Positions 1 to 64,000 of a stretch of 64,000 nucleotides of DNA are shown here, piece by piece (position 1 is the stretch's first letter; every line of letters begins with the position of its first letter). Source of the stretch: Balneolaceae bacterium. Lineage in GTDB: Bacteria > Bacteroidota > Rhodothermia > Balneolales > Balneolaceae. The notes beneath the pieces were generated by a model. It made no database searches. It was not told the DNA's origin and worked only from the letters and a program-made list of their open reading frames with translations. The stretch spans positions 1 to 64,000 of the forward strand of contig JAEPNO010000011.1 of assembly GCA_017643365.1 (NCBI GenBank), read 5' to 3'. The translations under genes were made by a program, and so were the position numbers.

Positions 1-1
1 C

Positions 2-67
2 TCGGTTCGACGAGATTTAGTAGATTACTTCGAAGACAGATACTTAACCCCTGACACACTTAATTGA
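2..67 (+). CDS. 3' end of an unidentified coding frame, partial at the window edge
   Basis: The second frame is open from the window edge and reads SVRRDLVDYFEDRYLTPDTLN before a TGA at 65-67. It is protein-like but too short to assign to a family. It stops exactly where the next frame (64-396), which carries a T9SS sorting domain, opens. The two are probably parts of one secreted protein separated by a small indel. This is inference: the rest of the gene lies outside the window. Confidence 0.35.
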   Translation, partial: SVRRDLVDYFEDRYLTPDTLN

Positions 68-396
68 ACACTCCCATCACATTCTATCAAGATCCTAATT
101 TGGTTTCTAATTCAATGGAAACAGGGCAGCCATCTAAATTTCAACTCCATCAAAACTATCCAAACCCGTTTAACCCTAGTACTAGTATTTCATTTTCCAT
201 TCCAAAAGCAAGTCATATAAATGTGGTCGTATTTGATATTTTAGGCAGGATAGTCACCGAACTAGCTGATCAACGATTTGAAGTAGGCACACATTCGCTA
301 ACCTTCGATGCCAGTACACTTTCCAGTGGCACCTATATCTATCGAATAGAAGCTAATGGAGAAGTTCTAACTAAGAAAATGATGTTAATTAAGTAA
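64..396 (+). CDS. T9SS type A C-terminal sorting domain fragment
   Basis: The 110-residue frame opens with TTG directly after an in-frame TAA and has no signal peptide. Residues about 27-110 form a complete type IX secretion sorting domain: HQNYPNPFNPST, then VVVFDILGRIV and a terminal KKMMLIK. Such domains sit at the C-terminus of large exported proteins and are recognised by the T9SS for transport across the outer membrane. A free-standing domain without an export signal is not functional by itself, so this is most likely the tail of the gene ending in another frame at 67. A strong terminator follows at 431. Confidence 0.6.
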   Translation: MNTPITFYQDPNLVSNSMETGQPSKFQLHQNYPNPFNPSTSISFSIPKASHINVVVFDILGRIVTELADQRFEVGTHSLTFDASTLSSGTYIYRIEANGEVLTKKMMLIK

Positions 397-430
397 GATT
401 GAATTTATTCTTAAACTAGAAATTGATTAG

Positions 431-466
431 CGCCTCGATGGTTTCCGTCGGGGCGTTTTTTATTGA
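431..466 (+). terminator. Rho-independent terminator
   Basis: The CGCCTCGA arm at 431-438 pairs with TCGGGGCG at 448-455 (one G-T pair) and is followed by a run of T. It ends the T9SS gene fragment transcribed from the left edge. Confidence 0.75.
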
Positions 467-510
467 ATAAGTAAAAATCAATATTACCATTAATCGAAAT
501 TGTGATCATA

Positions 511-546
511 AAAAAAAGCCTCATTCTAATTAAGAACGAGGCTTTT
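511..546 (-). terminator. Rho-independent terminator of the DinB-like gene
   Basis: On the minus strand the arms AAGCCTCgTTCTTA and TAGAATGAGGCTT form a hairpin followed by seven T residues. It lies 28 bases downstream of the DinB-like stop codon. Confidence 0.8.
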
Positions 547-573
547 GTGTTAGTCAACGGTTTCAATTTCGAT

Positions 574-1167
574 TTACATCGATTCCATCTCTGCCAGAAC
601 TTCCAGCATCTGGTTGGTGTGGCGTTGGCCATGAGCAGCAACCAATAAATAAATCTGGTAGGCATCAACGGTAGCCACAGGTAATTCCATCTTATAATGG
701 CGTAAATCGTGATCGGTTGATTTTAAATATTCAACTAATTTCATTCTGGATTCTTCGAGTGCAGCAAGCATTTCGGCTTTTGTGCTCCATTTACCGGAAG
801 GCTCGAAATTAGGAGAAGTGGTGACGGCAGTTCCACGATTGTTGAAGTTTCCAATCAACACACCGTCAGCCATAGAATTATCGAATTCCATATCGGCACC
901 ACCGGAACTTACAGTGCCCTGAACCATGCCATGAAAGGCCATTTCGGTGGATAGAATGTGCTCAAGACAATTAGCAACCGACCATCCGCCATCGGCAGGT
1001 TTCCAGTTAAAAGCTTGATCGTCGAGATCCTCAACGGCTTCAATTATATATTGTTGAGACGCCATCAAATAATTTGCTACAAATTCACGCTCGCCCATAG
1101 AAAGCTGCGCAAGGGCTGAAACAGAAAAAAACGATACGAGCAATAGAAGTGTGATTTTTCTCATCAT
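574..1167 (-). CDS. Secreted DinB/YfiT-like four-helix protein
   Basis: The 197-residue product starts with a Sec signal peptide (MMRKITLLLLVSFFSVSALAQ) followed by a DinB-like fold. Three histidines typical of DinB/YfiT metal sites are visible: H70 in NCLEHILS, and H179 and H183 in HGQRHTNQ. Members bind a divalent metal and include thiol-dependent transferases and hydrolases. The substrate here is unknown, and the periplasmic location is unusual but recurs in Bacteroidota. I chose the ATG at 1167; a TTG four codons upstream is possible. The gene is monocistronic with its own terminator. Confidence 0.8.
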   Translation of the reverse strand: MMRKITLLLLVSFFSVSALAQLSMGEREFVANYLMASQQYIIEAVEDLDDQAFNWKPADGGWSVANCLEHILSTEMAFHGMVQGTVSSGGADMEFDNSMADGVLIGNFNNRGTAVTTSPNFEPSGKWSTKAEMLAALEESRMKLVEYLKSTDHDLRHYKMELPVATVDAYQIYLLVAAHGQRHTNQMLEVLAEMESM

Positions 1168-1248
1168 ATTAGTACCCAATTAGTTAGGATTTTAGTGTTC
1201 TACGATAGTTACAAATAGAAACCTAAGTAGGGGACAAAATACAATCCA

Positions 1249-1273
1249 TAAAAAAAGGCGCCCTGAGGCGCCT
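1249..1273 (-). terminator. Rho-independent terminator of the DUF1800/DUF1501/WG operon
   Basis: A perfect stem AGGCGCC / GGCGCCT with a CTGA loop is followed on the minus strand by about seven T residues. It lies 28 bases after the last WG-repeat gene and ends the four-gene operon. Confidence 0.85.
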
Positions 1274-1300
1274 CCCACTTACAGTGTATGTCAACTAAAT

Positions 1301-2368
1301 TTATTGGGTTGGAAACCAAACATAATTCCCGGTTTGATTGATATATCCAATTTCTTCTTCAAGCTCGTTTTCTTCATTCAGGGTATAAGTAATCACTCTG
1401 GCCAGGCCTTTATTAAAACCTTCAACTTCATCAAAAATAGCTTCCGAGATTTGATTTCCCTGAAGATCGACAAAGGTCCATTTCTCACCTATTCGAACCG
1501 GAGCGAATTCTTCTGAAAAAGCTCGCACTTCATCAAATTGCTCGGCAATCACAAAAGCACCGGTTTTATCGATAAAACCATATTGATTACTGTTCTTTCG
1601 AGCCGGGGCAAGTCCATCATTGAAAGTTCCTGCACTCACAAATTGTGGTGAAATGGCGATGGTACCGGTTGTGTCGATAAATCCCCATCGATCGCTAATC
1701 AACACAGCGGCCAGCTGATCAGAAAAGGGGAGAGCCTCGGAATATTGCAGATCGATGACGGTATTTCCGGTCGGGTCGATGTAGCCATACAACCCATCTT
1801 CAAGCACAAGCGCTCGTTTCTCTTGAAAGCTTCCACTTTCAATAAAATCCATATCGCCGGGCATGTTCAAGGCATCCAGTGGATTCCCAAATTCATTGAT
1901 ATAGAAGTAGTCCCGATAATCTAAACTACGTACAAAAGCACGGTCGTTTGAAAAGGATGTAGCACCGCGAAATCTTGGATTAATAATGAAGTTTCCATTT
2001 TGATTGATGTACCCCCAACGGCCATCAACACGAACAGCGGCTTTACCTTCGCTAAAGGTTCGAAGATCTTCAAAGTCACCTTCAAAAGCTTGTTCGCCTG
2101 TTTCGTCGATGTATTTCCATCGCCAACTTTCGCGCACTATTGCCAAACCATCGCTAAAAGTAAACGCATTTTGATAACGCGGCTCCAGCACCATTTTTCC
2201 GCTTTTGTTGATGTATCCCCACTCGCCATTCAGTAGTACTGGAAATAACTCAACTTCTGCAATTGGAAGCGTGATTTCGGTATTCTCATTATCAGAAATA
2301 CCATCAACTACTTCGCAAGCGGAAGCAGACAATAAACCTAGGATTAAAAAAATAAATAGTCGTTTCAT
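1301..2368 (-). CDS. WG-repeat lipoprotein (copy 2)
   Basis: About 355 residues. The ATG at 2368 gives a lipoprotein signal (MKRLFIFLILGLLSASAC), and the longer open frame upstream only overlaps the previous gene. The body is eight roughly 33-residue WG (KWG-type) repeats of the form WGYIn.tG...i.p.F..a..FsdGlA.V, plus a final half repeat ending GYINQTGNYVWFPTQ. The function of the WG family is not established; the repeats probably make a beta-rich scaffold. It begins within 10 bases of the preceding paralogue's stop, so the two are probably translationally coupled. Repeat order and tail match the paralogue, indicating a whole-gene tandem duplication. Confidence 0.85.
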   Translation of the reverse strand: MKRLFIFLILGLLSASACEVVDGISDNENTEITLPIAEVELFPVLLNGEWGYINKSGKMVLEPRYQNAFTFSDGLAIVRESWRWKYIDETGEQAFEGDFEDLRTFSEGKAAVRVDGRWGYINQNGNFIINPRFRGATSFSNDRAFVRSLDYRDYFYINEFGNPLDALNMPGDMDFIESGSFQEKRALVLEDGLYGYIDPTGNTVIDLQYSEALPFSDQLAAVLISDRWGFIDTTGTIAISPQFVSAGTFNDGLAPARKNSNQYGFIDKTGAFVIAEQFDEVRAFSEEFAPVRIGEKWTFVDLQGNQISEAIFDEVEGFNKGLARVITYTLNEENELEEEIGYINQTGNYVWFPTQ

Positions 2369-2375
2369 GATCATT

Positions 2376-3434
2376 TTACCGCGTTGGATACCAAATGTAT
2401 TCCCCTTGTTTGTTGATGTAGCCATATCGAGTATTTTCGTCTTCGCCAAAACGTACTCGGGCAATTCCGTTATTAAAGCTTTCGGCGTGGTCGAATGGCG
2501 TATTGAATGCAATAGTGCCGGTATTTTTATGGATGTAATACCAGTCTCGGCTTAAACGAACAGCAGCCATATCTTCCGTAAAACCTTTTACTTCAGCAAA
2601 TTGAAGAGGGATTACTATTTCGCCCGAATCATCGATAAAACCGATGTATTCGTCTTCCATCACCCACGCTAATCCTTCAGAAAATGAACCGGCTAGCGTA
2701 AAATTAGGATTAATTACAGGAACACCGTTTTCGTTGATAAATCCCCAGCCATCACCCGTTTGTAGTGGAGCTAAGCCTTGTGCAAAATTACCGGCTGCAG
2801 CAACCTGAAATCCGGTATTGATCGCTACGGTTCCAACCGAATCGATGTACACCCATCCTTCAAAAGTTTCTACGGCAGCAAGACCATCAGAAAAGGCTCT
2901 GGCGTCGGAAAATTCCAGGTTGATGGCAAGGGTTCCATCAGTAGATACATAGCCCCAGAGTCCATCAGAACGCACAGGAGCGAGGTTCTCGCTAAACGAC
3001 CCGGCAAAATCGAATTGGGCATCAATTACAAAGTTTCCATTTACATCGATGAAGCCATATAAATCATTCGGAAGCTGAGCCGGTGCTAATCCATTCTCGA
3101 AATTACCGGCAACTCGATATTGAATTGGGATTTGAAGAGTGCCATCGTCTTCCGAAATATATCCCCATTCGGTGCCTCGCCTTACCGCAGCTAAACCGTT
3201 ACTAAATTCACGGGCTTCATCGAACTGCGGAGCAATTGAAATTTCGCCATAATTGGTGATATAGCCCCACTTTCCGTTTACCAACACCGGATGTAGCGTT
3301 TCAACTTGGGGAACCTCGATTTCAGGTTCCGGTTTATCTGTGCCTTTTATCGCATCCACGGCATCGCAATTGCTAAGTACAATCAAACTTACAATCGAAA
3401 GGATAAGGGCAAATAATCGTAATCGTTTTTCCAT
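2376..3434 (-). CDS. WG-repeat lipoprotein (copy 1)
   Basis: 352 residues with lipoprotein signal MEKRLRLFALILSIVSLIVLSNC, then an acidic linker, eight WG repeats and the terminal half repeat GYINKQGEYIWYPTR. It parallels the downstream copy repeat by repeat, but sequence identity is modest, so the duplication is old. It starts two bases after the stop of the DUF1501 gene. The context suggests an envelope-anchored partner of the exported DUF1501/DUF1800 proteins; this is inference from gene order only. Confidence 0.85.
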   Translation of the reverse strand: MEKRLRLFALILSIVSLIVLSNCDAVDAIKGTDKPEPEIEVPQVETLHPVLVNGKWGYITNYGEISIAPQFDEAREFSNGLAAVRRGTEWGYISEDDGTLQIPIQYRVAGNFENGLAPAQLPNDLYGFIDVNGNFVIDAQFDFAGSFSENLAPVRSDGLWGYVSTDGTLAINLEFSDARAFSDGLAAVETFEGWVYIDSVGTVAINTGFQVAAAGNFAQGLAPLQTGDGWGFINENGVPVINPNFTLAGSFSEGLAWVMEDEYIGFIDDSGEIVIPLQFAEVKGFTEDMAAVRLSRDWYYIHKNTGTIAFNTPFDHAESFNNGIARVRFGEDENTRYGYINKQGEYIWYPTR

Positions 3435-3436
3435 AA

Positions 3437-5062
3437 TTATTTGATTAAAGTCATTTTCTTTGATCCGGCGCCATACGGAGTCTCTAATCGATAAACATAG
3501 GTGCCGTTTGCAAGGTTACTGCCATCAAAACGAATCTGATGATCACCGGCCGAAACAGTACCATCAACCAGAGTTTGGATAAGCCGCCCGTTTAGATCAA
3601 ACACCTGAAGCCGAACTTTTACCGACGCAGGTAACGAGAACTGAATAACCGTAGCTGGATTAAAAGGATTTGGGTAATTCTGATGAAGTTTAAACGCTAT
3701 TGGTTTACTGCCAGGCGAAGTTGCTGTTGAAACATTCAGGAAGCCTAAATCTTCGTATTCACCTTCCAAAACGGCACTCATACTTGCAGATTCCAGCCCA
3801 AACCAATTATTGAGAATATTGGCGTATATATTTCGGTAATCCATGCCGTAAACCGGATCACCCGAACCATCGAGATCGATTAGATCGGCATGTTCGCCGT
3901 AAATACCACCATTCACCGGACCAAAAACCATTACCGGTGCCGATGAACCGTGATCGGTTCCCTGAGATGAATTTTCATCTAAAGTTCGGCCAAATTCCGA
4001 AAATGTCATGGTAAGAGCACGTTCGTTCAATCCATCGGAAGCTAAATCAGCATAAAATGCTTGAACCGAATCTGCCACATCACGGAGCAAGTTGGCGTGT
4101 CCGCCTTCGGTAGATCCTTGATTATTATGCGTATCGAAACCACCTTTAGAAACCAGAAACACTTTGGTTTGAAGTCCGCCTCGAATTAACCGAGCTACCA
4201 CCGAAAGACTTCGCGATAGTCCAGAATTCGGGTATTCGCCCATATTGGTTGAGTTGTCGGCTGCTTCCTGAATGGATTCGAGATAACGAAAAGAGGAATT
4301 GGCAATTTTTCGTGCAAATGAAAGCGATCGACCAAAGTCATTATCAGGAGTGTCTTCCTCATTATAAAAACCACCTTGTTCCAGGAATTGAGCAAATTGT
4401 GAAGCTCCGCCAAAAGTAACGCCTAAATTCCCAAACTCGCTTTGGAATAAGGTCGAGGAGCCTCCAATTCGAACGCCCAACGGGAATTCAGGAGGATTGG
4501 CTATAAAATCGGGATTATCTTCTACAAGAAATCGTCCGGCCCATCCGGTGCCCATCATTTGGTTTGCATCGCTGGCGGAAGTCCAGATATCGGTTGAACG
4601 TGCATGCGAGCGATCGGGGTTTTCGTAGCCTACATTGTTGAAAACGGCCATATTCCCATCGCTCCACATAGGCGATAAATTGCTCATTGCCGGGTGGAGA
4701 CCGATTTCATCACTGAGCGAAATTGCTTCATTTTTAGAAATGGCTATGGTAGGTCGCTTTTGGAAATACACATCGTTTTCGACGGGAATCACGGTATTTA
4801 AGCCGTCGTTTCCACCACCTAGTTGAATCAGGATTAGTACCCGATCGGTATTTGCTGATGCAAGTCGATTTAGAAATTTAGTGCGTGCCATGGCATTTAC
4901 AGGAATGCCGCCCAACATTAGCCCCGAGCCAAGAGCTCCAATCCCAAGTGTACTTAGGAAGCTTCGTCGTGTCCACGACTGATGATCTTTTTCGTGCGCC
5001 TGCCCATGTTCTAGGCTGCTTCCGTGGCGATTATTATTCGTTTTTTGATGATGATTACACAT
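3437..5062 (-). CDS. DUF1501 family protein with Tat signal and T9SS sorting domain
   Basis: 541 residues. After a His/Asn-rich leader comes a twin-arginine signal (WTRRSFLSTLGIGALG, RR at 32-33). The DUF1501 domain spans about residues 70-440 (LILIQLGGGNDGLNTVIPV near the start, GFDTHNNQG and TFSEFGRTLDENSSQGTDHG later). DUF1501 resembles the alkaline phosphatase/sulfatase fold, and the D-H and E-F-GRT motifs fit that. A T9SS sorting domain (LHQNYPNPFNPATVIQFSLP) occupies the last 80 residues. The protein is therefore predicted to be folded in the cytoplasm, exported by Tat and then moved to the cell surface. It sits 12 bases after its usual partner, DUF1800. Confidence 0.9.
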   Translation of the reverse strand: MCNHHQKTNNNRHGSSLEHGQAHEKDHQSWTRRSFLSTLGIGALGSGLMLGGIPVNAMARTKFLNRLASANTDRVLILIQLGGGNDGLNTVIPVENDVYFQKRPTIAISKNEAISLSDEIGLHPAMSNLSPMWSDGNMAVFNNVGYENPDRSHARSTDIWTSASDANQMMGTGWAGRFLVEDNPDFIANPPEFPLGVRIGGSSTLFQSEFGNLGVTFGGASQFAQFLEQGGFYNEEDTPDNDFGRSLSFARKIANSSFRYLESIQEAADNSTNMGEYPNSGLSRSLSVVARLIRGGLQTKVFLVSKGGFDTHNNQGSTEGGHANLLRDVADSVQAFYADLASDGLNERALTMTFSEFGRTLDENSSQGTDHGSSAPVMVFGPVNGGIYGEHADLIDLDGSGDPVYGMDYRNIYANILNNWFGLESASMSAVLEGEYEDLGFLNVSTATSPGSKPIAFKLHQNYPNPFNPATVIQFSLPASVKVRLQVFDLNGRLIQTLVDGTVSAGDHQIRFDGSNLANGTYVYRLETPYGAGSKKMTLIK

Positions 5063-5074
5063 GCTGAGTCTCTC

Positions 5075-6664
5075 TTAAATTAATTGATAGGCCGGTAGTT
5101 GAATGATATATGCGATGTACTGCCGAAGGGCTTCAGCAAGGTGTTCATCGTAATATAAATTACCGTCGTTATCGGTATTTGCGGTCCATTCGTACCAGGG
5201 AATGGGACCCAGCAAAATCTTTGATAAGTTAATTTTGTAAGAGGGAAAACCAGTTACATCGGGGGCGTAGTCCGGATTTCCGGCAAAATCTTCTTCCACT
5301 TCTCTAATGCCAACTTGATCGAGAGGAAGCGAGAGTAAATGCTCGGCAATATCCTCGGCAAGAGTAAATGGATTTAGAGGATCGGATACTTTTTCTGCAA
5401 TTCGGATTGGATTATAAGTATCACCGGCGCCGTTGTATCCGTAAATCATGTCGGTGATGGTGCTCCAGCGTGCAGGCAACAGGTTGGTGTTTAGCCAGGT
5501 GAAATGCCCAGGGGTGCCGTCAGAGTCGGGCGGATTGTAGCCACTCCATCCAAATACTGTTTCGGGGCGGAGTAGTTCTTCGTTGAGCTCCGGCATCTGC
5601 AGGCGAATAAATTCTTTAATTTCAGCGGTGGGTACAATTTCGAACTGTCGCAAAAAACCGAGATAGATTTCAATCGGGCTTTTGATGCGGGACCCATAAA
5701 ATCGTTCTTTATAAAAATGATCGGAAGCCAGCAGATTTACCAAAATCGAGGCCAAATCGAAATCTACGCTCAGGCAGTAATCAGCAAGTGCTTGAACGGC
5801 CACCTCTTCAGGTTCTGCACTAACAAAAAAAGTGTAGAGTTTTTTGGATAAGAACCAGGCTACTTTATCTGATTTTTGCTCGAAAATGAGATCTACCACA
5901 CTGTCCATGGTAAAATTATCCTGTACTCCGAAAATGCTCTTGTTGGTAGCATCAAATCTATCGTCATCGAAAAAGCCCGACAAATTTGAGTTATTTACTC
6001 GCCAACCGGTTACGGCACGAGCTACTTCGGCGACATCAGCTTCACTGTAATTTGCGTTCCCTGATTTATCGGTAGTTCCTAAGGTGAACAGCTCAAGTAA
6101 TTCACGAGCAAAATCTTCATTAGGCTGACCGGCGCGATTGTTGTAATTGTTGAGATAGTACAACATTGCCGAGTTCTTGCTCACCTTCTTAACCAACGCT
6201 CGAAAATCACCAAATCCATCGGTTTGCAGCAGTTTCACATATTTGTACATGTGGCTGGTATAGCTGTTTGGAGCCTTGCCGGGCAGATCGTTCATGTTTT
6301 GATACGATACCGCAAAGTGATTGGTCCAAAAGAGTAACATCTTTGATAAAAACCCACCCTGATACATGGCATCCATCCAACGAAATTGGATGTCGTACAT
6401 ATTCAGAATATTGCCCGAATTGTTATTGGCAAACCAAGCCGGGTCATCAGGAAGTACCGCGTTTTTGGCTTCATCAACTAAAGTTTGAGCCGCCTCGGTT
6501 GCGTTACTGAACGAACGAATCCGATTGAGGTCACTAACTTTGTTTCCAAAGTGAGTTCGGCGCACTAAATGTGCTGCCTGAGTTTTGCCCCAGTTTCCGG
6601 TGTAAGCCGGCAAGCCGGTGCTTTGTGATGTGAGTGTGTGAGTAATAGTTGGAGGTGAATTCAT
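5075..6664 (-). CDS. DUF1800 family protein
   Basis: 529 residues and first gene of the minus-strand operon. Family hallmarks are AAHLVRRTHFG near residue 30, FWTNHFAVS, NEDFARELLELFTLG and EVARAVTGWRV. DUF1800 and DUF1501 genes are routinely adjacent in Planctomycetes, Bacteroidota and Proteobacteria and are thought to act together, but no biochemical role is established. No convincing signal peptide is visible at this start (MNSPPTITHTL), so it may be exported with its partner or the true start may differ. A 200-base gap upstream separates it from the divergent DUF3857 gene cluster and must hold both promoters. Confidence 0.88.
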   Translation of the reverse strand: MNSPPTITHTLTSQSTGLPAYTGNWGKTQAAHLVRRTHFGNKVSDLNRIRSFSNATEAAQTLVDEAKNAVLPDDPAWFANNNSGNILNMYDIQFRWMDAMYQGGFLSKMLLFWTNHFAVSYQNMNDLPGKAPNSYTSHMYKYVKLLQTDGFGDFRALVKKVSKNSAMLYYLNNYNNRAGQPNEDFARELLELFTLGTTDKSGNANYSEADVAEVARAVTGWRVNNSNLSGFFDDDRFDATNKSIFGVQDNFTMDSVVDLIFEQKSDKVAWFLSKKLYTFFVSAEPEEVAVQALADYCLSVDFDLASILVNLLASDHFYKERFYGSRIKSPIEIYLGFLRQFEIVPTAEIKEFIRLQMPELNEELLRPETVFGWSGYNPPDSDGTPGHFTWLNTNLLPARWSTITDMIYGYNGAGDTYNPIRIAEKVSDPLNPFTLAEDIAEHLLSLPLDQVGIREVEEDFAGNPDYAPDVTGFPSYKINLSKILLGPIPWYEWTANTDNDGNLYYDEHLAEALRQYIAYIIQLPAYQLI

Positions 6665-6864
6665 GAAACTGCGTTAATTCTATGCTCCAGTTATCGACGC
6701 TTGGCGTCGTAGGGTAAGAGGGGAAAAGCAGTTGTAGTGTTACAATATGAAAAGAGATTGATGCTGATTTCAAGCTGCTGAGCGATGATATTGGAAAAAA
6801 TGTCTTTGACTTATGAATAAGAATTCTATTTCTTTGAAAATAAATTTTAACTAGTTAGAAGTAG

Positions 6865-8814
6865 ATGAAGATATTTTTTGGGGTTTTAATTTTGGGATTA
6901 TTCTTTTTGCCGCTGAAAGCACAAATCTTCAAGTTTGGGGATGTGCCGTTAGTGTATCTCGAGATGAATACATATGAAAATGACTCTGCCGCTGGCGCAG
7001 TTGTCTTGTTTAACTATGGCAAGGCAGAGTTGGTGAATCCTGAGGAACCATATGTAGAATTGAAGCTGCACGAGAGAATTAAAATCTTATCTGATAATGA
7101 AGTCAGCAGAGCAGCAATCAGCATTCCATTTTCAACTCAAAACCCAGTTCAGCAAATAACCAAAGTTAAGGCTCATTCTGTAAGGCTGAACGAAGCCGGG
7201 GAAATTGTGAAATCTAGGTTGAAGACTGAGGATATCAGCATAGAGCAACTATCTGAATCGGTTTCAGAACTCAGTTTCACAATTCCGGATGTGTACAAAG
7301 GCAGTGTAATTGAGTATTCGTATGAACTAAGCACCGATGATCCCAAATTTTATCCCAATTGGACCTTTCAAAAAGATATTCCTGTGATATGGAGTGAATA
7401 CATTGCCCGAATACCCGATAAATATATTTATCTAACCATTACGAAAGGCAATCATCCATTTCACATTCAAAAATATTACTCGGTCGGTAATATCAGTAAG
7501 GGGACATCGCTAGGCAAAGACTTCAGGTATGTGATGAAGGATATTCCAGCTCTTATCAATCAACCCTTTATGAAAGGTAGAAGTAATTATTTGGCTCAAA
7601 TTCAGTTTGTGCTGGAATCTATTCAGTCAACTAATAATGATGTTGAATTGGTGTTGGGAGAATGGTTCGATGTAATCGATGAGTTTCTATTTTCTGATGA
7701 ATTCGGCTATCAGATGTGGATTGATAGAAAATCTCAAAGAGCAAATATGGAAGCTATTTCTGGTACCAGTAGGTTAAAATCGGTCTATTTGCAGGAGATT
7801 TTTGAGTATGTGTCTACCAGAATGAAATGGAATGGTGAATATGGACTATATCCAAATCCGAATGTAGATGAATTATTAGAAAAGGGCATTGGGAATGCGG
7901 CATCAATAAACATGTTGCTGATCAAAATGTTAAGGACAGCTCGCTTCGAAGCACATCCGGTATTAGTGAATGTACGGGCAGAGGAAGAAGTAAATAAAGA
8001 AGTGCCGGGTAGCCACTATTTTAATCACGTAATGGCCTACGTTGCTATTGGCCCAAATTACTACATCATAGATGCTTCAAGAGATGAATATCCTTTTACC
8101 ATGGTACCATTAGAGTTTAGTGGCACAACGGGGTTAATGATTTATGAATATGAGATCATTTGGTTGAAGATTCTAAGTTTACAAGAGAATAAGCGGTTTT
8201 CGAATTGGGATGTACAGCTGGACGGCGAAACTCTATCTGCAACCATAGATGTAGATGAAAAAGGATACTATGCTCTTGAAACACGAGAACAAGTGGGTGA
8301 TAGAGAATACCTAAGCGATTCGCTTGTTGCTTTACAGTTCAATAGAAATGATCTGGATTTCATTCAGGTAGATTCTGTAGCAATTGAGTTACAAGATAGT
8401 ACTGAGCAACTGGAATACACCATAGAATTTACGGTATATGATGAATCTGCCGGGGCTGATACAATATATTTTTACCCATTAGAATACGCAGTTGTAGAAG
8501 AGCATCCCTTTAAAAGTGAAACCAGAAATTTCCCGGTGGATTACCCCCATACATTTGACGAAAGTGTGGTTATGTCAATCACCTTTCCTGAGGAGTGGAA
8601 AATTCAATCCATACCTCAACCTATTCTCTATGTACTTCCGGATAATGGCGGTGAGTTTCGTCGAATAATCGAGGTCGACAATAACAAGATATCGCTCAAC
8701 TTCCGCTTCAAAATTGATAAGATACGTTTTATGCCCGAAGAGTACGAAGTGCTAAAAGGCATGTACGATCAAATGGTAGAGACTCTCCAAGAACAAATAG
8801 TTTTCATAAAGTAA
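6865..8814 (+). CDS. DUF3857/transglutaminase-like exported protein, catalytic Cys lost (copy 1)
   Basis: 649 residues with signal peptide MKIFFGVLILGLFFLPLKAQ. It has an N-terminal DUF3857 beta domain (about 45-250), a transglutaminase-like core (about 305-420) and a C-terminal beta domain ending with RFMPEEYEVLKGMYDQMVE. In the core, the GDCK motif of active family members is GNAA, with Ala345 replacing the catalytic Cys. His388 (FNHV) and Asp403 remain. It is probably not an active Cys enzyme and may bind peptide or glycan instead. It starts a three-gene set with 15 bases to the next copy. Confidence 0.85.
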   Translation: MKIFFGVLILGLFFLPLKAQIFKFGDVPLVYLEMNTYENDSAAGAVVLFNYGKAELVNPEEPYVELKLHERIKILSDNEVSRAAISIPFSTQNPVQQITKVKAHSVRLNEAGEIVKSRLKTEDISIEQLSESVSELSFTIPDVYKGSVIEYSYELSTDDPKFYPNWTFQKDIPVIWSEYIARIPDKYIYLTITKGNHPFHIQKYYSVGNISKGTSLGKDFRYVMKDIPALINQPFMKGRSNYLAQIQFVLESIQSTNNDVELVLGEWFDVIDEFLFSDEFGYQMWIDRKSQRANMEAISGTSRLKSVYLQEIFEYVSTRMKWNGEYGLYPNPNVDELLEKGIGNAASINMLLIKMLRTARFEAHPVLVNVRAEEEVNKEVPGSHYFNHVMAYVAIGPNYYIIDASRDEYPFTMVPLEFSGTTGLMIYEYEIIWLKILSLQENKRFSNWDVQLDGETLSATIDVDEKGYYALETREQVGDREYLSDSLVALQFNRNDLDFIQVDSVAIELQDSTEQLEYTIEFTVYDESAGADTIYFYPLEYAVVEEHPFKSETRNFPVDYPHTFDESVVMSITFPEEWKIQSIPQPILYVLPDNGGEFRRIIEVDNNKISLNFRFKIDKIRFMPEEYEVLKGMYDQMVETLQEQIVFIK

Positions 8815-8829
8815 CAACACAATCAGCAT

Positions 8830-10875
8830 ATGCTTAAATCAACATTCAAAAACCTCTGCACAAGCACACTCTGCTGTCTCGTAATCTTTCAGATCTCGAT
8901 GGCTCAATCCGACAAAAACGTATACGACTACGGCGATATTCCACGCGATCATTTAGAAATGGAAGTGTATGAACTCGATAGTACTGCCAGTGCGGTGGTA
9001 CTATTCGAGGTTGGTGAGTCGGAATTGAATTATATAAATGGCTTATTTCAGCTTTCAACAAAAGTTCATCGGCGAAGTAAAATTCTTACCGATGATGGCT
9101 TAGATTTAGCAGATGTAAGTATTGGATATCGTTTGGGTGATTCTGAGCAAAAGGTGAATAATTTGAAAGCGAGCTCGTATTGTTTAAACGATGAAAATGA
9201 AATAGTTGAAACAAGTTTAGGAAAAGGTGATTCGTATACTGAAAATACTAGTAGCACCTGGGCTGAACTAAAATTTTCCATACCAAACGTTCGCTCGGGT
9301 TGTATTATCGAATACGAATATGAAAAGAGCTCAGAAAATCCGATCGATTTTCCAGACTGGTTTTTTCAGGGAGAATACCCAACACTTTGGAGTGAATACA
9401 ATACCAAAATCCCTCAGTTCTTTAAATTTCTTACAGTTACAAGAGGTTATCAGGAGTATTACATCCAAGAAAGTAAAGAGTATAGCGAACGGTATACTCT
9501 CAGGCCTTCAGCCGGACCAAGTGTAAGAGCCGGACAGCAAAATGCCGGAAGGTCGAACCAAGGTATGCAAGATTTTATGGTGGAAGGACTTAAAAGCAGG
9601 TATGTGATGAAAGACGTTCCAGCAATAAAGAGCGAGCCATATATGCGAGCAAAAATCGATTACTTGGCGCATGTTAGATATCAACTTGCCGGGGTAGAAT
9701 TTCCGGGAGAATTGCCAAGTAGAGTTATAGAAACCTGGGAAGAAGTAGTGGATAGGCTTGACGAATACCGAAACTATGGTGATCGCTTGAAAAGTAGTCG
9801 CACCTTGAGTAATGCAGCCAAAACTGCCACGCAAGGAGTTAGTAATAACCTGGATAAAATGATTGCGATATACAATCATATTCAAGATGAGATAGAGTGG
9901 GATAACAGCTATCGGTTATACATGGATAAAGGGCTTGATGAGTATTACAATGCTGGAATTGCCCACAGCTCAGCAATGAATTTTATACTCGTTCAAATGT
10001 TGCGAGAAGTCGGATTCGAAGCGCATCCCGTATTGGTAAGTACTGCGGCAAATGGTGAAATCATTGGGTTATTCCCCGAAGAAGGCCAGTTTAATTCTAC
10101 CATTACTTACGTAGCAGTAGATGGTAATTATTACTTGCTTGATCCAAAAAATTCAGCTCGCCCGTATAATATTTTACCATTTAACATTTTGGGAACTGAA
10201 GGCTTGATGATGTACCCGAATCAATTAATTTGGTTACCGATCGACCAGATTGTTAAAAACTCATCGTTCAAAAATGTGAATATCTCAATTGCAGATGATA
10301 GTATTCGCGGCGAGATTTCAACTCAGCTGAAAGGATTATATGCGGTTGATATGGATGAACTGCATTCAGGTGAGGATTTTAAACAAGCCCTTTCTGATGA
10401 CTATTTTGGTAAGGAAACTCGTTTCGAGCTCTCAAACCTGACCGTGAATAGTGCAGAGGTTTTGGATGGGTATGATTTTAAATTTGATATCACTTCCGAT
10501 GGAATTGGCGAGTATTCAACATTCTATTTTAACCCAATGATTATGGATCGTTTGTCGGCGAATCCATTCAAGCTGGAAAACCGAACGTATCCCGTTGATT
10601 ACAATTATCCATTCGATGAAAGTATCGTAATGACGATAACCATCCCCGAAAACTGGCAGGTTGATGAACTGCCTAATCCGGTTTTATATCGCTTGCCCGG
10701 CAGGGCGGGGGAATTCCGCAGAATTATTAAAGCGGAAGGAAATACGATTTCGTTAAACTATCGCCTCAAAATTGATAAAATGCGTTTTATGCCCGAGGAA
10801 TATGAAATTCTGAAAGGTATGTATGATCAAATGGTAGAAAGCCTCAGCGAAAATATTGTATTCACTAAGTTGTAA
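8830..10875 (+). CDS. DUF3857/transglutaminase-like exported protein, catalytic Cys and His lost (copy 2)
   Basis: 681 residues, same architecture as the upstream copy and closely similar over its whole length, especially the tail RFMPEEYEILKGMYDQMVE. The signal peptide runs to about residue 25 (CCLVIFQISMAQ). The core has Ser380 in place of Cys and Ser423 in place of His (FNST instead of FNHV); only Asp438 is kept. It is predicted to be a pseudo-transglutaminase. Directly after the TAA, in the same frame, lies a second degenerate C-terminal tail (10876-10962). Confidence 0.85.
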   Translation: MLKSTFKNLCTSTLCCLVIFQISMAQSDKNVYDYGDIPRDHLEMEVYELDSTASAVVLFEVGESELNYINGLFQLSTKVHRRSKILTDDGLDLADVSIGYRLGDSEQKVNNLKASSYCLNDENEIVETSLGKGDSYTENTSSTWAELKFSIPNVRSGCIIEYEYEKSSENPIDFPDWFFQGEYPTLWSEYNTKIPQFFKFLTVTRGYQEYYIQESKEYSERYTLRPSAGPSVRAGQQNAGRSNQGMQDFMVEGLKSRYVMKDVPAIKSEPYMRAKIDYLAHVRYQLAGVEFPGELPSRVIETWEEVVDRLDEYRNYGDRLKSSRTLSNAAKTATQGVSNNLDKMIAIYNHIQDEIEWDNSYRLYMDKGLDEYYNAGIAHSSAMNFILVQMLREVGFEAHPVLVSTAANGEIIGLFPEEGQFNSTITYVAVDGNYYLLDPKNSARPYNILPFNILGTEGLMMYPNQLIWLPIDQIVKNSSFKNVNISIADDSIRGEISTQLKGLYAVDMDELHSGEDFKQALSDDYFGKETRFELSNLTVNSAEVLDGYDFKFDITSDGIGEYSTFYFNPMIMDRLSANPFKLENRTYPVDYNYPFDESIVMTITIPENWQVDELPNPVLYRLPGRAGEFRRIIKAEGNTISLNYRLKIDKMRFMPEEYEILKGMYDQMVESLSENIVFTKL

Positions 10876-10962
10876 AGTCTGATTAATGCCGCATTGAAGG
10901 ATATGTACGACCAATTAGTATCAACACATGCTGAACAAATTGTATTGAAAAAAGCATCATGA
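10876..10962 (+). pseudogene. Remnant of a fourth DUF3857/transglutaminase-like gene (C-terminal tail only)
   Basis: The frame continues past the TAA of copy 2 and encodes ALKDMYDQLVSTHAEQIVLK before a TGA at 10960-10962. This is another version of the family tail (ILKGMYDQMVESLSENIVFTK in copy 2). It overlaps the ATG of the next gene as ATGA, the geometry of a normal operon junction. The simplest reading is that a former paralogue was deleted down to its last 25 or so codons, which now serve as the leader for copy 3. Confidence 0.7.
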
Positions 10963-12869
10963 GATATATTTTTATAAGCGTATTAATAATAGCCGTTTCA
11001 TGTGGTACGCCTGCTCTCAAATATCAATTTGCAAGCCAGGATTATTCGCAGATTGATAATGAATTATTGGATGGTGCTTATTCTACGATTCAGGAAAGTG
11101 ATATTGAGTTAATTATCCATGATCGTTCGAAAGCAACATATCGGGAGCGAGTGGCTATTACCATACACGACGAAGAGCATCAAAAATACGCGGCGGTTTA
11201 CGAGTTTTATGATCAGCTAAGCAAAATTGAGTATATGAATGCTCAGCTTATCAACAAAAACGGACAAGTAGTTAAATCACTAAAAATTAGTGACGCCAGA
11301 GATTATAGTGTAAACGATGGGGTTTCTTTTTTTTCTGATAATCGGGTAAAAGTATTTGAATTCTATCACCCAACTTATCCATACACCATAGAGTACGAGA
11401 TCGAAAAAACACTATTTGGCACTTTAAATCTACCGGATTGGTATCCCATTCAAGCTGATCAATCGGTAGTAAAATCAAGTTTCACAATTGTTGATCATAG
11501 TACCGGAGTACGAACACATCCTGTAAAATTAGACGCCGTGGCGAAGGTAGAAGATGCTGTTGATCCAATGATTTACAATTGGGAATTTAACAATCAACCG
11601 GCTATAGAAACCGAGCCATATTCGTCGGTTCTAGAGAACTTACCGCATATGTTGGTTGCGCCGGGTGAATTCGAAATTGAAGGAAGTGTTGGAGATGCCA
11701 GTTCGTGGGAAACGTTTGGGAAATGGTATTTCGATTTAGGGGCAGAAACCCGCGAATTACCTCAAGCTGCCAAAGCCGAAATCGATGCCTTGATAGCTGG
11801 AGTAGAAAACGAACGCGAAATAGTTTCGATCTTATTTAATTATCTACAAGAGAAAAACAGATACGTAAGTATTCAATTGGGTATAGGAGGCTGGAAGCCA
11901 TTTCCTGCTGATTTTGTTTTCGATAACAGTTATGGGGATTGCAAAGCACTAACAAATTATATGTTAGCTGCATTAGAATATGTGGGCATAGATGCGCATG
12001 CGGTGTTAATAAATGCATCGAACGATCGACCCTTAATTGAGGAATTTCCCGGCAATCAGTTTAATCATGTAGTTCTTAGAGTAACACTCGAAAACGGTGA
12101 GGAAATATGGCTTGAATGTACCAGTAAGTATCTGCCACCAAACAACCTTGGCGATGGTTATTCTAAAAAAGCATTGTTGGTTTCTGCTAAGGGTGGGAAG
12201 GTTGTTAACACGCCTGATAAATCACATATTAACAACAAAGAAGTAAGTGTTTACACCATTCAAATTGATGAAGAAGGTGTTGCGAAAATAAATGGAGAGT
12301 TAAATTATCATGGAGCTTCACAAACAAGAGTTTTACATCAACTTTTGTCGGTAAGTGAGGCTAAGAAAACCGAGTGGTTGGAGGATATGCTTCCATCAGA
12401 CAAAAAGTACATCGAGGAAGTTGATTTCACCGGAGTAGATTCGCGTAAAGAGATTTCAAGCATAAACTTTTCAGGTAGGCTCGATGATTATGCGAAGACA
12501 TCAAGTAAACGGCTTTATATACCTGTTAATAAAATGAATCGTGCGGGCATTTCTTTTGAGGAAGTTAATGAGCGTATTTTACCAATCCGCTTTAGATACT
12601 CATTTTCAGAAACAGATTCGGTGATGATACAAATTCCGGAAGGATATGAGATTGAATCGAAGCCTATGTTTAGAAATCCTTCGTTTGATTTTGCTGAATA
12701 CAATCAGCATTTGGAGAAAACAGGACCTAATTCTTTTTTATACACTCGAACCGTAAATATGAAAGAGCGTGAAATTGCTCCCGAATATTATAACGATTTG
12801 AGGCAATTCTATCTGGATCTTCGAAGAGATGACCACCAGCAATTGGTTTTGGTAAAAAAAGATACTTGA
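10959..12869 (+). CDS. DUF3857/transglutaminase domain lipoprotein, catalytic Cys and His present (copy 3)
   Basis: 636 residues. The leader MRYIFISVLIIAVSC looks like a lipoprotein signal with the modified Cys at 15. DUF3857 occupies about 40-250 and the transglutaminase-like core about 270-400. The core keeps Cys328 (SYGDCKALTNYML) and His370 (QFNHVVL); the third residue is Glu386 (WLECTS), where Asp is usual. It is therefore the only member of the set likely to be enzymatically active. It is more distant from copies 1 and 2 than they are from each other. Translation probably couples to the upstream tail remnant through the ATGA overlap. Confidence 0.87.
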   Translation: MRYIFISVLIIAVSCGTPALKYQFASQDYSQIDNELLDGAYSTIQESDIELIIHDRSKATYRERVAITIHDEEHQKYAAVYEFYDQLSKIEYMNAQLINKNGQVVKSLKISDARDYSVNDGVSFFSDNRVKVFEFYHPTYPYTIEYEIEKTLFGTLNLPDWYPIQADQSVVKSSFTIVDHSTGVRTHPVKLDAVAKVEDAVDPMIYNWEFNNQPAIETEPYSSVLENLPHMLVAPGEFEIEGSVGDASSWETFGKWYFDLGAETRELPQAAKAEIDALIAGVENEREIVSILFNYLQEKNRYVSIQLGIGGWKPFPADFVFDNSYGDCKALTNYMLAALEYVGIDAHAVLINASNDRPLIEEFPGNQFNHVVLRVTLENGEEIWLECTSKYLPPNNLGDGYSKKALLVSAKGGKVVNTPDKSHINNKEVSVYTIQIDEEGVAKINGELNYHGASQTRVLHQLLSVSEAKKTEWLEDMLPSDKKYIEEVDFTGVDSRKEISSINFSGRLDDYAKTSSKRLYIPVNKMNRAGISFEEVNERILPIRFRYSFSETDSVMIQIPEGYEIESKPMFRNPSFDFAEYNQHLEKTGPNSFLYTRTVNMKEREIAPEYYNDLRQFYLDLRRDDHQQLVLVKKDT

Positions 12870-12946
12870 TAAAATATCTATCACTTCGATTCCTCATTCG
12901 CTCAAAAAACAGCTGAATGCCGCTTAAAACTTATCCACAAAAAAAT

Positions 12947-12970
12947 ATCATTAAGTAAAAACTTAATGAT
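12947..12970. repeat. Perfect 10-bp inverted repeat upstream of ssb
   Basis: ATCATTAAGT and ACTTAATGAT are perfect complements separated by AAAA, about 93 bases before the ssb start. It could be an operator or, with the T-rich run on the minus strand, a weak minus-strand terminator. No gene on the minus strand needs one here. Confidence 0.6.
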
Positions 12971-13062
12971 AGAACAAGTGATAAAAATTTTTTTGTAAGG
13001 AATTGAATTGGCAGGCGTCTTACCTTGCAATCAAACAATAATTATAGACAGTAGGATACGTA

Positions 13063-13539
13063 ATGAGTTCACTAAATAAAGTAATGTTAATCGGCCGACT
13101 AGGCCAAGACCCTGAAGTTCGATACACCCAATCTAACACAGCAGTTGCCACGCTAAATATGGCAACCAGCGAGCGTTACAAAGATGGTAATGGCGAAATT
13201 AAGGAAAAAACAGAATGGCATCGTGTAGTTGCTTGGGGACGATTGGCTGAAATCTGCCAGCAATATCTGCACAAAGGATCGTTGATTTATATCGAAGGTC
13301 CGTTGCAAACGCGCCAATGGGAAGACAACCAAGGCCAAAAGCGGTACACCACCGAGGTAAAAGCTTTGCAAATGACCATGCTTGATAGCAAAGGAAGTGG
13401 AAATAATAACGGTCCGCAAAACCAAAATCAGAACCAGAATCAAAACCAGCAGGCACAGCAACAGCAAAAGCCTCAAATGTCGAGCGCCACGCCCATCGAC
13501 AGCTCGTTTGATAACATGGACGATGATCTGCCGTTCTAA
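13063..13539 (+). CDS. ssb: Single-stranded DNA-binding protein
   Basis: 158 residues. The OB fold spans residues 1-105 ([65 protein letters not shown], written in short pieces of the family pattern). It is followed by an Asn/Gln-rich linker (repeated NQ codons) and the acidic tip DDDLPF that recruits repair and replication partners. It acts as a tetramer coating ssDNA in replication, recombination and repair. The neighbouring gldE gene is a frequent partner of ssb in Bacteroidota. A terminator follows at 13562, so it is likely transcribed alone. Confidence 0.97.
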
Positions 13540-13561
13540 TTCATTTCGGTTAGAATATTAC

Positions 13562-13595
13562 AAAGCGGCTGTCTTTCAGATAGTCGCTTTTTTTA
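13562..13595 (+). terminator. Rho-independent terminator after ssb
   Basis: A 13-bp stem (AAAGCGGCTGTCT with AGATAGTCGCTTT, two G-T pairs) with a three-base loop is followed by a T run. Confidence 0.85.
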
Positions 13596-13679
13596 TTTTG
13601 TACCCATCGCTAGCCTGATTAAATTTGCTGAAACGCAAACAATTGCACCTATATCGAAGATCCATTTAGTTATACCAGT

Positions 13680-15032
13680 TTGAATTTGTTAAATGCTTTG
13701 GGCTTTCTGGCACCCGGTGGCGATGTAGACATATTTGTACTTTCGGTACAAATAGTAATTATGATTCTAGGGTTAATCTTTTCCGCCTTTTTTTCAGGAT
13801 CGGAAGTTGCCTTTTTCTCACTATCAACCCGACTCGAAGATCTCCAACAAGACGAGCATGGCCACTCGGCAGATCTCAGAATTTTGCAGATGTTAAGCAA
13901 ACCGCGGCGATTGTTGGCTACCATTTTGATTGGAAATACATTCTCGAATATTATCGCTTCAGTTTTGGCTGCGGTGATTACCGGTAGCTTACTTAGCACA
14001 ATCGGTCTTTCGGAAGTTCTAGTGTACACCATCGAGGTAATTGTGCTTACTTTTGCCATATTGATCTTGAGCGAAATCACCCCAAAACTGATCGCTATCA
14101 ACGATCCATTGGGAGTTTCCCGAAAGGTGAGCAGCTTAATCTTTGTGTTGTACGTGTTACTAAAACCCATTGCGGTTCTATTGGCAGAAAGTGCAGTAAC
14201 ACTTGAGCGTCATTTACCTAAACCCACTTCAAAAATGACTTCCGATGACATCAAAACAATGGCAGAAGTCTCGGAGCAGGAGGGGTCGATTAAAGAAGAT
14301 GAGCGGGAAATTATCGAAAATGTAATCGATTTCGGTACCACCACCGTTCGCGAAATCATGACTTCCAGAGTAAATGTAGTTGGCGTTTCGGTAAACGATT
14401 CATTGGAATCGGTGTTGTCGCAGATCAAAAAAGAAGGCTACTCGCGAATGCCTCTTTACGACAATGATTTAGATACGATTTTAGGGGTGATTTACGCCAA
14501 AGACGTACTTCCATTTTTAAAAGAAGTAGAAACTGAACCGGCCTTTAATTGGAAAAATATTGCTCGAAAAGCACTCTATGTGCCGGTTACTAAAAAACTC
14601 GACGATCTGCTACGCGATTTCCAACAAGAGAAAACGCATATGGCCGTAGTTGTTGATGAATACGGTGGGACGGAAGGAATCATCACGATGGATGATATTC
14701 TGGAAGAAATTGTGGGCGATATTATCGACGAAGAAGGCGAAGATCCCGATTTGTATACGCGATTCAAATCCGGTATTTATATTTTTGATGCACAGATCGA
14801 CCTCGATGATATGGAGGATATTTTGGAGTGTGAGCTCACCAGTGATTCCGATGAGTTTGAAACACTTGGTGGATTGATTTATCACACTACCGAGAATTTA
14901 CCGACTGTAGGGGAGCGTATGACTTTCAAAAACCTTGAGCTGACCGTGCATTCAGTTCAAAATAATCGGATCAAAAAGGTGCGAGTGAAAGTAAACGACG
15001 CTACCGAACCCAAAGAGGTTGAAGAAACCTGA
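13680..15032 (+). CDS. gldE: GldE-like CNNM/CBS-domain membrane protein (CorC/HlyC family)
   Basis: 450 residues. The N-terminal CNNM transmembrane domain covers about 20-190 (LGLIFSAFFSGSEVAFFSL is the family signature). Two CBS domains lie at about 215-345 (EIMTSRVNVVGVSV, MAVVVDEYGGTEGIITMDDI) and a CorC_HlyC domain at about 360-440. Members bind adenine nucleotides and Mg2+ and are linked to divalent cation transport. In Flavobacterium the ssb-adjacent member is GldE, needed for gliding. The start codon is TTG, since no ATG precedes the first helix. murB begins three bases later, suggesting an operon. gldD is not adjacent, so assignment to gldE rests on domain order and the ssb neighbour. 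Confidence 0.85.
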   Translation: MNLLNALGFLAPGGDVDIFVLSVQIVIMILGLIFSAFFSGSEVAFFSLSTRLEDLQQDEHGHSADLRILQMLSKPRRLLATILIGNTFSNIIASVLAAVITGSLLSTIGLSEVLVYTIEVIVLTFAILILSEITPKLIAINDPLGVSRKVSSLIFVLYVLLKPIAVLLAESAVTLERHLPKPTSKMTSDDIKTMAEVSEQEGSIKEDEREIIENVIDFGTTTVREIMTSRVNVVGVSVNDSLESVLSQIKKEGYSRMPLYDNDLDTILGVIYAKDVLPFLKEVETEPAFNWKNIARKALYVPVTKKLDDLLRDFQQEKTHMAVVVDEYGGTEGIITMDDILEEIVGDIIDEEGEDPDLYTRFKSGIYIFDAQIDLDDMEDILECELTSDSDEFETLGGLIYHTTENLPTVGERMTFKNLELTVHSVQNNRIKKVRVKVNDATEPKEVEET

Positions 15033-15035
15033 AAA

Positions 15036-16067
15036 ATGTCGAACACTGATCTTAGTATTTCACGCAATGTAGATCTTGCCGATCTGGCAACCATGCATGT
15101 TTCAGCCAAAGCCGGAACCCTCATCGAAATTCACTCGATCGAAGATTTACAACGTGCATTTGAGTTGATAAAGCAGCAGGATGCCGAATTTTTGATTCTA
15201 GGAGGGGGGAGTAATATTCTGTTTGTGGATGATTTTGATGGTGTGATTCTGAACATCAAGTTGAAAGGAATTTCCATCATTGAAGAAACGGAAGATCACG
15301 TTTTACTTAAGATTGCAGCCGGCGAAAATTGGCATGAGTTAGTGATGTATTGCGTTTCACAGGGTTGGGGTGGAATAGAAAATTTAGCTCTGATTCCCGG
15401 AAAAGTCGGAGCGGCTCCCATTCAAAATATTGGAGCGTATGGTGCCGAATTATCGGATGTGTTGGTTGAACTTGACGCATGGATGATAGAAACGCAAACT
15501 AACAACACATTCTCGAATGCTGAGTGCAAGTTCGGTTATCGTGAAAGTGTGTTTAAATCACATCTGAAAGGCAAAGTTGTGATTACTTCCCTAACTATCA
15601 GGTTGGCAAAAAATCACATTCCAAATTTTGAATATGGCGCACTAAAAGCTGTTTTAGAGAGCAGAGGAATCACAAAGCCATCCATCAAACAAGTATGTGA
15701 GGCTGTGATTGAAGTGAGGCAAAGTAAGTTACCCGATCCCAACGAATTAGGTAATAATGGGAGCTTTTTTAAAAACCCTGTTATTGATGTTTTTCTGTTT
15801 AACGAACTAAAGCAGAAGTATCCTAACATTCCCGGTTATCCGGTAACAGAACATCAGGTAAAGGTTCCGGCTGGGTGGTTAATTGATCAAGCCGGATGGA
15901 AAGGGTATCGCGAGGGAGATGCCGGTGTGCACAAAAAACAGGCGTTAGTGCTCGTAAATTATGGCAATGCTACCGGACAAGAGATGTATGATCTTTCAGA
16001 ACGTATCAAGCAGGATATCCGAAAGAAATTCGGGATTGAGCTAGTCAGAGAAGTTAATATCGTTTAG
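15036..16067 (+). CDS. murB: UDP-N-acetylenolpyruvoylglucosamine reductase
   Basis: 343 residues, type I MurB. It reduces UDP-GlcNAc-enolpyruvate to UDP-MurNAc using NADPH and FAD, the second committed step of peptidoglycan synthesis in the cytosol. FAD-binding motifs are LILGGGSNILF (53-63) and LIPGKVGAAPIQNIGAYG (119-136). The catalytic Ser is Ser243 in GNNGSFFKNP, and the C-terminal PAGWLIDQAGWKG typical of type I is present. It follows gldE by three bases. Its 3' end overlaps the convergent membrane protein gene by 27 bases. Confidence 0.97.
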   Translation: MSNTDLSISRNVDLADLATMHVSAKAGTLIEIHSIEDLQRAFELIKQQDAEFLILGGGSNILFVDDFDGVILNIKLKGISIIEETEDHVLLKIAAGENWHELVMYCVSQGWGGIENLALIPGKVGAAPIQNIGAYGAELSDVLVELDAWMIETQTNNTFSNAECKFGYRESVFKSHLKGKVVITSLTIRLAKNHIPNFEYGALKAVLESRGITKPSIKQVCEAVIEVRQSKLPDPNELGNNGSFFKNPVIDVFLFNELKQKYPNIPGYPVTEHQVKVPAGWLIDQAGWKGYREGDAGVHKKQALVLVNYGNATGQEMYDLSERIKQDIRKKFGIELVREVNIV

Positions 16068-17285
16068 ATCTGAATCAGGATTATTTATCTCGATAATTCC
16101 ATTTTTGAAAAGTCCTTCCTCATCTATAAGCTGCAATTCAATGATAAAGTAATCATTTATCGCATAGAGTGAGTCGAATACGGCTAATTCCAGAGAATCG
16201 TAGACTGAAAGGTTTAGCTCATAATCGATAAAGCTTTTCAATCGAATGGATTCATCACTCCTGCCTTTATTTGAAAATGACGCCATTGAACTGAACAATC
16301 CTACGGTAGGTTCTTCCAGAAAATTTACAGCATTAATCCACGAATGGGTATTTTGATTGAAGGTATAAGCACTAGGATATGAGTGGCTTATCGAAAGGAT
16401 AATTCCATCATCCGTTTTATTCACAGATTGTAAATCAAACAGGATGTTTTCATCAATCTCTTCTTCAAAAGTGGAAGCAGATGTGGGTTCTTCCTCGGGT
16501 ATAAGCACATAAACGTAAGCTGAAGAAATCACAAAATTAAAAAAAGTAAGAATCACGAAGACAAAACTACGTCGTAAGAATTTGATTTGATGGGCTTTGA
16601 GTGCACGGGCAATCAAGAAAGCCGGGAAAACGATCATAGTAAAAGAAATAGAGAAGATCGAGATTATAAAGCCTGCAAAAAACTCGAAAGAGGCAGATTC
16701 CATTAAGGTATAGTAATCACCTGCATAAATTAACATCAGAATTATAGCAAATACGGAACAACTCGACCCAATCCCATATATATACACATAACCGTATTCG
16801 GTGTCCTCCTGAAAGGCTTTACAGAGTACTTTCTCGATGATTTTAGAAATGAGAATGAAAATTAATAAAGCAGGTAAAAATCGTTTGATCAGTGATTTGG
16901 TGTCTAAACCCAGAATCTGATCTAACAATTGAGCCTTTTCAGTTACTTCAGTTGGTTCATCTTTTTTCTGATTTAGCTGATATTCTCGCTCATCGAATTT
17001 CTCTTGTTGCTCGGTGACAAGGGTTTCTAATACTTGTTGCTCTTGATTGATTAGTGGTTCTTTAACCAACTCAATACCAAGCACTAACAGAATAAAACTG
17101 AATAATATGAAATTGTAAGGGCGAACTATTCGTTTAAATGGCGAATCTGTGGAGACAATTTCGAGGAATAGTTTGGGGCGGAAAATGGATAGACCCAATG
17201 TGGCAAAATATCTAAGTACGAAATCGTAGATATCAAGTATTGTTTCATTCGCAATTTCGAATAACTTGAAATTATTTTGTTCCAT
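16041..17285 (-). CDS. Polytopic membrane protein of unknown function
   Basis: About 414 residues from the ATG at 17285; the longer open frame upstream would overlap the divergent M48 gene. Around five to six hydrophobic segments are visible (PYNFILFSFILLVLGIELV, FLPALLIFILISKII, IGSSCSVFAIILMLIYAG, FAGFIISIFSISFTMIVFPAF, FVFVILTFFNFVISSAYVY). These are followed by a soluble C-terminal domain of about 130 residues rich in acidic and Ser residues. A Gln/Glu-rich charged stretch lies between the first two helices. The N-terminal RPKLFLEIV...RPYNFILF pattern recalls membrane parts of DUF3667-type proteins, but I cannot assign a family. It overlaps the murB 3' end. Confidence 0.7.
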   Translation of the reverse strand: MEQNNFKLFEIANETILDIYDFVLRYFATLGLSIFRPKLFLEIVSTDSPFKRIVRPYNFILFSFILLVLGIELVKEPLINQEQQVLETLVTEQQEKFDEREYQLNQKKDEPTEVTEKAQLLDQILGLDTKSLIKRFLPALLIFILISKIIEKVLCKAFQEDTEYGYVYIYGIGSSCSVFAIILMLIYAGDYYTLMESASFEFFAGFIISIFSISFTMIVFPAFLIARALKAHQIKFLRRSFVFVILTFFNFVISSAYVYVLIPEEEPTSASTFEEEIDENILFDLQSVNKTDDGIILSISHSYPSAYTFNQNTHSWINAVNFLEEPTVGLFSSMASFSNKGRSDESIRLKSFIDYELNLSVYDSLELAVFDSLYAINDYFIIELQLIDEEGLFKNGIIEINNPDSDLNDINFSD

Positions 17286-17368
17286 ACCCCAAAAAAAATT
17301 TGCCAATACTTTAATTACCCAATATTGAGTAGTTATATTCAAAGATGTTACAAAAAGATTTTTCAACT

Positions 17369-18874
17369 ATGACTTATATCAAAAAACTTTTTAAACAATC
17401 GTTTTTAATCACATTAACAGCAGCGGCGGTAGCTTTATCAAGCTGTGTAACCATCCAAACCAGTCCGGTTTCGGGTAACAAACGAGTGTATGGCTATACC
17501 TGGCAACAAGAGCTGGAAATTGGGCAGGAGGCCGACAGCGAAATCATCGCGCAATACGGTTTGTACGATGATCCGGAACTCGCAGAATATGTGGATCGTT
17601 TAGGACAGGAATTGCTGGAGGTGAGTCATTTTAATCGCGAAGACACGCCGGCAGAATATCGAAATACGCCATTCACTTTTAGAGTACTCAATAGCCCGGT
17701 GGTGAATGCGTTTGCGTTACCCGGTGGCTACGTGTATGTAACTCGGGGCTTGCTTTCACATCTGGATAACGAAGCTCAGTTGATGGTGGTTCTGGGGCAT
17801 GAGATTGGTCATGTTGCTGCACGGCATGCATCCCAACGAGCGGCCGATCAGCAGTTCGGGCAATTAGCAGTGATAGGTTCTGCGATTATTGGTGAAAGCT
17901 TGGGTTACGATGGTGGGCAGATCCTACAGCTTAGTGGCACAACAGCACAGCTTTTATTTTTACGCTACGGCCGTGATGACGAGCGCGAATCAGATCAGCT
18001 TGGTGTTGAATATTCTGCCATGGAAGGTTACGAAGCGGCTGAAGGGGGTAAGTTTTTTACTTCGTTAAAAAGAATCAGCGAAAAAGCAGGATTTGATATC
18101 CCATCGCATTTATCGTCTCACCCTGATCCGGGCGAGCGTGAAGAAAATATTCCGGAACTTGCGGCAGAATGGGAAGCCCAAGGCTATGAGCAAAGTATTA
18201 TCAACCGCACCGAGTATATGAATATGATTGATGGCTTGATGTATGGCGAAAACCCACGTGAAGGATATGTGGATGGAAATACTTTTTATCATCCCGAATT
18301 AAAATTCCAGTTTGCGGTTCCAGCAGGTTTTTCAGTGGCGAATCAGCCTTCTGCTGTAATTTTATTCAACGAAGCGCAAGATGCTATTGTACAATTCACA
18401 CTGGATGGAGAAAACCCAAATCCAAAGTCATCGGTAAATGCTTTTACCAGCCAGGAAGGGATAAATCTTGAAAACCAAAATGAAATTGTTGTAAATGGAT
18501 ATCCGGGGCATACAGCATTGGTAAACACCACTACTCAGGATGGAACTCCGGTTAAAATTCAGATCAGTGCAGTAAGCTACGATGGTAATTTATATCGCTT
18601 TTTAAGCTACACCACTTCCAATCAATTTAGTTCTTACGCCAATGCATTTAGTGAAGTGTTTACTTCATTCGATGCAGTTGATGATCCTGCTGTGCTAAAC
18701 GTTCAACCGGCACGAATTGAACTACAACGAGTTCGTCAGAGCGGAATTTTTTCAGATTTGATACCTCAAAACCTACCAATGGGTGTTGATCCTTTGGATG
18801 TAGCTATTCTAAATCAGGTAAATCTGGATGATCGGATTGAACGAGGGGCTGTGTTAAAAATCCCAAAAAAATAA
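17369..18874 (+). CDS. M48 family metalloprotease, lipoprotein
   Basis: 501 residues from the ATG at 17369. It has a lipoprotein signal with the modified Cys at about 26 (VALSSCVTIQ). The M48 zinc site is HEIGH (residues 144-148), and the third ligand is Glu in DERESDQLGVEYS. This is followed by the conserved GGKFFTSLKR and LSSHPDPGEREENI. The C-terminal 230 residues add a beta domain and a LysM-like tail (VAILNQVNLDDRIERGAVLKI). Members such as BepA/LoiP act in outer-membrane protein quality control on the periplasmic face, which is the likely role here. It is divergent from the membrane protein gene at 17285. Confidence 0.9.
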   Translation: MTYIKKLFKQSFLITLTAAAVALSSCVTIQTSPVSGNKRVYGYTWQQELEIGQEADSEIIAQYGLYDDPELAEYVDRLGQELLEVSHFNREDTPAEYRNTPFTFRVLNSPVVNAFALPGGYVYVTRGLLSHLDNEAQLMVVLGHEIGHVAARHASQRAADQQFGQLAVIGSAIIGESLGYDGGQILQLSGTTAQLLFLRYGRDDERESDQLGVEYSAMEGYEAAEGGKFFTSLKRISEKAGFDIPSHLSSHPDPGEREENIPELAAEWEAQGYEQSIINRTEYMNMIDGLMYGENPREGYVDGNTFYHPELKFQFAVPAGFSVANQPSAVILFNEAQDAIVQFTLDGENPNPKSSVNAFTSQEGINLENQNEIVVNGYPGHTALVNTTTQDGTPVKIQISAVSYDGNLYRFLSYTTSNQFSSYANAFSEVFTSFDAVDDPAVLNVQPARIELQRVRQSGIFSDLIPQNLPMGVDPLDVAILNQVNLDDRIERGAVLKIPKK

Positions 18875-18879
18875 CTACA

Positions 18880-18913
18880 AAAAGGGAGCTCATCACCACA
18901 ACGAGCTCCCTTC
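18880..18913 (-). terminator. Terminator between convergent M48 and TorF-like genes
   Basis: A perfect 10-bp stem AAGGGAGCTC / GAGCTCCCTT with a 12-base loop. Only the minus strand continues into TTTTTG, so it mainly ends the porin/amt operon. It can also fold in plus-strand transcripts from the M48 gene. Confidence 0.8.
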
Positions 18914-18930
18914 ATGCAGTCAGAGATTGG

Positions 18931-19611
18931 TTAAAGCGAGAATCCGAAAAACAAAAAGCTAACTTCTTGATAAGGATTGATTACATAACTGGTAAACACC
19001 GGTAACGAAAACGAATCTGTTATCACGATTTCTTTGGAAGCGGATAACCCAATTTCCTGCACGGCTGCATCGGCATTTCCATACCATGCACTTTCGGTTG
19101 GTACGATTCCAATGAAAGCTTCCAAACTAACATCATCCACTTCGAAAGGATAAGAAGCACTTAGATAAATGGAATTATCAGGATCGTTCATCACATTCAT
19201 GTAAGCCGATAAAGAGAAAGCACCGGAGTAACTTACAAAAGGCTCAATAACGTGATTACCATCTGCATCGAAAGTGGTAAATGTGCCGGGTGCAGCAGGG
19301 AAATAGTAATCGGTTAGGCCAAATGATACCGACGATGATTCGTCTATATCAACGGAGTACGAGAGGTAGAGATCGAGTTCATTCGCACCCCCACCTGTGT
19401 TTGCATACGAGCCCCACGCGCCTATTTCGAAACCACCGCTTGCATAGGCAATGCCGGGTTGAATGCTTAACGATTGTCCGAAATCGATTCCACGCCATAC
19501 ATAGCGGCTTACAACATCGGTTCCAAAGCTAACCTGTGCGATAGATTTTGTACTTCCTGCGGCGAGAATAAAGGCCAATGTGAGAAGCGTAATTTTACTA
19601 AATAATTTCAT
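18931..19611 (-). CDS. TorF-like putative outer-membrane porin (Gcw_chp family)
   Basis: 226 residues with Sec signal peptide ending SIAQ. The mature part begins VSFGTDVVSRYVWRGIDFGQ, the signature of the Gcw_chp/TorF family (SxYVWRG), and is a series of amphipathic beta strands with an aromatic C-terminus (FLFFGFSL) fitting a small outer-membrane barrel. It lies 84 bases downstream of amt on the same strand and is probably co-transcribed. The pairing suggests it admits ammonium or another small nitrogen compound through the outer membrane; that link is inferred from context. Confidence 0.85.
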   Translation of the reverse strand: MKLFSKITLLTLAFILAAGSTKSIAQVSFGTDVVSRYVWRGIDFGQSLSIQPGIAYASGGFEIGAWGSYANTGGGANELDLYLSYSVDIDESSSVSFGLTDYYFPAAPGTFTTFDADGNHVIEPFVSYSGAFSLSAYMNVMNDPDNSIYLSASYPFEVDDVSLEAFIGIVPTESAWYGNADAAVQEIGLSASKEIVITDSFSLPVFTSYVINPYQEVSFLFFGFSL

Positions 19612-19695
19612 GATGAGTAATTTTGTGAGTGATGAGTAAACACCGAAGGAAGATAGAGTGAGAATCTCCCTTCGATGAATGTTGAGTGAATAGTG

Positions 19696-21000
19696 TTAAG
19701 CCGGGGCAACAGTTTCCGGGGTGAATTCCGGATAAGCTTCGGCATCGTGTTCGTGTAAATCCAGCCCCATTTCTTCGAGTTCTCCGTTCACACGAAGTGG
19801 AATAATGGCATCAATTCCTTTGAAAATGAGGTAGCTAACAGGAAATGTCCAAGCGAAGGCGGCTAGAATACCAATGGCTTGTACGCCCATTACCGACCAG
19901 CTGAATCCTGCCGAATCGAATAAACCGGCAGCTAAGGTTCCCCAAACTCCGCAAACACCATGTACCGAAACGGCTCCCACGGCATCATCAACATATTTTT
20001 CGATGAATAGCATTGAGTAATGACAAAGTACGCCGGCAATAGCGCCTGCTAGAATGGCAAAAATTGGTGATAAGTTTGCACAACCGGCTGTGATTCCCAC
20101 CAATCCGGCAAGAACGCCATTTAGCGTAACCGCACCGTCCGGTTTACCTGTTGTTACCCAAGTAATCACCATTGCTGCAAATGCGCCCGCACCTGCGGCT
20201 AAAAAGGTGTTTAAAGCAATCAAAGCTACCGAAGTGTCACCTGTGGTTGTAGAGCCGGCGTTAAAGCCAAACCAGCCTAACCAAAGGATGAAAACCCCTA
20301 AAGCTGCCGTTGGTAAACTGTGGCCTTTAATTGTTTGAGGTTTACCATCGATATACTTCCCAACGCGTGGACCTACAACAATTGCTCCGGCTAAAGCCGC
20401 CCATCCGCCCACCGAATGTACAACGGTAGAACCGGCGAAATCGATAAAGCCGAGCTCTTCAAGCCAGCCACTTCCGTTGAATAAACTTCCCCATGCCCAT
20501 GAGCCAAAAATTGGGTAGATGAGCGCCGTAATAACGATGGAGAATATGAGATACGCATTAAAAGCGGTACGTTCAGCTACAGCTCCTGATACGATTGTGG
20601 CTGCGGTTGCCGCAAATACTGCCTGAAAGAAGAAAAAGGTGTACGACCATTCTACCGAGTAATCGCCGATATCCATCAGCATAAAACCATCGGTTCCGAT
20701 CCAGCCACCGGCTGACGTTCCGAACATCAGCCCGAAGCCAACAAAGAAAAAGGCAAGTCCGCCTGCGGAGACGTCCATTACGTTTTTCATGATAATATTT
20801 AAGGCATTTTTAGCCCGTGTAAAACCGACCTCTACCATTGCAAAACCTGCCTGCATAAAAAACACAAGGCACGCCGCGATGATGGTCCATATATAGTTGA
20901 GATTGTTCTGTACCGTCTCTGCTGCTAATTCCTGAGCCTGCACTGAGTTCAGCGTCAATAGAGCAAGTACGCATAGAATTATTTTATTTCTGAACTTCAT
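19696..21000 (-). CDS. amt: Ammonium transporter
   Basis: 434 residues with a cleavable leader (to about residue 23) and eleven transmembrane segments. The twin pore histidines are His195 (STVVHSVGGW) and His347 (VSVHGVCGVWG); FMQAGFAMVEVGFTRAKN and the NxGSTTTGD region are typical of Amt. It conducts ammonia/ammonium across the inner membrane. No glnK (PII) gene lies next to it, and the following gene is a porin-like protein. Upstream on the same strand are a TTG-N22-TATTTTTG promoter and an AAAGCGCTTT palindrome also found before glnA, which points to nitrogen control. Confidence 0.95.
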   Translation of the reverse strand: MKFRNKIILCVLALLTLNSVQAQELAAETVQNNLNYIWTIIAACLVFFMQAGFAMVEVGFTRAKNALNIIMKNVMDVSAGGLAFFFVGFGLMFGTSAGGWIGTDGFMLMDIGDYSVEWSYTFFFFQAVFAATAATIVSGAVAERTAFNAYLIFSIVITALIYPIFGSWAWGSLFNGSGWLEELGFIDFAGSTVVHSVGGWAALAGAIVVGPRVGKYIDGKPQTIKGHSLPTAALGVFILWLGWFGFNAGSTTTGDTSVALIALNTFLAAGAGAFAAMVITWVTTGKPDGAVTLNGVLAGLVGITAGCANLSPIFAILAGAIAGVLCHYSMLFIEKYVDDAVGAVSVHGVCGVWGTLAAGLFDSAGFSWSVMGVQAIGILAAFAWTFPVSYLIFKGIDAIIPLRVNGELEEMGLDLHEHDAEAYPEFTPETVAPA

Positions 21001-21075
21001 TGTTTCTTTTTTTTGTGATGAGTGAGGTGAGATTGCTCTCTAGGCTAAATTAGTTAGGTGAAAATTTATATCAAA

Positions 21076-21108
21076 CAAAAATAATTAATACAAAATATAA
21101 ATTGGCAA
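21076..21108 (-). promoter_or_regulatory. Candidate amt promoter (Bacteroidota-type)
   Basis: The minus strand shows TTG (21108-21106), 22 bases, then TATTTTTG (21083-21076), close to the TTG-N19-23-TAnnTTTG pattern of Bacteroidota sigma-A promoters. It lies 76-108 bases before the amt ATG. Confidence 0.45.
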
Positions 21109-21121
21109 TATATATGAAAGT

Positions 21122-21133
21122 AAAAGCGCTTTT
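21122..21133. promoter_or_regulatory. AAAGCGCTTT palindrome upstream of amt
   Basis: AAAAGCGCTTTT is a perfect 12-bp palindrome 122 bases before the amt ATG and 14 bases upstream of the -33 box. A degenerate second copy, TGAAAACGCTTTTA, is at 21152-21165. The same core occurs before glnA and pckA. Confidence 0.5.
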
Positions 21134-21262
21134 TTGGCTGAATAAAATAGATGAAAACGCTTTTATGCTTAATTCATTTAATTTTGAGAAAAGCAGTTTT
21201 CGTAAAGGGAAACGAAAAGGCATTTGAACTAAAAACTGCCTACATGAAGTAGTACAAAACTG

Positions 21263-21270
21263 TATCTTTG
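21263..21270 (+). promoter_or_regulatory. Candidate -7 box of purB
   Basis: TATCTTTG matches TAnnTTTG and lies 30 bases before the purB ATG. No TTG at the right spacing was found upstream, so only the -7 element is called. Confidence 0.35.
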
Positions 21271-21299
21271 AGCCCGAATTCCTAAAACCAATTTCAATT

Positions 21300-22595
21300 A
21301 TGATCTCGAGATACGCACGTGAAGAAATGTCTTCAATTTGGACCGAAGAAAATCAATTTAATGCCTGGATGGATGTAGAACTGGCCGCTTGTTGGGCGTG
21401 GGCTAAAATCGGGGTTATCCCTATGAAAGATGTAGATACGCTTTATGAGAAAGCCACATTTAAACTAGATCGTATCAAAGAAATTGAGGAGCAAACCCGG
21501 CACGATGTTGTGGCGTTTACCCGAGCTGTTTCGGAAAGCTTAGGCGATGAGAAAAAGTGGGTGCATTACGGTTTAACCTCCACCGATGTTGTAGATACCG
21601 CATGGGGCGTTCGTTTAAAGCAAGCAAATGCGATTATTAAAGATGATTTAGAGCGCATCATTAATGTACTGGCAGAAAAAGCTAAAGCCCATAAATATAC
21701 GGTGATGATGGGTCGTACCCATGGAATCCATGCTGAGCCTACAACCTTTGGGTTAAAGTGCGCGCTTTGGTATGCCGAAATGAAACGGAATCTCGAACGA
21801 TTTGAGAAAGCTGCTGCCGATGTTGAATTTGGGAAGCTATCCGGTTCTGTGGGGACTTTTGCCAATATCCCGCCGGAAGTTGAAACGTATACGTGCGAGA
21901 AATTAGGATTAACTCCGGCGCCGATATCCACACAAACCCTACAACGAGATCGCCATGCGCATTATGTGTCTACTTTGGCATTGATTGGGTCCACTTTAGA
22001 AAAAATGGCGGTGGAAGTTCGACATCTTCAACGAAGTGAAGTACGCGAAGCCGAAGAGGCGTTTCGAAAAGGACAAAAGGGATCGTCGAGTATGCCGCAT
22101 AAACGAAATCCAATCAGCTCAGAGAATATTTCGGGATGTGCACGTGTACTTCGGGGCTACATGGTTACTGCTTTCGAGAATATTCCTTTGTGGCACGAGC
22201 GTGATATTTCACATTCATCAGCGGAGCGGATTATCCTTCCCGACGCAACTATCTTGTTGGATTATATGCTCAATCGATTCGCTAATGTGATGGAGCGATT
22301 GGTGGTATTCGAAGAGAATATGGAAGCTAATATCTGGAAAACGCATGGATTGGTGTTTTCGCAACGGGTGTTGAACAAGCTCATCGAAAAAGGGATGGTA
22401 CGCGAACAAGCTTACGATGCCGTGCAACCTTTGGCCATGCAATCGTGGGAAAATCAGATGCCGTTTAAGCCTATCGTTGAGTCTGATGCATTTATCATGT
22501 CGAACTTGTCACAGGATGAAATCGATGACGCGTTTGATTTGAAACATCATACCCGAAATGTAGATACAATTTTTGAACGGGTTGGATTGGGGTGA
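21300..22595 (+). CDS. purB: Adenylosuccinate lyase
   Basis: 431 residues, fumarase/aspartase superfamily. It cleaves SAICAR to AICAR plus fumarate and adenylosuccinate to AMP plus fumarate in purine synthesis. The signature loop [17 protein letters not shown] (about 260-276) carries the catalytic Ser; [14 protein letters not shown] and the TRHDVVAF and [12 protein letters not shown] segments are also intact. The start ATGATCTCGAGATACGC gives [17 protein letters not shown], the usual N-terminus of short bacterial PurB. It is single and divergent from amt. purE, purK and purD are also in the window but not co-transcribed with it. Confidence 0.97.
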
Positions 22596-22601
22596 ACGAG
22601 G

Positions 22602-22667
22602 AACAAAGTTGCAAAGTGACAGAGTTACAAAGTTAAAGAGTTACAGAGTTACAGAGTTACAGAGTTG
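22602..22667 (+). repeat. Degenerate 8-bp tandem repeat (GAGTTACA)n
   Basis: Just after purB the sequence is built of GAGTTACA units: three perfect copies at 22638-22661, a partial copy after and several decayed copies before (AAGTTGCA, AAGTGACA). Slippage-generated repeat with no coding role. The rest of the 220-base gap to the next gene shows nothing recognisable apart from AT-rich sequence. Confidence 0.7.
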
Positions 22668-22815
22668 GATTGACGATCGACATTTGTGCGTATGTACTTC
22701 ATCACTTATTTGTATTAAGTAATTTCTCATTTAAAATTTAACACTTAGCATTTTGAAGTTGAACGAATACCGTGCTTTTCTCTGTTGAGAAGTTGATTAA
22801 TTTCAATGAAAATAA

Positions 22816-23226
22816 ATGCTCGCAAAACTCTTAGTTGATTTCGGTCTTGTTATCTTAATTTGGATGACCCAACTGATAACTTATCCATCGTTTACAAAAA
22901 TGAACGAAGAGAGTTTATCGGATTGGCATGCATCCTATACTACTCGTATTTCAATTCTTGTAATGCCTTTAATGATTGGGCAGATCGGGCTACATATTTA
23001 CGGACTGATGCAATCAGTACAAGTCTTGCAAATAGTAGCATTGGTGCTGGTGATCTTGACATGGGCAAACACTTTTCTATTTGCCGTGCCTTTACACAAT
23101 CAAATTGCAGTGGGACAGCAAATTTCGAAATCTGCGCGAAAGCTTGTTTCGGTGAATGCATGGCGGACTGGTTTATGGACCATCGTTTTTATCATCGATT
23201 TGCTCCTTTACATTCAAATAAGCTGA
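22816..23226 (+). CDS. Small four-helix membrane protein
   Basis: 136 residues, four predicted transmembrane segments (LVDFGLVILIWMTQLITYP, ISILVMPLMIGQIGLHIYGL, QIVALVLVILTWANTFLFAV, GLWTIVFIIDLLLYIQI). The loop SDWHASYTTRIS between helices one and two and the P-x-H-N (VPLHNQI) before the last helix are noticeable. I do not recognise the family. Three bases separate it from the next membrane protein gene, so the three small membrane genes here form an operon. Confidence 0.72.
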   Translation: MLAKLLVDFGLVILIWMTQLITYPSFTKMNEESLSDWHASYTTRISILVMPLMIGQIGLHIYGLMQSVQVLQIVALVLVILTWANTFLFAVPLHNQIAVGQQISKSARKLVSVNAWRTGLWTIVFIIDLLLYIQIS

Positions 23227-23229
23227 TCT

Positions 23230-23628
23230 ATGTCCACCAAACAAATGTCATTAACGCTACGCATTGCTGCCATCTACAATCTAATTTGGGGAGCTTGGGT
23301 AGTGCTGTTTCCAAATCATTTTTTCGAACTTGTGGGGATGGAGCCTCCAACACATCCGATGATCTGGCAAGGCATGGGAATGGTTATCGGAGTTTATGGA
23401 CTCGGTTATTGGTGGGCAGCTCAAGCGCCATTAACACACTGGCCCATTGTGGTAGTTGGGTTTTTGGGCAAAATTTTCGGACCACTTGGATTCTTGGTTA
23501 ATTATTTGACAGGTGTGGTTCCATTCGGTTTCTTTTTTACACTAATCACCAACGATTTTATTTGGTGGATACCATTTTTCCTCATCATAAATAAAGATTA
23601 TAAGATAGGTAATATCAAATGGATATGA
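23230..23628 (+). CDS. Small integral membrane protein, function unknown
   Basis: 132 residues with about four hydrophobic helices (AAIYNLIWGAWVVLFPNHFFEL, GMGMVIGVYGLGYWWAA, WPIVVVGFLGKIFGPLGFLV, FIWWIPFFLIIN). The N-terminal R.AA.YN..WG...vLFP..fFel is shared with a widespread family of uncharacterised membrane proteins. It is middle gene of the three-gene operon, and its stop overlaps the start of the DoxX-like gene as ATGA. Confidence 0.72.
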   Translation: MSTKQMSLTLRIAAIYNLIWGAWVVLFPNHFFELVGMEPPTHPMIWQGMGMVIGVYGLGYWWAAQAPLTHWPIVVVGFLGKIFGPLGFLVNYLTGVVPFGFFFTLITNDFIWWIPFFLIINKDYKIGNIKWI

Positions 23629-24011
23629 AGAAAGTAAACCTATTTCTACTTGCAGGGTTTTATATCATTGCAGGTTTAAATCATTTTAGAAATCCAGAGT
23701 TTTATCTGGATCTGATTCCTACCTATTTACCTTATCATGACGTTATAAACGTAATTAGCGGAATTGCTGAAATAGGATTAGGGATCGGAGTGTTGTTTCA
23801 GAAAACTAGAAAATGGTCGAGTTATTTACTGGTTGCCATGCTTATCGCATTTATTCCGGCACACATTTATTTCATACAAATCGGAAGTTGTGTTGAAGGT
23901 GGTTTATGCGCCCCGCAATGGGTAGGTTGGGTACGATTGCTCGTTATTCATCCATTGCTGATTTGGTGGGCTTTATCGGTTAATGCAATTGATAAAGGTT
24001 TGAAAAGTTAA
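23625..24011 (+). CDS. DoxX-like membrane protein
   Basis: About 128 residues, four helices. The opening LFLLAGFYIIAGLNHFRNPEFYL and the following ISGIAEIGLGIGVLF resemble the DoxX/DoxD-like family, small membrane proteins sometimes tied to redox processes. I place the start at the ATG at 23625, which gives an ATGA overlap with the preceding gene; an in-frame ATG at 23619 is two codons upstream. Last gene of the small-membrane-protein operon, convergent with the gene at 24076. Confidence 0.75.
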   Translation: MKKVNLFLLAGFYIIAGLNHFRNPEFYLDLIPTYLPYHDVINVISGIAEIGLGIGVLFQKTRKWSSYLLVAMLIAFIPAHIYFIQIGSCVEGGLCAPQWVGWVRLLVIHPLLIWWALSVNAIDKGLKS

Positions 24012-24075
24012 AAGCTTGGTTCAACACAGTTCTTGAAGACTAACTTTGGAAATCGTCTTTGAGATAAAATATTTC

Positions 24076-24801
24076 CTATTGATTTAAAGATCGCAACAGA
24101 TTGGTATTAGCTTTAATAATCTGGCTTTCTAACGTATATAAATCCTCAATAACTGCAATCAAGCCATTCTGATTATCGCTATAAATCATTTTGAGTGCAT
24201 TATCTCCGGCTTTGATGTAAGTGTCGATTAAAGTATTAACAAGGCTAAGTTGTTCTACCAATTCAACATCCATCAAAACAATGGTGTTGGTAGCCTGAGC
24301 CAATTGCCACGATCGATTGCTTACATCGGGAATTTTAAGCTGGATATTTCCTACTCCAAAAAGTTTGAGACTATCTGATTCTATCACTATATCGAATACA
24401 TTATTACCTAAAACGAGCACTCGTTCAGAGCCTTCTTGTTCAATCAATACATTTTCATAATAGTTTTTTTGCCCGAATAGGAGAGAGGTCTTAAAAAACT
24501 GTGCTAATGCTTCGTTGTCGTTTAAATCCACAGAAAAGTCTTGAACCGGTGCTGCTAGTAACAAGTTTTTGTTTGCGTACAAATCCTGTAAAAGAGAAGC
24601 TCTGTAGGCATGTGATTCCTGCAATAGAGAATCATTGCGATTGGCTTCCTGTATGATGGATTCTTTTACTTTATTAAGATTCGCATTTAAAGCCGATGAT
24701 TCCCGCCAGTTATTTAAAACCAAAGCCAGAATAACAGCAAATACTACCGAGACAAATTCAATAACTAATTGCTGTTTATTGATCCTGTTCTTCTTTTTCA
24801 T
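24076..24801 (-). CDS. Single-pass membrane protein, possibly DUF6090-like
   Basis: 241 residues. A basic N-terminus (MKKKNRINKQQ) precedes one transmembrane helix (LVIEFVSVVFAVILALVLNNWRE, about 11-33), then an alpha-helical extracytoplasmic domain. The E..SV.fAVILAL.LNNWRE pattern is typical of the DUF6090-type group common in Bacteroidota. No catalytic motifs are seen. It appears monocistronic. Confidence 0.7.
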   Translation of the reverse strand: MKKKNRINKQQLVIEFVSVVFAVILALVLNNWRESSALNANLNKVKESIIQEANRNDSLLQESHAYRASLLQDLYANKNLLLAAPVQDFSVDLNDNEALAQFFKTSLLFGQKNYYENVLIEQEGSERVLVLGNNVFDIVIESDSLKLFGVGNIQLKIPDVSNRSWQLAQATNTIVLMDVELVEQLSLVNTLIDTYIKAGDNALKMIYSDNQNGLIAVIEDLYTLESQIIKANTNLLRSLNQ

Positions 24802-24874
24802 GATGTACTAAATTTTCAGTAGATAGGAAAAAAGTTCTCGAGTCTAACGAAGGTTTAAATGGATATAATATCCA

Positions 24875-26095
24875 CTATCTAATCATTTTGAATATCCATA
24901 TGGAAGAAATTCCGCTGCCCATTACAAAGACAGTTGCAGCAATTAATGACCAATTTGGTACGCTATATCCAAGTGCGATCAAAACATAAATGCCGACCGG
25001 TAAGAGCAAAAGTCTGCTAATTTCAATGGCCATCAGACGTTTTTTACTGTTTTCGAAAAGCATCCCCAGCATAATGCTCGTCCAAACAATCCAGCTAAGA
25101 AAACCGAGTTTTACCGAGTCGACATAATCTCCATTGGTAAAAAGAAAAAATGCTGTAACTAGCATCAAAGCAATGAATTGAATAAAAATGTAGAGCTTTG
25201 CCCAAATGAAGGAGACATCAGCGTTGTATTTGTGAAACTCTGATTCTGTTGAAGTTGAAGTTTGAACGCCACCTAAGTAATCGGGTAGCCAGCCGGGATG
25301 TTTGAAGAGCATATTCTTGGTGTCGTTCCAGCTTCGCGATTGCTTCACATAACCAAACAAATCGATGTAATGAGCGAAATTAGCATACACGGGATTCCAG
25401 CTATTCAATGATTTAGTGATACCATACGTCGGACGTTCTTCTTCCTCTTGAAAAGTTCCAAACATTCGATCCCAAATTATAAAAACACCAGCGTAATTTT
25501 TGTCGATGTATTTAGGATTGCGGCCATGATGCACTCGATGATGCGAGGGAGTGTTTAAGACCGATTCTAACCAACCGAGTTTGCCCACATGTTCGGTATG
25601 TATCCAAAATTGATACAACAGATTAAAAGCGCCGACAGTAACGAATTGCAATGGGTCGAAGCCAATGAAAGCCAAGGGTAAATAGAAAGGGAAACTCCAT
25701 ACAAAAGCTGTGGAAGATTGACGCAATGCAACTGTGAGGTTGAAATCTTCACTTTGATGATGCACCACATGACCACCCCAAAAAAGGCTAATCTCGTGTG
25801 CCATTCGGTGGCTCCAATAGAAACACAAATCGTAGAGAAAGAACAGAATGATGAATGTGATCCAATTTGCGGGGAGCTCGGTAAATGCAAACAGTTCGAA
25901 GGTAACAGTGTAAATCCCTACGGTTACGACCTTAGTAAAAATCCCACTGATTTGATTCAGCGCACCTAAATTGATATTGGTAATGGCGTCATTAAGGCGA
26001 TAGGTGCGTTTTTTTGTGATAGCTTCGTACACCAATTCGATGCTCATCAACCCAAAAAATATGGGAATCGAAAGAATAACCGGATTTAGATTCAT
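24875..26095 (-). CDS. Sterol desaturase / fatty acid hydroxylase family protein
   Basis: 406 residues, integral membrane di-iron enzyme family. The histidine boxes are HRMAH, HVVHHQSEDFN and HHRVHHGRNPKYIDKNY, all intact, and DRMFGTFQEE follows as usual. Up to eight hydrophobic segments are present, with about 130 residues (four helices) after the hydroxylase domain. Members hydroxylate or desaturate lipids or cleave alkylglycerol ethers; the substrate cannot be told. It sits between a DUF6090-like gene and menE and appears separately transcribed. Confidence 0.88.
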   Translation of the reverse strand: MNLNPVILSIPIFFGLMSIELVYEAITKKRTYRLNDAITNINLGALNQISGIFTKVVTVGIYTVTFELFAFTELPANWITFIILFFLYDLCFYWSHRMAHEISLFWGGHVVHHQSEDFNLTVALRQSSTAFVWSFPFYLPLAFIGFDPLQFVTVGAFNLLYQFWIHTEHVGKLGWLESVLNTPSHHRVHHGRNPKYIDKNYAGVFIIWDRMFGTFQEEEERPTYGITKSLNSWNPVYANFAHYIDLFGYVKQSRSWNDTKNMLFKHPGWLPDYLGGVQTSTSTESEFHKYNADVSFIWAKLYIFIQFIALMLVTAFFLFTNGDYVDSVKLGFLSWIVWTSIMLGMLFENSKKRLMAIEISRLLLLPVGIYVLIALGYSVPNWSLIAATVFVMGSGISSIWIFKMIR

Positions 26096-26184
26096 AGAGG
26101 GAATCTAAGTGGTGATAAGAATTACATCAAGAAGTAAAATGCTTTTGGTGGATGTTCAGAAGGTTTGCGATGAAGTTTAGCGGA

Positions 26185-27672
26185 TCACTTCCCCAATACC
26201 TTCATTAGTTCTTTGCGCTTTACTTTTCCGGTAGCTGTTTTTGGCAGCTCATCAACAATTCGAAGTTCTTTAGGTAGTTTGAAATCCGCAATTTTTCCCT
26301 TTAGTTCATTTTTGAGGAACTCTAAATCGGGATGCATACCATTGGTTAAAGTAACCACCGCTACCACTTTTTGCCCCCACTCTTCATCTTCAATACCGAT
26401 AACTGCAGCTTCTTTAATTTCCTTCAGCCCTTCAATAGCTTGCTCAACTTCCACAGGGTTGATATTCTCGCCACCTGATACAATTAAATCCGTACGCCGT
26501 GTTTCGATGAAAAGATGACCATTACCGTTTAAGTGACCATAATCGCCTGTGCAGAACCATCCTTTCTTATCAAAAACAGCTTCGTTTAATTCGTTCTGAT
26601 AATACCCATCGAAAACTTGAGGACCGCGTAGCCATATGAGTCCTGTTTCGTTCATGGGTTGACGTTTTCCGTTTTCGTCTCGTATCTCGAGGTTGTTGGC
26701 AGAAAATACTTTCCCCACACTTTTAACGGGGATGTAGGTTCCCGATGGCATCGTCATCGGATTGGCAACAATTTGGGCACAGGTTTCCGTCATCCCGTAA
26801 CTCGAAATCATTGGAATACCGCGTTCCACGGCTTTTCGAAGCAAACTTTCGTTAGATGGACCTCCACCCAAAAGCACTGCCTTAAAATTGGTATGAGTAC
26901 GGAAAAAAGAATCTTCCAGAAGTCGCTTTAGCATGGTGGGAACAAGCGATGCAGCCTGGAATCGTGAGTTTTCCGATAAAAACTCTTTTATCATTTCTTC
27001 ATGAAAAACATCCAGCCGATAAACGCCGGTGCCGTAAATCAATGAACGAAGAATGATGGAAATTCCACCAATGTGATTGAGGGGTAAGCATAACAACCAA
27101 AAGTGATTGGGATCCGGACGTAAGTTTTTACCCGATGATTTTGCCGCTGAAAACATTTGTCGGCGTTTTAAGGGTACAATTTTTGGTTTGCCGGATGTGC
27201 CTGAAGTGAAGAAATATCCAAAGTATTCTTCCTTATCGATTTTATTCGGATTAGGAAGGTTAGCCTCTCGGGCATCGAAAGTAAATGCATTGATGAAATA
27301 ATTCTCATCCATATGCACAACATCATCACCGGTTAATCGCCTACGGTTTTTCGAATCGCAAAAAATTAAACTCGGGCTGAGGGCCGAAATTTGTTCTTCG
27401 AGTTCTGCTTGGGGTAATTTTGGATCCAAAGGAATAAAAGGAACCCCAAGTTGCCAGCAAGCTGCTATCGATAGAACCAACATGTCACTCGAATCCGATA
27501 AAAAAGCCACGGGCCATTTTAGTGAATCGGATCTCTGAATTAGAATATCCTGGAAGTAGGCAGTGAACTTTTCGAGATCACCATAGGTGTACATTCCATC
27601 TTTAGACGCCAGAAATACATAATCCGGCGTTGATTTCTTAAACTCAAATATGTGTAATCTCGATTTAAACAC
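26185..27672 (-). CDS. menE: o-Succinylbenzoate-CoA ligase
   Basis: 495 residues of the ANL (AMP-binding) family. ATP-binding motif FFTSGTSGKPKIVPL, then SSYGMTETCAQ, the hinge TGDYGHLNGNGHLFIETRRTDLIVSGGENINP and the C-terminal catalytic Lys region ELPKTATGKVKRKEL are all present. It activates o-succinylbenzoate to its CoA ester in menaquinone synthesis. The assignment over other acyl-CoA ligases rests on its position directly after menC (one base between) and menA. The rest of the men pathway lies outside the window. Confidence 0.9.
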   Translation of the reverse strand: MFKSRLHIFEFKKSTPDYVFLASKDGMYTYGDLEKFTAYFQDILIQRSDSLKWPVAFLSDSSDMLVLSIAACWQLGVPFIPLDPKLPQAELEEQISALSPSLIFCDSKNRRRLTGDDVVHMDENYFINAFTFDAREANLPNPNKIDKEEYFGYFFTSGTSGKPKIVPLKRRQMFSAAKSSGKNLRPDPNHFWLLCLPLNHIGGISIILRSLIYGTGVYRLDVFHEEMIKEFLSENSRFQAASLVPTMLKRLLEDSFFRTHTNFKAVLLGGGPSNESLLRKAVERGIPMISSYGMTETCAQIVANPMTMPSGTYIPVKSVGKVFSANNLEIRDENGKRQPMNETGLIWLRGPQVFDGYYQNELNEAVFDKKGWFCTGDYGHLNGNGHLFIETRRTDLIVSGGENINPVEVEQAIEGLKEIKEAAVIGIEDEEWGQKVVAVVTLTNGMHPDLEFLKNELKGKIADFKLPKELRIVDELPKTATGKVKRKELMKVLGK

Positions 27673-27673
27673 G

Positions 27674-28744
27674 TTAGGCTATTTTTTTGTAATAGGATAA
27701 ATCGATAGAACGAGAAATTCCCGCACCTTCAGGCAGTAGGTAAGCACCTGCTAATATCTCGATAGGTAGCGGACCGGTTTCGTTTAGAAACTGACCGGTT
27801 GCCAAGCCATGAGCATGTTTTTCGGAACCCAGACCCGATGCCAATACGGCGGTAATTGTCCTTCCAATGATGGTATCAAACGCAGTAGTAAATACTACGT
27901 GTATGGAATGAGAGCTTGCCCATTCTTTTGTTACGATTAAATCTCCAATACGCCCGAACAGGGCAGGTTTCAAAATCAATAAATCGCAGGCTTTTTCTTT
28001 GATCAAAATTTTGGCATCGGCCAGCGATCGAACGGCTTCGTCTGCGGCAATTGGCAGAATTTTTTCCTCGGTAATGGACTTCATCGCTTCGATGTCGTGC
28101 TTATCTACCGGTTGCTCACAGTATTCGATATCATAGTTCGAAAAATCGCTGAGCTTTTGCTTTGCTTCGTCGGTTTTCCAAGCCTGATTGGCATCAATTC
28201 GAATACGCACGTCGTGATGATTTTCTCTCAAGTGTTTCACTAATTCTATCTCTCTCTTGTGATCTGCTCCAACTTTTACCTTAAAGGTATTGAAGCCAGC
28301 TTTGTTTAAGTTATCGGCCTTTTGGAGTGCTTTCTCAAGCTGTTGCATGCCAATAGTGGCATTTGCGGCAGGGGATGGATTGGTCTTACCGAATAATTGC
28401 TTGGAAAGCGTGATTCCATCTTTTTTTGCTTGATAATCGGCCTGAAGAGTATCGAGCCCAAAAGAAAGAGATGGTAATTTGTGTATGCTGTGCAACACAG
28501 AAAGTAATTGACCGCTTTCCCCACTTCGAAAAGCTTGATTCAACTCTCGTTGATTTTGTAAGACTACTGCCAAAATCTCTTCCAGCTTTTCATTAGAGAA
28601 ACCGGGCAATGGGGCCACTTCGCCAAATGCGGTGATGTCTCCATCAGTAAATGAAAGAATTAATCCATTTCTGGTTTCAAAACGTTGGCCTGCGAGTTGA
28701 AATTGCGTTGAAAAAGGTATTTTGAAGGCGTGCACTGAAAACAT
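27674..28744 (-). CDS. menC: o-Succinylbenzoate synthase
   Basis: 356 residues, enolase superfamily. The barrel motifs are visible: FKVKVGAD (the first Lys pair), RIDANQAW (metal Asp), EYCEQPV (metal Glu), PIAADEAV (metal Asp) and LLILKPALFG (catalytic Lys). It dehydrates SHCHC to o-succinylbenzoate in menaquinone synthesis. The ATG overlaps the menA stop as TAATG, and menE follows after one base, so menA-menC-menE is a tight operon. Confidence 0.93.
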   Translation of the reverse strand: MFSVHAFKIPFSTQFQLAGQRFETRNGLILSFTDGDITAFGEVAPLPGFSNEKLEEILAVVLQNQRELNQAFRSGESGQLLSVLHSIHKLPSLSFGLDTLQADYQAKKDGITLSKQLFGKTNPSPAANATIGMQQLEKALQKADNLNKAGFNTFKVKVGADHKREIELVKHLRENHHDVRIRIDANQAWKTDEAKQKLSDFSNYDIEYCEQPVDKHDIEAMKSITEEKILPIAADEAVRSLADAKILIKEKACDLLILKPALFGRIGDLIVTKEWASSHSIHVVFTTAFDTIIGRTITAVLASGLGSEKHAHGLATGQFLNETGPLPIEILAGAYLLPEGAGISRSIDLSYYKKIA

Positions 28745-29640
28745 TAACTAAGAATTACCCCCATCGAAAAAAGGATGCCATATATAGCCATCAATTGAGC
28801 GGTTTGTTCCAGCACTTTATTCAAATTTGGTTTGTGGGTTTCGGTCCACACCTTTCGTCCCTGTCTAAGTGCTAACGGCAGAGACACGAAAGGAAGATAG
28901 ATCCACAGATCGTAACCTAATTGTACATGAAAATGGGGAGGAATTGAAAATGCTAGAATCAACATCAGTGTGTATTCCCATTTCAATGCAGTATCGCCAA
29001 ATAATACACCTAAAGTTCGTTTTCCAACGGTGGAATCTTGTTCAACATCTCTCAGGTTATTAATTACCAAAATGTTGGTACACAGTGCACCTACTGCCAG
29101 AGATGCCCAAAAAGTTGCCTCCGACCATTCCAAAGCATTTACGTAATAGGTGGTCATTACAGCAACAATCCCAAAAAACAGGAATACAAATACATCGCCA
29201 AGTCCATTGTAACCCAGTGGAAATGGGCCACCGGTGTATAATACGCCAAAGATCAGCGAGAGTATTCCGATAACGAGAACGATCCACCCACCAACCCATA
29301 CAAGGTACAATCCGGAAATAAAAGCGATCGCCATAGTTAGTATTGTTGCCCAAAGCATCGTTTTTGGAGCGATAAGTCCGGCCGCAGTTGCTCGTTCAAA
29401 TCCGATACGTTCATCGGTGTCGGCGCCTTTTATAAAATCGAAATAGTCGTTGGCAAAGTTCGTCCCAATCTGAATCAAAAAAGCACACCATAACGCAACA
29501 AGTGTTGCGGAGAGATTTAGAACGGCATCGTGATAAGCTATAGCTCCACCAACTAATACCGGAGTGAAGGCAGCAGCCAAGGTTTTGGGTCGGGCAGCTT
29601 GCACCCAAATTTTAAATCTTGATAGAGAGTTAGTAGCCAA
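28744..29640 (-). CDS. menA: 1,4-Dihydroxy-2-naphthoate prenyltransferase
   Basis: UbiA-family membrane prenyltransferase, about 298 residues with eight or nine helices. The two Asp-rich motifs are NFANDYFDFIKGADTDER and NNLRDVEQDSTVGKRTL, and the start RFKIWVQAARPKTLAAAFTPVLVGG is typical of MenA. It attaches the isoprenoid chain to DHNA to make demethylmenaquinone. No ATG is available; I place the start at TTG 29640. A TTG at 29718 would add 26 residues that do not look like family sequence. First gene of the operon. Confidence 0.92.
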   Translation of the reverse strand: MATNSLSRFKIWVQAARPKTLAAAFTPVLVGGAIAYHDAVLNLSATLVALWCAFLIQIGTNFANDYFDFIKGADTDERIGFERATAAGLIAPKTMLWATILTMAIAFISGLYLVWVGGWIVLVIGILSLIFGVLYTGGPFPLGYNGLGDVFVFLFFGIVAVMTTYYVNALEWSEATFWASLAVGALCTNILVINNLRDVEQDSTVGKRTLGVLFGDTALKWEYTLMLILAFSIPPHFHVQLGYDLWIYLPFVSLPLALRQGRKVWTETHKPNLNKVLEQTAQLMAIYGILFSMGVILS

Positions 29641-29784
29641 TTTGATGGTTGATTGATGTGAATAAGTTGCCAAAAAGATAGAAAGCTTATAGTAGTACTT
29701 AAACCTATTATTTGGCAAAAAAATGCCAGAACAACTAAAAAACTAAGGGTAGATTTATTAGAATTTGAAAAATTAATTTAAGCG

Positions 29785-29794
29785 AAAGCGCTTT
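29785..29794. promoter_or_regulatory. AAAGCGCTTT palindrome upstream of glnA
   Basis: The perfect palindrome AAAGCGCTTT in the context GCGAAAGCGCTTTTTTGCC ends 119 bases before the glnA ATG and about 45 bases before the -33 box. The amt copy has almost the same flank (AAGCGCTTTTTTGGC). Confidence 0.5.
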
Positions 29795-29839
29795 TTTGCC
29801 GTCGTAATTAACATGTGGAAAACTTATTGGTTAATTTAA

Positions 29840-29871
29840 TTGAGTAAATCGAAATAAACACGTTATATTTG
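29840..29871 (+). promoter_or_regulatory. glnA promoter (TTG-N21-TATATTTG)
   Basis: TTG at 29840-29842 and TATATTTG at 29864-29871 fit the Bacteroidota sigma-A consensus (TTG, 19-23 bases, TAnnTTTG). The -7 box ends 42 bases before the ATG, leaving a short leader. Confidence 0.6.
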
Positions 29872-29912
29872 TTTCGAATTTTAATCGAATCTCATAAAAA
29901 ACTAAGTAAATA

Positions 29913-30926
29913 ATGGCGTTCGCAAAGCTAGAATACATTTGGTTGGATGGTTACAAACCTACTCAATCGTTAAGAAGTAAAACTAAAATTGTACATGATT
30001 TCAGCGGAAAGTTGGAAGATTGCCCGGAATGGTCGTTCGATGGGAGTTCTACTCAGCAAGCGGAAGGCGGTAGTTCCGACTGTTTACTAAACCCAGTTGC
30101 GATCTATGAAGATCCGGAAGTTCGCAATGGCTACTTGGTAATGACCGAGGTTTTAAACGCTGATGGTACAGCTCATGAGTCGAATGCACGTGCTACTATC
30201 GACGATGAAGATGAAGATTTTTGGTTCGGATTTGAGCAAGAGTATTTCTTGATGGATCCGGAAACAAATTTACCGGTAGGTTTCCCTGCTAATGGTTACC
30301 CAAGACCTCAAGGCCCATATTACTGTGGCGTAGGAGGCCAAAATGCATTTGGTCGTGCTTTTAAAGATGAGCATTTAGATATCTGCCTAGATGCAGGTTT
30401 GAATGTGGAAGGAACCAATGGTGAAGTTGCTGCCGGACAGTGGGAATGGCAAATTTTTGCTAAAGGTGCTAAATCAGCCGGTGATCAAATTTGGGTTGCT
30501 CGTTTCTTAATGGAGCGTTTATCTGAAAAATACGGTGTTTACATCGAATATCACCCAAAACCACTTGGTAAAACCGATTGGAACGGCTCCGGGATGCATG
30601 CTAATTTCTCAAACGAGTACATCCGTACAGCGGGCTCGAGAGAAAAAATTGAAAAAGTATGTGAAGCCTTCCGTGATGTTGTAGAAGAACACATTGCGGT
30701 TTATGGCGCTGATAACGATCAACGTTTAACCGGTGATCATGAAACGGCAGCAATCGATCAATTCTCTTACGGAGTGTCTGATCGTGGAGCTTCAATCCGA
30801 ATTCCTATATACACAGCTACTCACTGCTGGAGTGGATACCTAGAAGATCGTCGCCCTGCTTCTAACGCTGATCCATACAAAGTTGCAGCTCGAATAATTA
30901 AAACAGTAAAAACTGTTACCGAATAA
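29913..30926 (+). CDS. glnA: Glutamine synthetase, GSII (eukaryote-like) type
   Basis: 337 residues, much shorter than the 440-730 residues of bacterial GSI and GSIII. It shows GSII motifs: LEYIWLDGYKPTQ.LRSKTK at the N-terminus, WSFDGSSTQQAEG, FGFEQEYFLMD, GVGGQNAFGRAF, NGEVAAGQWEWQ, and DRGASIRIP near the end. It makes glutamine from glutamate, ammonia and ATP as a decamer in the cytosol. GSII lacks the adenylylation loop of GSI, so control is probably transcriptional, consistent with the palindrome and promoter upstream. It is monocistronic with a terminator at 30957. Confidence 0.96.
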   Translation: MAFAKLEYIWLDGYKPTQSLRSKTKIVHDFSGKLEDCPEWSFDGSSTQQAEGGSSDCLLNPVAIYEDPEVRNGYLVMTEVLNADGTAHESNARATIDDEDEDFWFGFEQEYFLMDPETNLPVGFPANGYPRPQGPYYCGVGGQNAFGRAFKDEHLDICLDAGLNVEGTNGEVAAGQWEWQIFAKGAKSAGDQIWVARFLMERLSEKYGVYIEYHPKPLGKTDWNGSGMHANFSNEYIRTAGSREKIEKVCEAFRDVVEEHIAVYGADNDQRLTGDHETAAIDQFSYGVSDRGASIRIPIYTATHCWSGYLEDRRPASNADPYKVAARIIKTVKTVTE

Positions 30927-30956
30927 AATATTTGCTCACTCATCAAAGTTAATATC

Positions 30957-30988
30957 CTGTCTTCCTTCATTGGGAGGCAGGTTTTTTT
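30957..30988 (+). terminator. Rho-independent terminator after glnA
   Basis: CCTGTCTTCC pairs with GGAGGCAGG (one bulge) and is followed by seven T residues. Confidence 0.8.
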
Positions 30989-31059
30989 GTTAACTTACGA
31001 TTGTAACATTCGTCCTGAAAAAACCTTTTTATTCAGTAATAACTAAACACCAAAATATC

Positions 31060-32310
31060 ATGAAAACATCGAGATTTGGGGTAATCTGGGTTATCCTAAG
31101 TATATTTTTAAGCACAGGGATTGAAGCGCAACAACGCATAGACAAAGAAACAAGGGGAATTCAAAAAGTTCTCGAAAAAATAAACTCCCAACCGCTGGGA
31201 ACACTATCAAAATTAAAAGGAAATATTGACCGAGGGATAAGTAGTTTTACCATAGAATTTTATTCTGGTACTGAATGGATGGTATTAGAACGCCATGATC
31301 TAAGCTATAACAACGACAGAACTGAAATTACCGAAGAAGCTTTTTTTAATAATGGTGATTCTTTCATCAAAAACTCTACCACAACCATAAACTTAAATGA
31401 AAATGGCCTGTTAAACAGTTATAAAACTGTTTCTGTGGATGGTGAGTACAGCTTTGAGCAGAGTTTCTACTATAACGATGACTTCACATTTTTGGACTCA
31501 GTGGTGGTAATGGAATTTGATACTGACGAAATTTATTACGACAAGATTACTTTTGAAGCACATACGTCAGACAGTATCGAAATCATTAATTACTTCAATT
31601 ATGGTGGCGAAGAAGGGATGGTTGACGGAGATTATGCGCTAATAAAAGATGGGAATTACATCGAGCACTATGTGTATGATACCTTCCTCGATCGATATAC
31701 TTATTACGACGTAACAGTAGTTGAATTGCTGCAAATGGCATTTTCTGATTTTCAATTCTACGAGGTTTATAATGATGAATATTACTTCGATACTGAAGAA
31801 TGGATTCCATACGACAGAATTACTTTAGAAAAGGATGGCGAGAATGTGGTTGAAATACTTACCGAAGGTTGGTACGACACTGAGTGGCGAGATGAAGAAC
31901 GATACTCATTTGAGTATGATAACGGACAAATTACCATGAGAACTTATGAATATGTAAGTGGGAACTCATTCACACCAGAATCTCGCCGAGTGTACACCTA
32001 CGAAAATGCTACCTCATCTGAGTTACCCGGCGAACAACCGACTTCTGTTCAGTTATCTCAAAATTATCCCAATCCGTTTAACCCAAGTACAAATATTTCA
32101 TTCGAACTTCAAAAGTCTGGGTTAACACGTCTCGCTGTTTACGACATGCTAGGGCGAGAAGTAGCCGAGGTAATAAACGAACTTAAACCGGCTGGATCTC
32201 ATCAGGTTTCGTTTTTGGCTGAAGGATTATCAAGTGGATTGTACTATTATGTATTAGAACAACCGGAACTTGGTATAAGAATGACCCGATCAATGACATT
32301 GATTAAATAG
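31060..32310 (+). CDS. T9SS-secreted protein of unknown function
   Basis: 416 residues. A Sec signal peptide (VIWVILSIFLSTGIEAQ) is followed by about 300 residues of repeated Tyr/Asp/Glu-rich beta strands (FYSGTEWMVLERHDLSY, YDTFLDRYTYYDVTVVELL, and similar). This is a pattern seen in calcium-binding or adhesin-like surface proteins. Residues about 335-416 are a T9SS sorting domain (LSQNYPNPFNPSTNISFEL ... MTRSMTLIK). No enzyme motif is seen. Single gene between glnA and csaA. Confidence 0.85.
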   Translation: MKTSRFGVIWVILSIFLSTGIEAQQRIDKETRGIQKVLEKINSQPLGTLSKLKGNIDRGISSFTIEFYSGTEWMVLERHDLSYNNDRTEITEEAFFNNGDSFIKNSTTTINLNENGLLNSYKTVSVDGEYSFEQSFYYNDDFTFLDSVVVMEFDTDEIYYDKITFEAHTSDSIEIINYFNYGGEEGMVDGDYALIKDGNYIEHYVYDTFLDRYTYYDVTVVELLQMAFSDFQFYEVYNDEYYFDTEEWIPYDRITLEKDGENVVEILTEGWYDTEWRDEERYSFEYDNGQITMRTYEYVSGNSFTPESRRVYTYENATSSELPGEQPTSVQLSQNYPNPFNPSTNISFELQKSGLTRLAVYDMLGREVAEVINELKPAGSHQVSFLAEGLSSGLYYYVLEQPELGIRMTRSMTLIK

Positions 32311-32344
32311 CGGGTTCTGAGAAAAATAACTTGAAATAATTTAC

Positions 32345-32683
32345 ATGAAAGAAATTTCATGGCAGGATTTTGAAAAAGTAGAATTGCGGGTGGGGACGAT
32401 CATCGAAGCCGAAGATTTTCCCCAAGCCCGCAAACCTGCGTATAAGCTTACCATTGATTTTGGGCCGGAAATCGGAATAAGAAAATCATCTGCCCAAATC
32501 ACCCATCATTACACAAAAGATGAGCTTATCGGCAAACAAATAGTAGGCGTAGTTAATTTTCCGGAGAAGCAAATCGGGCCTTTTATGTCGCAGTGTTTAG
32601 TAACTGGATTTTACGATGATAATGGCCATGTGATGCTAGCAGTACCGGATAAAAAGATTCAGAATGGAGCGAAATTGCTCTGA
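32345..32683 (+). CDS. csaA: CsaA-type tRNA-binding / export chaperone-like protein
   Basis: 112 residues, essentially one tRNA-binding OB fold. The family pattern [24 protein letters not shown] followed by [30 protein letters not shown] and LVTGF is complete. Bacillus CsaA binds tRNA and has chaperone activity linked to protein export; it acts as a dimer. It follows the T9SS gene by 34 bases and may be co-transcribed. Confidence 0.92.
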
Positions 32684-32687
32684 TAAA

Positions 32688-32716
32688 TTACTTATTATGT
32701 TTGAGTTAATAAGTAA
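32688..32716. repeat. Perfect 10-bp inverted repeat before the TPR lipoprotein gene
   Basis: TTACTTATTA and TAATAAGTAA are perfect complements separated by nine bases, ending 9 bases before the next start codon. There is no T run, so it is an operator or leader hairpin candidate, not a terminator. Confidence 0.55.
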
Positions 32717-32725
32717 ATAATTATC

Positions 32726-33787
32726 ATGAGAATATTTATCTGGCTTTTTCCTCTTCTGATTATCGGGTGTAGCACTTCATCAATTTATAAGGTATCAGAT
32801 CCTAAAACCTTGCTTCATAATGATGAACTTACTGAAGCTGAAATTGACGATTATAAACGGGCAATTAACGAATACGATTCGGGGAATTATACAATAGCAA
32901 AGCAGATATTCGCTCAGTTATTGGAGGCAAATCCAAATTCCTCGGAAGTTATCTATGAGTTGGCGATGACCGAAAGTGCGCTTGGAAACTCTAAAGTTAG
33001 TTTAGAACTAGTTAAAAGGGGGCAGACGATTGATGCGCCAAACAGAACACTGTTTTATCATATTCAAGGCATTGAGTTAGACAACGCCGGTTATCCAAAA
33101 AGAGCCAAAAAGGCATTTCAAAAAGCGATCTCGTTGAACAATGATTTTCATCTTGCACATTACAGTCTTGCGATTACATCAGTTAATTTAGGAGAGGTTG
33201 ACGAAGCAATAGTGAGTTTGCAAAACGCAATTCGGGCTAATTTTGGGCATGCTAGTAGCCATTTATTACTCGGAAGGATTTATCATGACATGGGTAATCA
33301 TGTACCTGCGTTACTTGCGTACACTTATTTTGTGCAAATTGAACAAGATTCACCACGTACACTTCAGACTTACGATGCAATTCAGTCGATTTTCAATCTT
33401 GCTACAAAAGATGAAGAAACCGGTAAGGTAGAAGTAAACCTGAATTTAGGTGGAGCTATGGGAAATGGATTTACAATGTATGAAATGATGTTGATGGGGT
33501 ATAGTGCTACTCGTTTCACGGAAGGAGAATATGACTCAGAAATTGATTTCATAGCTAAAGGATATGCAATGATTCTGGAGCAGTACACCGAGCATGAAAA
33601 TACAGGGATCGATCCTTTTTTTGTGGAACAATATCTACCCTATTTGGTGCAAGTTTATAATCATGATTATGTTGAACCAATGGTATATTTGACTTTTCAA
33701 AACTCACTGTTACCTGAGGTTACCCCTTGGATAGATGCAAATTTAGAAAAGTGTGAGGAGTATCTTGCTTGGGAGCCTGACTTATAA
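32726..33787 (+). CDS. Tetratricopeptide-repeat lipoprotein
   Basis: 353 residues. Lipoprotein signal MRIFIWLFPLLIIGCS with the modified Cys at 15. Residues about 45-215 contain roughly five TPR units (AINEYDSGNYTIAKQIFAQLLEANPNS, AKKAFQKAISLNNDFHLAHYSLAI, AIVSLQNAIRANFGHASSHLLLG). A non-repeat C-terminal domain follows. TPR lipoproteins usually scaffold envelope complexes; the partner is unknown. The perfect inverted repeat at 32688-32716 lies just before its start. Confidence 0.85.
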   Translation: MRIFIWLFPLLIIGCSTSSIYKVSDPKTLLHNDELTEAEIDDYKRAINEYDSGNYTIAKQIFAQLLEANPNSSEVIYELAMTESALGNSKVSLELVKRGQTIDAPNRTLFYHIQGIELDNAGYPKRAKKAFQKAISLNNDFHLAHYSLAITSVNLGEVDEAIVSLQNAIRANFGHASSHLLLGRIYHDMGNHVPALLAYTYFVQIEQDSPRTLQTYDAIQSIFNLATKDEETGKVEVNLNLGGAMGNGFTMYEMMLMGYSATRFTEGEYDSEIDFIAKGYAMILEQYTEHENTGIDPFFVEQYLPYLVQVYNHDYVEPMVYLTFQNSLLPEVTPWIDANLEKCEEYLAWEPDL

Positions 33788-33870
33788 TTCATTCCTGCAG
33801 AATGATTTGCTCCAAATTATGGTTAGCAACACAAATTAGTATTCATCAAAATAAAATCATCAGAGTGCAA

Positions 33871-34338
33871 TTGAAGTATAAATTGAAAATGTCGTCAATC
33901 ATTTTCGTAGTTCTTGGTATGCTTTGGCTATCAAATAATGAGAGTATCGCACAAGAACGCCCGGATTATATCACAGAAAAAACGGCCAACTTTTCTCTGA
34001 TTATAAAAGGATTAGCTAACGCAAATGGCGAAGTTCGAATAGCCATGTTCAATTCTAAAGATAGCTACACGAAAGAACCGGTGTATGCGGTTGTGCTACC
34101 GGTAGATAGCACTGTTGTGGATTGGAATGTAGATGAATTACCATTTGGTGAATATGCCATTGCCGTTTATCACGATAAGAATGCGAACGGGAAACTGGAT
34201 ACCAATCTTCTCGGGATTCCAAAAGAGCGCTATGGCTTTTCGAACAATGCACGTGGGCGATTTGGACCGGCTTCATGGACGGATTCCCACTTTTATTTCG
34301 ATGCAGATCTAAATTCGCATACCATTCAAATTAAATAA
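33871..34338 (+). CDS. DUF2141 family secreted protein
   Basis: About 155 residues from the TTG at 33871, which gives a normal signal peptide (LKYKLKMSSIIFVVLGMLWLSNNESIAQ). The ATG at 33889 would remove the positive charges. The mature part is a DUF2141 beta sandwich: GEVRIAMFNSKDSY, LPFGEYAIAVYHDKNANGKLDTN, and FGPASWTDSHFYF. The DxNxNGxxD segment looks like a calcium-binding loop. Function unknown; members are exported proteins often found near outer-membrane transport genes. Confidence 0.85.
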   Translation: MKYKLKMSSIIFVVLGMLWLSNNESIAQERPDYITEKTANFSLIIKGLANANGEVRIAMFNSKDSYTKEPVYAVVLPVDSTVVDWNVDELPFGEYAIAVYHDKNANGKLDTNLLGIPKERYGFSNNARGRFGPASWTDSHFYFDADLNSHTIQIK

Positions 34339-34392
34339 GCCGAAACACAAAGAGTTCGTCTGCGTAGCTGAGTCATCAAAACGAATTTTACG

Positions 34393-35601
34393 ATGACTCA
34401 ATTCTTTAATTCCGCCCGAATTGCCATAAACAATATCCGGGCGAATCCACTTCACACTTTACTTAGCACACTGGGCATTATCATCGGTGTGGCAGCTTTA
34501 GTTGGTATTTTGGCTTTAGGTGATGGTCTGGAAAAAGCGGCACGAGATCAGCTATCAAAAACCACATCGGTACAGTCGTTTACCATAAGCTCGAATGCGC
34601 GAGTGATGAGAAACGGAATAAGTGTCGCCGTTCAGAATCGACCAAAACTCAATTACGAGCACGCTCGATACATTGAAGCTAAATATGCCGAACAAGCCGA
34701 CGTTGAATATGTTGCCATGCGTACAATCGAAGCGACCGTTCAAGATTCTTCGGTAGGAATATTCTTACACGGCTCGATGGAAAATGCGCCTCTAATTATC
34801 CCGGATTTTGAATTAAAACTAGGGCGAATGTTTAGCAGAGAAGAGGTCGATACAGGTGCAAAATTAATGCTAGTAAATCAGCACTTCATGAAAAACATGC
34901 CTGATTCTACTAAAGTGATCGGCGAGCGGGTATCGATCAATGCTGTTAAATATTCGATAATTGGCGTGATCGATTTACCTATGGAAAGTCCAAGGGCGTT
35001 GATTCCAATAACCACCTTCGACGCTAATAACTCAGCATACCCTTCACTTACAATGAAGGTTGATAATGTTGAACAGATTCCGCTCATCGAAGAGGAAATT
35101 AAAAGCTGGCTAGACGATGAATTCGAACAAGGCGCAGATGCTTTCAGTCTGATAAAGGATGATTACTGGGTGGATCAATTAAGCGAAGGAATTTTATTGT
35201 TTAAGCTTGTAATGGGCGCCATAACGGGGATTTCGGTATTGGTTGGTGGGATTGGAATAATGAATGTTTTGTTAATTTCGGTTACCGAGCGCACCAAAGA
35301 AATTGGCATACGAAAAGCTACCGGGGCAAAGAGCAAGGATATTGTGATGCAGTTTATGTCAGAGTCGATTACTATTTCTATGGTTGGTTCGATACTCGGC
35401 TGGATGGTTGGTATGCTCGGCGTACTGATTTTTGTTCCCTTGGTGAATTCTCTTGTGAATATTGAATTCAGCGTGGTTGTAAATCCTTTATCCGTATTAA
35501 TAGTTTTAGTTCTTGCGGTGATTATCGGAGTTACTTTTGGCACTTATCCGGCTTGGCGAGCATCACGTCTCGATCCAATTGATGCGATCCGGCACGAGTA
35601 A
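34393..35601 (+). CDS. MacB/FtsX-type ABC transporter permease
   Basis: 402 residues with the MacB layout: one N-terminal helix (PLHTLLSTLGIIIGVAALVGILAL), a MacB_PCD periplasmic domain to about 260, and three C-terminal helices of the FtsX fold (LVMGAITGISVLVGGIGIMNVLLISVTERTKEIGIRKATGAK is the family hallmark). Such permeases work with a cytoplasmic ATPase to export lipids, peptides or lipoproteins, or to act as mechanotransducers. No ATPase or membrane-fusion gene lies beside it in this window. Confidence 0.92.
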   Translation: MTQFFNSARIAINNIRANPLHTLLSTLGIIIGVAALVGILALGDGLEKAARDQLSKTTSVQSFTISSNARVMRNGISVAVQNRPKLNYEHARYIEAKYAEQADVEYVAMRTIEATVQDSSVGIFLHGSMENAPLIIPDFELKLGRMFSREEVDTGAKLMLVNQHFMKNMPDSTKVIGERVSINAVKYSIIGVIDLPMESPRALIPITTFDANNSAYPSLTMKVDNVEQIPLIEEEIKSWLDDEFEQGADAFSLIKDDYWVDQLSEGILLFKLVMGAITGISVLVGGIGIMNVLLISVTERTKEIGIRKATGAKSKDIVMQFMSESITISMVGSILGWMVGMLGVLIFVPLVNSLVNIEFSVVVNPLSVLIVLVLAVIIGVTFGTYPAWRASRLDPIDAIRHE

Positions 35602-35671
35602 AAAACTATGCTAGGATTCGTGCAACTCTGAAACAGAAGGTGCATATTTGCTCGAAGTTAAATTTCGAGGT

Positions 35672-36640
35672 ATGCCCGATCCAACTAACAACATTTCTCT
35701 GATAATTCCGCTCTATAACGAGCAAGAAATGCTTCCTTTGTGAATCAAAGAGATAGAAAAATTCAGAGCTGTCCGCTCAGAAATTAATGAAGTTGTTTTT
35801 ATAAACGATGGATCCTCAGACAACACTAAAACTCTAGTTTTAGAACTTACTGCTAATTTACATGGGTATGTGCTGTTGAGTTTTTCACGGAATTTCGGGC
35901 ACCAAATGGCAGTTACCGCAGGTTTAGACATTGCAAAGGGAAATGCTGCCATTATTATGGATGCCGATCTTCAAGATCCACTGCATGTAGCCGGACAAAT
36001 GATCGACAAATGGAAAAACGGTTTTGATGTGGTTTATGGCATCCGCGATAGCCGTGAAGGCGAAACTTGGTTTAAACGTAAAACTGCAAAACTGTTTTAT
36101 CGATTTTTTAAATGGCTGACCGATTTAGAAATCCCGCTAGATACGGGTGACTTCAGATTGATTTCTCGCCCTGTGATCGATGCTTATAAACAACTAAATG
36201 AACAACAACCCTTTATTCGTGGACTGATATCATGGTTGGGATTTAATCAAAAGGGAATTCATTATCATAGAGAAAAACGCAAAGCCGGCAAAACCAAATA
36301 CCCGTTAGCCAAAATGATCAAGTTGGCTTCGCATGCCGTTACGTCATTTTCCGATAAACCACTACGGATAGCCACCCATTTAGGATTATCGGTTTCATTT
36401 CTGGCAGTGATTGGAATAATTTGGGTTTTTTATGCCCGCTTAATACTAGATACTGCTGTGCCCGGCTGGGCTTCATCGCTTGTTATTATTCTGTTTTTGG
36501 GCGGTGTTCAAATGATGTTTCTTGGGTTGATTGGGGTGTACCTTTCAAGAATATATGCAGAGGTGAAACAACGCCCACGTTATGTTACCGATGGAATTTG
36601 GCGAACTGAGGCAAAAAATTCAGGTTCATCAAATGGTTAA
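35672..36640 (+). pseudogene. GT2 glycosyltransferase (DPM1/GtrB-like) interrupted by an in-frame TGA
   Basis: Read from the ATG at 35672, the frame gives a complete polyprenyl-phosphate sugar transferase of 322 codons. It has ISLIIPLYNEQEM, then a TGA at 35741-35743 (codon 24), then VVFINDGSSDNT, SRNFGHQMAVTAGLD, IIMDADLQDP (catalytic Asp motif), FKRKTAKLFYRF and two C-terminal helices. Only this one codon is broken; the frame before and after is intact. A start at 35870 would remove the nucleotide-binding strands. Such enzymes load a sugar onto undecaprenyl phosphate for flipping and use by GT39-like transferases, such as the next gene. Confidence 0.8.
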
Positions 36641-38186
36641 TAGACAAGTGTCGGAAATTACAAATGCACACTTGTTTTGGATCTGCGGTTTCCTAGCTCT
36701 AAGCTACTTTGTTTTTTCTTTTTTCTCGGAAGGATTTTATCAACACGATGAGGCCGCACATTACGTGAATATGCTTCGGATTTGGCATAATCCGGAAATG
36801 ATGATGGGGAATTGGGCAAAACCAGGTTTTAAATTGATTTATGCGCCATTTTCATTGCTTGGATTACATGCTGTAAAACTATTGAATTGTGTTCTTGCAG
36901 CTAGCACCTGCTATTTCAGTTTTAAAGTAATGCAGCAATTGGGCTACCGAAAGCCTTAGATAGTTTTATTATTTACAGCTTTACTACCATTTTGGGTTGA
37001 ATTATCCTTTCGCACTTATTCTGAAACACTAACGGCGTTTTTATTAATCAGTTCTGTTTGGGCATTTTATAAACAAAAGTATTGGCTAACTGCTTTACTG
37101 CTTTCTTATATCTTAACTATACGGCAAGAATTTTATCCAATCGTAGGCTTATTTGGTTTGTTCTTGCTATCGAAAAAGCAATGGAGATCGGCAGGATTGT
37201 TAGCATTGTTCCCGTTTATTCAGCACCTGGCTGGTTGGATTATGTTTGATAATCCGCTCTATTTATATGATGCTATTTTTGGCTTTAGCGGAGATATTCA
37301 AGATGCATATCCACGGCAGGGTGGAGCTCATTATTTCTTAATGTCGTTGCCGGTTTTCGGCGGGGTTGTGTTCACTTTTTTTATTGCATTCTTGTTTCAG
37401 GGATTTTTAAATAAAAAAACCATGTACTGGCCGATACTGATTCCCATAGCCGTATTTTTTGCCATTCATGTACTTTTCAGTGTCGATTCATTTAGAGTTG
37501 GGCCATCAACAGGGGGGAATCTAAGGTATATGATGGTTATTGCACCGCTAGTAGCTTTGTTAGCTGCTATAGGTGCTGAGCGCATTTATGAGCTTCAATC
37601 TTGGAAAGAGCGTGCTAAATATCTTTGGGTTATGGTTCCATTAATTGCAATAGCCATTGCTTTTATGTCGTACGAACATAACAACTTAAAATTTACTTAC
37701 AAGAGAGATTTCAGGCATATATTGGTTCTCATACTGTCGGTCGAGATCATCGTATTAGGGTTGCAAAAAAAATGGATAGACAGAACAATTGTTGGGGTAT
37801 GCCTATTAAGTTCGTTGCTTACTGTAAAACCAATTCCCCTTAGTGAAGAAGACCGAATAGTAAAAGAAGGCTCTGAAATTATTTCTGAATTATACTCACC
37901 GGGAACTCAACTATTAATGAGCCATAGTTTATTCCCCTATTTTCTTGATAAAGTGCACGAGGAGTTTGAGCCATCAGCAAAACGAATCTTTAAAGAAGAA
38001 GTTGAAGACGCACCTTCCGGGTCAATTATTATTTGGGATGCTCATTATTCATATCGACCGCGTCTTTATCCCGATTCGCTTCCATTAGATTATTTTCTTG
38101 AAAATGATGATCAATACACAATGATTATGCCTCCTATTATTTCCGAAAATAAAGTATTTAGTATTTATTTTTTTAAAAAGAGATAA
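36633..38186 (+). pseudogene. GT39/ArnT-like polytopic glycosyltransferase interrupted by an in-frame TAG
   Basis: The frame starts at an ATG 8 bases inside the previous gene and runs to 38186 (517 codons) with a single TAG at 36957-36959 (codon 109). About ten hydrophobic helices are seen, and the acidic FFSEGFYQHDEAAHYVNML in the first loop is the expected metal/donor-binding Asp-Glu of the GT-C fold. Sequence continues normally after the stop (IVLLFTALLPFWVELSFRT). Likely role: transfer of a polyprenyl-linked sugar to an envelope acceptor together with the GT2 protein. Family assignment is approximate. Confidence 0.75.
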
Positions 38187-38239
38187 TCTAAGTACAGTAT
38201 AAACAGTTTTAAGTGAAGGCAGTAATCTTGATCTAACAT

Positions 38240-38260
38240 TAACATGTTAGAAACGTTTCT
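38240..38260. promoter_or_regulatory. Two adjacent palindromes before the gene at 38312
   Basis: TAACATGTTA (38240-38249) is followed immediately by AGAAACGTTTCT (38249-38260), sharing one base. Both are perfect palindromes, 52-72 bases before the start codon, and look like operator sites. CTAACAT and ATGTTAG (38233-38250) form an overlapping larger repeat. Confidence 0.45.
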
Positions 38261-38311
38261 CATTTGCCGGCGTTTTATGGATGTAACGAGGTACTAAACT
38301 AAGGAGGCACC

Positions 38312-38881
38312 ATGAAACGCCTAACAATACTATTCATTTTCGGCTTTATAATTACCGCAGACATCCACGCACAGCGCTATACAGCATACAACAACGGTGA
38401 AGGGTCCACATATAGACAGGATCGAGAAGAGCTGCGAGACTTTGAGCATGAAATCGAGCAGTTATCTTACGCAATGCTCACCGAACATATCCGACAAGCA
38501 CGTAATACCAAGCGAAGAATTTTACGTGATATGGAGCGAGAGATCAATCAAACAGAACGAGCATTAACCCGCTTCAATCGAACAAGATATAATCACAATG
38601 GATATTACCATTACGATTGGAGAACACCTCGCATGCACTCGAAAGGGAATGGAGTGAATCAAAATAGAAGAAATAATTCACGAGAATATGCCAAGTTGGT
38701 ACATCAATTGGAAAAACAAGAACGACTTTATTTCCGTTTTTCTGAACTAAGATTGGTCGGGCACCGGAGAGGAATCATCAACGAGAATGAACATCGCAGA
38801 ATCATGTATCGATTTTCAGAAACAATGAGGGACGAATTAGAAGAGCCTAGGACCCGAACAAACCCGAGAAGAGGGAGATAA
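38312..38881 (+). CDS. Secreted basic helical protein, function unknown
   Basis: 189 residues: signal peptide to about residue 20 (FGFIITADIHAQ), then a strongly charged, Arg/Glu-rich helical body (ELRDFEHEIEQLSYAMLTEHI, RNTKRRILRDMEREINQTERA) with a His/Tyr/Asn-rich turn in the middle and a basic tail (RTRTNPRRGR). The pattern suggests two coiled-coil hairpins. A perfect AAGGAGG lies 4 bases before the ATG, unusual in this genome, and two palindromes lie upstream. I do not recognise the family. A terminator follows. Confidence 0.72.
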   Translation: MKRLTILFIFGFIITADIHAQRYTAYNNGEGSTYRQDREELRDFEHEIEQLSYAMLTEHIRQARNTKRRILRDMEREINQTERALTRFNRTRYNHNGYYHYDWRTPRMHSKGNGVNQNRRNNSREYAKLVHQLEKQERLYFRFSELRLVGHRRGIINENEHRRIMYRFSETMRDELEEPRTRTNPRRGR

Positions 38882-38888
38882 TGGAGTA

Positions 38889-38923
38889 ATCCCGCGTATT
38901 GGCAAAATGCGCGGGATTTTTTT
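38889..38923 (+). terminator. Rho-independent terminator
   Basis: A 12-bp stem (ATCCCGCGTATT with AATGCGCGGGAT, one G-T pair) and a four-base loop are followed by seven T residues. It ends the gene at 38312. Confidence 0.88.
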
Positions 38924-38924
38924 G

Positions 38925-39239
38925 TTACTGAACCTGAACAGCTGTCCCGGAAACAGAAACCATTAACATACTACCGTTTGCCCCGATAGTCTCGTAATCA
39001 ATATCTATGCCTACAATTGCGTTTGCTCCTACACGGTTTGCCTTTTCTTCCATTTCAGCAAATGCCAGGCGACGTGCTTCTTGAAGTTCACGTTCATAAG
39101 AGCTTGAACGTCCACCTACGATATCTCTGATTCCGGCAAAAATATCTTTAAAAATATTCGCACCTAGAATAGCTTCGCCGGTTACCACACCCATATAACT
39201 GGTTATTTCTTTGCCCTCTAGTGTATTTGTAGTACTCAT
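38925..39239 (-). CDS. YbjQ/UPF0145 family protein
   Basis: 104 residues from the ATG at 39239. The single YbjQ (heavy-metal-binding-like) domain contains [46 protein letters not shown] and [12 protein letters not shown], all diagnostic. The proteins form pentamers; the function is unknown. Convergent with the gene at 38312, and the terminator between them has its T run only on the plus strand. Confidence 0.93.
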
Positions 39240-39324
39240 TACCATAATAAAATTCAGTATTTATTTTGCGATTAACAGGTGTCTGATACTAATTCGACAG
39301 AAAATAGTTACTAATTTTTTGGCA

Positions 39325-39354
39325 TAAAAAAAGCCTTTCTAAAGAGAAAGGCTT
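39325..39354 (-). terminator. Rho-independent terminator of the RRM gene
   Basis: AAGCCTTTCT and AGAAAGGCTT form a perfect 10-bp stem with a four-base loop; the minus strand continues with seven T residues. Confidence 0.87.
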
Positions 39355-39378
39355 TCGTATGTAAGAAAAATAAAATTC

Positions 39379-39693
39379 TTATCTGCGGTAACCTCCGCCA
39401 CCGCCGCCGCCGCCACGATTGTTACGACCACCACCGCCATTTCCGCGATCTTCACGAGGACGTGCTTCGTTTACTTTAACCGAGCGTCCGTCAATCTCTG
39501 CACCGTCCAATTGGTCGATTGCAGCATTAGCTTCAGCGTCGTTATCCATCTCTACAAATCCAAATCCTTTAGATCGTCCAGAGTATTTATCGGTAATTAC
39601 CTTAGCAGAACTAACAGTTCCGAAAGCTTCAAATACTTCTCTTAAGTTGTCGTCAGAAACCCCATAGCTAAGATTTCCTACATAAATGTTCAT
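39379..39693 (-). CDS. Glycine-rich RRM RNA-binding protein
   Basis: 104 residues. One RRM domain with RNP2 (IYVGNLSY, 3-10) and RNP1 (SKGFGFVEM, 41-49), followed by a short RGG-like tail (NNRGGGGGGGGYRR). This resembles cyanobacterial Rbp and plant glycine-rich proteins, which bind RNA and are often cold-induced or act as RNA chaperones. Monocistronic with its own terminator. The 165 bases upstream to the next gene must hold the promoter; no cold-box was recognised. Confidence 0.92.
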   Translation of the reverse strand: MNIYVGNLSYGVSDDNLREVFEAFGTVSSAKVITDKYSGRSKGFGFVEMDNDAEANAAIDQLDGAEIDGRSVKVNEARPREDRGNGGGGRNNRGGGGGGGGYRR

Positions 39694-39857
39694 ATCAAAT
39701 ATAAGTGTGTTATCAAGTTATACGGAACAATCAGAAACATAGCCACAGGTCAAAATAACTTGAACAAGGAGATAAGCTCAGCGTTGTGTCCGGTGTGAAA
39801 ATACATCTAATTCTTGCGATCAACAATTAATTGTTGAAATAGCTGATAATTGGGTTC

Positions 39858-40355
39858 TTAATTCTCACGAGTGAACATAGCACTCATTGCAGGTTGTAGT
39901 TGATCGAGCACTCGATTGTACATGGTCCATCGATATTGATCCTCACCAATAAACTCTAACGATTCTATAATATTTACTCCATCAGCCGAGCCACCGTAAC
40001 CTACAATGCTATTATTCATTCTTCGGGAATCAGTGAATTCGGTAGAGTAATCGAAGAAGTCGATATGCTGATTTAATAAATTGCCATAGCCTTTTATCGT
40101 TTTCATTCCGGGATGCCAAAACCAGGTAATTTCGCCATTCAGAGTTGTGTCAGCGTTATTGATAATATATAACTTAGAGTGAATAGATTTTTTACCGATT
40201 CCCCATTCAAAAGTTTGAATAGTAGTAGGTGTTCTCCATTCTCCGCCCACTAAAAATTCAAAATATTGAAGCGGATTTGCTGTTTCCTGCTGGCTTTGCT
40301 GTGCTTGAACTTGAGCCCCAAAAAGGAATAAGAATAGTAAAACTGATGAACGCAT
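39858..40355 (-). CDS. Secreted protein with a DUF1579-like beta-barrel fold (tentative)
   Basis: 165 residues from the ATG at 40355; the longer upstream frame overlaps the GH2 gene. Signal peptide MRSSVLLFLFLFGAQVQA, then YFEFLVGGEWRTPTTIQTFEWGIGKKSIHSKLYII, an opening shared with small lipocalin-like/DUF1579 proteins that begin with a short 'L.G.W' strand. No catalytic residues can be named. It lies 10 bases after the GH2 gene, so it is the last gene of a purE-GH2 transcript. Confidence 0.65.
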   Translation of the reverse strand: MRSSVLLFLFLFGAQVQAQQSQQETANPLQYFEFLVGGEWRTPTTIQTFEWGIGKKSIHSKLYIINNADTTLNGEITWFWHPGMKTIKGYGNLLNQHIDFFDYSTEFTDSRRMNNSIVGYGGSADGVNIIESLEFIGEDQYRWTMYNRVLDQLQPAMSAMFTREN

Positions 40356-40365
40356 ATGATAGTTT

Positions 40366-42183
40366 TTATTGGGTAGCTTTCTGATTATAAAATGCTTGCA
40401 GTATATAATACGCCATTTTCTTTTCACCATCATTTCCGATAAGTCCTTTTCTGTTCCAGCCGTCTTGAATTACCGATAATTGTCTTCGTGGCGACCTAAA
40501 ATCAACCAAAATCCATGGAGACATTCCCCTTAGATTCTCAATTTGTGTGAGCGCATCGATGGTTTTTGTGTATAAATCTGCTTGATATTCTTCACTAAAT
40601 CGGGTGAGTGAATCGGCATGAAAACCTGCTTTTGCACCGGCACCGAATTCTGAAATAAACACGGGTTTATCGTAAGGGACAGTCCATTTCGAACGAGTTA
40701 ATCGTTCAGGCAACCCAACATACCAACCGATGTATTCATTAAAACTCACGATATCTACATACTCCGCCAGTTTATCTTCAATAATGTATTCGCTAGGTGA
40801 GTCGCCCGAATGCACTTCCATGGCAGCACTCAAAAGACGAGTAGGATCTGCTTCCCGAGCCACTTCCGACAATCGATACAGAAACTCATTTCGGGCATCG
40901 CTAACCGGCGTTTCGTTAGCCAGCGACCAAATGATGGTAGCCGCACTATTTTTGCTTCGATGAATTAACGCCTCCAACTGTTTTTCGGCATTGGCATAGG
41001 TTTCCGGATTTTCCCAATGGATGGTCCAATACACCGGGACTTCTTCCCAAACCATTAATCCCATTTCATTGGCAAGCCGAATCATATGCTGGTTGTGGGG
41101 ATAATGCGCCAATCGCACAAAATTACAGCCTAACTCTTTAGCCCAGCCTAAAAGTAATTCAGCATCGCCTTGTGATCTGGCTCGCCCAACTCTATATGGA
41201 TTTTCCTCATGGATCGAAATCCCTCGTAAGAAAACAAATTCACCGTTTAGAAGTATATTTGCTCCATCCGTTTTTATAGTTCTGAAACCTATTTGATCGA
41301 TAATAGTCTCGAATGGGGTTTTAATGCGTACTTCATAAAGTTTCGGATTATCCGGGCTCCAGTATTCTAAATTTTTTGCTGTGAATTCGATATCACTTCG
41401 GCCATTCACTAATTGAACAGTTTCAGTAAGTCCAATTTCCGGGATACTGATTTCTACTTCAAAATCTGAATTAGATTCATTTGCCGTAACATAGCCTTTA
41501 ATTACTTCCGGGTTTTCTTGATCCAGCTGGATGAAATAATCTTCGACAAACTCATTAGGTGTTTCGATGAGTGTTACATCTCGCGTGATGCCTCCATAAT
41601 TGTACCAATCGGTATTTACGGTAGGCACACCTTCCGGTTTACGGTTATTGTTCACATACACAACCACCGAATTTTCATCTTCGAGTAAATCGGTTATTTC
41701 GAATTGAAAGGGGGTAAAACCACCGGTATGTTCGCCTAGCTTTTTACCATTCAAAAATACTTTTGAGTAATAATTGATGGCCCCAAAATGCAGGAACACC
41801 CGATTTGATTCCTCTGATTTCTTGTACTCAAATTTTTTTCGATACCAGATCGTGCCTTCGTACCACTCAAGGTTATCGAATTGGTGATTCCAATCACCCG
41901 GAACTGAAATCGTTGGCGAAGTATCCCAATCGTATTCCAAAAGTTCGGTCTTGTCGTCGGGTTTGGCATCCGAAAAGAAGGCCGCTTTGGGCGGATTCTC
42001 CATCTCATCAAAAGGCTGCAAGCGGTAGTTATACAACCCATTTTCGTAAGGATCGATCAAAAACTTCCATTGACCGTTTAGCGTAGTTGTTTGCCGGTTT
42101 TCAACATTAATGATTTGTTGAGTTTGGGCTGAAACCGAAGCTTGTAATAAGATTAGCAATGCGAGTGAGTAGATAAGCTTCAT
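40366..42183 (-). CDS. Glycoside hydrolase family 2 protein (beta-glucuronidase/galactosidase-like)
   Basis: 605 residues with signal peptide ending SVSAQ. The GH2 domains come in order: jelly-roll sugar-binding (about 25-210), immunoglobulin-like (210-305) and TIM barrel (305-600). The acid/base is Glu424 in WSLANETPV and the nucleophile is Glu512 in VFISEFGAG. The GISIHEENP and VRLAHYPHN segments are typical. It is exported, so it probably cleaves terminal beta-glycosides from polysaccharides in the periplasm or outside. The start overlaps the purE stop (ATGA), an odd operon mate for a purine gene. Confidence 0.9.
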
Positions 42184-42668
42184 ACCAAATTCTCCGTCTT
42201 CTTTCTGGATGCAATAGCCATTTCTTCGTGGTAAGTGGCTAAACTTTCAGCCAAATTTTTATCGGTAGTACTCAAAATTCTAGCAGCAAGTAACCCAGCG
42301 TTTTGAGCTTTTCCGATGGCTACTGTTGCAACCGGAATTCCGTTGGGCATTTGTACTATCGAGTACAAACTATCTACACCACCTAAAGCTGAGGTCTGAA
42401 TCGGAACACCAATAACCGGAAGGGTAGTGTGGCTTGCCAGCATTCCCGGCAAATGGGCTGCTCCACCTGCTCCGGCAATAATGATTTTAAGACCACGATT
42501 TCGGGCTTCTTTTCCATAATTGGCCATATCATCAGGAGTTCGATGAGCTGATACTACTTTTTTTTCGAATGGAATACCGAATTCTGCTAATACCTGAGTT
42601 GCTTGTTTCATGGTGGGCCAGTCGCTATCACTGCCCATTACCACACCTACAATTGGAGAATCAATCAT
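42180..42668 (-). CDS. purE: N5-carboxyaminoimidazole ribonucleotide mutase
   Basis: 162 residues. [16 protein letters not shown] at the N-terminus and [13 protein letters not shown] carry the class I PurE active site (Ser-Asp and His-Arg), and [17 protein letters not shown] completes the phosphate pocket. It converts N5-CAIR to CAIR in purine synthesis. purK lies 58 bases upstream on the same strand, as in most bacteria with this route, and the GH2 gene overlaps its end by four bases. Confidence 0.97.
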
Positions 42669-42726
42669 TATAACATTAATTATTTCGTTTCAAATTATAT
42701 CGGGAATATCACAATTTTAAGTGAGA

Positions 42727-43884
42727 TTATATCTCGAATGATTTGGTGATTTCTCGTGCACGTTGATGCGTTACTTCCAAATCATCGCCTAATAATGTGA
42801 AATGCGCCATTTTACGTCCTACTTTGCTTTGCACTTTGCCATACACGTGTAGGTGCCCATCTTCGGTAGCCAATGCTTCTGAAATATGATCGGCTTCGGC
42901 CGGGCGATTGTGAGTTCCAAGTAGGTTGATCATAGCTGCGGCGGGTTTGGTCATTTTTGAAGATGCCAATGGAAGTCCTAGCACTGCCCGAACATGATTT
43001 TCAAATTGTGAACCAACACAACCTTCGATGGTATAATGACCAGAATTATGAGGGCGTGGAGCGGATTCATTCAGCAGAACTTCTCCATCTGTTGTGAGAA
43101 AAAACTCAAAAGCGTAAATCCCTTTTCCGTCGATGGCTTCGGCTGCTTTAACCGCTAATTCTTGTGCTTTTTGTTGGATGGATTCATCCACAGGCGCAGA
43201 TGAAAGCACGGCTACACAAATGTGATTTTCTTGCACCGTTTCGCAGCATGGATAAACCATCGTTCCGGTTTCATTTCTTGCCACTTGAACAGCTAGCTCA
43301 TGGGTGAAATCAACAAAGGCTTCGGCGAGAATATCATGACCTTCATGTCCGCCCAGATTTTCAAATGCTTTGGCAGCTTCGGTGAGATTTTTCACTGTTT
43401 CATTTCCGTATCCATCATATCCTCCTTTGCTCGATTTTAACAGAAATGGCCAGCCGTATTGTTTGCCAAAATCGGTGATATCGACACTATCCTTAACTAG
43501 TTTATAAGGCGTCACCGGAATACCGGCATTCTCAAACGTTTGTTTTTCGATGAGTTTGTTTTCAATCAAGGCAAAACTATCCGGACTCGGGAAAATCGGT
43601 GTTCCACTTTGTTCCTGTACTTTGCGAAGGATCTCCGAATTGATGAATTCATTTTCGAGGGTGATCACATCGCAGGTTTTTGCGAATTCGACCATGGCAT
43701 CCACATCATCGAAGGATCCATTGAAAGAAAATGGTGTCATGAATTGAACCGGTTCGTTTTCCGATCGATCAGAGTAAACCGCAACCTGAATCCCAAATCG
43801 AAAAGCCTGAAGTGCGCTCATTCGAGCTAGTTGTCCGGCGCCGAGAAATCCGAGTTTAGTTGATGCTTTTATTGAAGTTGTCAA
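42727..43884 (-). CDS. purK: N5-carboxyaminoimidazole ribonucleotide synthase
   Basis: 385 residues of the ATP-grasp family. The N-terminal GFLGAGQLARMSALQA, LLKSSKGGYDGYGNETV of the ATP-grasp loop, and RPHNSGHYTIEGCVGSQFENHVRAV near the C-terminus are diagnostic. It makes N5-CAIR from AIR, ATP and bicarbonate; PurE then rearranges it. First gene of the purK-purE-GH2 transcript. Confidence 0.97.
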   Translation of the reverse strand: MTTSIKASTKLGFLGAGQLARMSALQAFRFGIQVAVYSDRSENEPVQFMTPFSFNGSFDDVDAMVEFAKTCDVITLENEFINSEILRKVQEQSGTPIFPSPDSFALIENKLIEKQTFENAGIPVTPYKLVKDSVDITDFGKQYGWPFLLKSSKGGYDGYGNETVKNLTEAAKAFENLGGHEGHDILAEAFVDFTHELAVQVARNETGTMVYPCCETVQENHICVAVLSSAPVDESIQQKAQELAVKAAEAIDGKGIYAFEFFLTTDGEVLLNESAPRPHNSGHYTIEGCVGSQFENHVRAVLGLPLASSKMTKPAAAMINLLGTHNRPAEADHISEALATEDGHLHVYGKVQSKVGRKMAHFTLLGDDLEVTHQRAREITKSFEI

Positions 43885-43929
43885 TGGATTAGAATTCGTT
43901 TTTATTATAGAGGTAAGATAGAATGAAGA

Positions 43930-44357
43930 AAGTAGAAATTAGAATGTAGAATTTCAGAAATAAGGAGACAAAATGAATCGAATTCCGGCTTCAAGTTTTA
44001 CCGATTTAATAGTGTGGCAAAAAGCACATCAATTTGTACTAAATGTATATAAAATGAGTGAGGCTTTCCCAAAGTCAGAAATGTATGGATTAACATCTCA
44101 ACTTAGGCGAGCCTCGGTATCTATCGCAGCAAATATTGCCGAAGGGTTCAAGAAAAGAGGAGTTAAAGACAAAGCGAGATTTATGAATATTTCGCAAGGT
44201 AGTTTAGAAGAGTGCCAATACTACTTAATACTGGTGCAAGATTTAGGATTTACTGAAACAGATGCTCTGAAAGCAGATTTAACCGAAGTTAGTAAAATGC
44301 TACGCGCATACAGAACAAAGATTCTAAACAGCTAAATTCTAAATCCTATATTCTATT
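43930..44357 (+). mobile_element. Repeat-flanked cassette carrying the four-helix-bundle gene
   Basis: The gene is bracketed by degenerate inverted sequences. TAGAAATTAGAATGTAGAAT (43933-43952) on the left matches the reverse complement of the right flank AAATTCTAAATCCTATATTC (44334-44353) at most positions. The same kind of flank accompanies many such genes in Bacteroidota, as far as I recall. The arrangement looks like a small mobile cassette between purK and prfA. No transposase or target duplication is visible. Confidence 0.45.
43973..44335 (+). CDS. Four-helix bundle protein (23S rRNA intervening-sequence/S23 family)
   Basis: 120 residues. DLIVWQKAHQFVLNVYKMSEAFPKSEMYGLTSQLRRASVSIAANIAEG is the clear family signature, followed by F.NISQGSLEECQYYLIL. 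Members are short helical bundles first found inside 23S rRNA intervening sequences and now known as scattered single genes; the function is unresolved. AAGGAG lies five bases upstream of the ATG, uncommon here. It sits in the repeat-bounded cassette between purK and prfA. Confidence 0.92.
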   Translation: MNRIPASSFTDLIVWQKAHQFVLNVYKMSEAFPKSEMYGLTSQLRRASVSIAANIAEGFKKRGVKDKARFMNISQGSLEECQYYLILVQDLGFTETDALKADLTEVSKMLRAYRTKILNS

Positions 44358-44372
44358 AATAGTACGATTCAG

Positions 44373-44380
44373 TAACTTTG
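44373..44380 (+). promoter_or_regulatory. Candidate -7 box of prfA
   Basis: TAACTTTG fits TAnnTTTG and ends 32 bases before the prfA ATG. No clear TTG at the proper distance was found. Confidence 0.35.
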
Positions 44381-44412
44381 CATTCAAAATCAGACCAGCA
44401 CTAGATTAACCC

Positions 44413-45489
44413 ATGGATATCGAAAATAAGCTCAAGCAAATTAAGTCACGTTTTGAAGAAATAAACGCCGCAATGAGCGATCCAAGCGTATTTGATGATC
44501 CCGATAAATATACCGCACTTACAAAAGAACGAAGTGAGCTCGAAGATCTGGTGATGGATTATGATACTTGGATGGATTTGAAACACCGACAAGAGGGAAA
44601 TAAAGAGCTCATCGAAATGGATGAGGATGCCGAGATTACCGAGATGGCGAAAATGGAAAACGCCGAGATTAAAGATGAATTGGTGAAGCTGGAAGAAGAC
44701 ATTAAGATTAAATTGGTGCCTAAAGATCCGGAAGATTCAAAGAACGCGATTATTGAGATACGGGCCGGAACGGGAGGCGATGAAGCAGCAATTTTTGCAG
44801 GCGATTTGTTTGATATGTATCGCCGGTATGCTGATGACCAAGGATGGAAGTTGAGCCTGATGCGTTTAAATGAGTCTGAAAAAGGCGGGTATAAAGAAAT
44901 TGCATTCAGCCTTGAAGGAAGTGAGATTTTTGGAAAGATGAAGTTCGAATCCGGGGTGCATCGGGTACAACGTGTACCTGCTACCGAAAGTCAAGGAAGA
45001 GTGCATACATCGGCGGCTACGGTGGCAGTGCTTCCGGAGGTGGAAGAAGTAGATATAAATATTAACACCGCAGATTTACGCATTGACACATTTAGAGCAA
45101 GTGGAGCGGGTGGGCAGCACGTAAACAAAACTGATTCGGCCATTCGGATTACGCATGAACCAACAGGTATTGTGGTGGAGTGCCAGGAAGAGCGGTCGCA
45201 GCATCAAAACAAAGAGCGAGCGATGACCATGCTTCGATCTAAGATGTATGACATCGAGCTTGAAAAGAAGCAAAAGGCGAGAGCAGCCGAGCGAAAAAGT
45301 CAGGTTTCTACGGGCGATCGATCAGCCAAAATTCGAACCTATAATTATCCGCAAGGGAGATGTACCGATCACCGAATTAATCTAACGCTGTATAATCTCG
45401 ATAATATTATGAAAGGGGATATCGGGGAAGTGATTGACGCACTTCGAATGCAAGAAAATCTGGAGAGAATGCAGGAAATGGCAGATTAA
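44413..45489 (+). CDS. prfA: Peptide chain release factor 1
   Basis: 358 residues. The GGQ motif is at 233-235 (SGAGGQHVNKTDSA) and the PxT codon-recognition motif is PAT at 189-191 (VQRVPATESQGRVHTS), which identifies RF1 rather than RF2. It ends translation at UAA and UAG. The 3' end overlaps the convergent PIN toxin gene by four bases. Since TGA also ends many genes here, the standard code applies. Confidence 0.97.
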   Translation: MDIENKLKQIKSRFEEINAAMSDPSVFDDPDKYTALTKERSELEDLVMDYDTWMDLKHRQEGNKELIEMDEDAEITEMAKMENAEIKDELVKLEEDIKIKLVPKDPEDSKNAIIEIRAGTGGDEAAIFAGDLFDMYRRYADDQGWKLSLMRLNESEKGGYKEIAFSLEGSEIFGKMKFESGVHRVQRVPATESQGRVHTSAATVAVLPEVEEVDININTADLRIDTFRASGAGGQHVNKTDSAIRITHEPTGIVVECQEERSQHQNKERAMTMLRSKMYDIELEKKQKARAAERKSQVSTGDRSAKIRTYNYPQGRCTDHRINLTLYNLDNIMKGDIGEVIDALRMQENLERMQEMAD

Positions 45490-45893
45490 TTGCCAAGAAA
45501 CTCAACCGGACTTACCACAGGAATACTTGAGAGTTCGTAATCTTTTTTATTCCGAGTGATGATTAAATCGACGGAGTTTTCTTTGCAAGCAAAGTATTGG
45601 TAGGCGTCTTCGATATCGGTAAAATCTGATTGAAGCGCATTTTGGATCGACAGTTTACTTACATGAATTATATCTATGCCTGAAAGTAGTAAAGTAAGTA
45701 TGGTACTAGCCTCAGCTTTATTAACCGATTTGGAAAGCATGTAAGTAATATTGGCAATACAAATAGAGGTTGTTACTAACTGATAAGCTGTTTTCTTCTT
45801 TGATAAATCTAAAACAAGGCTTGAGTAGACATTAAAGGGCTCTCTCTGTAGCAAAGAGTCTAAGATTACATCTGAGTCTATGAACAGTATCAT
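45486..45893 (-). CDS. PIN-domain toxin (VapC-like)
   Basis: 135 residues. PIN-type ribonuclease fold: acidic positions Asp6 and Asp8 (FIDSDVILDSL), Asp96 region (FTDIEDAYQYFACKENSVDLIITRNKKDYE) and the terminal VVSPVEFL. The second conserved acidic position, normally in a ..E... helix after strand 2, is not obvious (SICIANITYML). The start codon overlaps the antitoxin stop as ATGA. The pair is a type II toxin-antitoxin module; the target RNA is unknown. Confidence 0.82.
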   Translation of the reverse strand: MILFIDSDVILDSLLQREPFNVYSSLVLDLSKKKTAYQLVTTSICIANITYMLSKSVNKAEASTILTLLLSGIDIIHVSKLSIQNALQSDFTDIEDAYQYFACKENSVDLIITRNKKDYELSSIPVVSPVEFLGN

Positions 45894-46174
45894 CAGCTAT
45901 TTTTTTTCATTAGGTAATTGTACCGTTCGTCCTCAATCTCTTTATTTGGATCTATTACCCCAATTATTTGTTGAATTTCCGGTGATAGTTTAGACTTTAT
46001 TAATTCATATTCTGATGATGGTTCACGTGTTGCTGAATCAAATTCTTTGATTTCTGAAATTCGATCCAAATACTGCTCTACAATTTTAGAAATGGACGTA
46101 TTGTGTGCCTTGGCGTATTCTTTTGCCTTTTCTTTTACTTCGTGATTGATGCTTAGCGTGAGTTTTGAGTTCAT
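45893..46174 (-). CDS. Antitoxin with a ribbon-helix-helix N-terminus (DUF6364-like)
   Basis: 93 residues. KLTLSINHEVKEKAKEYAKAHNTSISKIVEQYLDRI has the RHH pattern of a beta strand and two helices, followed by an acidic, flexible C-terminal half that would cover the toxin. It lies directly before the PIN gene with an ATGA overlap. Two TACGTATAA copies spaced 22-23 bases cover its start region, consistent with autoregulation by RHH dimers. Confidence 0.82.
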   Translation of the reverse strand: MNSKLTLSINHEVKEKAKEYAKAHNTSISKIVEQYLDRISEIKEFDSATREPSSEYELIKSKLSPEIQQIIGVIDPNKEIEDERYNYLMKKNS

Positions 46175-46204
46175 ACGTATAAAATTGATTAATCGTACGT
46201 ATAA
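46173..46204. promoter_or_regulatory. Operator candidate of the PIN toxin-antitoxin operon
   Basis: TACGTATAA occurs at 46174-46182 and 46196-46204 as direct copies, the first within the palindrome ATACGTAT that overlaps the antitoxin start codon. Typical placement for RHH repressor binding. Confidence 0.5.
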
Positions 46205-46221
46205 TGTAATTCATGTCTATA

Positions 46222-46258
46222 AAAAAACAAAGCCCACTGTTATCAAACAGCAGGCTTT
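46222..46258 (-). terminator. Rho-independent terminator of pckA
   Basis: AAAGCCTGCTGTT and AACAGTGGGCTTT form a stem with two internal mismatches and a TGAT loop, followed by GTTTTTTT on the minus strand. Confidence 0.8.
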
Positions 46259-46294
46259 TCTCATCACTTAATAGTAATTATTTCTTCGAGCCGA

Positions 46295-47902
46295 TTAGAG
46301 AACTCGAGGTGCAGCCGCTAAGATTTCTTTGCTACACTTATCTTCGAATTGCTTGAAATTCTCGATAAACATCTGAGCTAATTCATCAGCTTTGTCATCG
46401 TAGTCGCGGGCATCATTCCAAGTATAACGAGGAATTAATACTTTCGATGGTACACCATCCACTTTAATAGGTACATCGAAACCGAAGATAGGATCTTTAA
46501 CATATTCCACGTCTTCTAAGCCTCCGTCAATTGCTTCAGAAAGCATTCTACGGGTGAATTTTAGCTTCATACGCTCGCCTACACCTGACGGTCCACCGGT
46601 CCAGCCGGTGTTAACCAACCATACTTTTGAGTCATGCTTACGAATCTTTTCAGCAAGAAGCTCAGCGTAAACAGAAGGGTGAAGCGGCATAAACGGAGAT
46701 CCAAAGCAAGCAGAAAAAGTAGCTTGTGGCTCAGTTACGCCACGTTCGGTTCCTGCTACTTTCGCGGTGTAACCACTAATAAAGTGATACATCGCTTGTT
46801 CCGGTGTTAAGCGGCTGATAGGAGGCAGCACACCGAAGGCATCACAAGTAAGGAAAATGATGTTTTCAGGGTGATTTCCTTTCCCGGTTTTACTTGCATT
46901 TGGGATGAACTTAAGCGGATATGAACAGCGGGTGTTTTGCGTAAGACTAACATCCTCGAAATTAGGTTCGCGATTTTCATCCAAAACTACATTTTCCAGA
47001 ATGGTGCCCGGCATTTTTGTAGTAGCGTAAATAAGCGGTTCATTTTCTTCGGTAAGATTGATGGTTTTAGCATAGCAACCACCTTCAAAGTTGAATACAC
47101 CTTCGTCATTCCAACCATGCTCGTCATCGCCAATCAACGTTTTGTCGGGATCGGCAGATAATGTGGTTTTACCGGTGCCTGATAAACCAAAGAAAATGGC
47201 AGTTTTGCCGTTTGCATCGTGGTTAGCCGAACAGTGCATTGGCATAACTCCTTTTTTAGGGAGCAAGTAATTCATCACACTAAAGATTCCTTTCTTCACT
47301 TCGCCGGAATACATGGTGCCACCGAAAAGAATAATTTTCTTTTCCATATTAACCAGAATAAAGGTGCTGGTTCGGGTTCCATCTACCGCTGGATCGGCTT
47401 CGAAAAACGGAGCAGCCAATACTGTAAACTCAGGAATGTGTGCAGCTAATTCTTCTTCATTAGGATTGATGAACATGTTGTCGGTAAACAACGCGTGATA
47501 AGCCACTTCTGAAACAACCCGCACTTTAAGACGGTTATTTTCATCGGCTCCACAAAATACGTCTTTAACAAACAAGCGTTTATCTTCGAGATAATTTTGC
47601 ACTTTGTTAAATAAATTGTCAAAAACTTCTTCTGTTGTAGGTTGATTGATGGGACCCCAATCAATTTCATCTTGGATCGAAGCTTGCTCTACAACAAACT
47701 TATCTTTTGGAGATCGCCCGGTAAATTTACCGGTATGCACTAACAAGGCATGATCTTTGGTTAGAATCGCTTCCCCATGTAAAATCGCATGCTCATACAA
47801 TTCGGCTGGGGTAAGATTCCAGTATACCTCTTTGTTGTTTTCAAGCCCCAGGTAATCCAGTCCAATATGACTTCTGGGATGTACATCGTAATCAGCTTTC
47901 AT
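46295..47902 (-). CDS. pckA: Phosphoenolpyruvate carboxykinase (ATP)
   Basis: About 535 residues from the ATG at 47902, matching usual ATP-PEPCK length; ATGs at 47947 and 47998 would add non-homologous leaders. Kinase 1a P-loop GLSGTGKTTLSADPDKTLIGDDEH (about 239 onward), substrate site HTGKFTGRSPKDKF and FGGTMYSGEVKKGIFSVMNY, and NTGWTGGPSGVGERM are intact. It makes PEP from oxaloacetate in gluconeogenesis. A perfect AAAGCGCTTT palindrome lies 112 bases before this start, as upstream of amt and glnA. Single gene with its own terminator. Confidence 0.96.
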   Translation of the reverse strand: MKADYDVHPRSHIGLDYLGLENNKEVYWNLTPAELYEHAILHGEAILTKDHALLVHTGKFTGRSPKDKFVVEQASIQDEIDWGPINQPTTEEVFDNLFNKVQNYLEDKRLFVKDVFCGADENNRLKVRVVSEVAYHALFTDNMFINPNEEELAAHIPEFTVLAAPFFEADPAVDGTRTSTFILVNMEKKIILFGGTMYSGEVKKGIFSVMNYLLPKKGVMPMHCSANHDANGKTAIFFGLSGTGKTTLSADPDKTLIGDDEHGWNDEGVFNFEGGCYAKTINLTEENEPLIYATTKMPGTILENVVLDENREPNFEDVSLTQNTRCSYPLKFIPNASKTGKGNHPENIIFLTCDAFGVLPPISRLTPEQAMYHFISGYTAKVAGTERGVTEPQATFSACFGSPFMPLHPSVYAELLAEKIRKHDSKVWLVNTGWTGGPSGVGERMKLKFTRRMLSEAIDGGLEDVEYVKDPIFGFDVPIKVDGVPSKVLIPRYTWNDARDYDDKADELAQMFIENFKQFEDKCSKEILAAAPRVL

Positions 47903-48013
47903 AGCTCCTGTTTCTATCGGTTTATATGGTCCTTTCAAGATAAGCATATGTATACCTGTTTTAACCTCAATTTGTGAGTTTGGTTTTGGTTTAAGCATTT
48001 CGGTTCCACTGAA

Positions 48014-48023
48014 AAAGCGCTTT
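48014..48023. promoter_or_regulatory. AAAGCGCTTT palindrome upstream of pckA
   Basis: Context TGAAAAAGCGCTTTCATTA; the 10-bp core is a perfect palindrome 112 bases before the chosen pckA start. The wider context resembles LacI-family operators such as cre sites (TGNAANCGNTTNCA-like). Confidence 0.5.
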
Positions 48024-48191
48024 CATTATTAAAGCATTTGTAAGAACCACTCTTATAATCTTACTTGAAAGTGAAGAAAGTGTGAAAAAGTATTGGGTAA
48101 AAAAAAGGAGTTGAATTTTTAGAAAAATATCGAACCACTAAAAAGCTGTGCTAGAAAAGAAAATGTGGCTCTGTGTTTTAGAAAAGCGGTA

Positions 48192-48221
48192 CCATGGTGA
48201 GTTCGAAAAATCTCACCATGG
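48192..48221 (-). terminator. Hairpin downstream of the rhodanese gene
   Basis: CCATGGTGAG and CTCACCATGG are perfect complements with a 10-base loop. On the minus strand it is followed after six bases by CTTTTC, a weak terminator. The rest of the 250-base gap to pckA holds the AAAGCGCTTT palindrome and AT-rich sequence without genes. Confidence 0.5.
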
Positions 48222-48252
48222 AAAACAAAAGGACTGAAATTTTTTGCTTTAA

Positions 48253-48687
48253 TCAATTCTCATCCGTCGAATACTCCGAGTATCCACCCAGTAAATTATT
48301 CACTTTCTTAAAGCCAAGTTCTTCGGTCATAAGTTTTGAGGCAGCAGCTGATCGCCCACCGGTTCGGCAGTACACCACATACGTTTTGGAGGTATCTAAT
48401 TTGGCGACTTCCTCGGCAAAGTTTTCACCGCGATAGTCGATTTGGATGGCGCCCTCAATCATGCCTTCAGCAACTTCCGGGTCGGTGCGGACATCCAGGA
48501 TAACCAAATCTTCGGTGAGGTTAGACTCCATATTTTTAAATGCATCCTGACTTAAATCCGTGTAGGTATTTGTTACAGGTGCAAGCGCCGGAGTAGCTTC
48601 GGTTTGAGGAGCTTCTTTTTTGGATTCGCAGGCAGTAGTTAGTAGGAGAAGGGAAAAGGCAAAAGTGAAAAATGTGGTCCTGATCAT
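48253..48687 (-). CDS. Rhodanese-domain lipoprotein
   Basis: 144 residues. Lipoprotein signal LLLLTTAC with Cys20. The rhodanese domain spans about 45-140 with LVILDVRTDPEVAEGMIEGAIQIDY and the active-site loop VVYCRTGGRSAAAS carrying Cys107. It could transfer sulfane sulfur or act as a thiol phosphatase-like sensor in the periplasm. Single gene. Confidence 0.9.
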   Translation of the reverse strand: MIRTTFFTFAFSLLLLTTACESKKEAPQTEATPALAPVTNTYTDLSQDAFKNMESNLTEDLVILDVRTDPEVAEGMIEGAIQIDYRGENFAEEVAKLDTSKTYVVYCRTGGRSAAASKLMTEELGFKKVNNLLGGYSEYSTDEN

Positions 48688-48715
48688 TGTGCTGTAGTTA
48701 AGTTTTAATCGTTTG

Positions 48716-50110
48716 TCATTTGATCAACATCATTTTTTGGGTGATGCGTTCGTTAGAATCTAAGACTTCGAGCAAATAATAATACACCCCACTTGCGAGT
48801 CCGGCAGCATCGAATGTGACTTGATGCCTGCCCGCTGATTTTAGCTCATCCACCAAAACGGCAACTTCCCGACCTAATGCATCAAAAACTCGTAACCTGA
48901 CCATACTGTTCCCTGTCAACTGATAACTGATCACTGTACTCGGGTTAAAAGGATTGGGGTAGTTTTGGTGAAGGGTGATGGAATAGGGGAATGTTTCTTG
49001 AATTGTGTTTGAAGCAGGAAGATTAATCAAAGATTCAGATTCTAGTGTACTGATGTTTAATTCAATTAAATCTTTCGATGTTATGAAGAATAAGATCTCA
49101 GAGTTTGGTTTATAATACAGCCCTTTAATTTCATCGTTTGACTGGAAAATAATCTGTAATTGATTGCGCCCTGATTCAAACTTATAGATTTGATTATTTT
49201 GTGCTACAAAGGCAGTCTTTTTATATGTAAGTGTATTGGATAGGTAAACTCTATTTCCTGTTAATAAAGTGTCTTGAATTCCAGGGTTATTTAGTGAGAC
49301 TTTAATCAGATAATCTCCTTTTGAAAAGTGTGATTCTGATGGTTTTTCAAAGTCTTTTTCGGAAAATAGTAAGGTATTAGTTGAATCAAAAGCGATTAAG
49401 TCAATTTCAGAATCTAAAGTAATATTTGAGAGAAAATTTGTTGAGGTATCCGTAAGAATAAATAAAGAGTCGAATCGCTGACCAATTTTATAAGATTCAT
49501 CCTTGAAAAGAATAGTGTAGTCTAATGTGTCTAATACGGGGTATGAATCTGAATTCAAAGCATTTTTGTCAATCACTAAGGTCTTGAAAAAATTACTATC
49601 ATCAATCTGATTTGAAAGTCCGGCAGGAATAAATAATGTTTGTGATTCAGAATCATAATTGAGGTATGAAAAAGTGAAATTAAACCCATTCGTTATTAAA
49701 TCGAAATCCCCATCAGCCAACGCGTTATCAAAACCAATTCTATTAAGTTCAAAACCAAAAGAGCCCATTCCATACCAGTAGGAATAGGTGATGATACTAT
49801 CCGGGTGATTTGCTGAGGTTATATAGTCATATAGGGTAGTCTCGTAATACTCACCTAAAGGATTAGTAATTACTTCTTCTTTGAATAAATTTTGACTCGA
49901 TAGCGTATTTAAATCGATTTTATTTAAATATATAAACTGATAACTGGCATTGGGATAATCAGGATCTGTTTGGATCTCTTTTTCATGAATATAAATGATG
50001 GTATTACCGGTAGAATCTTCCATCCCCCTCAAATCGTGGAAGTACTTTTCTTGGCTAAAGCTTGAATTCCAAGTGAGTACAAATAAAAGGAATAAAAGAA
50101 GTGCTCTCAT
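48716..50110 (-). CDS. T9SS-secreted protein of unknown function
   Basis: About 464 residues from the ATG at 50110 (signal peptide MRALLLFLLFVLTWNSSFSQ); an ATG seven codons upstream is possible. The central 350 residues are beta-rich with many Asp/Asn turns and look like a beta-propeller or similar repeat of reported values, but no named domain was recognised. The last 80 residues are a T9SS sorting domain (LHQNYPNPFNPSTVISYQL ... ITQKMMLIK). Surface exported. Confidence 0.83.
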   Translation of the reverse strand: MRALLLFLLFVLTWNSSFSQEKYFHDLRGMEDSTGNTIIYIHEKEIQTDPDYPNASYQFIYLNKIDLNTLSSQNLFKEEVITNPLGEYYETTLYDYITSANHPDSIITYSYWYGMGSFGFELNRIGFDNALADGDFDLITNGFNFTFSYLNYDSESQTLFIPAGLSNQIDDSNFFKTLVIDKNALNSDSYPVLDTLDYTILFKDESYKIGQRFDSLFILTDTSTNFLSNITLDSEIDLIAFDSTNTLLFSEKDFEKPSESHFSKGDYLIKVSLNNPGIQDTLLTGNRVYLSNTLTYKKTAFVAQNNQIYKFESGRNQLQIIFQSNDEIKGLYYKPNSEILFFITSKDLIELNISTLESESLINLPASNTIQETFPYSITLHQNYPNPFNPSTVISYQLTGNSMVRLRVFDALGREVAVLVDELKSAGRHQVTFDAAGLASGVYYYLLEVLDSNERITQKMMLIK

Positions 50111-50237
50111 AACCCTAAGCGATTGGTTCACTAAAACGTAGCCATTCGAATAATCAAAGTCATATTAAACTTACTATCTCATTCCCAACTTGATTATCTT
50201 CCAAGCTCTAAATTCATCGACGAAAACACATTATTGA

Positions 50238-51683
50238 ATGAGTACGATAGCTCACGAGCGTTTTGAAGCCGTAATCGGGCTGGAAGTCCACGCCCAATTG
50301 CTAACCAACAGTAAAGCCTTTGCCCCGGTGGCGCCCATTTATGGCGAAGCCCCCAACACCATGGTTACCCCCTTGTGTTTAGGTCATCCGGGAACCTTGC
50401 CGGTAGTAAACGAAAATCTGGTGCGATACATCATTAAAATGGGATTGGCAACTAATTGTAGCGTGGCCGAAAAATCCATTTTTGCACGCAAAAACTACTT
50501 TTATCCAGATTTACCGAAAGGCTACCAAATTTCGCAATTCGATACGCCTATTTGTTTCGATGGATACCTGGATATCGAGCTGGAAGAATACAACAAGCGC
50601 ATTGGCCTCACTCGTATCCATATGGAGGAAGATGCCGGGAAGTCGATCCACGATCAGGATCCATACAATACATTGGTGGATTTAAACCGTGCCGGAACGC
50701 CGCTTATCGAGATTGTATCCGAGCCGGATTTACGCACTCCGCAGGAAGCCTACGCTTACCTCACCAAGATCAAACAAATTGTACAATACCTTGAAATCTG
50801 CGATGGAAACATGGAAGAAGGCTCGCTCCGTTGCGATGCCAACGTTTCTGTACGTCCACGCGGAAGAGAGAAATTCGGGACACGAACCGAGCTCAAAAAC
50901 ATGAACTCCTTCCGCAATGTGGAAAAAGCCATCGAGTTCGAGATCTATCGACAAATCGAGCTGATTGAAAGTGGTGGAGAAGTGGTTCAGCAAACGCGTT
51001 TATGGGATACCTCGAAAAATCAGACGCGAATTATGCGCTCGAAAGAAGAAGCGCATGATTATCGGTATTTCCCCGAGCCTGATTTACCGCCGATTATTGT
51101 TACCACGGAATTACTTGATGAAATCAAGGAAGAACTTCCTGAACTGGCTGATGTTCGCCAAAAGCGTTTTGCCGAAGAATATGGAATGAGCGAAGTGGAT
51201 GCCGTGACCATCACTGAAGATCGCTATCTGGCCGACTTTTTTGAAGAAGTGGCTGAGGCAGCGAATAATCCCAAAGCGGCTTCAAACTTAGTGTTAAGTG
51301 ATGTTCTTCGCGTTTTGAACGAGCAGAGTATAAACATCAAAGAGTTTAATGTAAGTCCGGCGCGCTTGGCGGAGCTCATCAAACTAAAAGAAGAAGACAA
51401 GATCAACTCTTCGGCTATGCAGACCATTTTTGATGCCATGCTGGATAACGAGAAATCGGCCGAGGAACTTGCGAAAGAAATGAATCTGATTCAGGTTTCA
51501 GATACCGGTTTCCTCGAAGAATTGGTGGATGAAATCATCGCTAATAATCCCGATGAAGTAGAGAGATTTAAAGCCGGGAAAAAGCAATTGATGGGATTCT
51601 TTGTGGGACAGGCGATGAAAGCCTCTAAGGGGAAAGCCAATCCAAAAATGGTAACCCAAATGGTTGCTAAAAAATTAAACTGA
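50238..51683 (+). CDS. gatB: Aspartyl/glutamyl-tRNA amidotransferase subunit B
   Basis: 481 residues. FEAVIGLEVHAQLLTNSKAF, KNYFYPDLPKGYQISQFDTPI, MEEDAGKSIHD, GTPLIEIVSEPDLR and the C-terminal GatB/YqeY domain are all as in GatB. With GatA and GatC it amidates Glu-tRNA(Gln) and/or Asp-tRNA(Asn). gatA and gatC are not adjacent. It is followed after one base by the TlpA-like lipoprotein gene. Confidence 0.97.
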   Translation: MSTIAHERFEAVIGLEVHAQLLTNSKAFAPVAPIYGEAPNTMVTPLCLGHPGTLPVVNENLVRYIIKMGLATNCSVAEKSIFARKNYFYPDLPKGYQISQFDTPICFDGYLDIELEEYNKRIGLTRIHMEEDAGKSIHDQDPYNTLVDLNRAGTPLIEIVSEPDLRTPQEAYAYLTKIKQIVQYLEICDGNMEEGSLRCDANVSVRPRGREKFGTRTELKNMNSFRNVEKAIEFEIYRQIELIESGGEVVQQTRLWDTSKNQTRIMRSKEEAHDYRYFPEPDLPPIIVTTELLDEIKEELPELADVRQKRFAEEYGMSEVDAVTITEDRYLADFFEEVAEAANNPKAASNLVLSDVLRVLNEQSINIKEFNVSPARLAELIKLKEEDKINSSAMQTIFDAMLDNEKSAEELAKEMNLIQVSDTGFLEELVDEIIANNPDEVERFKAGKKQLMGFFVGQAMKASKGKANPKMVTQMVAKKLN

Positions 51684-51684
51684 A

Positions 51685-53100
51685 TTGAAAGAAAATTACG
51701 AAGTGAATAAAGTTAGTATAAAGTTTCCCCACGGTCGGAGTAGAGTAAGAAGTGGTCGATTATTAGGAATGTTCTTGATATTAATTACGGTGTCTCTAGC
51801 CTGCTCCCGAACCGCAGAAAAACTCGAAACACGATTTGAAGCCAGCATCTCTGTAGCCGATTCCATCGACCAAACCGGAGATTACTCAGGCTTCTCTTTT
51901 TTGATTTATAACCGACTTTCGGTAAACGATCCCATCGATACACTTTTTTATGGTGTAACCGATACCACCGGTCTTGTGGATGGCGTGATTCCTTTTGAAA
52001 GTCCGGGAGCATACCCGCTTCAGATTTCAAGAAATGGGGTAAACTTATCGTCAATGCGATTGTTATTGGCAGATGATGATACCATCCGATTTTCCGGCGA
52101 ATATCCCGATCTTTCAGCCACTCTGGAAATCGATTCTCGTGAAAATCGAGCTATGAAAGTGTACGAACGAGTTGATAACGGCTTTAACCGTGTAAATCTG
52201 TTCATCCAAACCGGACAATTAACCGGCGAAGATATCCCCATAGAATTGCAGAAATGGGTGGACTTGTATTGGGAAGTGTATGAGGATAAAAAAGGGACAT
52301 TCGCTTCTAAATTTGCCCTCGAAAGTGCTATTACATTGCTAGAGAAATTCGATCGTAAGCAGATGTACGAGAAGTTGAATCAAGCCTTTGACGAAGAATA
52401 TGCCTATGCACTCGCGGTAACTTATGGCAAAGAGTACGTTGCTAATTCTCGAGGATTTAACGCGGCTGTTTCGTATCTCGATTCTGTGAAGAATCTTTCC
52501 GATGAAGATAATATTCGCCAAACCTTCGATCGGGCTAAAATAAAACTCCACTTAGACAGCGCTTATGTAGAACAAGCGCGTGATTTGCTCAGTCGCTACG
52601 AACGAAAGTATGAAGATGAAGAGGATTATTCCTTTTGGTACAAAAACATACGTTTTGATTTGTACCAGATTCCACCGGGAAATCCGATTCCTGATTTTGA
52701 GTTTGTAACTGCCGTTGGCGATACCATTAGCCGTGCTAATATGCTTGGACAAGTTTACGTGCTCGAATTTACCGAAATGGCAAGTAGGTTGTATCAACAG
52801 CAATATGATGAAAGTACTGTTTTATATCAGTTGTATGGCCCGCAAGGTTTGAGTTATTTCACTATTCCATTCGATGAAAGTGTGAATACAATAATCGCCT
52901 TTTATGAAGAACGAGATCGCTTTTGGCCTATCGCCGACCCTCCATCGTTTGATAAACAACAATTAATGGATGATTTTAACATCCAGTATTTTCCAACTCG
53001 CATTCTTATTGATGCGGATGGAAACATTGTTCGAAAGTACCTAGGAGAAGAATTTGACGGGATTATTCCCGATATCACCAAAACATTAATGAACAACTAA
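51685..53100 (+). CDS. Thioredoxin-fold (TlpA/AhpC-like) lipoprotein without CxxC
   Basis: Up to 471 residues. The lipoprotein signal is around FLILITVSLACS (modified Cys near residue 40). The start is uncertain (TTG at 51685 or GTG at 51703), since no ATG lies before the signal. The first 330 residues are a DUF4369-like beta domain and helices; the last 140 have the TlpA/AhpC pattern (GNPIPDFEFVTAVGDTISRANMLGQVYVLEF, then IQYFPTRILIDADGNIVRKYLG). The redox-active Cys pair is absent (EFTEMASRLY replaces WCxxC). Between gatB and tpiA with gaps of one and five bases. Confidence 0.78.
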   Translation: MKENYEVNKVSIKFPHGRSRVRSGRLLGMFLILITVSLACSRTAEKLETRFEASISVADSIDQTGDYSGFSFLIYNRLSVNDPIDTLFYGVTDTTGLVDGVIPFESPGAYPLQISRNGVNLSSMRLLLADDDTIRFSGEYPDLSATLEIDSRENRAMKVYERVDNGFNRVNLFIQTGQLTGEDIPIELQKWVDLYWEVYEDKKGTFASKFALESAITLLEKFDRKQMYEKLNQAFDEEYAYALAVTYGKEYVANSRGFNAAVSYLDSVKNLSDEDNIRQTFDRAKIKLHLDSAYVEQARDLLSRYERKYEDEEDYSFWYKNIRFDLYQIPPGNPIPDFEFVTAVGDTISRANMLGQVYVLEFTEMASRLYQQQYDESTVLYQLYGPQGLSYFTIPFDESVNTIIAFYEERDRFWPIADPPSFDKQQLMDDFNIQYFPTRILIDADGNIVRKYLGEEFDGIIPDITKTLMNN

Positions 53101-53105
53101 AGCTA

Positions 53106-53873
53106 ATGCGCCGATTTTTAATAGCCGGAAACTGGAAAATGAATTGTGGTCCTGTAGATGCAGCCGAACTGCTCGAAGGACTTGAAAATGCTAAAACTGA
53201 AGTAGCTGAAGAGGTTGATGTACTTGTTTGTCCACCGTTTGTAAGCCTGGGGATGAGCGTAAACTACTTACAGGATACCGATATCCATGTGGGTGCGCAA
53301 AATATCCACTTCGAAGATAACGGTGCATTTACCGGTGAAATCAGCGCTAGTATGCTTACCGAGTGCGGTTGTTCATTTGTGATTATCGGTCACTCCGAGC
53401 GTCGTGAGTATTTCGGCGAAACCGATTCATCGGTGAACAAGAAAATCAAAAAAGCGTTGGCGTTTGATCTGGTTCCTGTGCTTTGCGTGGGTGAAAGCTT
53501 AGATCAGCGCAAGCAGGATATTCACTTCGATTTGGTGAAAAACCAAGTTACTGCAGCTTTAGAAGGCATTTCTGGGGATGAAGCCCTTGATGTGGTTATA
53601 GCTTACGAACCAATTTGGGCAATCGGAACAGGTGAAACTGCATCCAAAGAACAAGCGCAGGAAATGCACGCTCACATCCGTGGTGTTGTTGCCGATTTAT
53701 ATGATCAGGAAACAGCCGATGAAATTCGAATTCTCTACGGTGGAAGTATGAAACCGGCCAATGCAGAAGAACTACTCAGCCAACCCGATGTGGACGGTGG
53801 CCTGATTGGCGGAGCATCACTAAACGCAGAAAGCTTTGCCGAAATCATCAGCATCGCCGAAAAATTAAGCTAG
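53106..53873 (+). CDS. tpiA: Triosephosphate isomerase
   Basis: 255 residues. Catalytic residues Lys11 (GNWKMN), His96 (IIGHSERR) and Glu168 (AYEPIWAIGTG) are in place, and the phosphate loop ends with ILYGGSMK and GGLIGGAS. It interconverts DHAP and glyceraldehyde-3-phosphate in glycolysis and gluconeogenesis. Starts five bases after the lipoprotein gene, last of a gatB-tlpA-like-tpiA transcript. Confidence 0.97.
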   Translation: MRRFLIAGNWKMNCGPVDAAELLEGLENAKTEVAEEVDVLVCPPFVSLGMSVNYLQDTDIHVGAQNIHFEDNGAFTGEISASMLTECGCSFVIIGHSERREYFGETDSSVNKKIKKALAFDLVPVLCVGESLDQRKQDIHFDLVKNQVTAALEGISGDEALDVVIAYEPIWAIGTGETASKEQAQEMHAHIRGVVADLYDQETADEIRILYGGSMKPANAEELLSQPDVDGGLIGGASLNAESFAEIISIAEKLS

Positions 53874-53920
53874 AACGTTTTCGTTTGATTACGATTTAGT
53901 TTTTAAAAACTGAATTCTGA

Positions 53921-53975
53921 GTCCCCCTTCGAAGGGGGACAAATCAGCGAAGAGTAGATTCGCTGATTTTGGGGG
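53921..53975. repeat. Intergenic double palindrome, REP-like
   Basis: A perfect 20-bp palindrome (GTCCCCCTTCGAAGGGGGAC at 53921-53940) is followed by AAATCAGCGAA...TTCGCTGATTT (11-bp stem, 53941-53969) and GGGGGAT. This resembles interspersed palindromic elements of Bacteroidota; it may also end tpiA transcripts. The remaining 187-base gap shows nothing else. Confidence 0.65.
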
Positions 53976-54061
53976 ATGTTGGTTCCATCACGATTCCTCT
54001 AAAAAACATAGTCTCAACAAAAAGACCTTTTTCATGAGGGAAACCTCAAAAATTTTGACCC

Positions 54062-55366
54062 ATGAAAATCAACGTACTTCTTATCGGCTCAGGCGGACGT
54101 GAACATGCCCTTGCCTGGGGAATTGCCAAATCGCCACTCTTGAACACCCTGTACATCGCTCCGGGAAATCCCGGCACCGAATCGTTGGGCGAAAACGTAT
54201 CGCTAGATGTTTCCAATCACGCCGAAGTACAGCAATTCATAGAAGAGCACGATGTAAAACTCACGGTTGTCGGACCCGAACAGCCCTTGGTTGAAGGTAT
54301 CTCCGATCATCTGGAAGCAGCCGGACATAAGGTTTTTGGTCCTAAAAAAGCTGCAGCCATGCTCGAAGGCAGTAAAGAGTTTGCCAAAGATTTCATGGCT
54401 CGGCATAACATTCCAACGGCGGCCTATAAAGTATTCGATCAAGACGACTTTGAGGCAGCTGCGGAGTATATCAAAAGTCAAAACAGCTATCCGGTGGTGT
54501 TAAAAGCTGATGGACTTGCCGGAGGAAAAGGAGTACTCATTCCGGAATCCGAAGCCGAAGCCATGGAAGCCTTACAAGAGCTTAAAACAGGCTCTCTTAG
54601 TGGCGCCGCTTCCCGATTGGTGATTGAAGAGTTTATGGTTGGGGAAGAAGCATCCGTGTTTGCCATTTGCGATGGAAACAGCTTTAAAGTGATTGGGAAT
54701 GCACAGGATCACAAGCGAGTGGGAGAAGGCGATACCGGACTTAACACTGGCGGAATGGGCGCGTATTCACCGGCCCCAATTTTAACAGCTGAACTGCTTG
54801 CAAAGACCGAGAAGGAAATTATTCTCCCAACTATTTCAGGTATGAAAGCCGAAGGATACCCATACACCGGATTTTTGTATGTGGGCTTGATGATTACTTC
54901 GGAAGGACCTAAGGTCGTGGAGTATAATTGCCGTTTTGGAGATCCCGAATGTCAGGTGATTATCCCAAGAATGGAATCGGATTTGCTGGAAGTTTTGGTT
55001 GCTAGTACTAACACACCCCTAAATCCCCTCTCAAGAGGGGACTTTTCAACCATGGACATCAATTTTGATCAGAAGTATCGTTGTACTGTAGTGCTGGCTT
55101 CCGGAGGATATCCGCAGAGTTACGAAAAAGGGAAAGTGATTTCGGGCTTAGATTCGGTTCAGGATGCTCTCATCTTTCATGCCGGCACCAAGCGTGATGG
55201 AGATCAGATTGTAACCAATGGCGGACGCGTATTGAATGTGGTGGGCTCAGGAGATACCTTGCAAGAAGCCATTGAGTTGTCATATACTGCCATTTCAAAG
55301 ATCAGTTTTGAAGGCTCTTTTTATCGATCTGATATCGGTGCAAAAGGATTGAAGCACTTGAAATAG
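54062..55366 (+). CDS. purD: Phosphoribosylamine-glycine ligase
   Basis: 434 residues of the ATP-grasp family. VLLIGSGGREHALAWGIAKSP, APGNPGTE, VVLKADGLAGGKGV, NTGGMGAYSPAP and EYNCRFGDPECQ are all present. It makes GAR from phosphoribosylamine, glycine and ATP in purine synthesis. Odd point: residues about 317-331 (NTPLNPLSRGDFSTM) are encoded by a palindromic repeat inserted in frame between two conserved segments (LLEVLVAS and INFDQKYRCTVV), making the protein slightly longer than usual. The fold probably tolerates it as a surface loop. Confidence 0.95.
   Translation: MKINVLLIGSGGREHALAWGIAKSPLLNTLYIAPGNPGTESLGENVSLDVSNHAEVQQFIEEHDVKLTVVGPEQPLVEGISDHLEAAGHKVFGPKKAAAMLEGSKEFAKDFMARHNIPTAAYKVFDQDDFEAAAEYIKSQNSYPVVLKADGLAGGKGVLIPESEAEAMEALQELKTGSLSGAASRLVIEEFMVGEEASVFAICDGNSFKVIGNAQDHKRVGEGDTGLNTGGMGAYSPAPILTAELLAKTEKEIILPTISGMKAEGYPYTGFLYVGLMITSEGPKVVEYNCRFGDPECQVIIPRMESDLLEVLVASTNTPLNPLSRGDFSTMDINFDQKYRCTVVLASGGYPQSYEKGKVISGLDSVQDALIFHAGTKRDGDQIVTNGGRVLNVVGSGDTLQEAIELSYTAISKISFEGSFYRSDIGAKGLKHLK
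55012..55045 (+). repeat. Palindromic element inserted in frame in purD
   Basis: CACCCCTAAATCCCCTCTCA followed by AGAGGGGACTTTT: TCCCCTCT and AGAGGGGA form an 8-bp stem at 55024-55041. The translated peptide TPLNPLSRGDFS is of a type seen repeatedly inside unrelated bacterial proteins, analogous to Rickettsia palindromic elements. Confidence 0.7.
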
Positions 55367-55459
55367 AGGCAAAGGGATAAAGGATCTAAGGCAAAAAGTT
55401 AAATCTATATGCAATACAAACGTCATATATTTGAAAGAAAAAGCTTCATATTAAATGAG

Positions 55460-56158
55460 ATGTATTGGGTGTGTTTTTTATTGGTCGTGCTTGTTTTTTC
55501 CCCTCAAATAATCGCGCAAAACTCCCAGATTATTTACTACGGATTGCAGAACCCGACCTCGTTGTATGCAACGCAGGATCATGTATTTGTGGTAGAGTCG
55601 GGGAAGCATCGAGTGGTGAAATTGGATTATGACGGCGATGTAGTTGCTACTTTGGGTGGACTAGGAACAGGCGATTATCAGTTCGATCGACCTGTAGATG
55701 TTGATGCCACAAACGGATTACAAATCTACATTTCTGATTATAGAAATCTGCGCATTCAAATTTACGATCGTCGATTTCGGTTTCTGAGTTCGATTAAAAC
55801 AGAAGTGCCTTTTACAAATCGACAAATGAAACCGACACAGATTGTGGTCAACGATTTTGACGAACTGTTTGTGTTTGATGATGTCTCAAAGTCCATCCTG
55901 AAATTCGACGAAAACGGTAATTTTGTGGATAGTTTTGAGCTTGAGGGCGTTATCCCGTCAAATATTGAAGCGGACGGTGATCGCTTATTTCTTACGGATC
56001 GAAAGAATGGACAAACCATTGTCATGACTCAAAACGGTATTATTGGGGAGTCGTTTCCATTGGTGGATGAAGCCACAGACATCATTCAGGAAGTTGAATT
56101 CGGGATCTATGTCTTTAAACTATATGCCGATCGGGTTGAGAAAAGTAGAATTCAATGA
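55460..56158 (+). CDS. NHL/six-bladed propeller secreted protein
   Basis: About 232 residues from the ATG at 55460 (MYWVCFLLVVLVFSPQIIAQ signal peptide); a start at 55409 would give a long charged leader. Repeats of the NHL type are visible: NPTSLYATQDHVFVVESGKHRVVKLDYDG, RPVDVDATNGLQIYISDYRNLRIQIYDR, and MKPTQIVVNDFDELFVFDDVSKSILKFDENG. It forms a short propeller of four or five blades with no enzymatic motif. The stop overlaps the LuxE-like start as ATGA, so it is in an operon with it. Confidence 0.8.
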   Translation: MYWVCFLLVVLVFSPQIIAQNSQIIYYGLQNPTSLYATQDHVFVVESGKHRVVKLDYDGDVVATLGGLGTGDYQFDRPVDVDATNGLQIYISDYRNLRIQIYDRRFRFLSSIKTEVPFTNRQMKPTQIVVNDFDELFVFDDVSKSILKFDENGNFVDSFELEGVIPSNIEADGDRLFLTDRKNGQTIVMTQNGIIGESFPLVDEATDIIQEVEFGIYVFKLYADRVEKSRIQ

Positions 56159-57138
56159 TCGATCCTTTTGATCCATCACTAACTTTCGAGGAAAAATCTC
56201 TTCAAATCTTCGAATATCAAAAAACGAACAATCCGGTTTACCAACGATTTTGCCAAGCACTCGGCGTAAATGTTGTTAATTCTGTGAGTGAAATTCCGCT
56301 TTTGCCCATTCAGGCGTTCAAAGATGCGACGTTAATAACGGAACATGAATCACTCAATATTCAAGATTCATCGTTGAAGTTTGAAAGTTCGGGTACTTCA
56401 GGGATGCATCGGAGTAAGCACTACGTTCTTGATCCGAAACTGTATAAAGAATCCATCTTGAAAGGGATGAACCATTTTTACAATCTCGAGAACTATGTGG
56501 TGCTCGCCTACACTCCCGGCTATGCTGAAAATCCGAATTCATCGCTTGTTTGGATGTTAAACACGCTCATTAAGAATGATAATACTGGAATGAGTCGCTT
56601 TTTGCCTCTTGGTGATGTGATTGTTTCAGACTTTCTGGATGAGATCACATCAAGCGGAAAAAAAGTGATGTTGTTTGGGGCCGCTTTTGGGCTGTTGGAT
56701 TTGATCGAAATGGGAAGCCCGAGTTTACCAGTAAATGCTGTTATTCTGGAAACGGGTGGGATGAAAACTCATCGGCGTGAAATGACAAAAGAGGCGTTGC
56801 ATGAAAGACTTGCTACCGGTTTTAATCTACCGAAAGAATCAATCCACTCGGAATATGGTATGACGGAGTTGTTGAGTCAGGCTTACAGCCGGGGATCCTT
56901 TTGGTTTGAGTGTGTGCCTTGGATGCAGGTTTCGATTCGGAATCCTCAGAATCCAATGGAAGAGATGTCTTCAGGAGAAGAAGGTTTGATCGGAGTGATT
57001 GATTTAGCGAATATAAATTCGTGTTCATTTATCTTAACCGGCGATAAAGGTGTACAAGGAGAAGATGGGAAGTTTCAAGTGCTTGGCAGATGGAATCCGA
57101 TCAACCTACGTGGCTGTAACTTTTTGATTGAAGACTAA
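56155..57138 (+). CDS. LuxE-family acyl-protein synthetase
   Basis: 327 residues of the LuxE/PaaK-like adenylating family. The ATP loop is LKFESSGTSGMHRSKHYVLD; the LuxE pattern continues with VVLAYTPGYAENPNSSLVWMLNTLI, ETGGMKTHRREMTKEALHE, SEYGMTELLSQAYSRG and VIDLANINSCSFILTGDKG. In Vibrio, LuxE activates a fatty acid and passes it to LuxC. The luxC-type gene follows 108 bases later. No luciferase genes (luxAB) are in the window, so light production is not implied; an aldehyde or alcohol product from fatty acids is possible. Confidence 0.88.
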   Translation: MIDPFDPSLTFEEKSLQIFEYQKTNNPVYQRFCQALGVNVVNSVSEIPLLPIQAFKDATLITEHESLNIQDSSLKFESSGTSGMHRSKHYVLDPKLYKESILKGMNHFYNLENYVVLAYTPGYAENPNSSLVWMLNTLIKNDNTGMSRFLPLGDVIVSDFLDEITSSGKKVMLFGAAFGLLDLIEMGSPSLPVNAVILETGGMKTHRREMTKEALHERLATGFNLPKESIHSEYGMTELLSQAYSRGSFWFECVPWMQVSIRNPQNPMEEMSSGEEGLIGVIDLANINSCSFILTGDKGVQGEDGKFQVLGRWNPINLRGCNFLIED

Positions 57139-57170
57139 TGATATTCACAGTCCGAAATCAATTTCACATA

Positions 57171-57253
57171 GTCATCCAGATCCGCCGGCTGGCGGAGAGG
57201 ATCTGCACATATAAATTATTTTGAAGATTCTTCGCTATCGCTCAGAATGACAA
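57171..57253 (+). repeat. Interspersed repeat covering the luxC start
   Basis: GATCCGCCGGCTGGCGGAGA forms a TCCGCC/GGCGGA hairpin and is followed by GGATCTGCACA and then TTCTTCGCTATCGCTCAGAA. The tail resembles widespread intergenic repeats ending CGCTCAGAATGACA. Its conserved AGAATGACA supplies the ATG of luxC (57247). Confidence 0.6.
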
Positions 57254-58284
57254 TAAAATCCCACATACAACAAATCGATAAAGCCACTCGGGCATGGTTT
57301 CGGGCGGATAATATCCTTTTGAAAGAAGCCATTGAACAAACGGTTGCTGAGGGTTTGTTCACCTTCGAAGACATCAAGTTTGCGATTCGTGCACTCAAGG
57401 AAAAAGTGTATGCCGGTCAGGTAGCGGAATGGGCTGAACGGGCAGGGTTGAGCGAGGAGCATCATCAAAAAGGAAAAAAAGTGCTTTGTTTGCATGCCGG
57501 GAATTTACCAATGGTTGGTTTTCAGGATGCGTTGGGCACGATCTTATCCGGCGCTAATTATTATGGTAAACTCTCGAGTAAAGATCCGTATTTGTTAGCC
57601 GCTTTTTTGGATGCACTAAAAAATGCCGGGGTATCAACTAACATTGATTATTCGACAGATTTAAACTCATTTAAAGATTTAAAAGCTGACAAAGTCCTTT
57701 TTGCCGGATCGGAGCAATCGGTGGAGCCGGTAAAGCTAAAACTGTCAGAATTGAACGCTATTACCGATGAAACTGCCTTTGACATCCGAACTGCTAAATT
57801 TTCGATAGCCTACATCACCAGCGAAGACTCGGACGTTGTGACCGATTTAGTAGAGGCAATTTTTCGGTATGGGGGACAAGGTTGCCGATCGGTGGCCGTA
57901 GTGGTTAGTCCGATCAAATTCTCGAATTTAAAATGCCACTTTCAGGATTATATCGAAGCGTTTTGGCTGAAAAATCCACCGACTAAAAAGTACACTTCGG
58001 CGATTGAATATCAATTTGCCTACAACAAAGCCATTGAACGTGACCAAGCGTGGCTCGATCATTTTTTGATTCAGGATAGCGAAGATTTCCCCGAGCTGGA
58101 TTCAACCTTGCATTGGGTTCAAGGGGATGAGAATAAGGTGAAAGAATTAGTTCAAAAATTTGGAGCAGCAGTTCAAACAGTCTACACAGCCGGAGAGAAG
58201 ATAGCGGGTTTAAAAACAGATTTTTTGAGTCAGGCCCAAACGCCTAACCTATGGTGGGAGCCGGATAGGAAACCGGTTATTTGA
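57247..58284 (+). CDS. LuxC-family acyl-CoA/acyl-protein reductase
   Basis: 345 residues of the LuxC (aldehyde dehydrogenase superfamily) reductase family. Active-site Cys213 lies in RYGGQGCRSVAVVVSP, and LHAGNLPMVGFQDALGTILSGANYYGKLSSKDPYL is diagnostic. It reduces an activated acyl group to an aldehyde with NADPH. The ATG comes from an interspersed repeat; no better start is seen. The last 17 codons are duplicated 828 bases downstream beyond the vapBC genes. Works with the LuxE-like protein upstream. Confidence 0.88.
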   Translation: MTIKSHIQQIDKATRAWFRADNILLKEAIEQTVAEGLFTFEDIKFAIRALKEKVYAGQVAEWAERAGLSEEHHQKGKKVLCLHAGNLPMVGFQDALGTILSGANYYGKLSSKDPYLLAAFLDALKNAGVSTNIDYSTDLNSFKDLKADKVLFAGSEQSVEPVKLKLSELNAITDETAFDIRTAKFSIAYITSEDSDVVTDLVEAIFRYGGQGCRSVAVVVSPIKFSNLKCHFQDYIEAFWLKNPPTKKYTSAIEYQFAYNKAIERDQAWLDHFLIQDSEDFPELDSTLHWVQGDENKVKELVQKFGAAVQTVYTAGEKIAGLKTDFLSQAQTPNLWWEPDRKPVI

Positions 58285-58293
58285 TATATTTAA

Positions 58294-58317
58294 GGAGCAA
58301 AGGAGCAAAGGAGCAAA
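58294..58317 (+). repeat. 8-bp tandem repeat (GGAGCAAA)x3
   Basis: Three perfect copies directly after the luxC stop codon, the same unit length as the repeat found after purB. Confidence 0.65.
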
Positions 58318-58320
58318 GCT

Positions 58321-58341
58321 ATCCCGCGGTGAAGGCGGGAT
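58321..58341. repeat. REP-like hairpin after luxC
   Basis: ATCCCGC and GCGGGAT pair with a seven-base loop and are followed by CTGCG, the same ending as the repeat upstream of luxC (GGATCTGCA). luxC is thus bracketed by related elements. The remaining gap to the vapB gene shows no gene. Confidence 0.5.
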
Positions 58342-58528
58342 CTGCGTTTAATAAAACAAATTTGTGTTCAATTCATGATTTGACTTAGGATTATAACAAC
58401 ACTTTCTGTGATGGCTAATTTTATAGAAATCGTAGTTGTTTATCGGTATAGCGAAAGCGCCTAATCCAATTCTAACTAATAAAACGGTGTGTTTTACGTA
58501 TTTTGTATCGATCAACAAAGTGTAAAAT

Positions 58529-58735
58529 ATGGAAACAGTAAAAGTATCACCGAAATTTCAGGTATCGATTCCCGCGAAAATAAGAAAGTCGTTGAAAATC
58601 AAAGCAGGACAAAAAGTTCTAATGATTCCGATTGACGGCAGAATTGAAATGGTGCCAATTAAAGATGCCAAGTCTTTACGTGGAATCGCGAAAGGAGTAG
58701 ATCTGAACATTGAAAAAGAAGAAGATCGATTTTGA
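58529..58735 (+). CDS. AbrB/SpoVT-type antitoxin (VapB-like)
   Basis: 68 residues. METVKVSPKFQVSIPAKIRKSLKIKAGQKVLMI is a swapped-hairpin AbrB DNA-binding domain, followed by a short C-terminal part (KSLRGIAKGVDLNIEKEEDRF) that would block the toxin. The TGA stop overlaps the TTG start of the toxin gene (TTGA). Probable autorepressor of the pair. Confidence 0.88.
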   Translation: METVKVSPKFQVSIPAKIRKSLKIKAGQKVLMIPIDGRIEMVPIKDAKSLRGIAKGVDLNIEKEEDRF

Positions 58736-59103
58736 ATGTTTTAGATTCATCATTTTGGCTCGAGTATTTCATGGATGGGCCAAATGCAGATATTATTGAA
58801 CCAATCATATTAAAACCAGATACTATCATTGTTCCATCGATTTGTTTTTATGAAGTGTATAAAGTAACACTTCGTAAGTTAGGCAAAACTAAAGCACTAG
58901 ATTGTATTGGACTCTTAGCTCTTTCGAAAGAAATATTTATTGATCAGGATATCGCTCTAACAGCAGCACAAATTAATGCAGAGCGAAAACTCCCAATGGC
59001 TGACTCGTTGATTTACGCAACCGCTCTTAAATATGAAGCCACTCTCTGGACCCAAGATTCAGACTTTGAAGGATTACCAAGTGTGAATTATTTCGAGAAG
59101 TAG
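58732..59103 (+). CDS. PIN-domain toxin VapC
   Basis: 123 residues starting at TTG 58732, which overlaps the antitoxin stop. PIN acidic residues are Asp5 (LDSSFWLEYF), Glu41 (SICFYEVYKV), Asp91 (LPMADSLIYATALKY) and Asp109/Asp111 (WTQDSDFEGL), a complete set, so an active RNase is likely. The module lies between luxC and a duplicated luxC 3' end, suggesting it arrived by insertion. Confidence 0.88.
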   Translation: MNVLDSSFWLEYFMDGPNADIIEPIILKPDTIIVPSICFYEVYKVTLRKLGKTKALDCIGLLALSKEIFIDQDIALTAAQINAERKLPMADSLIYATALKYEATLWTQDSDFEGLPSVNYFEK

Positions 59104-59111
59104 GAAAAAAC

Positions 59112-59165
59112 CAAGCACAAACGCCAGATATTTTGTGGGAGCCGGATGGGAAACCAGTTATTTGA
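59112..59165 (+). pseudogene. Duplicated luxC 3' end
   Basis: The 54 bases encode QAQTPDILWEPDGKPVI and a TGA, matching the luxC terminus QAQTPNLWWEPDRKPVI (58231-58284) at 44 of 54 bases by hand alignment. It is not joined to any start codon. It marks the other edge of the vapBC insert. Confidence 0.75.
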
Positions 59166-59238
59166 TTAGCATTTAGAACCACAGTAGGGTGATTTGAAAA
59201 TATGACCCCGTGGGATTTGAAAATGATTTATAAATGGT

Positions 59239-59340
59239 AGGGTCAATTCATGAATTGACCCTGACTGATTTGAAATTGAATTTAATTATCGGTGGGGATG
59301 AATCGTGATTTGTAATTGGGGCATGATTCGTGAATCATCC
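59239..59340. repeat. REP composite downstream of the RAYT gene
   Basis: A perfect 24-bp palindrome at 59239-59262 (half AGGGTCAATTCA), a spacer, then ATGATTCGTGAATCAT at 59323-59338. The same two palindromes in the same order and with similar spacers occur within the RAYT coding region at 59595-59702. Confidence 0.75.
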
Positions 59341-59352
59341 AGACAATTGTAT

Positions 59353-60042
59353 TCATCGAAATTTATCCAAATTCCACGTTGACGGGTTGTTTTGAATGTA
59401 TTCTGTGATATTATTGAACGCGGTTTGATTGCGAATGATATGTTCATAATAATTCGGTTGCCAAATTCGAGAACCGGGTGTTTTTCGATGCAAATTTATC
59501 TGTTTCGATACGTTCATTTTGTACCACCCAATCACCATGGGTATGATCATCTTTCTGCGATGTTTTCTGTTTGTTTCAATATCGGGATTGTGATCACGTA
59601 GGGTCAATTCATGAATTGACCCTACGTGGTTCGAAATTTTATTATTTCCGATTATCGGGGATGATTCACGATTTGTTGGAAGGGATGATTCGTGAATCAT
59701 CCGTACGGGTTTCGAAATTTTATTATTTCCATTTATCGGGGATGATTCGTGAATCATCCGTACGGGGTTCGAATTCGAAATAATTTCAATAATCCCGTGT
59801 ATATGATTCGGCATTACCACAAATGCACGTGTTCGACAACGTGGAAAACGCACATCAATCTTTTCACAATATTGATGTGCAATGCTACCATTTCGGTTCA
59901 AAATCATGTCGCCATTTTCAATCCTACCCAAAAGGTGTTCGCGTTGATGCGTACAAATGGTAATGAAATAGAATCCTGATATAGAATCCTGATATAGAAT
60001 CCTGATATAGAATCCTGATATAGAATGGTCATAGGATTGCAT
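59353..60042 (-). CDS. REP-associated tyrosine transposase (RAYT, IS200/IS605-like Y1)
   Basis: 229 residues. Y1 transposase fold: FYFITICTHQREHLLGRIENG, then the HUH motif AFVVMPNHIHGIIEI (His80, His82), and the catalytic Tyr region IWQPNYYEHIIRNQTAFNNITEYIQNNPSTW (Tyr198 or Tyr199). RAYTs are thought to cut and spread REP hairpins. Residues about 92-150 are an insert made of translated REP repeats (VRMIHESSP...GNNKIS units), and the N-terminus carries a 13-residue duplication from a 13-bp tandem array. The catalytic parts flank the insert and look intact, so activity is possible. Confidence 0.88.
   Translation of the reverse strand: MQSYDHSISGFYIRILYQDSISGFYFITICTHQREHLLGRIENGDMILNRNGSIAHQYCEKIDVRFPRCRTRAFVVMPNHIHGIIEIISNSNPVRMIHESSPINGNNKISKPVRMIHESSLPTNRESSPIIGNNKISNHVGSIHELTLRDHNPDIETNRKHRRKMIIPMVIGWYKMNVSKQINLHRKTPGSRIWQPNYYEHIIRNQTAFNNITEYIQNNPSTWNLDKFR
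59595..59759. repeat. REP palindromes inside the RAYT gene
   Basis: A perfect 34-bp palindrome at 59595-59628 (half CACGTAGGGTCAATTCA) and two copies of GGATGATTCGTGAATCATCC at 59683-59702 and 59740-59759, plus a partial copy at about 59659. The two full copies are 57 bases (19 codons) apart. Confidence 0.8.
59968..60026 (+). repeat. 13-bp tandem repeat (ATAGAATCCTGAT)x4.5
   Basis: Four perfect units from 59968 to 60019 and a partial fifth, at the 5' end of the RAYT gene. Three units equal 39 bases, so the expansion keeps the frame and duplicates SISGFY with IRILYQD between the copies. Confidence 0.85.
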
Positions 60043-60152
60043 TTATAGTGATGCATCAATAACTCACTTCGTGATTCCATGTATTGTTAGGTCTAACTCA
60101 ATGGCATTCCTTACGAAACGTTCAAAATCTTAAACTAATCTCTTTGTTATAA

Positions 60153-61391
60153 CTAATTTCTACCGTCATATCTAAATGTTGCGTACTCTGAACTATAGGT
60201 TCTGATTCGAAAATGTTCAACATATAAAAGTGATATATCGTCAATAATATATGTATTTATTTCAGGACCTAACTCAGCAATAGTGCTATAGCTACCGTAA
60301 TCTCCATTTCTTCTTTGCAAAATATATTTAAATGTCATTGTTGAAGAATTAGAATCTTCCCAACTAATTCTTATAGTTTGATCAGATAATTCTTCTATAC
60401 GAATATTTTTCGGAGGTGAAGAACCAGGATCTTCAGTAATTATTGATGACATTGCACTTTCTAATCCATCATGTTTAGCAGTTAGGCTAAACTCATAATA
60501 TGTATTAGTTGTTGAGTTGATTTGAAATGTGCCATCATCTTCGTTTAGTGTGTCAGCAAATGTCCATTGTCCAAATGAATCGCTACAATATCTTTTGCTT
60601 CTTTGATAGACTAGAATTTTGTCGTTGAATGTAGAAATATCTTCATATTCTATTTTACCAATTGCTTCATTTTCAAAAGTTAATGAATGAAAAAGAGGTG
60701 TATTATAGAAAATTCTTTTTGTTTTGCTTGAATTTAATAATTGTGACTCATTTTGGTGATTTATCATATAGGATGACACCATTACATGAGTGGAGTAATC
60801 TTCTTCTTGATTTATAAATTGGTATTCTTCAATTGCTCGATTTAATGTGTCTAATATTTCAATCTCATTATTTTGATAGAATCTAGATATGATTATGAAA
60901 TCAGATATAACTAAGGAATTATTCCATTTAATAGAGAATAAATTCTCAATTCTATCAAAGGACAATTCTTCGATACCACCAGTGAAGTTAATGAGTTTAT
61001 TTTTGCTATTTAATGAGTCATAATTTGAGTTATGTTCACTTCTAGCTGCTAAGTAATAAGTCGTTGTTTTATCGATCTCGCCAGTTTGATCAATATAACC
61101 AGTTACATTCTTATCTAATTCTGCAAGTAACTGTTTATTCTTATTATCACCTAAGCTTTTCCAAATAAGATAGCCAGTCTCAAAATCACTTATATCATTC
61201 CAACCAAGGTGAACCGTTTTATTAGATTTTAAACTCAAAGAAAATCGACCAGTTTTAGGCGAAAAATTTTTTACTTCCGGATCATTCTTATTATCCCTAT
61301 TGAACTCTGGTTCCGTGCCACAACCATTTACAAAAAGTATAATCAATCCAAAAATAGATAGTGTTTTAAAAATTGAATCTAACCGTTGCAT
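60153..61391 (-). CDS. Lipoprotein with fibronectin type III-like domains
   Basis: About 412 residues. Lipoprotein signal LSIFGLIILFVNGCG with modified Cys near 24. At least two FN3-like units are readable: VHLGWNDISDFETGYLIWKSLGDN ... GYIDQTGEIDKTTTYYLAARSEH, and ENIRIEELSDQ-like IRISWEDSNSSTMTFKYILQRRNGDYGSY ... LLYVEHFRIRTYS. It is surface or periplasmic and probably a binding protein. It overlaps the 3' end of the upstream gene by 26 bases, so translation is coupled. Confidence 0.8.
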   Translation of the reverse strand: MQRLDSIFKTLSIFGLIILFVNGCGTEPEFNRDNKNDPEVKNFSPKTGRFSLSLKSNKTVHLGWNDISDFETGYLIWKSLGDNKNKQLLAELDKNVTGYIDQTGEIDKTTTYYLAARSEHNSNYDSLNSKNKLINFTGGIEELSFDRIENLFSIKWNNSLVISDFIIISRFYQNNEIEILDTLNRAIEEYQFINQEEDYSTHVMVSSYMINHQNESQLLNSSKTKRIFYNTPLFHSLTFENEAIGKIEYEDISTFNDKILVYQRSKRYCSDSFGQWTFADTLNEDDGTFQINSTTNTYYEFSLTAKHDGLESAMSSIITEDPGSSPPKNIRIEELSDQTIRISWEDSNSSTMTFKYILQRRNGDYGSYSTIAELGPEINTYIIDDISLLYVEHFRIRTYSSEYATFRYDGRN

Positions 61392-62337
61392 CACCCTCTA
61401 CTTCAAATTCGATGTTAAAATTGTTAGTTCGGTAACCACCTTTGGGTTTTGACCAAAATGCATCAAAAATGTTTAATGCATATAACCCAATGCTTGTACC
61501 TAATAATAGATTCTTCCTGGAATCTAAATCTTTGATTTCGCTTTGTAATGCTTCTATTTGATTGCCTAGCTCCAGTGCAGTTTGTTCATTACTAGTTGCA
61601 TTGTATTGTTCCACTAATACCTTGAAACGATCTTTTTCCAATGAATAGTAATCCGTTGCATCAAAATAAAGATTGATAGCTAGTATATTACTGACTAAAA
61701 AAGCGGCCCCCTTTAAATACTGCCTTTTATAGGCTTGGCTCAAACCAGGTATAGTAGATAAAATTTGTGCAGTTGTTTTTTGTGGTTTTCGATAATGTTC
61801 AAATACTGAAAAAAGCGTTGATTTACTTACCTCAATTTCTTTACTCCCAAAATTCGGATTTACAAAGCGAATGGTATTCCTCAATGGTTGTAAATCAACG
61901 ATTGCTGCTCCAGTACCTAAAAACGTATCGTTTTGGTAAATCTTAGTATTCGAATCTGACACAATTAACGCGTCTTTATTCAAAAGAGGTTTGATTGTCG
62001 GGTTTTCATGAAGCTTATCGGCCGGAACTTTATTCGATGTCGAAAATTGACTATAAAACGTTACCGTTTTTCCATTGGCTATAAATAAATCTCTGGCTGG
62101 AAAGTAATCGAATTGGGTTGCTAATTGCACTAAGTGATTACCCGGGTTCACCTCAATTACAGCTTGGTTAGCTATCATTTTTGCATTGGCAAAATCTAAA
62201 TCAAGAACCAATAAGGCTGAGTCTACATTGAAACTGAATTTTATAAACGCCTGTTTATTTTCGGTTGATTGAGCAAAACAGACTACTGAAAAAGTAGCTC
62301 AGAAAATCAGCGATAAAAACGGAATTTTAAAACTCAT
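61366..62337 (-). pseudogene. Exported PEGA-like protein with a TGA in its signal peptide
   Basis: The frame from the ATG at 62337 reads MSFKIPFLSLIF, a TGA at 62299-62301 (codon 13), then ATFSVVCFAQSTENKQAF and continues to 61366, 323 codons in all. The two sides make one normal signal peptide. The mature part has a beta-rich PEGA-like region, GTGAAIVDLQPLRNTIRFV, helices (IPGLSQAYKRQYLKGAAFLVSNILAINLYF and a long coiled-coil stretch), a helix LLLGTSIGLYALNIFDAFW and a beta tail. Without the first 13 codons a TTG at 62211 could start a cytoplasmic, probably useless, product. Confidence 0.72.
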
Positions 62338-63325
62338 GGGTAAGTACCAATGTTGGGTAAAGAGTGCCTTCAAAACCGGTTGAAACCAGACTTGTTTTAA
62401 CTTTTGTGCGATAATATCGAGTGGTTCCAATATTCATACTATCCCAAACGGTAAACCCGTAAACAAGCGCAATGCCGGCACTATATAAGAGGGCGCTTTT
62501 TCGAGCATCCAGCATGATGTCACGTTGTGCATCGGCGTTTTCGCGATACTCAATGGCTTGCAAGGTATTTTCTGTATCGTTATACCTCGATTCCCAGTTT
62601 TCGAAACTCGATTTAGCGTTGCCGAAAGTTTCAATTTCATTGATGAGTGGCGAGGTTAAAATTGCCAAGGCTGAAATGGTTAGTACACTTTTAAATTTCT
62701 TTCGATGATGCCAATAACCTGCACCGGGAATAAAATAAAAACCCTTGTTTTTAGGATGAATTTCGGCCATTTCATAACTAAACTCAGTAAATGTACCCGG
62801 ACTGATCATTACATCTTTGCCTTGCCATTTTTTGCCTTTACCAATTTCAATTTCATACATACCCGGTGCTAACAATGTATCAGCGTAATTTGTTGGAATT
62901 AATTCGCCATTAATTCTGAACATATTATCTGCAGTACCTCTTAATTGAAGATTATTCTGATACAAGATTGCATTATAAGAGCTTCTATACTGATCTCGAT
63001 TACGGAAACTAAAGGTAATTCCGGTTTGCACGGTGTCGCCAGGCAGAATTGTTACCCGTGTGCGCCAATCGTTTATAGTGTTCCAAACTAAACGGATAGA
63101 ATAGCTACCGGTTGGTAATAGTATCGCTTCATTATTTTCTAGCTTATATGGATTGTAAAAATCCTCATCCACTACCACGTAAAACTCATCGAGGTTGGTG
63201 TTGATTTGAACCCAGCCAGAATCAGCAACAGAATCGCCTGATTGAGCATTTGCCACGTCTCCTGATAGAAAACAGATCAAGAGGATAGCGTGAAGATGAA
63301 GAAGCGTTTTCTTGAAATTAGTCAT
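62327..63325 (-). CDS. Exported PEGA-like protein, function unknown
   Basis: 332 residues from the ATG at 63325 (signal peptide MTNFKKTLLHLHAILLICFLSGDVANAQ). The frame upstream of it overlaps the previous gene. The region about 40-190 has short beta repeats of PEGA type (FYVVVDEDFYNPYKL.NNEAILLPTGSYSIRLVW, MFRINGELIPTNYADTLLAPGMYEIEIG). Two hydrophobic segments near the end (VLTISALAILTSPLI, ALLYSAGIALVYGFTVWDSM) flank a charged helix. The layout parallels the next gene (beta domain, helix, coiled coil, helix, beta tail), so the two are probably distant paralogues. Confidence 0.75.
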   Translation of the reverse strand: MTNFKKTLLHLHAILLICFLSGDVANAQSGDSVADSGWVQINTNLDEFYVVVDEDFYNPYKLENNEAILLPTGSYSIRLVWNTINDWRTRVTILPGDTVQTGITFSFRNRDQYRSSYNAILYQNNLQLRGTADNMFRINGELIPTNYADTLLAPGMYEIEIGKGKKWQGKDVMISPGTFTEFSYEMAEIHPKNKGFYFIPGAGYWHHRKKFKSVLTISALAILTSPLINEIETFGNAKSSFENWESRYNDTENTLQAIEYRENADAQRDIMLDARKSALLYSAGIALVYGFTVWDSMNIGTTRYYRTKVKTSLVSTGFEGTLYPTLVLTHEF

Positions 63326-64000
63326 TAGTAAGTACCCAGTCGTTGCCGTTAAATGTGACGGTAATAGTTTCTGTAAACACAATAGGTTCGCCGAAACTGA
63401 TAAACCCAATCTTGTAAGAATAATCGTTGTCTACATCTTGATATCGATGAGTAATACTATTCATCGAAGAATCCAGCCAATCCACTTGTTTAAAGTCATT
63501 TTGAGATGATTTTTGTAGATATAGAATGGCATAATCGAAGCAAGGTATCGACTCAAAGCTAAGAATATGATCCCAAGTTAGTCCTATTTTTTGCGAAGAG
63601 AATTCGAAAGTGGATGGGGCTGAGTGTGGGTTGGGATCATCCTTACATGCGCTTAAGATATTAGATTCTGTATCCCAGCTTTCCGAAATTTCTCCTGTCT
63701 CGCTTTTAATTTCAAATCGGAAGATTCCATCAATATCATAACCGGAGGTATAAATAAAATTAGGAATATAGCCTGAGCCATAATCTAATGACACCGATCC
63801 GAAATTATTAAAATTAACAGAATCAGGAGCATAAGACAGTTTTAGAGAGGCTTCGCTTAAGAAATTATGGTCCCAGTAAATCCAAAAGGCACCTTCTCTG
63901 TTTACAAATCGAATATTGGAAACTTCCTGTTTATAACTGATGCGAGTAGTATCAGAATAAATGCGATAGTATATGTTATTGTTCAATGTTTGTGAAACAA
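63318..64000 (-). CDS. FN3-like exported protein, 5' end outside the window
   Basis: At least 227 codons, open to the right edge. The visible part has fibronectin-type strands (GAFWIYWDHNFLSEASLKLSYAPDSVNF, and IGLTWDHILSFESIPCFDYAILYLQKSSQ ... YSYKIGFISFGEPIVF). It resembles the lipoprotein at 60153 in style (Asp, Ser, Tyr-rich, FN3-like). The TTG at 63986 is not likely the true start because the frame stays open upstream. The 3' end overlaps the next gene by 8 bases, so this is the upstream member of a four-gene operon. Confidence 0.72.
   Translation of the reverse strand, partial: VSQTLNNNIYYRIYSDTTRISYKQEVSNIRFVNREGAFWIYWDHNFLSEASLKLSYAPDSVNFNNFGSVSLDYGSGYIPNFIYTSGYDIDGIFRFEIKSETGEISESWDTESNILSACKDDPNPHSAPSTFEFSSQKIGLTWDHILSFESIPCFDYAILYLQKSSQNDFKQVDWLDSSMNSITHRYQDVDNDYSYKIGFISFGEPIVFTETITVTFNGNDWVLTND

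Follow-up and report, generated by a model that had tools for sequence, protein, structure and literature searches.

An inherited REP within a subclass 2.4 RAYT transposase gene and its probable expansion into a short in-frame array

Introduction

Two kinds of palindrome, arranged as a composite, lie downstream of a RAYT transposase gene in the window (the whole 64,000-nt stretch of Balneolaceae DNA analysed here) and recur inside the reading frame of that gene. How did a coding gene come to hold an array of REPs without loss of its frame? The original prediction was that the gene had been invaded by its own REPs, since RAYTs were thought normally to have REPs only around them. This expectation is wrong for one group of these proteins. 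Quentin et al. 2018 (PMC6006769) described a subclass, 2.4, in which REPs sit within the tnpA_REP genes, generally between the HuH motif and the catalytic Y and with the frame undisrupted. The REPs of the subclass are double-foot palindromes of the form GT[AG]G...C[TC]AC, its linkers are variable and repetitive, and it takes in all 100 sequences that Bertels et al. 2017 assigned to RAYT group 4 (PMC6006769). This was the only report found on in-gene REPs in RAYTs; for other genes, in-frame REPs are described in PMC3733652.

Results

The features of the locus are these:

59353..60042, minus strand: RAYT (TnpA_REP-like) Y1 HuH transposase gene (Pfam; NCBIfam below cut-off; PDB 4er8; alignment)
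59973..60024, minus strand: four tandem 13-nt copies within the 5' part of the RAYT coding sequence (sequence reading)
59740..59763, minus strand: in-gene palindrome B, copy 1, encoding VRMIHESS, residues 94-101 (sequence reading)
59683..59706, minus strand: in-gene palindrome B, copy 2, GTACGGATGATTCACGAATCATCC, encoding VRMIHESS, residues 113-120 (sequence reading)
59659..59671, minus strand: half palindrome B within the array, predicted to pair with copy 2 (sequence and fold prediction)
59626..59763, minus strand: extra in-frame array of a 57-nt and an 81-nt unit, 46 codons, not in the nearest relatives (alignment)
59598..59625, minus strand: in-gene REP palindrome A, a 28-nt double foot (aligns with the one REP that relatives have in the gene)
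59237..59340, minus strand: downstream composite of palindrome A, spacer, degenerate B and palindrome B (77% identity to the in-gene composite)
59184..59229, minus strand: another, degenerate REP/spacer unit on the downstream side, matching 59237-59282 at 72% (sequence comparison)

The gene encodes a protein of 229 residues with the HuH motif at H80-I-H82 and the catalytic tyrosine at Y215. Its match to Pfam Y1_Tnp (PF01797), at 27.1 bits, is above the 23-bit cut-off, and H80, H82 and Y215, the residues expected of the Y1 HuH superfamily, are invariant in a 34-sequence alignment. The top match in sequence profile and fold searches is the E. coli TnpA_REP with a REP hairpin bound (PDB 4er8), which shares the HuH/Y1 fold and is the best structural match, with the catalytic Tyr aligned; however, that protein is of subclass 2.2 and is without the loop insertion that the window protein carries. 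Against the NCBIfam RAYT equivalog (NF047646, REP_Tyr_transpos) the protein scores 63.5 bits, which falls short of membership at the curated cut-off of 80. This match is broken into two stretches with the in-gene insert between them, a division that plausibly explains the low score.

The motifs given for subclass 2.4 (NH[IFV]H, WQ and YIxNNP; Table 1 of PMC6006769) appear as NHIH at residues 79-82, WQ at 194-195 and YIQNNP at 215-220. The chain ends 9 residues past YIQNNP, with no conserved C-terminal extension, and there is a variable insertion between beta3 and alphaC, as in the subclass. The REPs are likewise of the subclass type, being long and flanking as well as in-gene, with GTAG...CTAC double feet on the in-gene palindrome A and a single foot, GTAGGG...CCCT, on the downstream copy. 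By its motifs, loop and REPs, the protein is, as far as sequence can place it, a TnpA_REP of subclass 2.4, that is, of RAYT group 4.

In the AlphaFold model of the protein the core has pLDDT values above 90, and residues about 88-150, flanked by a strand (80-87) and a helix (153-162), are disordered and without structure (pLDDT 43-54). A structure model had been suggested as a check on whether the insert is a surface loop, and it places the insert, residues about 91-150, in this disordered loop. A change of length there should therefore cost little, and the loop with its REPs is apparently tolerated by the protein.

The N-terminus is shorter than those of relatives, and their RxSIRL stretch is absent. 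The repeated 13-nt unit in this region is TCTATATCAGGAT, and the three copies beyond the first lengthen the gene by 13 in-frame codons. Since 13 mod 3 is 1, the frame is set by the copy number, and with 2 or 5 copies the RAYT gene would, by reading, be entered from an alternative start frame further upstream (MESRSELLMHHYKCNP...). The repeat is possibly a phase-variable start or a sign of decay. Given a short N-terminus altered in this way, the gene may be decaying. The protein is presumed to retain its activity.

Palindrome A (GTAGGGTCAATTCATGAATTGACCCTAC) and palindrome B (GGATGATTCACGAATCATCC) were both confirmed where they had been predicted, downstream of the gene and in frame within it. 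In-gene palindrome A lies at 59600-59623, or at 59595-59628 as a perfect 17+17 with its foot, and is translated as VGSIHELTL (residues 140-149). The cores of the two full in-gene palindromes B are at 59683-59702 and 59740-59759. In coding orientation the linker consists of GTACGGATGATTCACGAATCATCC plus a spacer (57 nt), then GTACGGATGATTCACGAATCATCC plus the half palindrome and a spacer (81 nt), and then palindrome A, in a single frame. The one in-gene copy of about 105 bases that had been proposed is thus present, but the array is larger, with a further spacer and palindrome B extending up to 59763. The reading frame is kept because each repeat unit is a multiple of 3 nt in length and is free of stops in that frame. 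Alignment and frame reading agree that these cognate REPs lie between H80-I-H82 and Y215. Shuffled versions of the in-gene stretch fold far less well than the stretch itself, which has z-scores of -6.7 as DNA and -6.4 as RNA.

A RAYT homolog is present in 40 of 98 related genomes. The nearest relatives, from the same family (Balneolaceae), have a loop about 40 residues shorter, yet carry one REP there, and a palindrome-like REP is found at the position of palindrome A in all of the nearest relatives compared. The genomes G018, G036, G052, G034 and G032 have a single REP, read as VGAIHESPLR/Q or VGAIHELPLR, in exact alignment with it. Comparison with RAYTs free of the insert, which the original prediction had proposed, thus finds the extra 46 codons missing from them and one REP still in place. 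The notion that this is a normal segment of the protein devoid of palindromes was rejected, since the homologous segment of the relatives is itself palindromic.

When the nearest relatives were ranked on the core alone, leaving out the linker, and the 28 nt in alignment were then extracted, 95% of cells were paired and 8 of the 14 base pairs showed a compensatory change; these values come from ten distinct sequences, in which the 28-nt stretches were taken at the VGAIHE-like motif and are not random linkers. The pairing score was matched by none of 500 shuffles, nor by any slid version nearby. The aligned palindrome is present in Anaerolineales, Brocadia, Microcystis, Calditrichaeota and others, and is somewhat degraded in one homolog (L045). 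In-gene REP A is clearly old.

A linker stem of at least 11 was found in 77 of 120 RAYT homologs from many phyla, compared with 6 of 120 upstream stretches of the same length and 1.3% of codon-shuffled linkers; a strong linker palindrome is missing in about a third of these genes. Several homologs (e.g. L080, L081 and L103) have two or more linker units. Short tandem peptide repeats occur in the same loop of L029, L046, L082 and L036 (VAPNNA, VDHADP, IAHPDNAVSQ and SPMVHP), and mark it as a hot spot for tandem expansion. Double-foot REPs and RAYTs also occur together: 15 of 16 genomes with double-foot REPs have a RAYT homolog, versus 25 of 82 others (Fisher p 2.5e-6, with related genomes counted as independent).

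Whether every in-gene REP is the REP dispersed through the genome that carries it was also considered, using three patterns in nine genomes, seven of which were reached via loci from other phyla, and this idea was found to hold only loosely outside Balneolaceae. The three in-gene patterns are genome-specific and present in few copies, most of which sit in or close to the RAYT locus; in Algoriphagus, no full copy occurs outside the gene.

The composite outside the gene ends 12 nt past the RAYT stop codon, with palindrome A at 59239-59262 and palindrome B at 59319-59340. Its identity with the in-gene composite extends over 110 nt (E 6e-20), which bears out the common ancestry of the two that had been proposed. 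In a genome-wide search, palindrome A has 15 sites at up to 3 mismatches in 3.77 Mb, where the reversed palindrome, as a control, has none; outside the RAYT gene, none of the sites falls within an ORF of more than 79 aa. Palindrome B is essentially private to the RAYT locus, with one weak match elsewhere in the genome.

The surrounding DNA has other repeats. A LuxC-like acyl-CoA reductase gene (57247-58284) has a second copy of its 3' end (58231-58285) at 59112-59166, with 82% identity, across a MazE-like/PIN toxin-antitoxin-like pair (58529-59103), and there is a degenerate half-site of palindrome A at 58368-58384.

Discussion

The reading best suited to these results, to which we give a probability of roughly 0.85, is that the array descends from the inherited in-gene REP (A) of a subclass 2.4 RAYT and was expanded by local duplication of units consisting of palindrome B plus spacer. 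An ancestral gene would have had one in-frame REP in the disordered loop that joins the HuH strand to the helix after it, and the loop would then have grown by about 46 codons as REP-plus-spacer units bearing palindrome B were duplicated locally. The in-gene and downstream arrays would also have exchanged or copied sequence. Slippage, recombination or gene conversion among the repeats is somewhat more probable than not as the route by which the array arose, with copying by the transposase as a less likely alternative. It is because relatives without the 46 codons already carry one REP at this site that the segment is seen as an expanded inherited REP rather than as an invader of a gene that had none. 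A second RAYT of the same genome (L054:1320-2505; G000:C2, about 84.8-86.0 kb) has a tandem duplication, at 89% identity, in which the duplicated stretch spans the in-gene REP, the 3' half of the gene and the downstream REP, and a third REP follows; this REP-to-REP duplication supports recombination between in-gene and downstream REPs as a route.

The original prediction of self-targeting or gene conversion is therefore retained in part: local duplication or conversion can explain the array, with a parallel in L054, but a REP-free gene that was invaded is not what the relatives indicate. A recent self-invasion, in which the RAYT protein carried the composite from downstream into the gene that encodes it, would account for the shared order and identity of the two composites and for the near-confinement of palindrome B to this locus, but it is improbable, since the corresponding position in relatives is already occupied by a REP, the unequal 57- and 81-nt units and the half palindrome are such as duplication yields, and the L054 duplication takes in transposase sequence, which points to recombination. 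Ordinary coding repeats arising by chance might be looked for in a subclass whose linkers are variable and repetitive (PMC6006769); this has a negligible likelihood in view of the copies of palindrome A against none for its reversed control, the fold z-scores near -6.5 and the excess of linker stems over codon shuffles, and was ruled out.

A further proposal, which would add to expansion of the inherited REP rather than replace it, is that selection acts on the in-gene REP as a cis-acting element. It could be a DNA or mRNA hairpin bound by the protein to limit its own expression, or could mark a master copy that determines the REP served by the protein; either role might explain vertical retention of the REP and maintenance of its palindromic form across phyla. 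The position is conserved, compensatory changes alter amino acids while the palindrome is kept, most members of the subclass have one in-gene REP, and the sole full copy in Algoriphagus is in-gene. However, about a third of the genes are without a strong linker palindrome, and conversion from other REP copies could preserve the palindrome without any in-gene function, so that a cis-acting role is possible but rather doubtful. If it were true, the expanded array would be a multi-site version of the element.

In-gene REPs are thus already published for subclass 2.4, and what is seen here is the multiplication of an ancestral REP into a short in-frame array. The locus is like the subclass in its motifs, in its double-foot REPs placed in frame between HuH and Y, in its variable loop and in its lack of a C-terminal extension, but differs from the published description (PMC6006769) in that the in-gene array has one A, two full B and one half B, is common to the gene and the downstream composite, and includes a palindrome, B, private to the locus. 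The intragenic GTAG/CGTC REPs (PMC3733652) and the Rickettsia RPE cited there are likewise in-frame palindromic repeats whose clusters encode tens of residues, but those strike unrelated genes, whereas the in-gene REPs described here have a fixed place within the transposase gene. Homology of position, together with covariation across phyla, confirms a published, little-explored habit of one RAYT subclass, for which this locus provides a compact case of a REP multiplied within a coding gene, its frame unbroken. If the in-gene REP were functional, a domesticated transposase and its target repeats would be linked within one gene.

A third RAYT of the same genome (L055; G000:C2, about 112.2-113.0 kb) has a HuH-to-Trp linker of 136 residues made of degenerate repeats (RDTPVLPN-like), with the palindrome GTAAGGGCGTATCGCGATACGCCCGTAC, and a similar gene is found in the same genus (L031).
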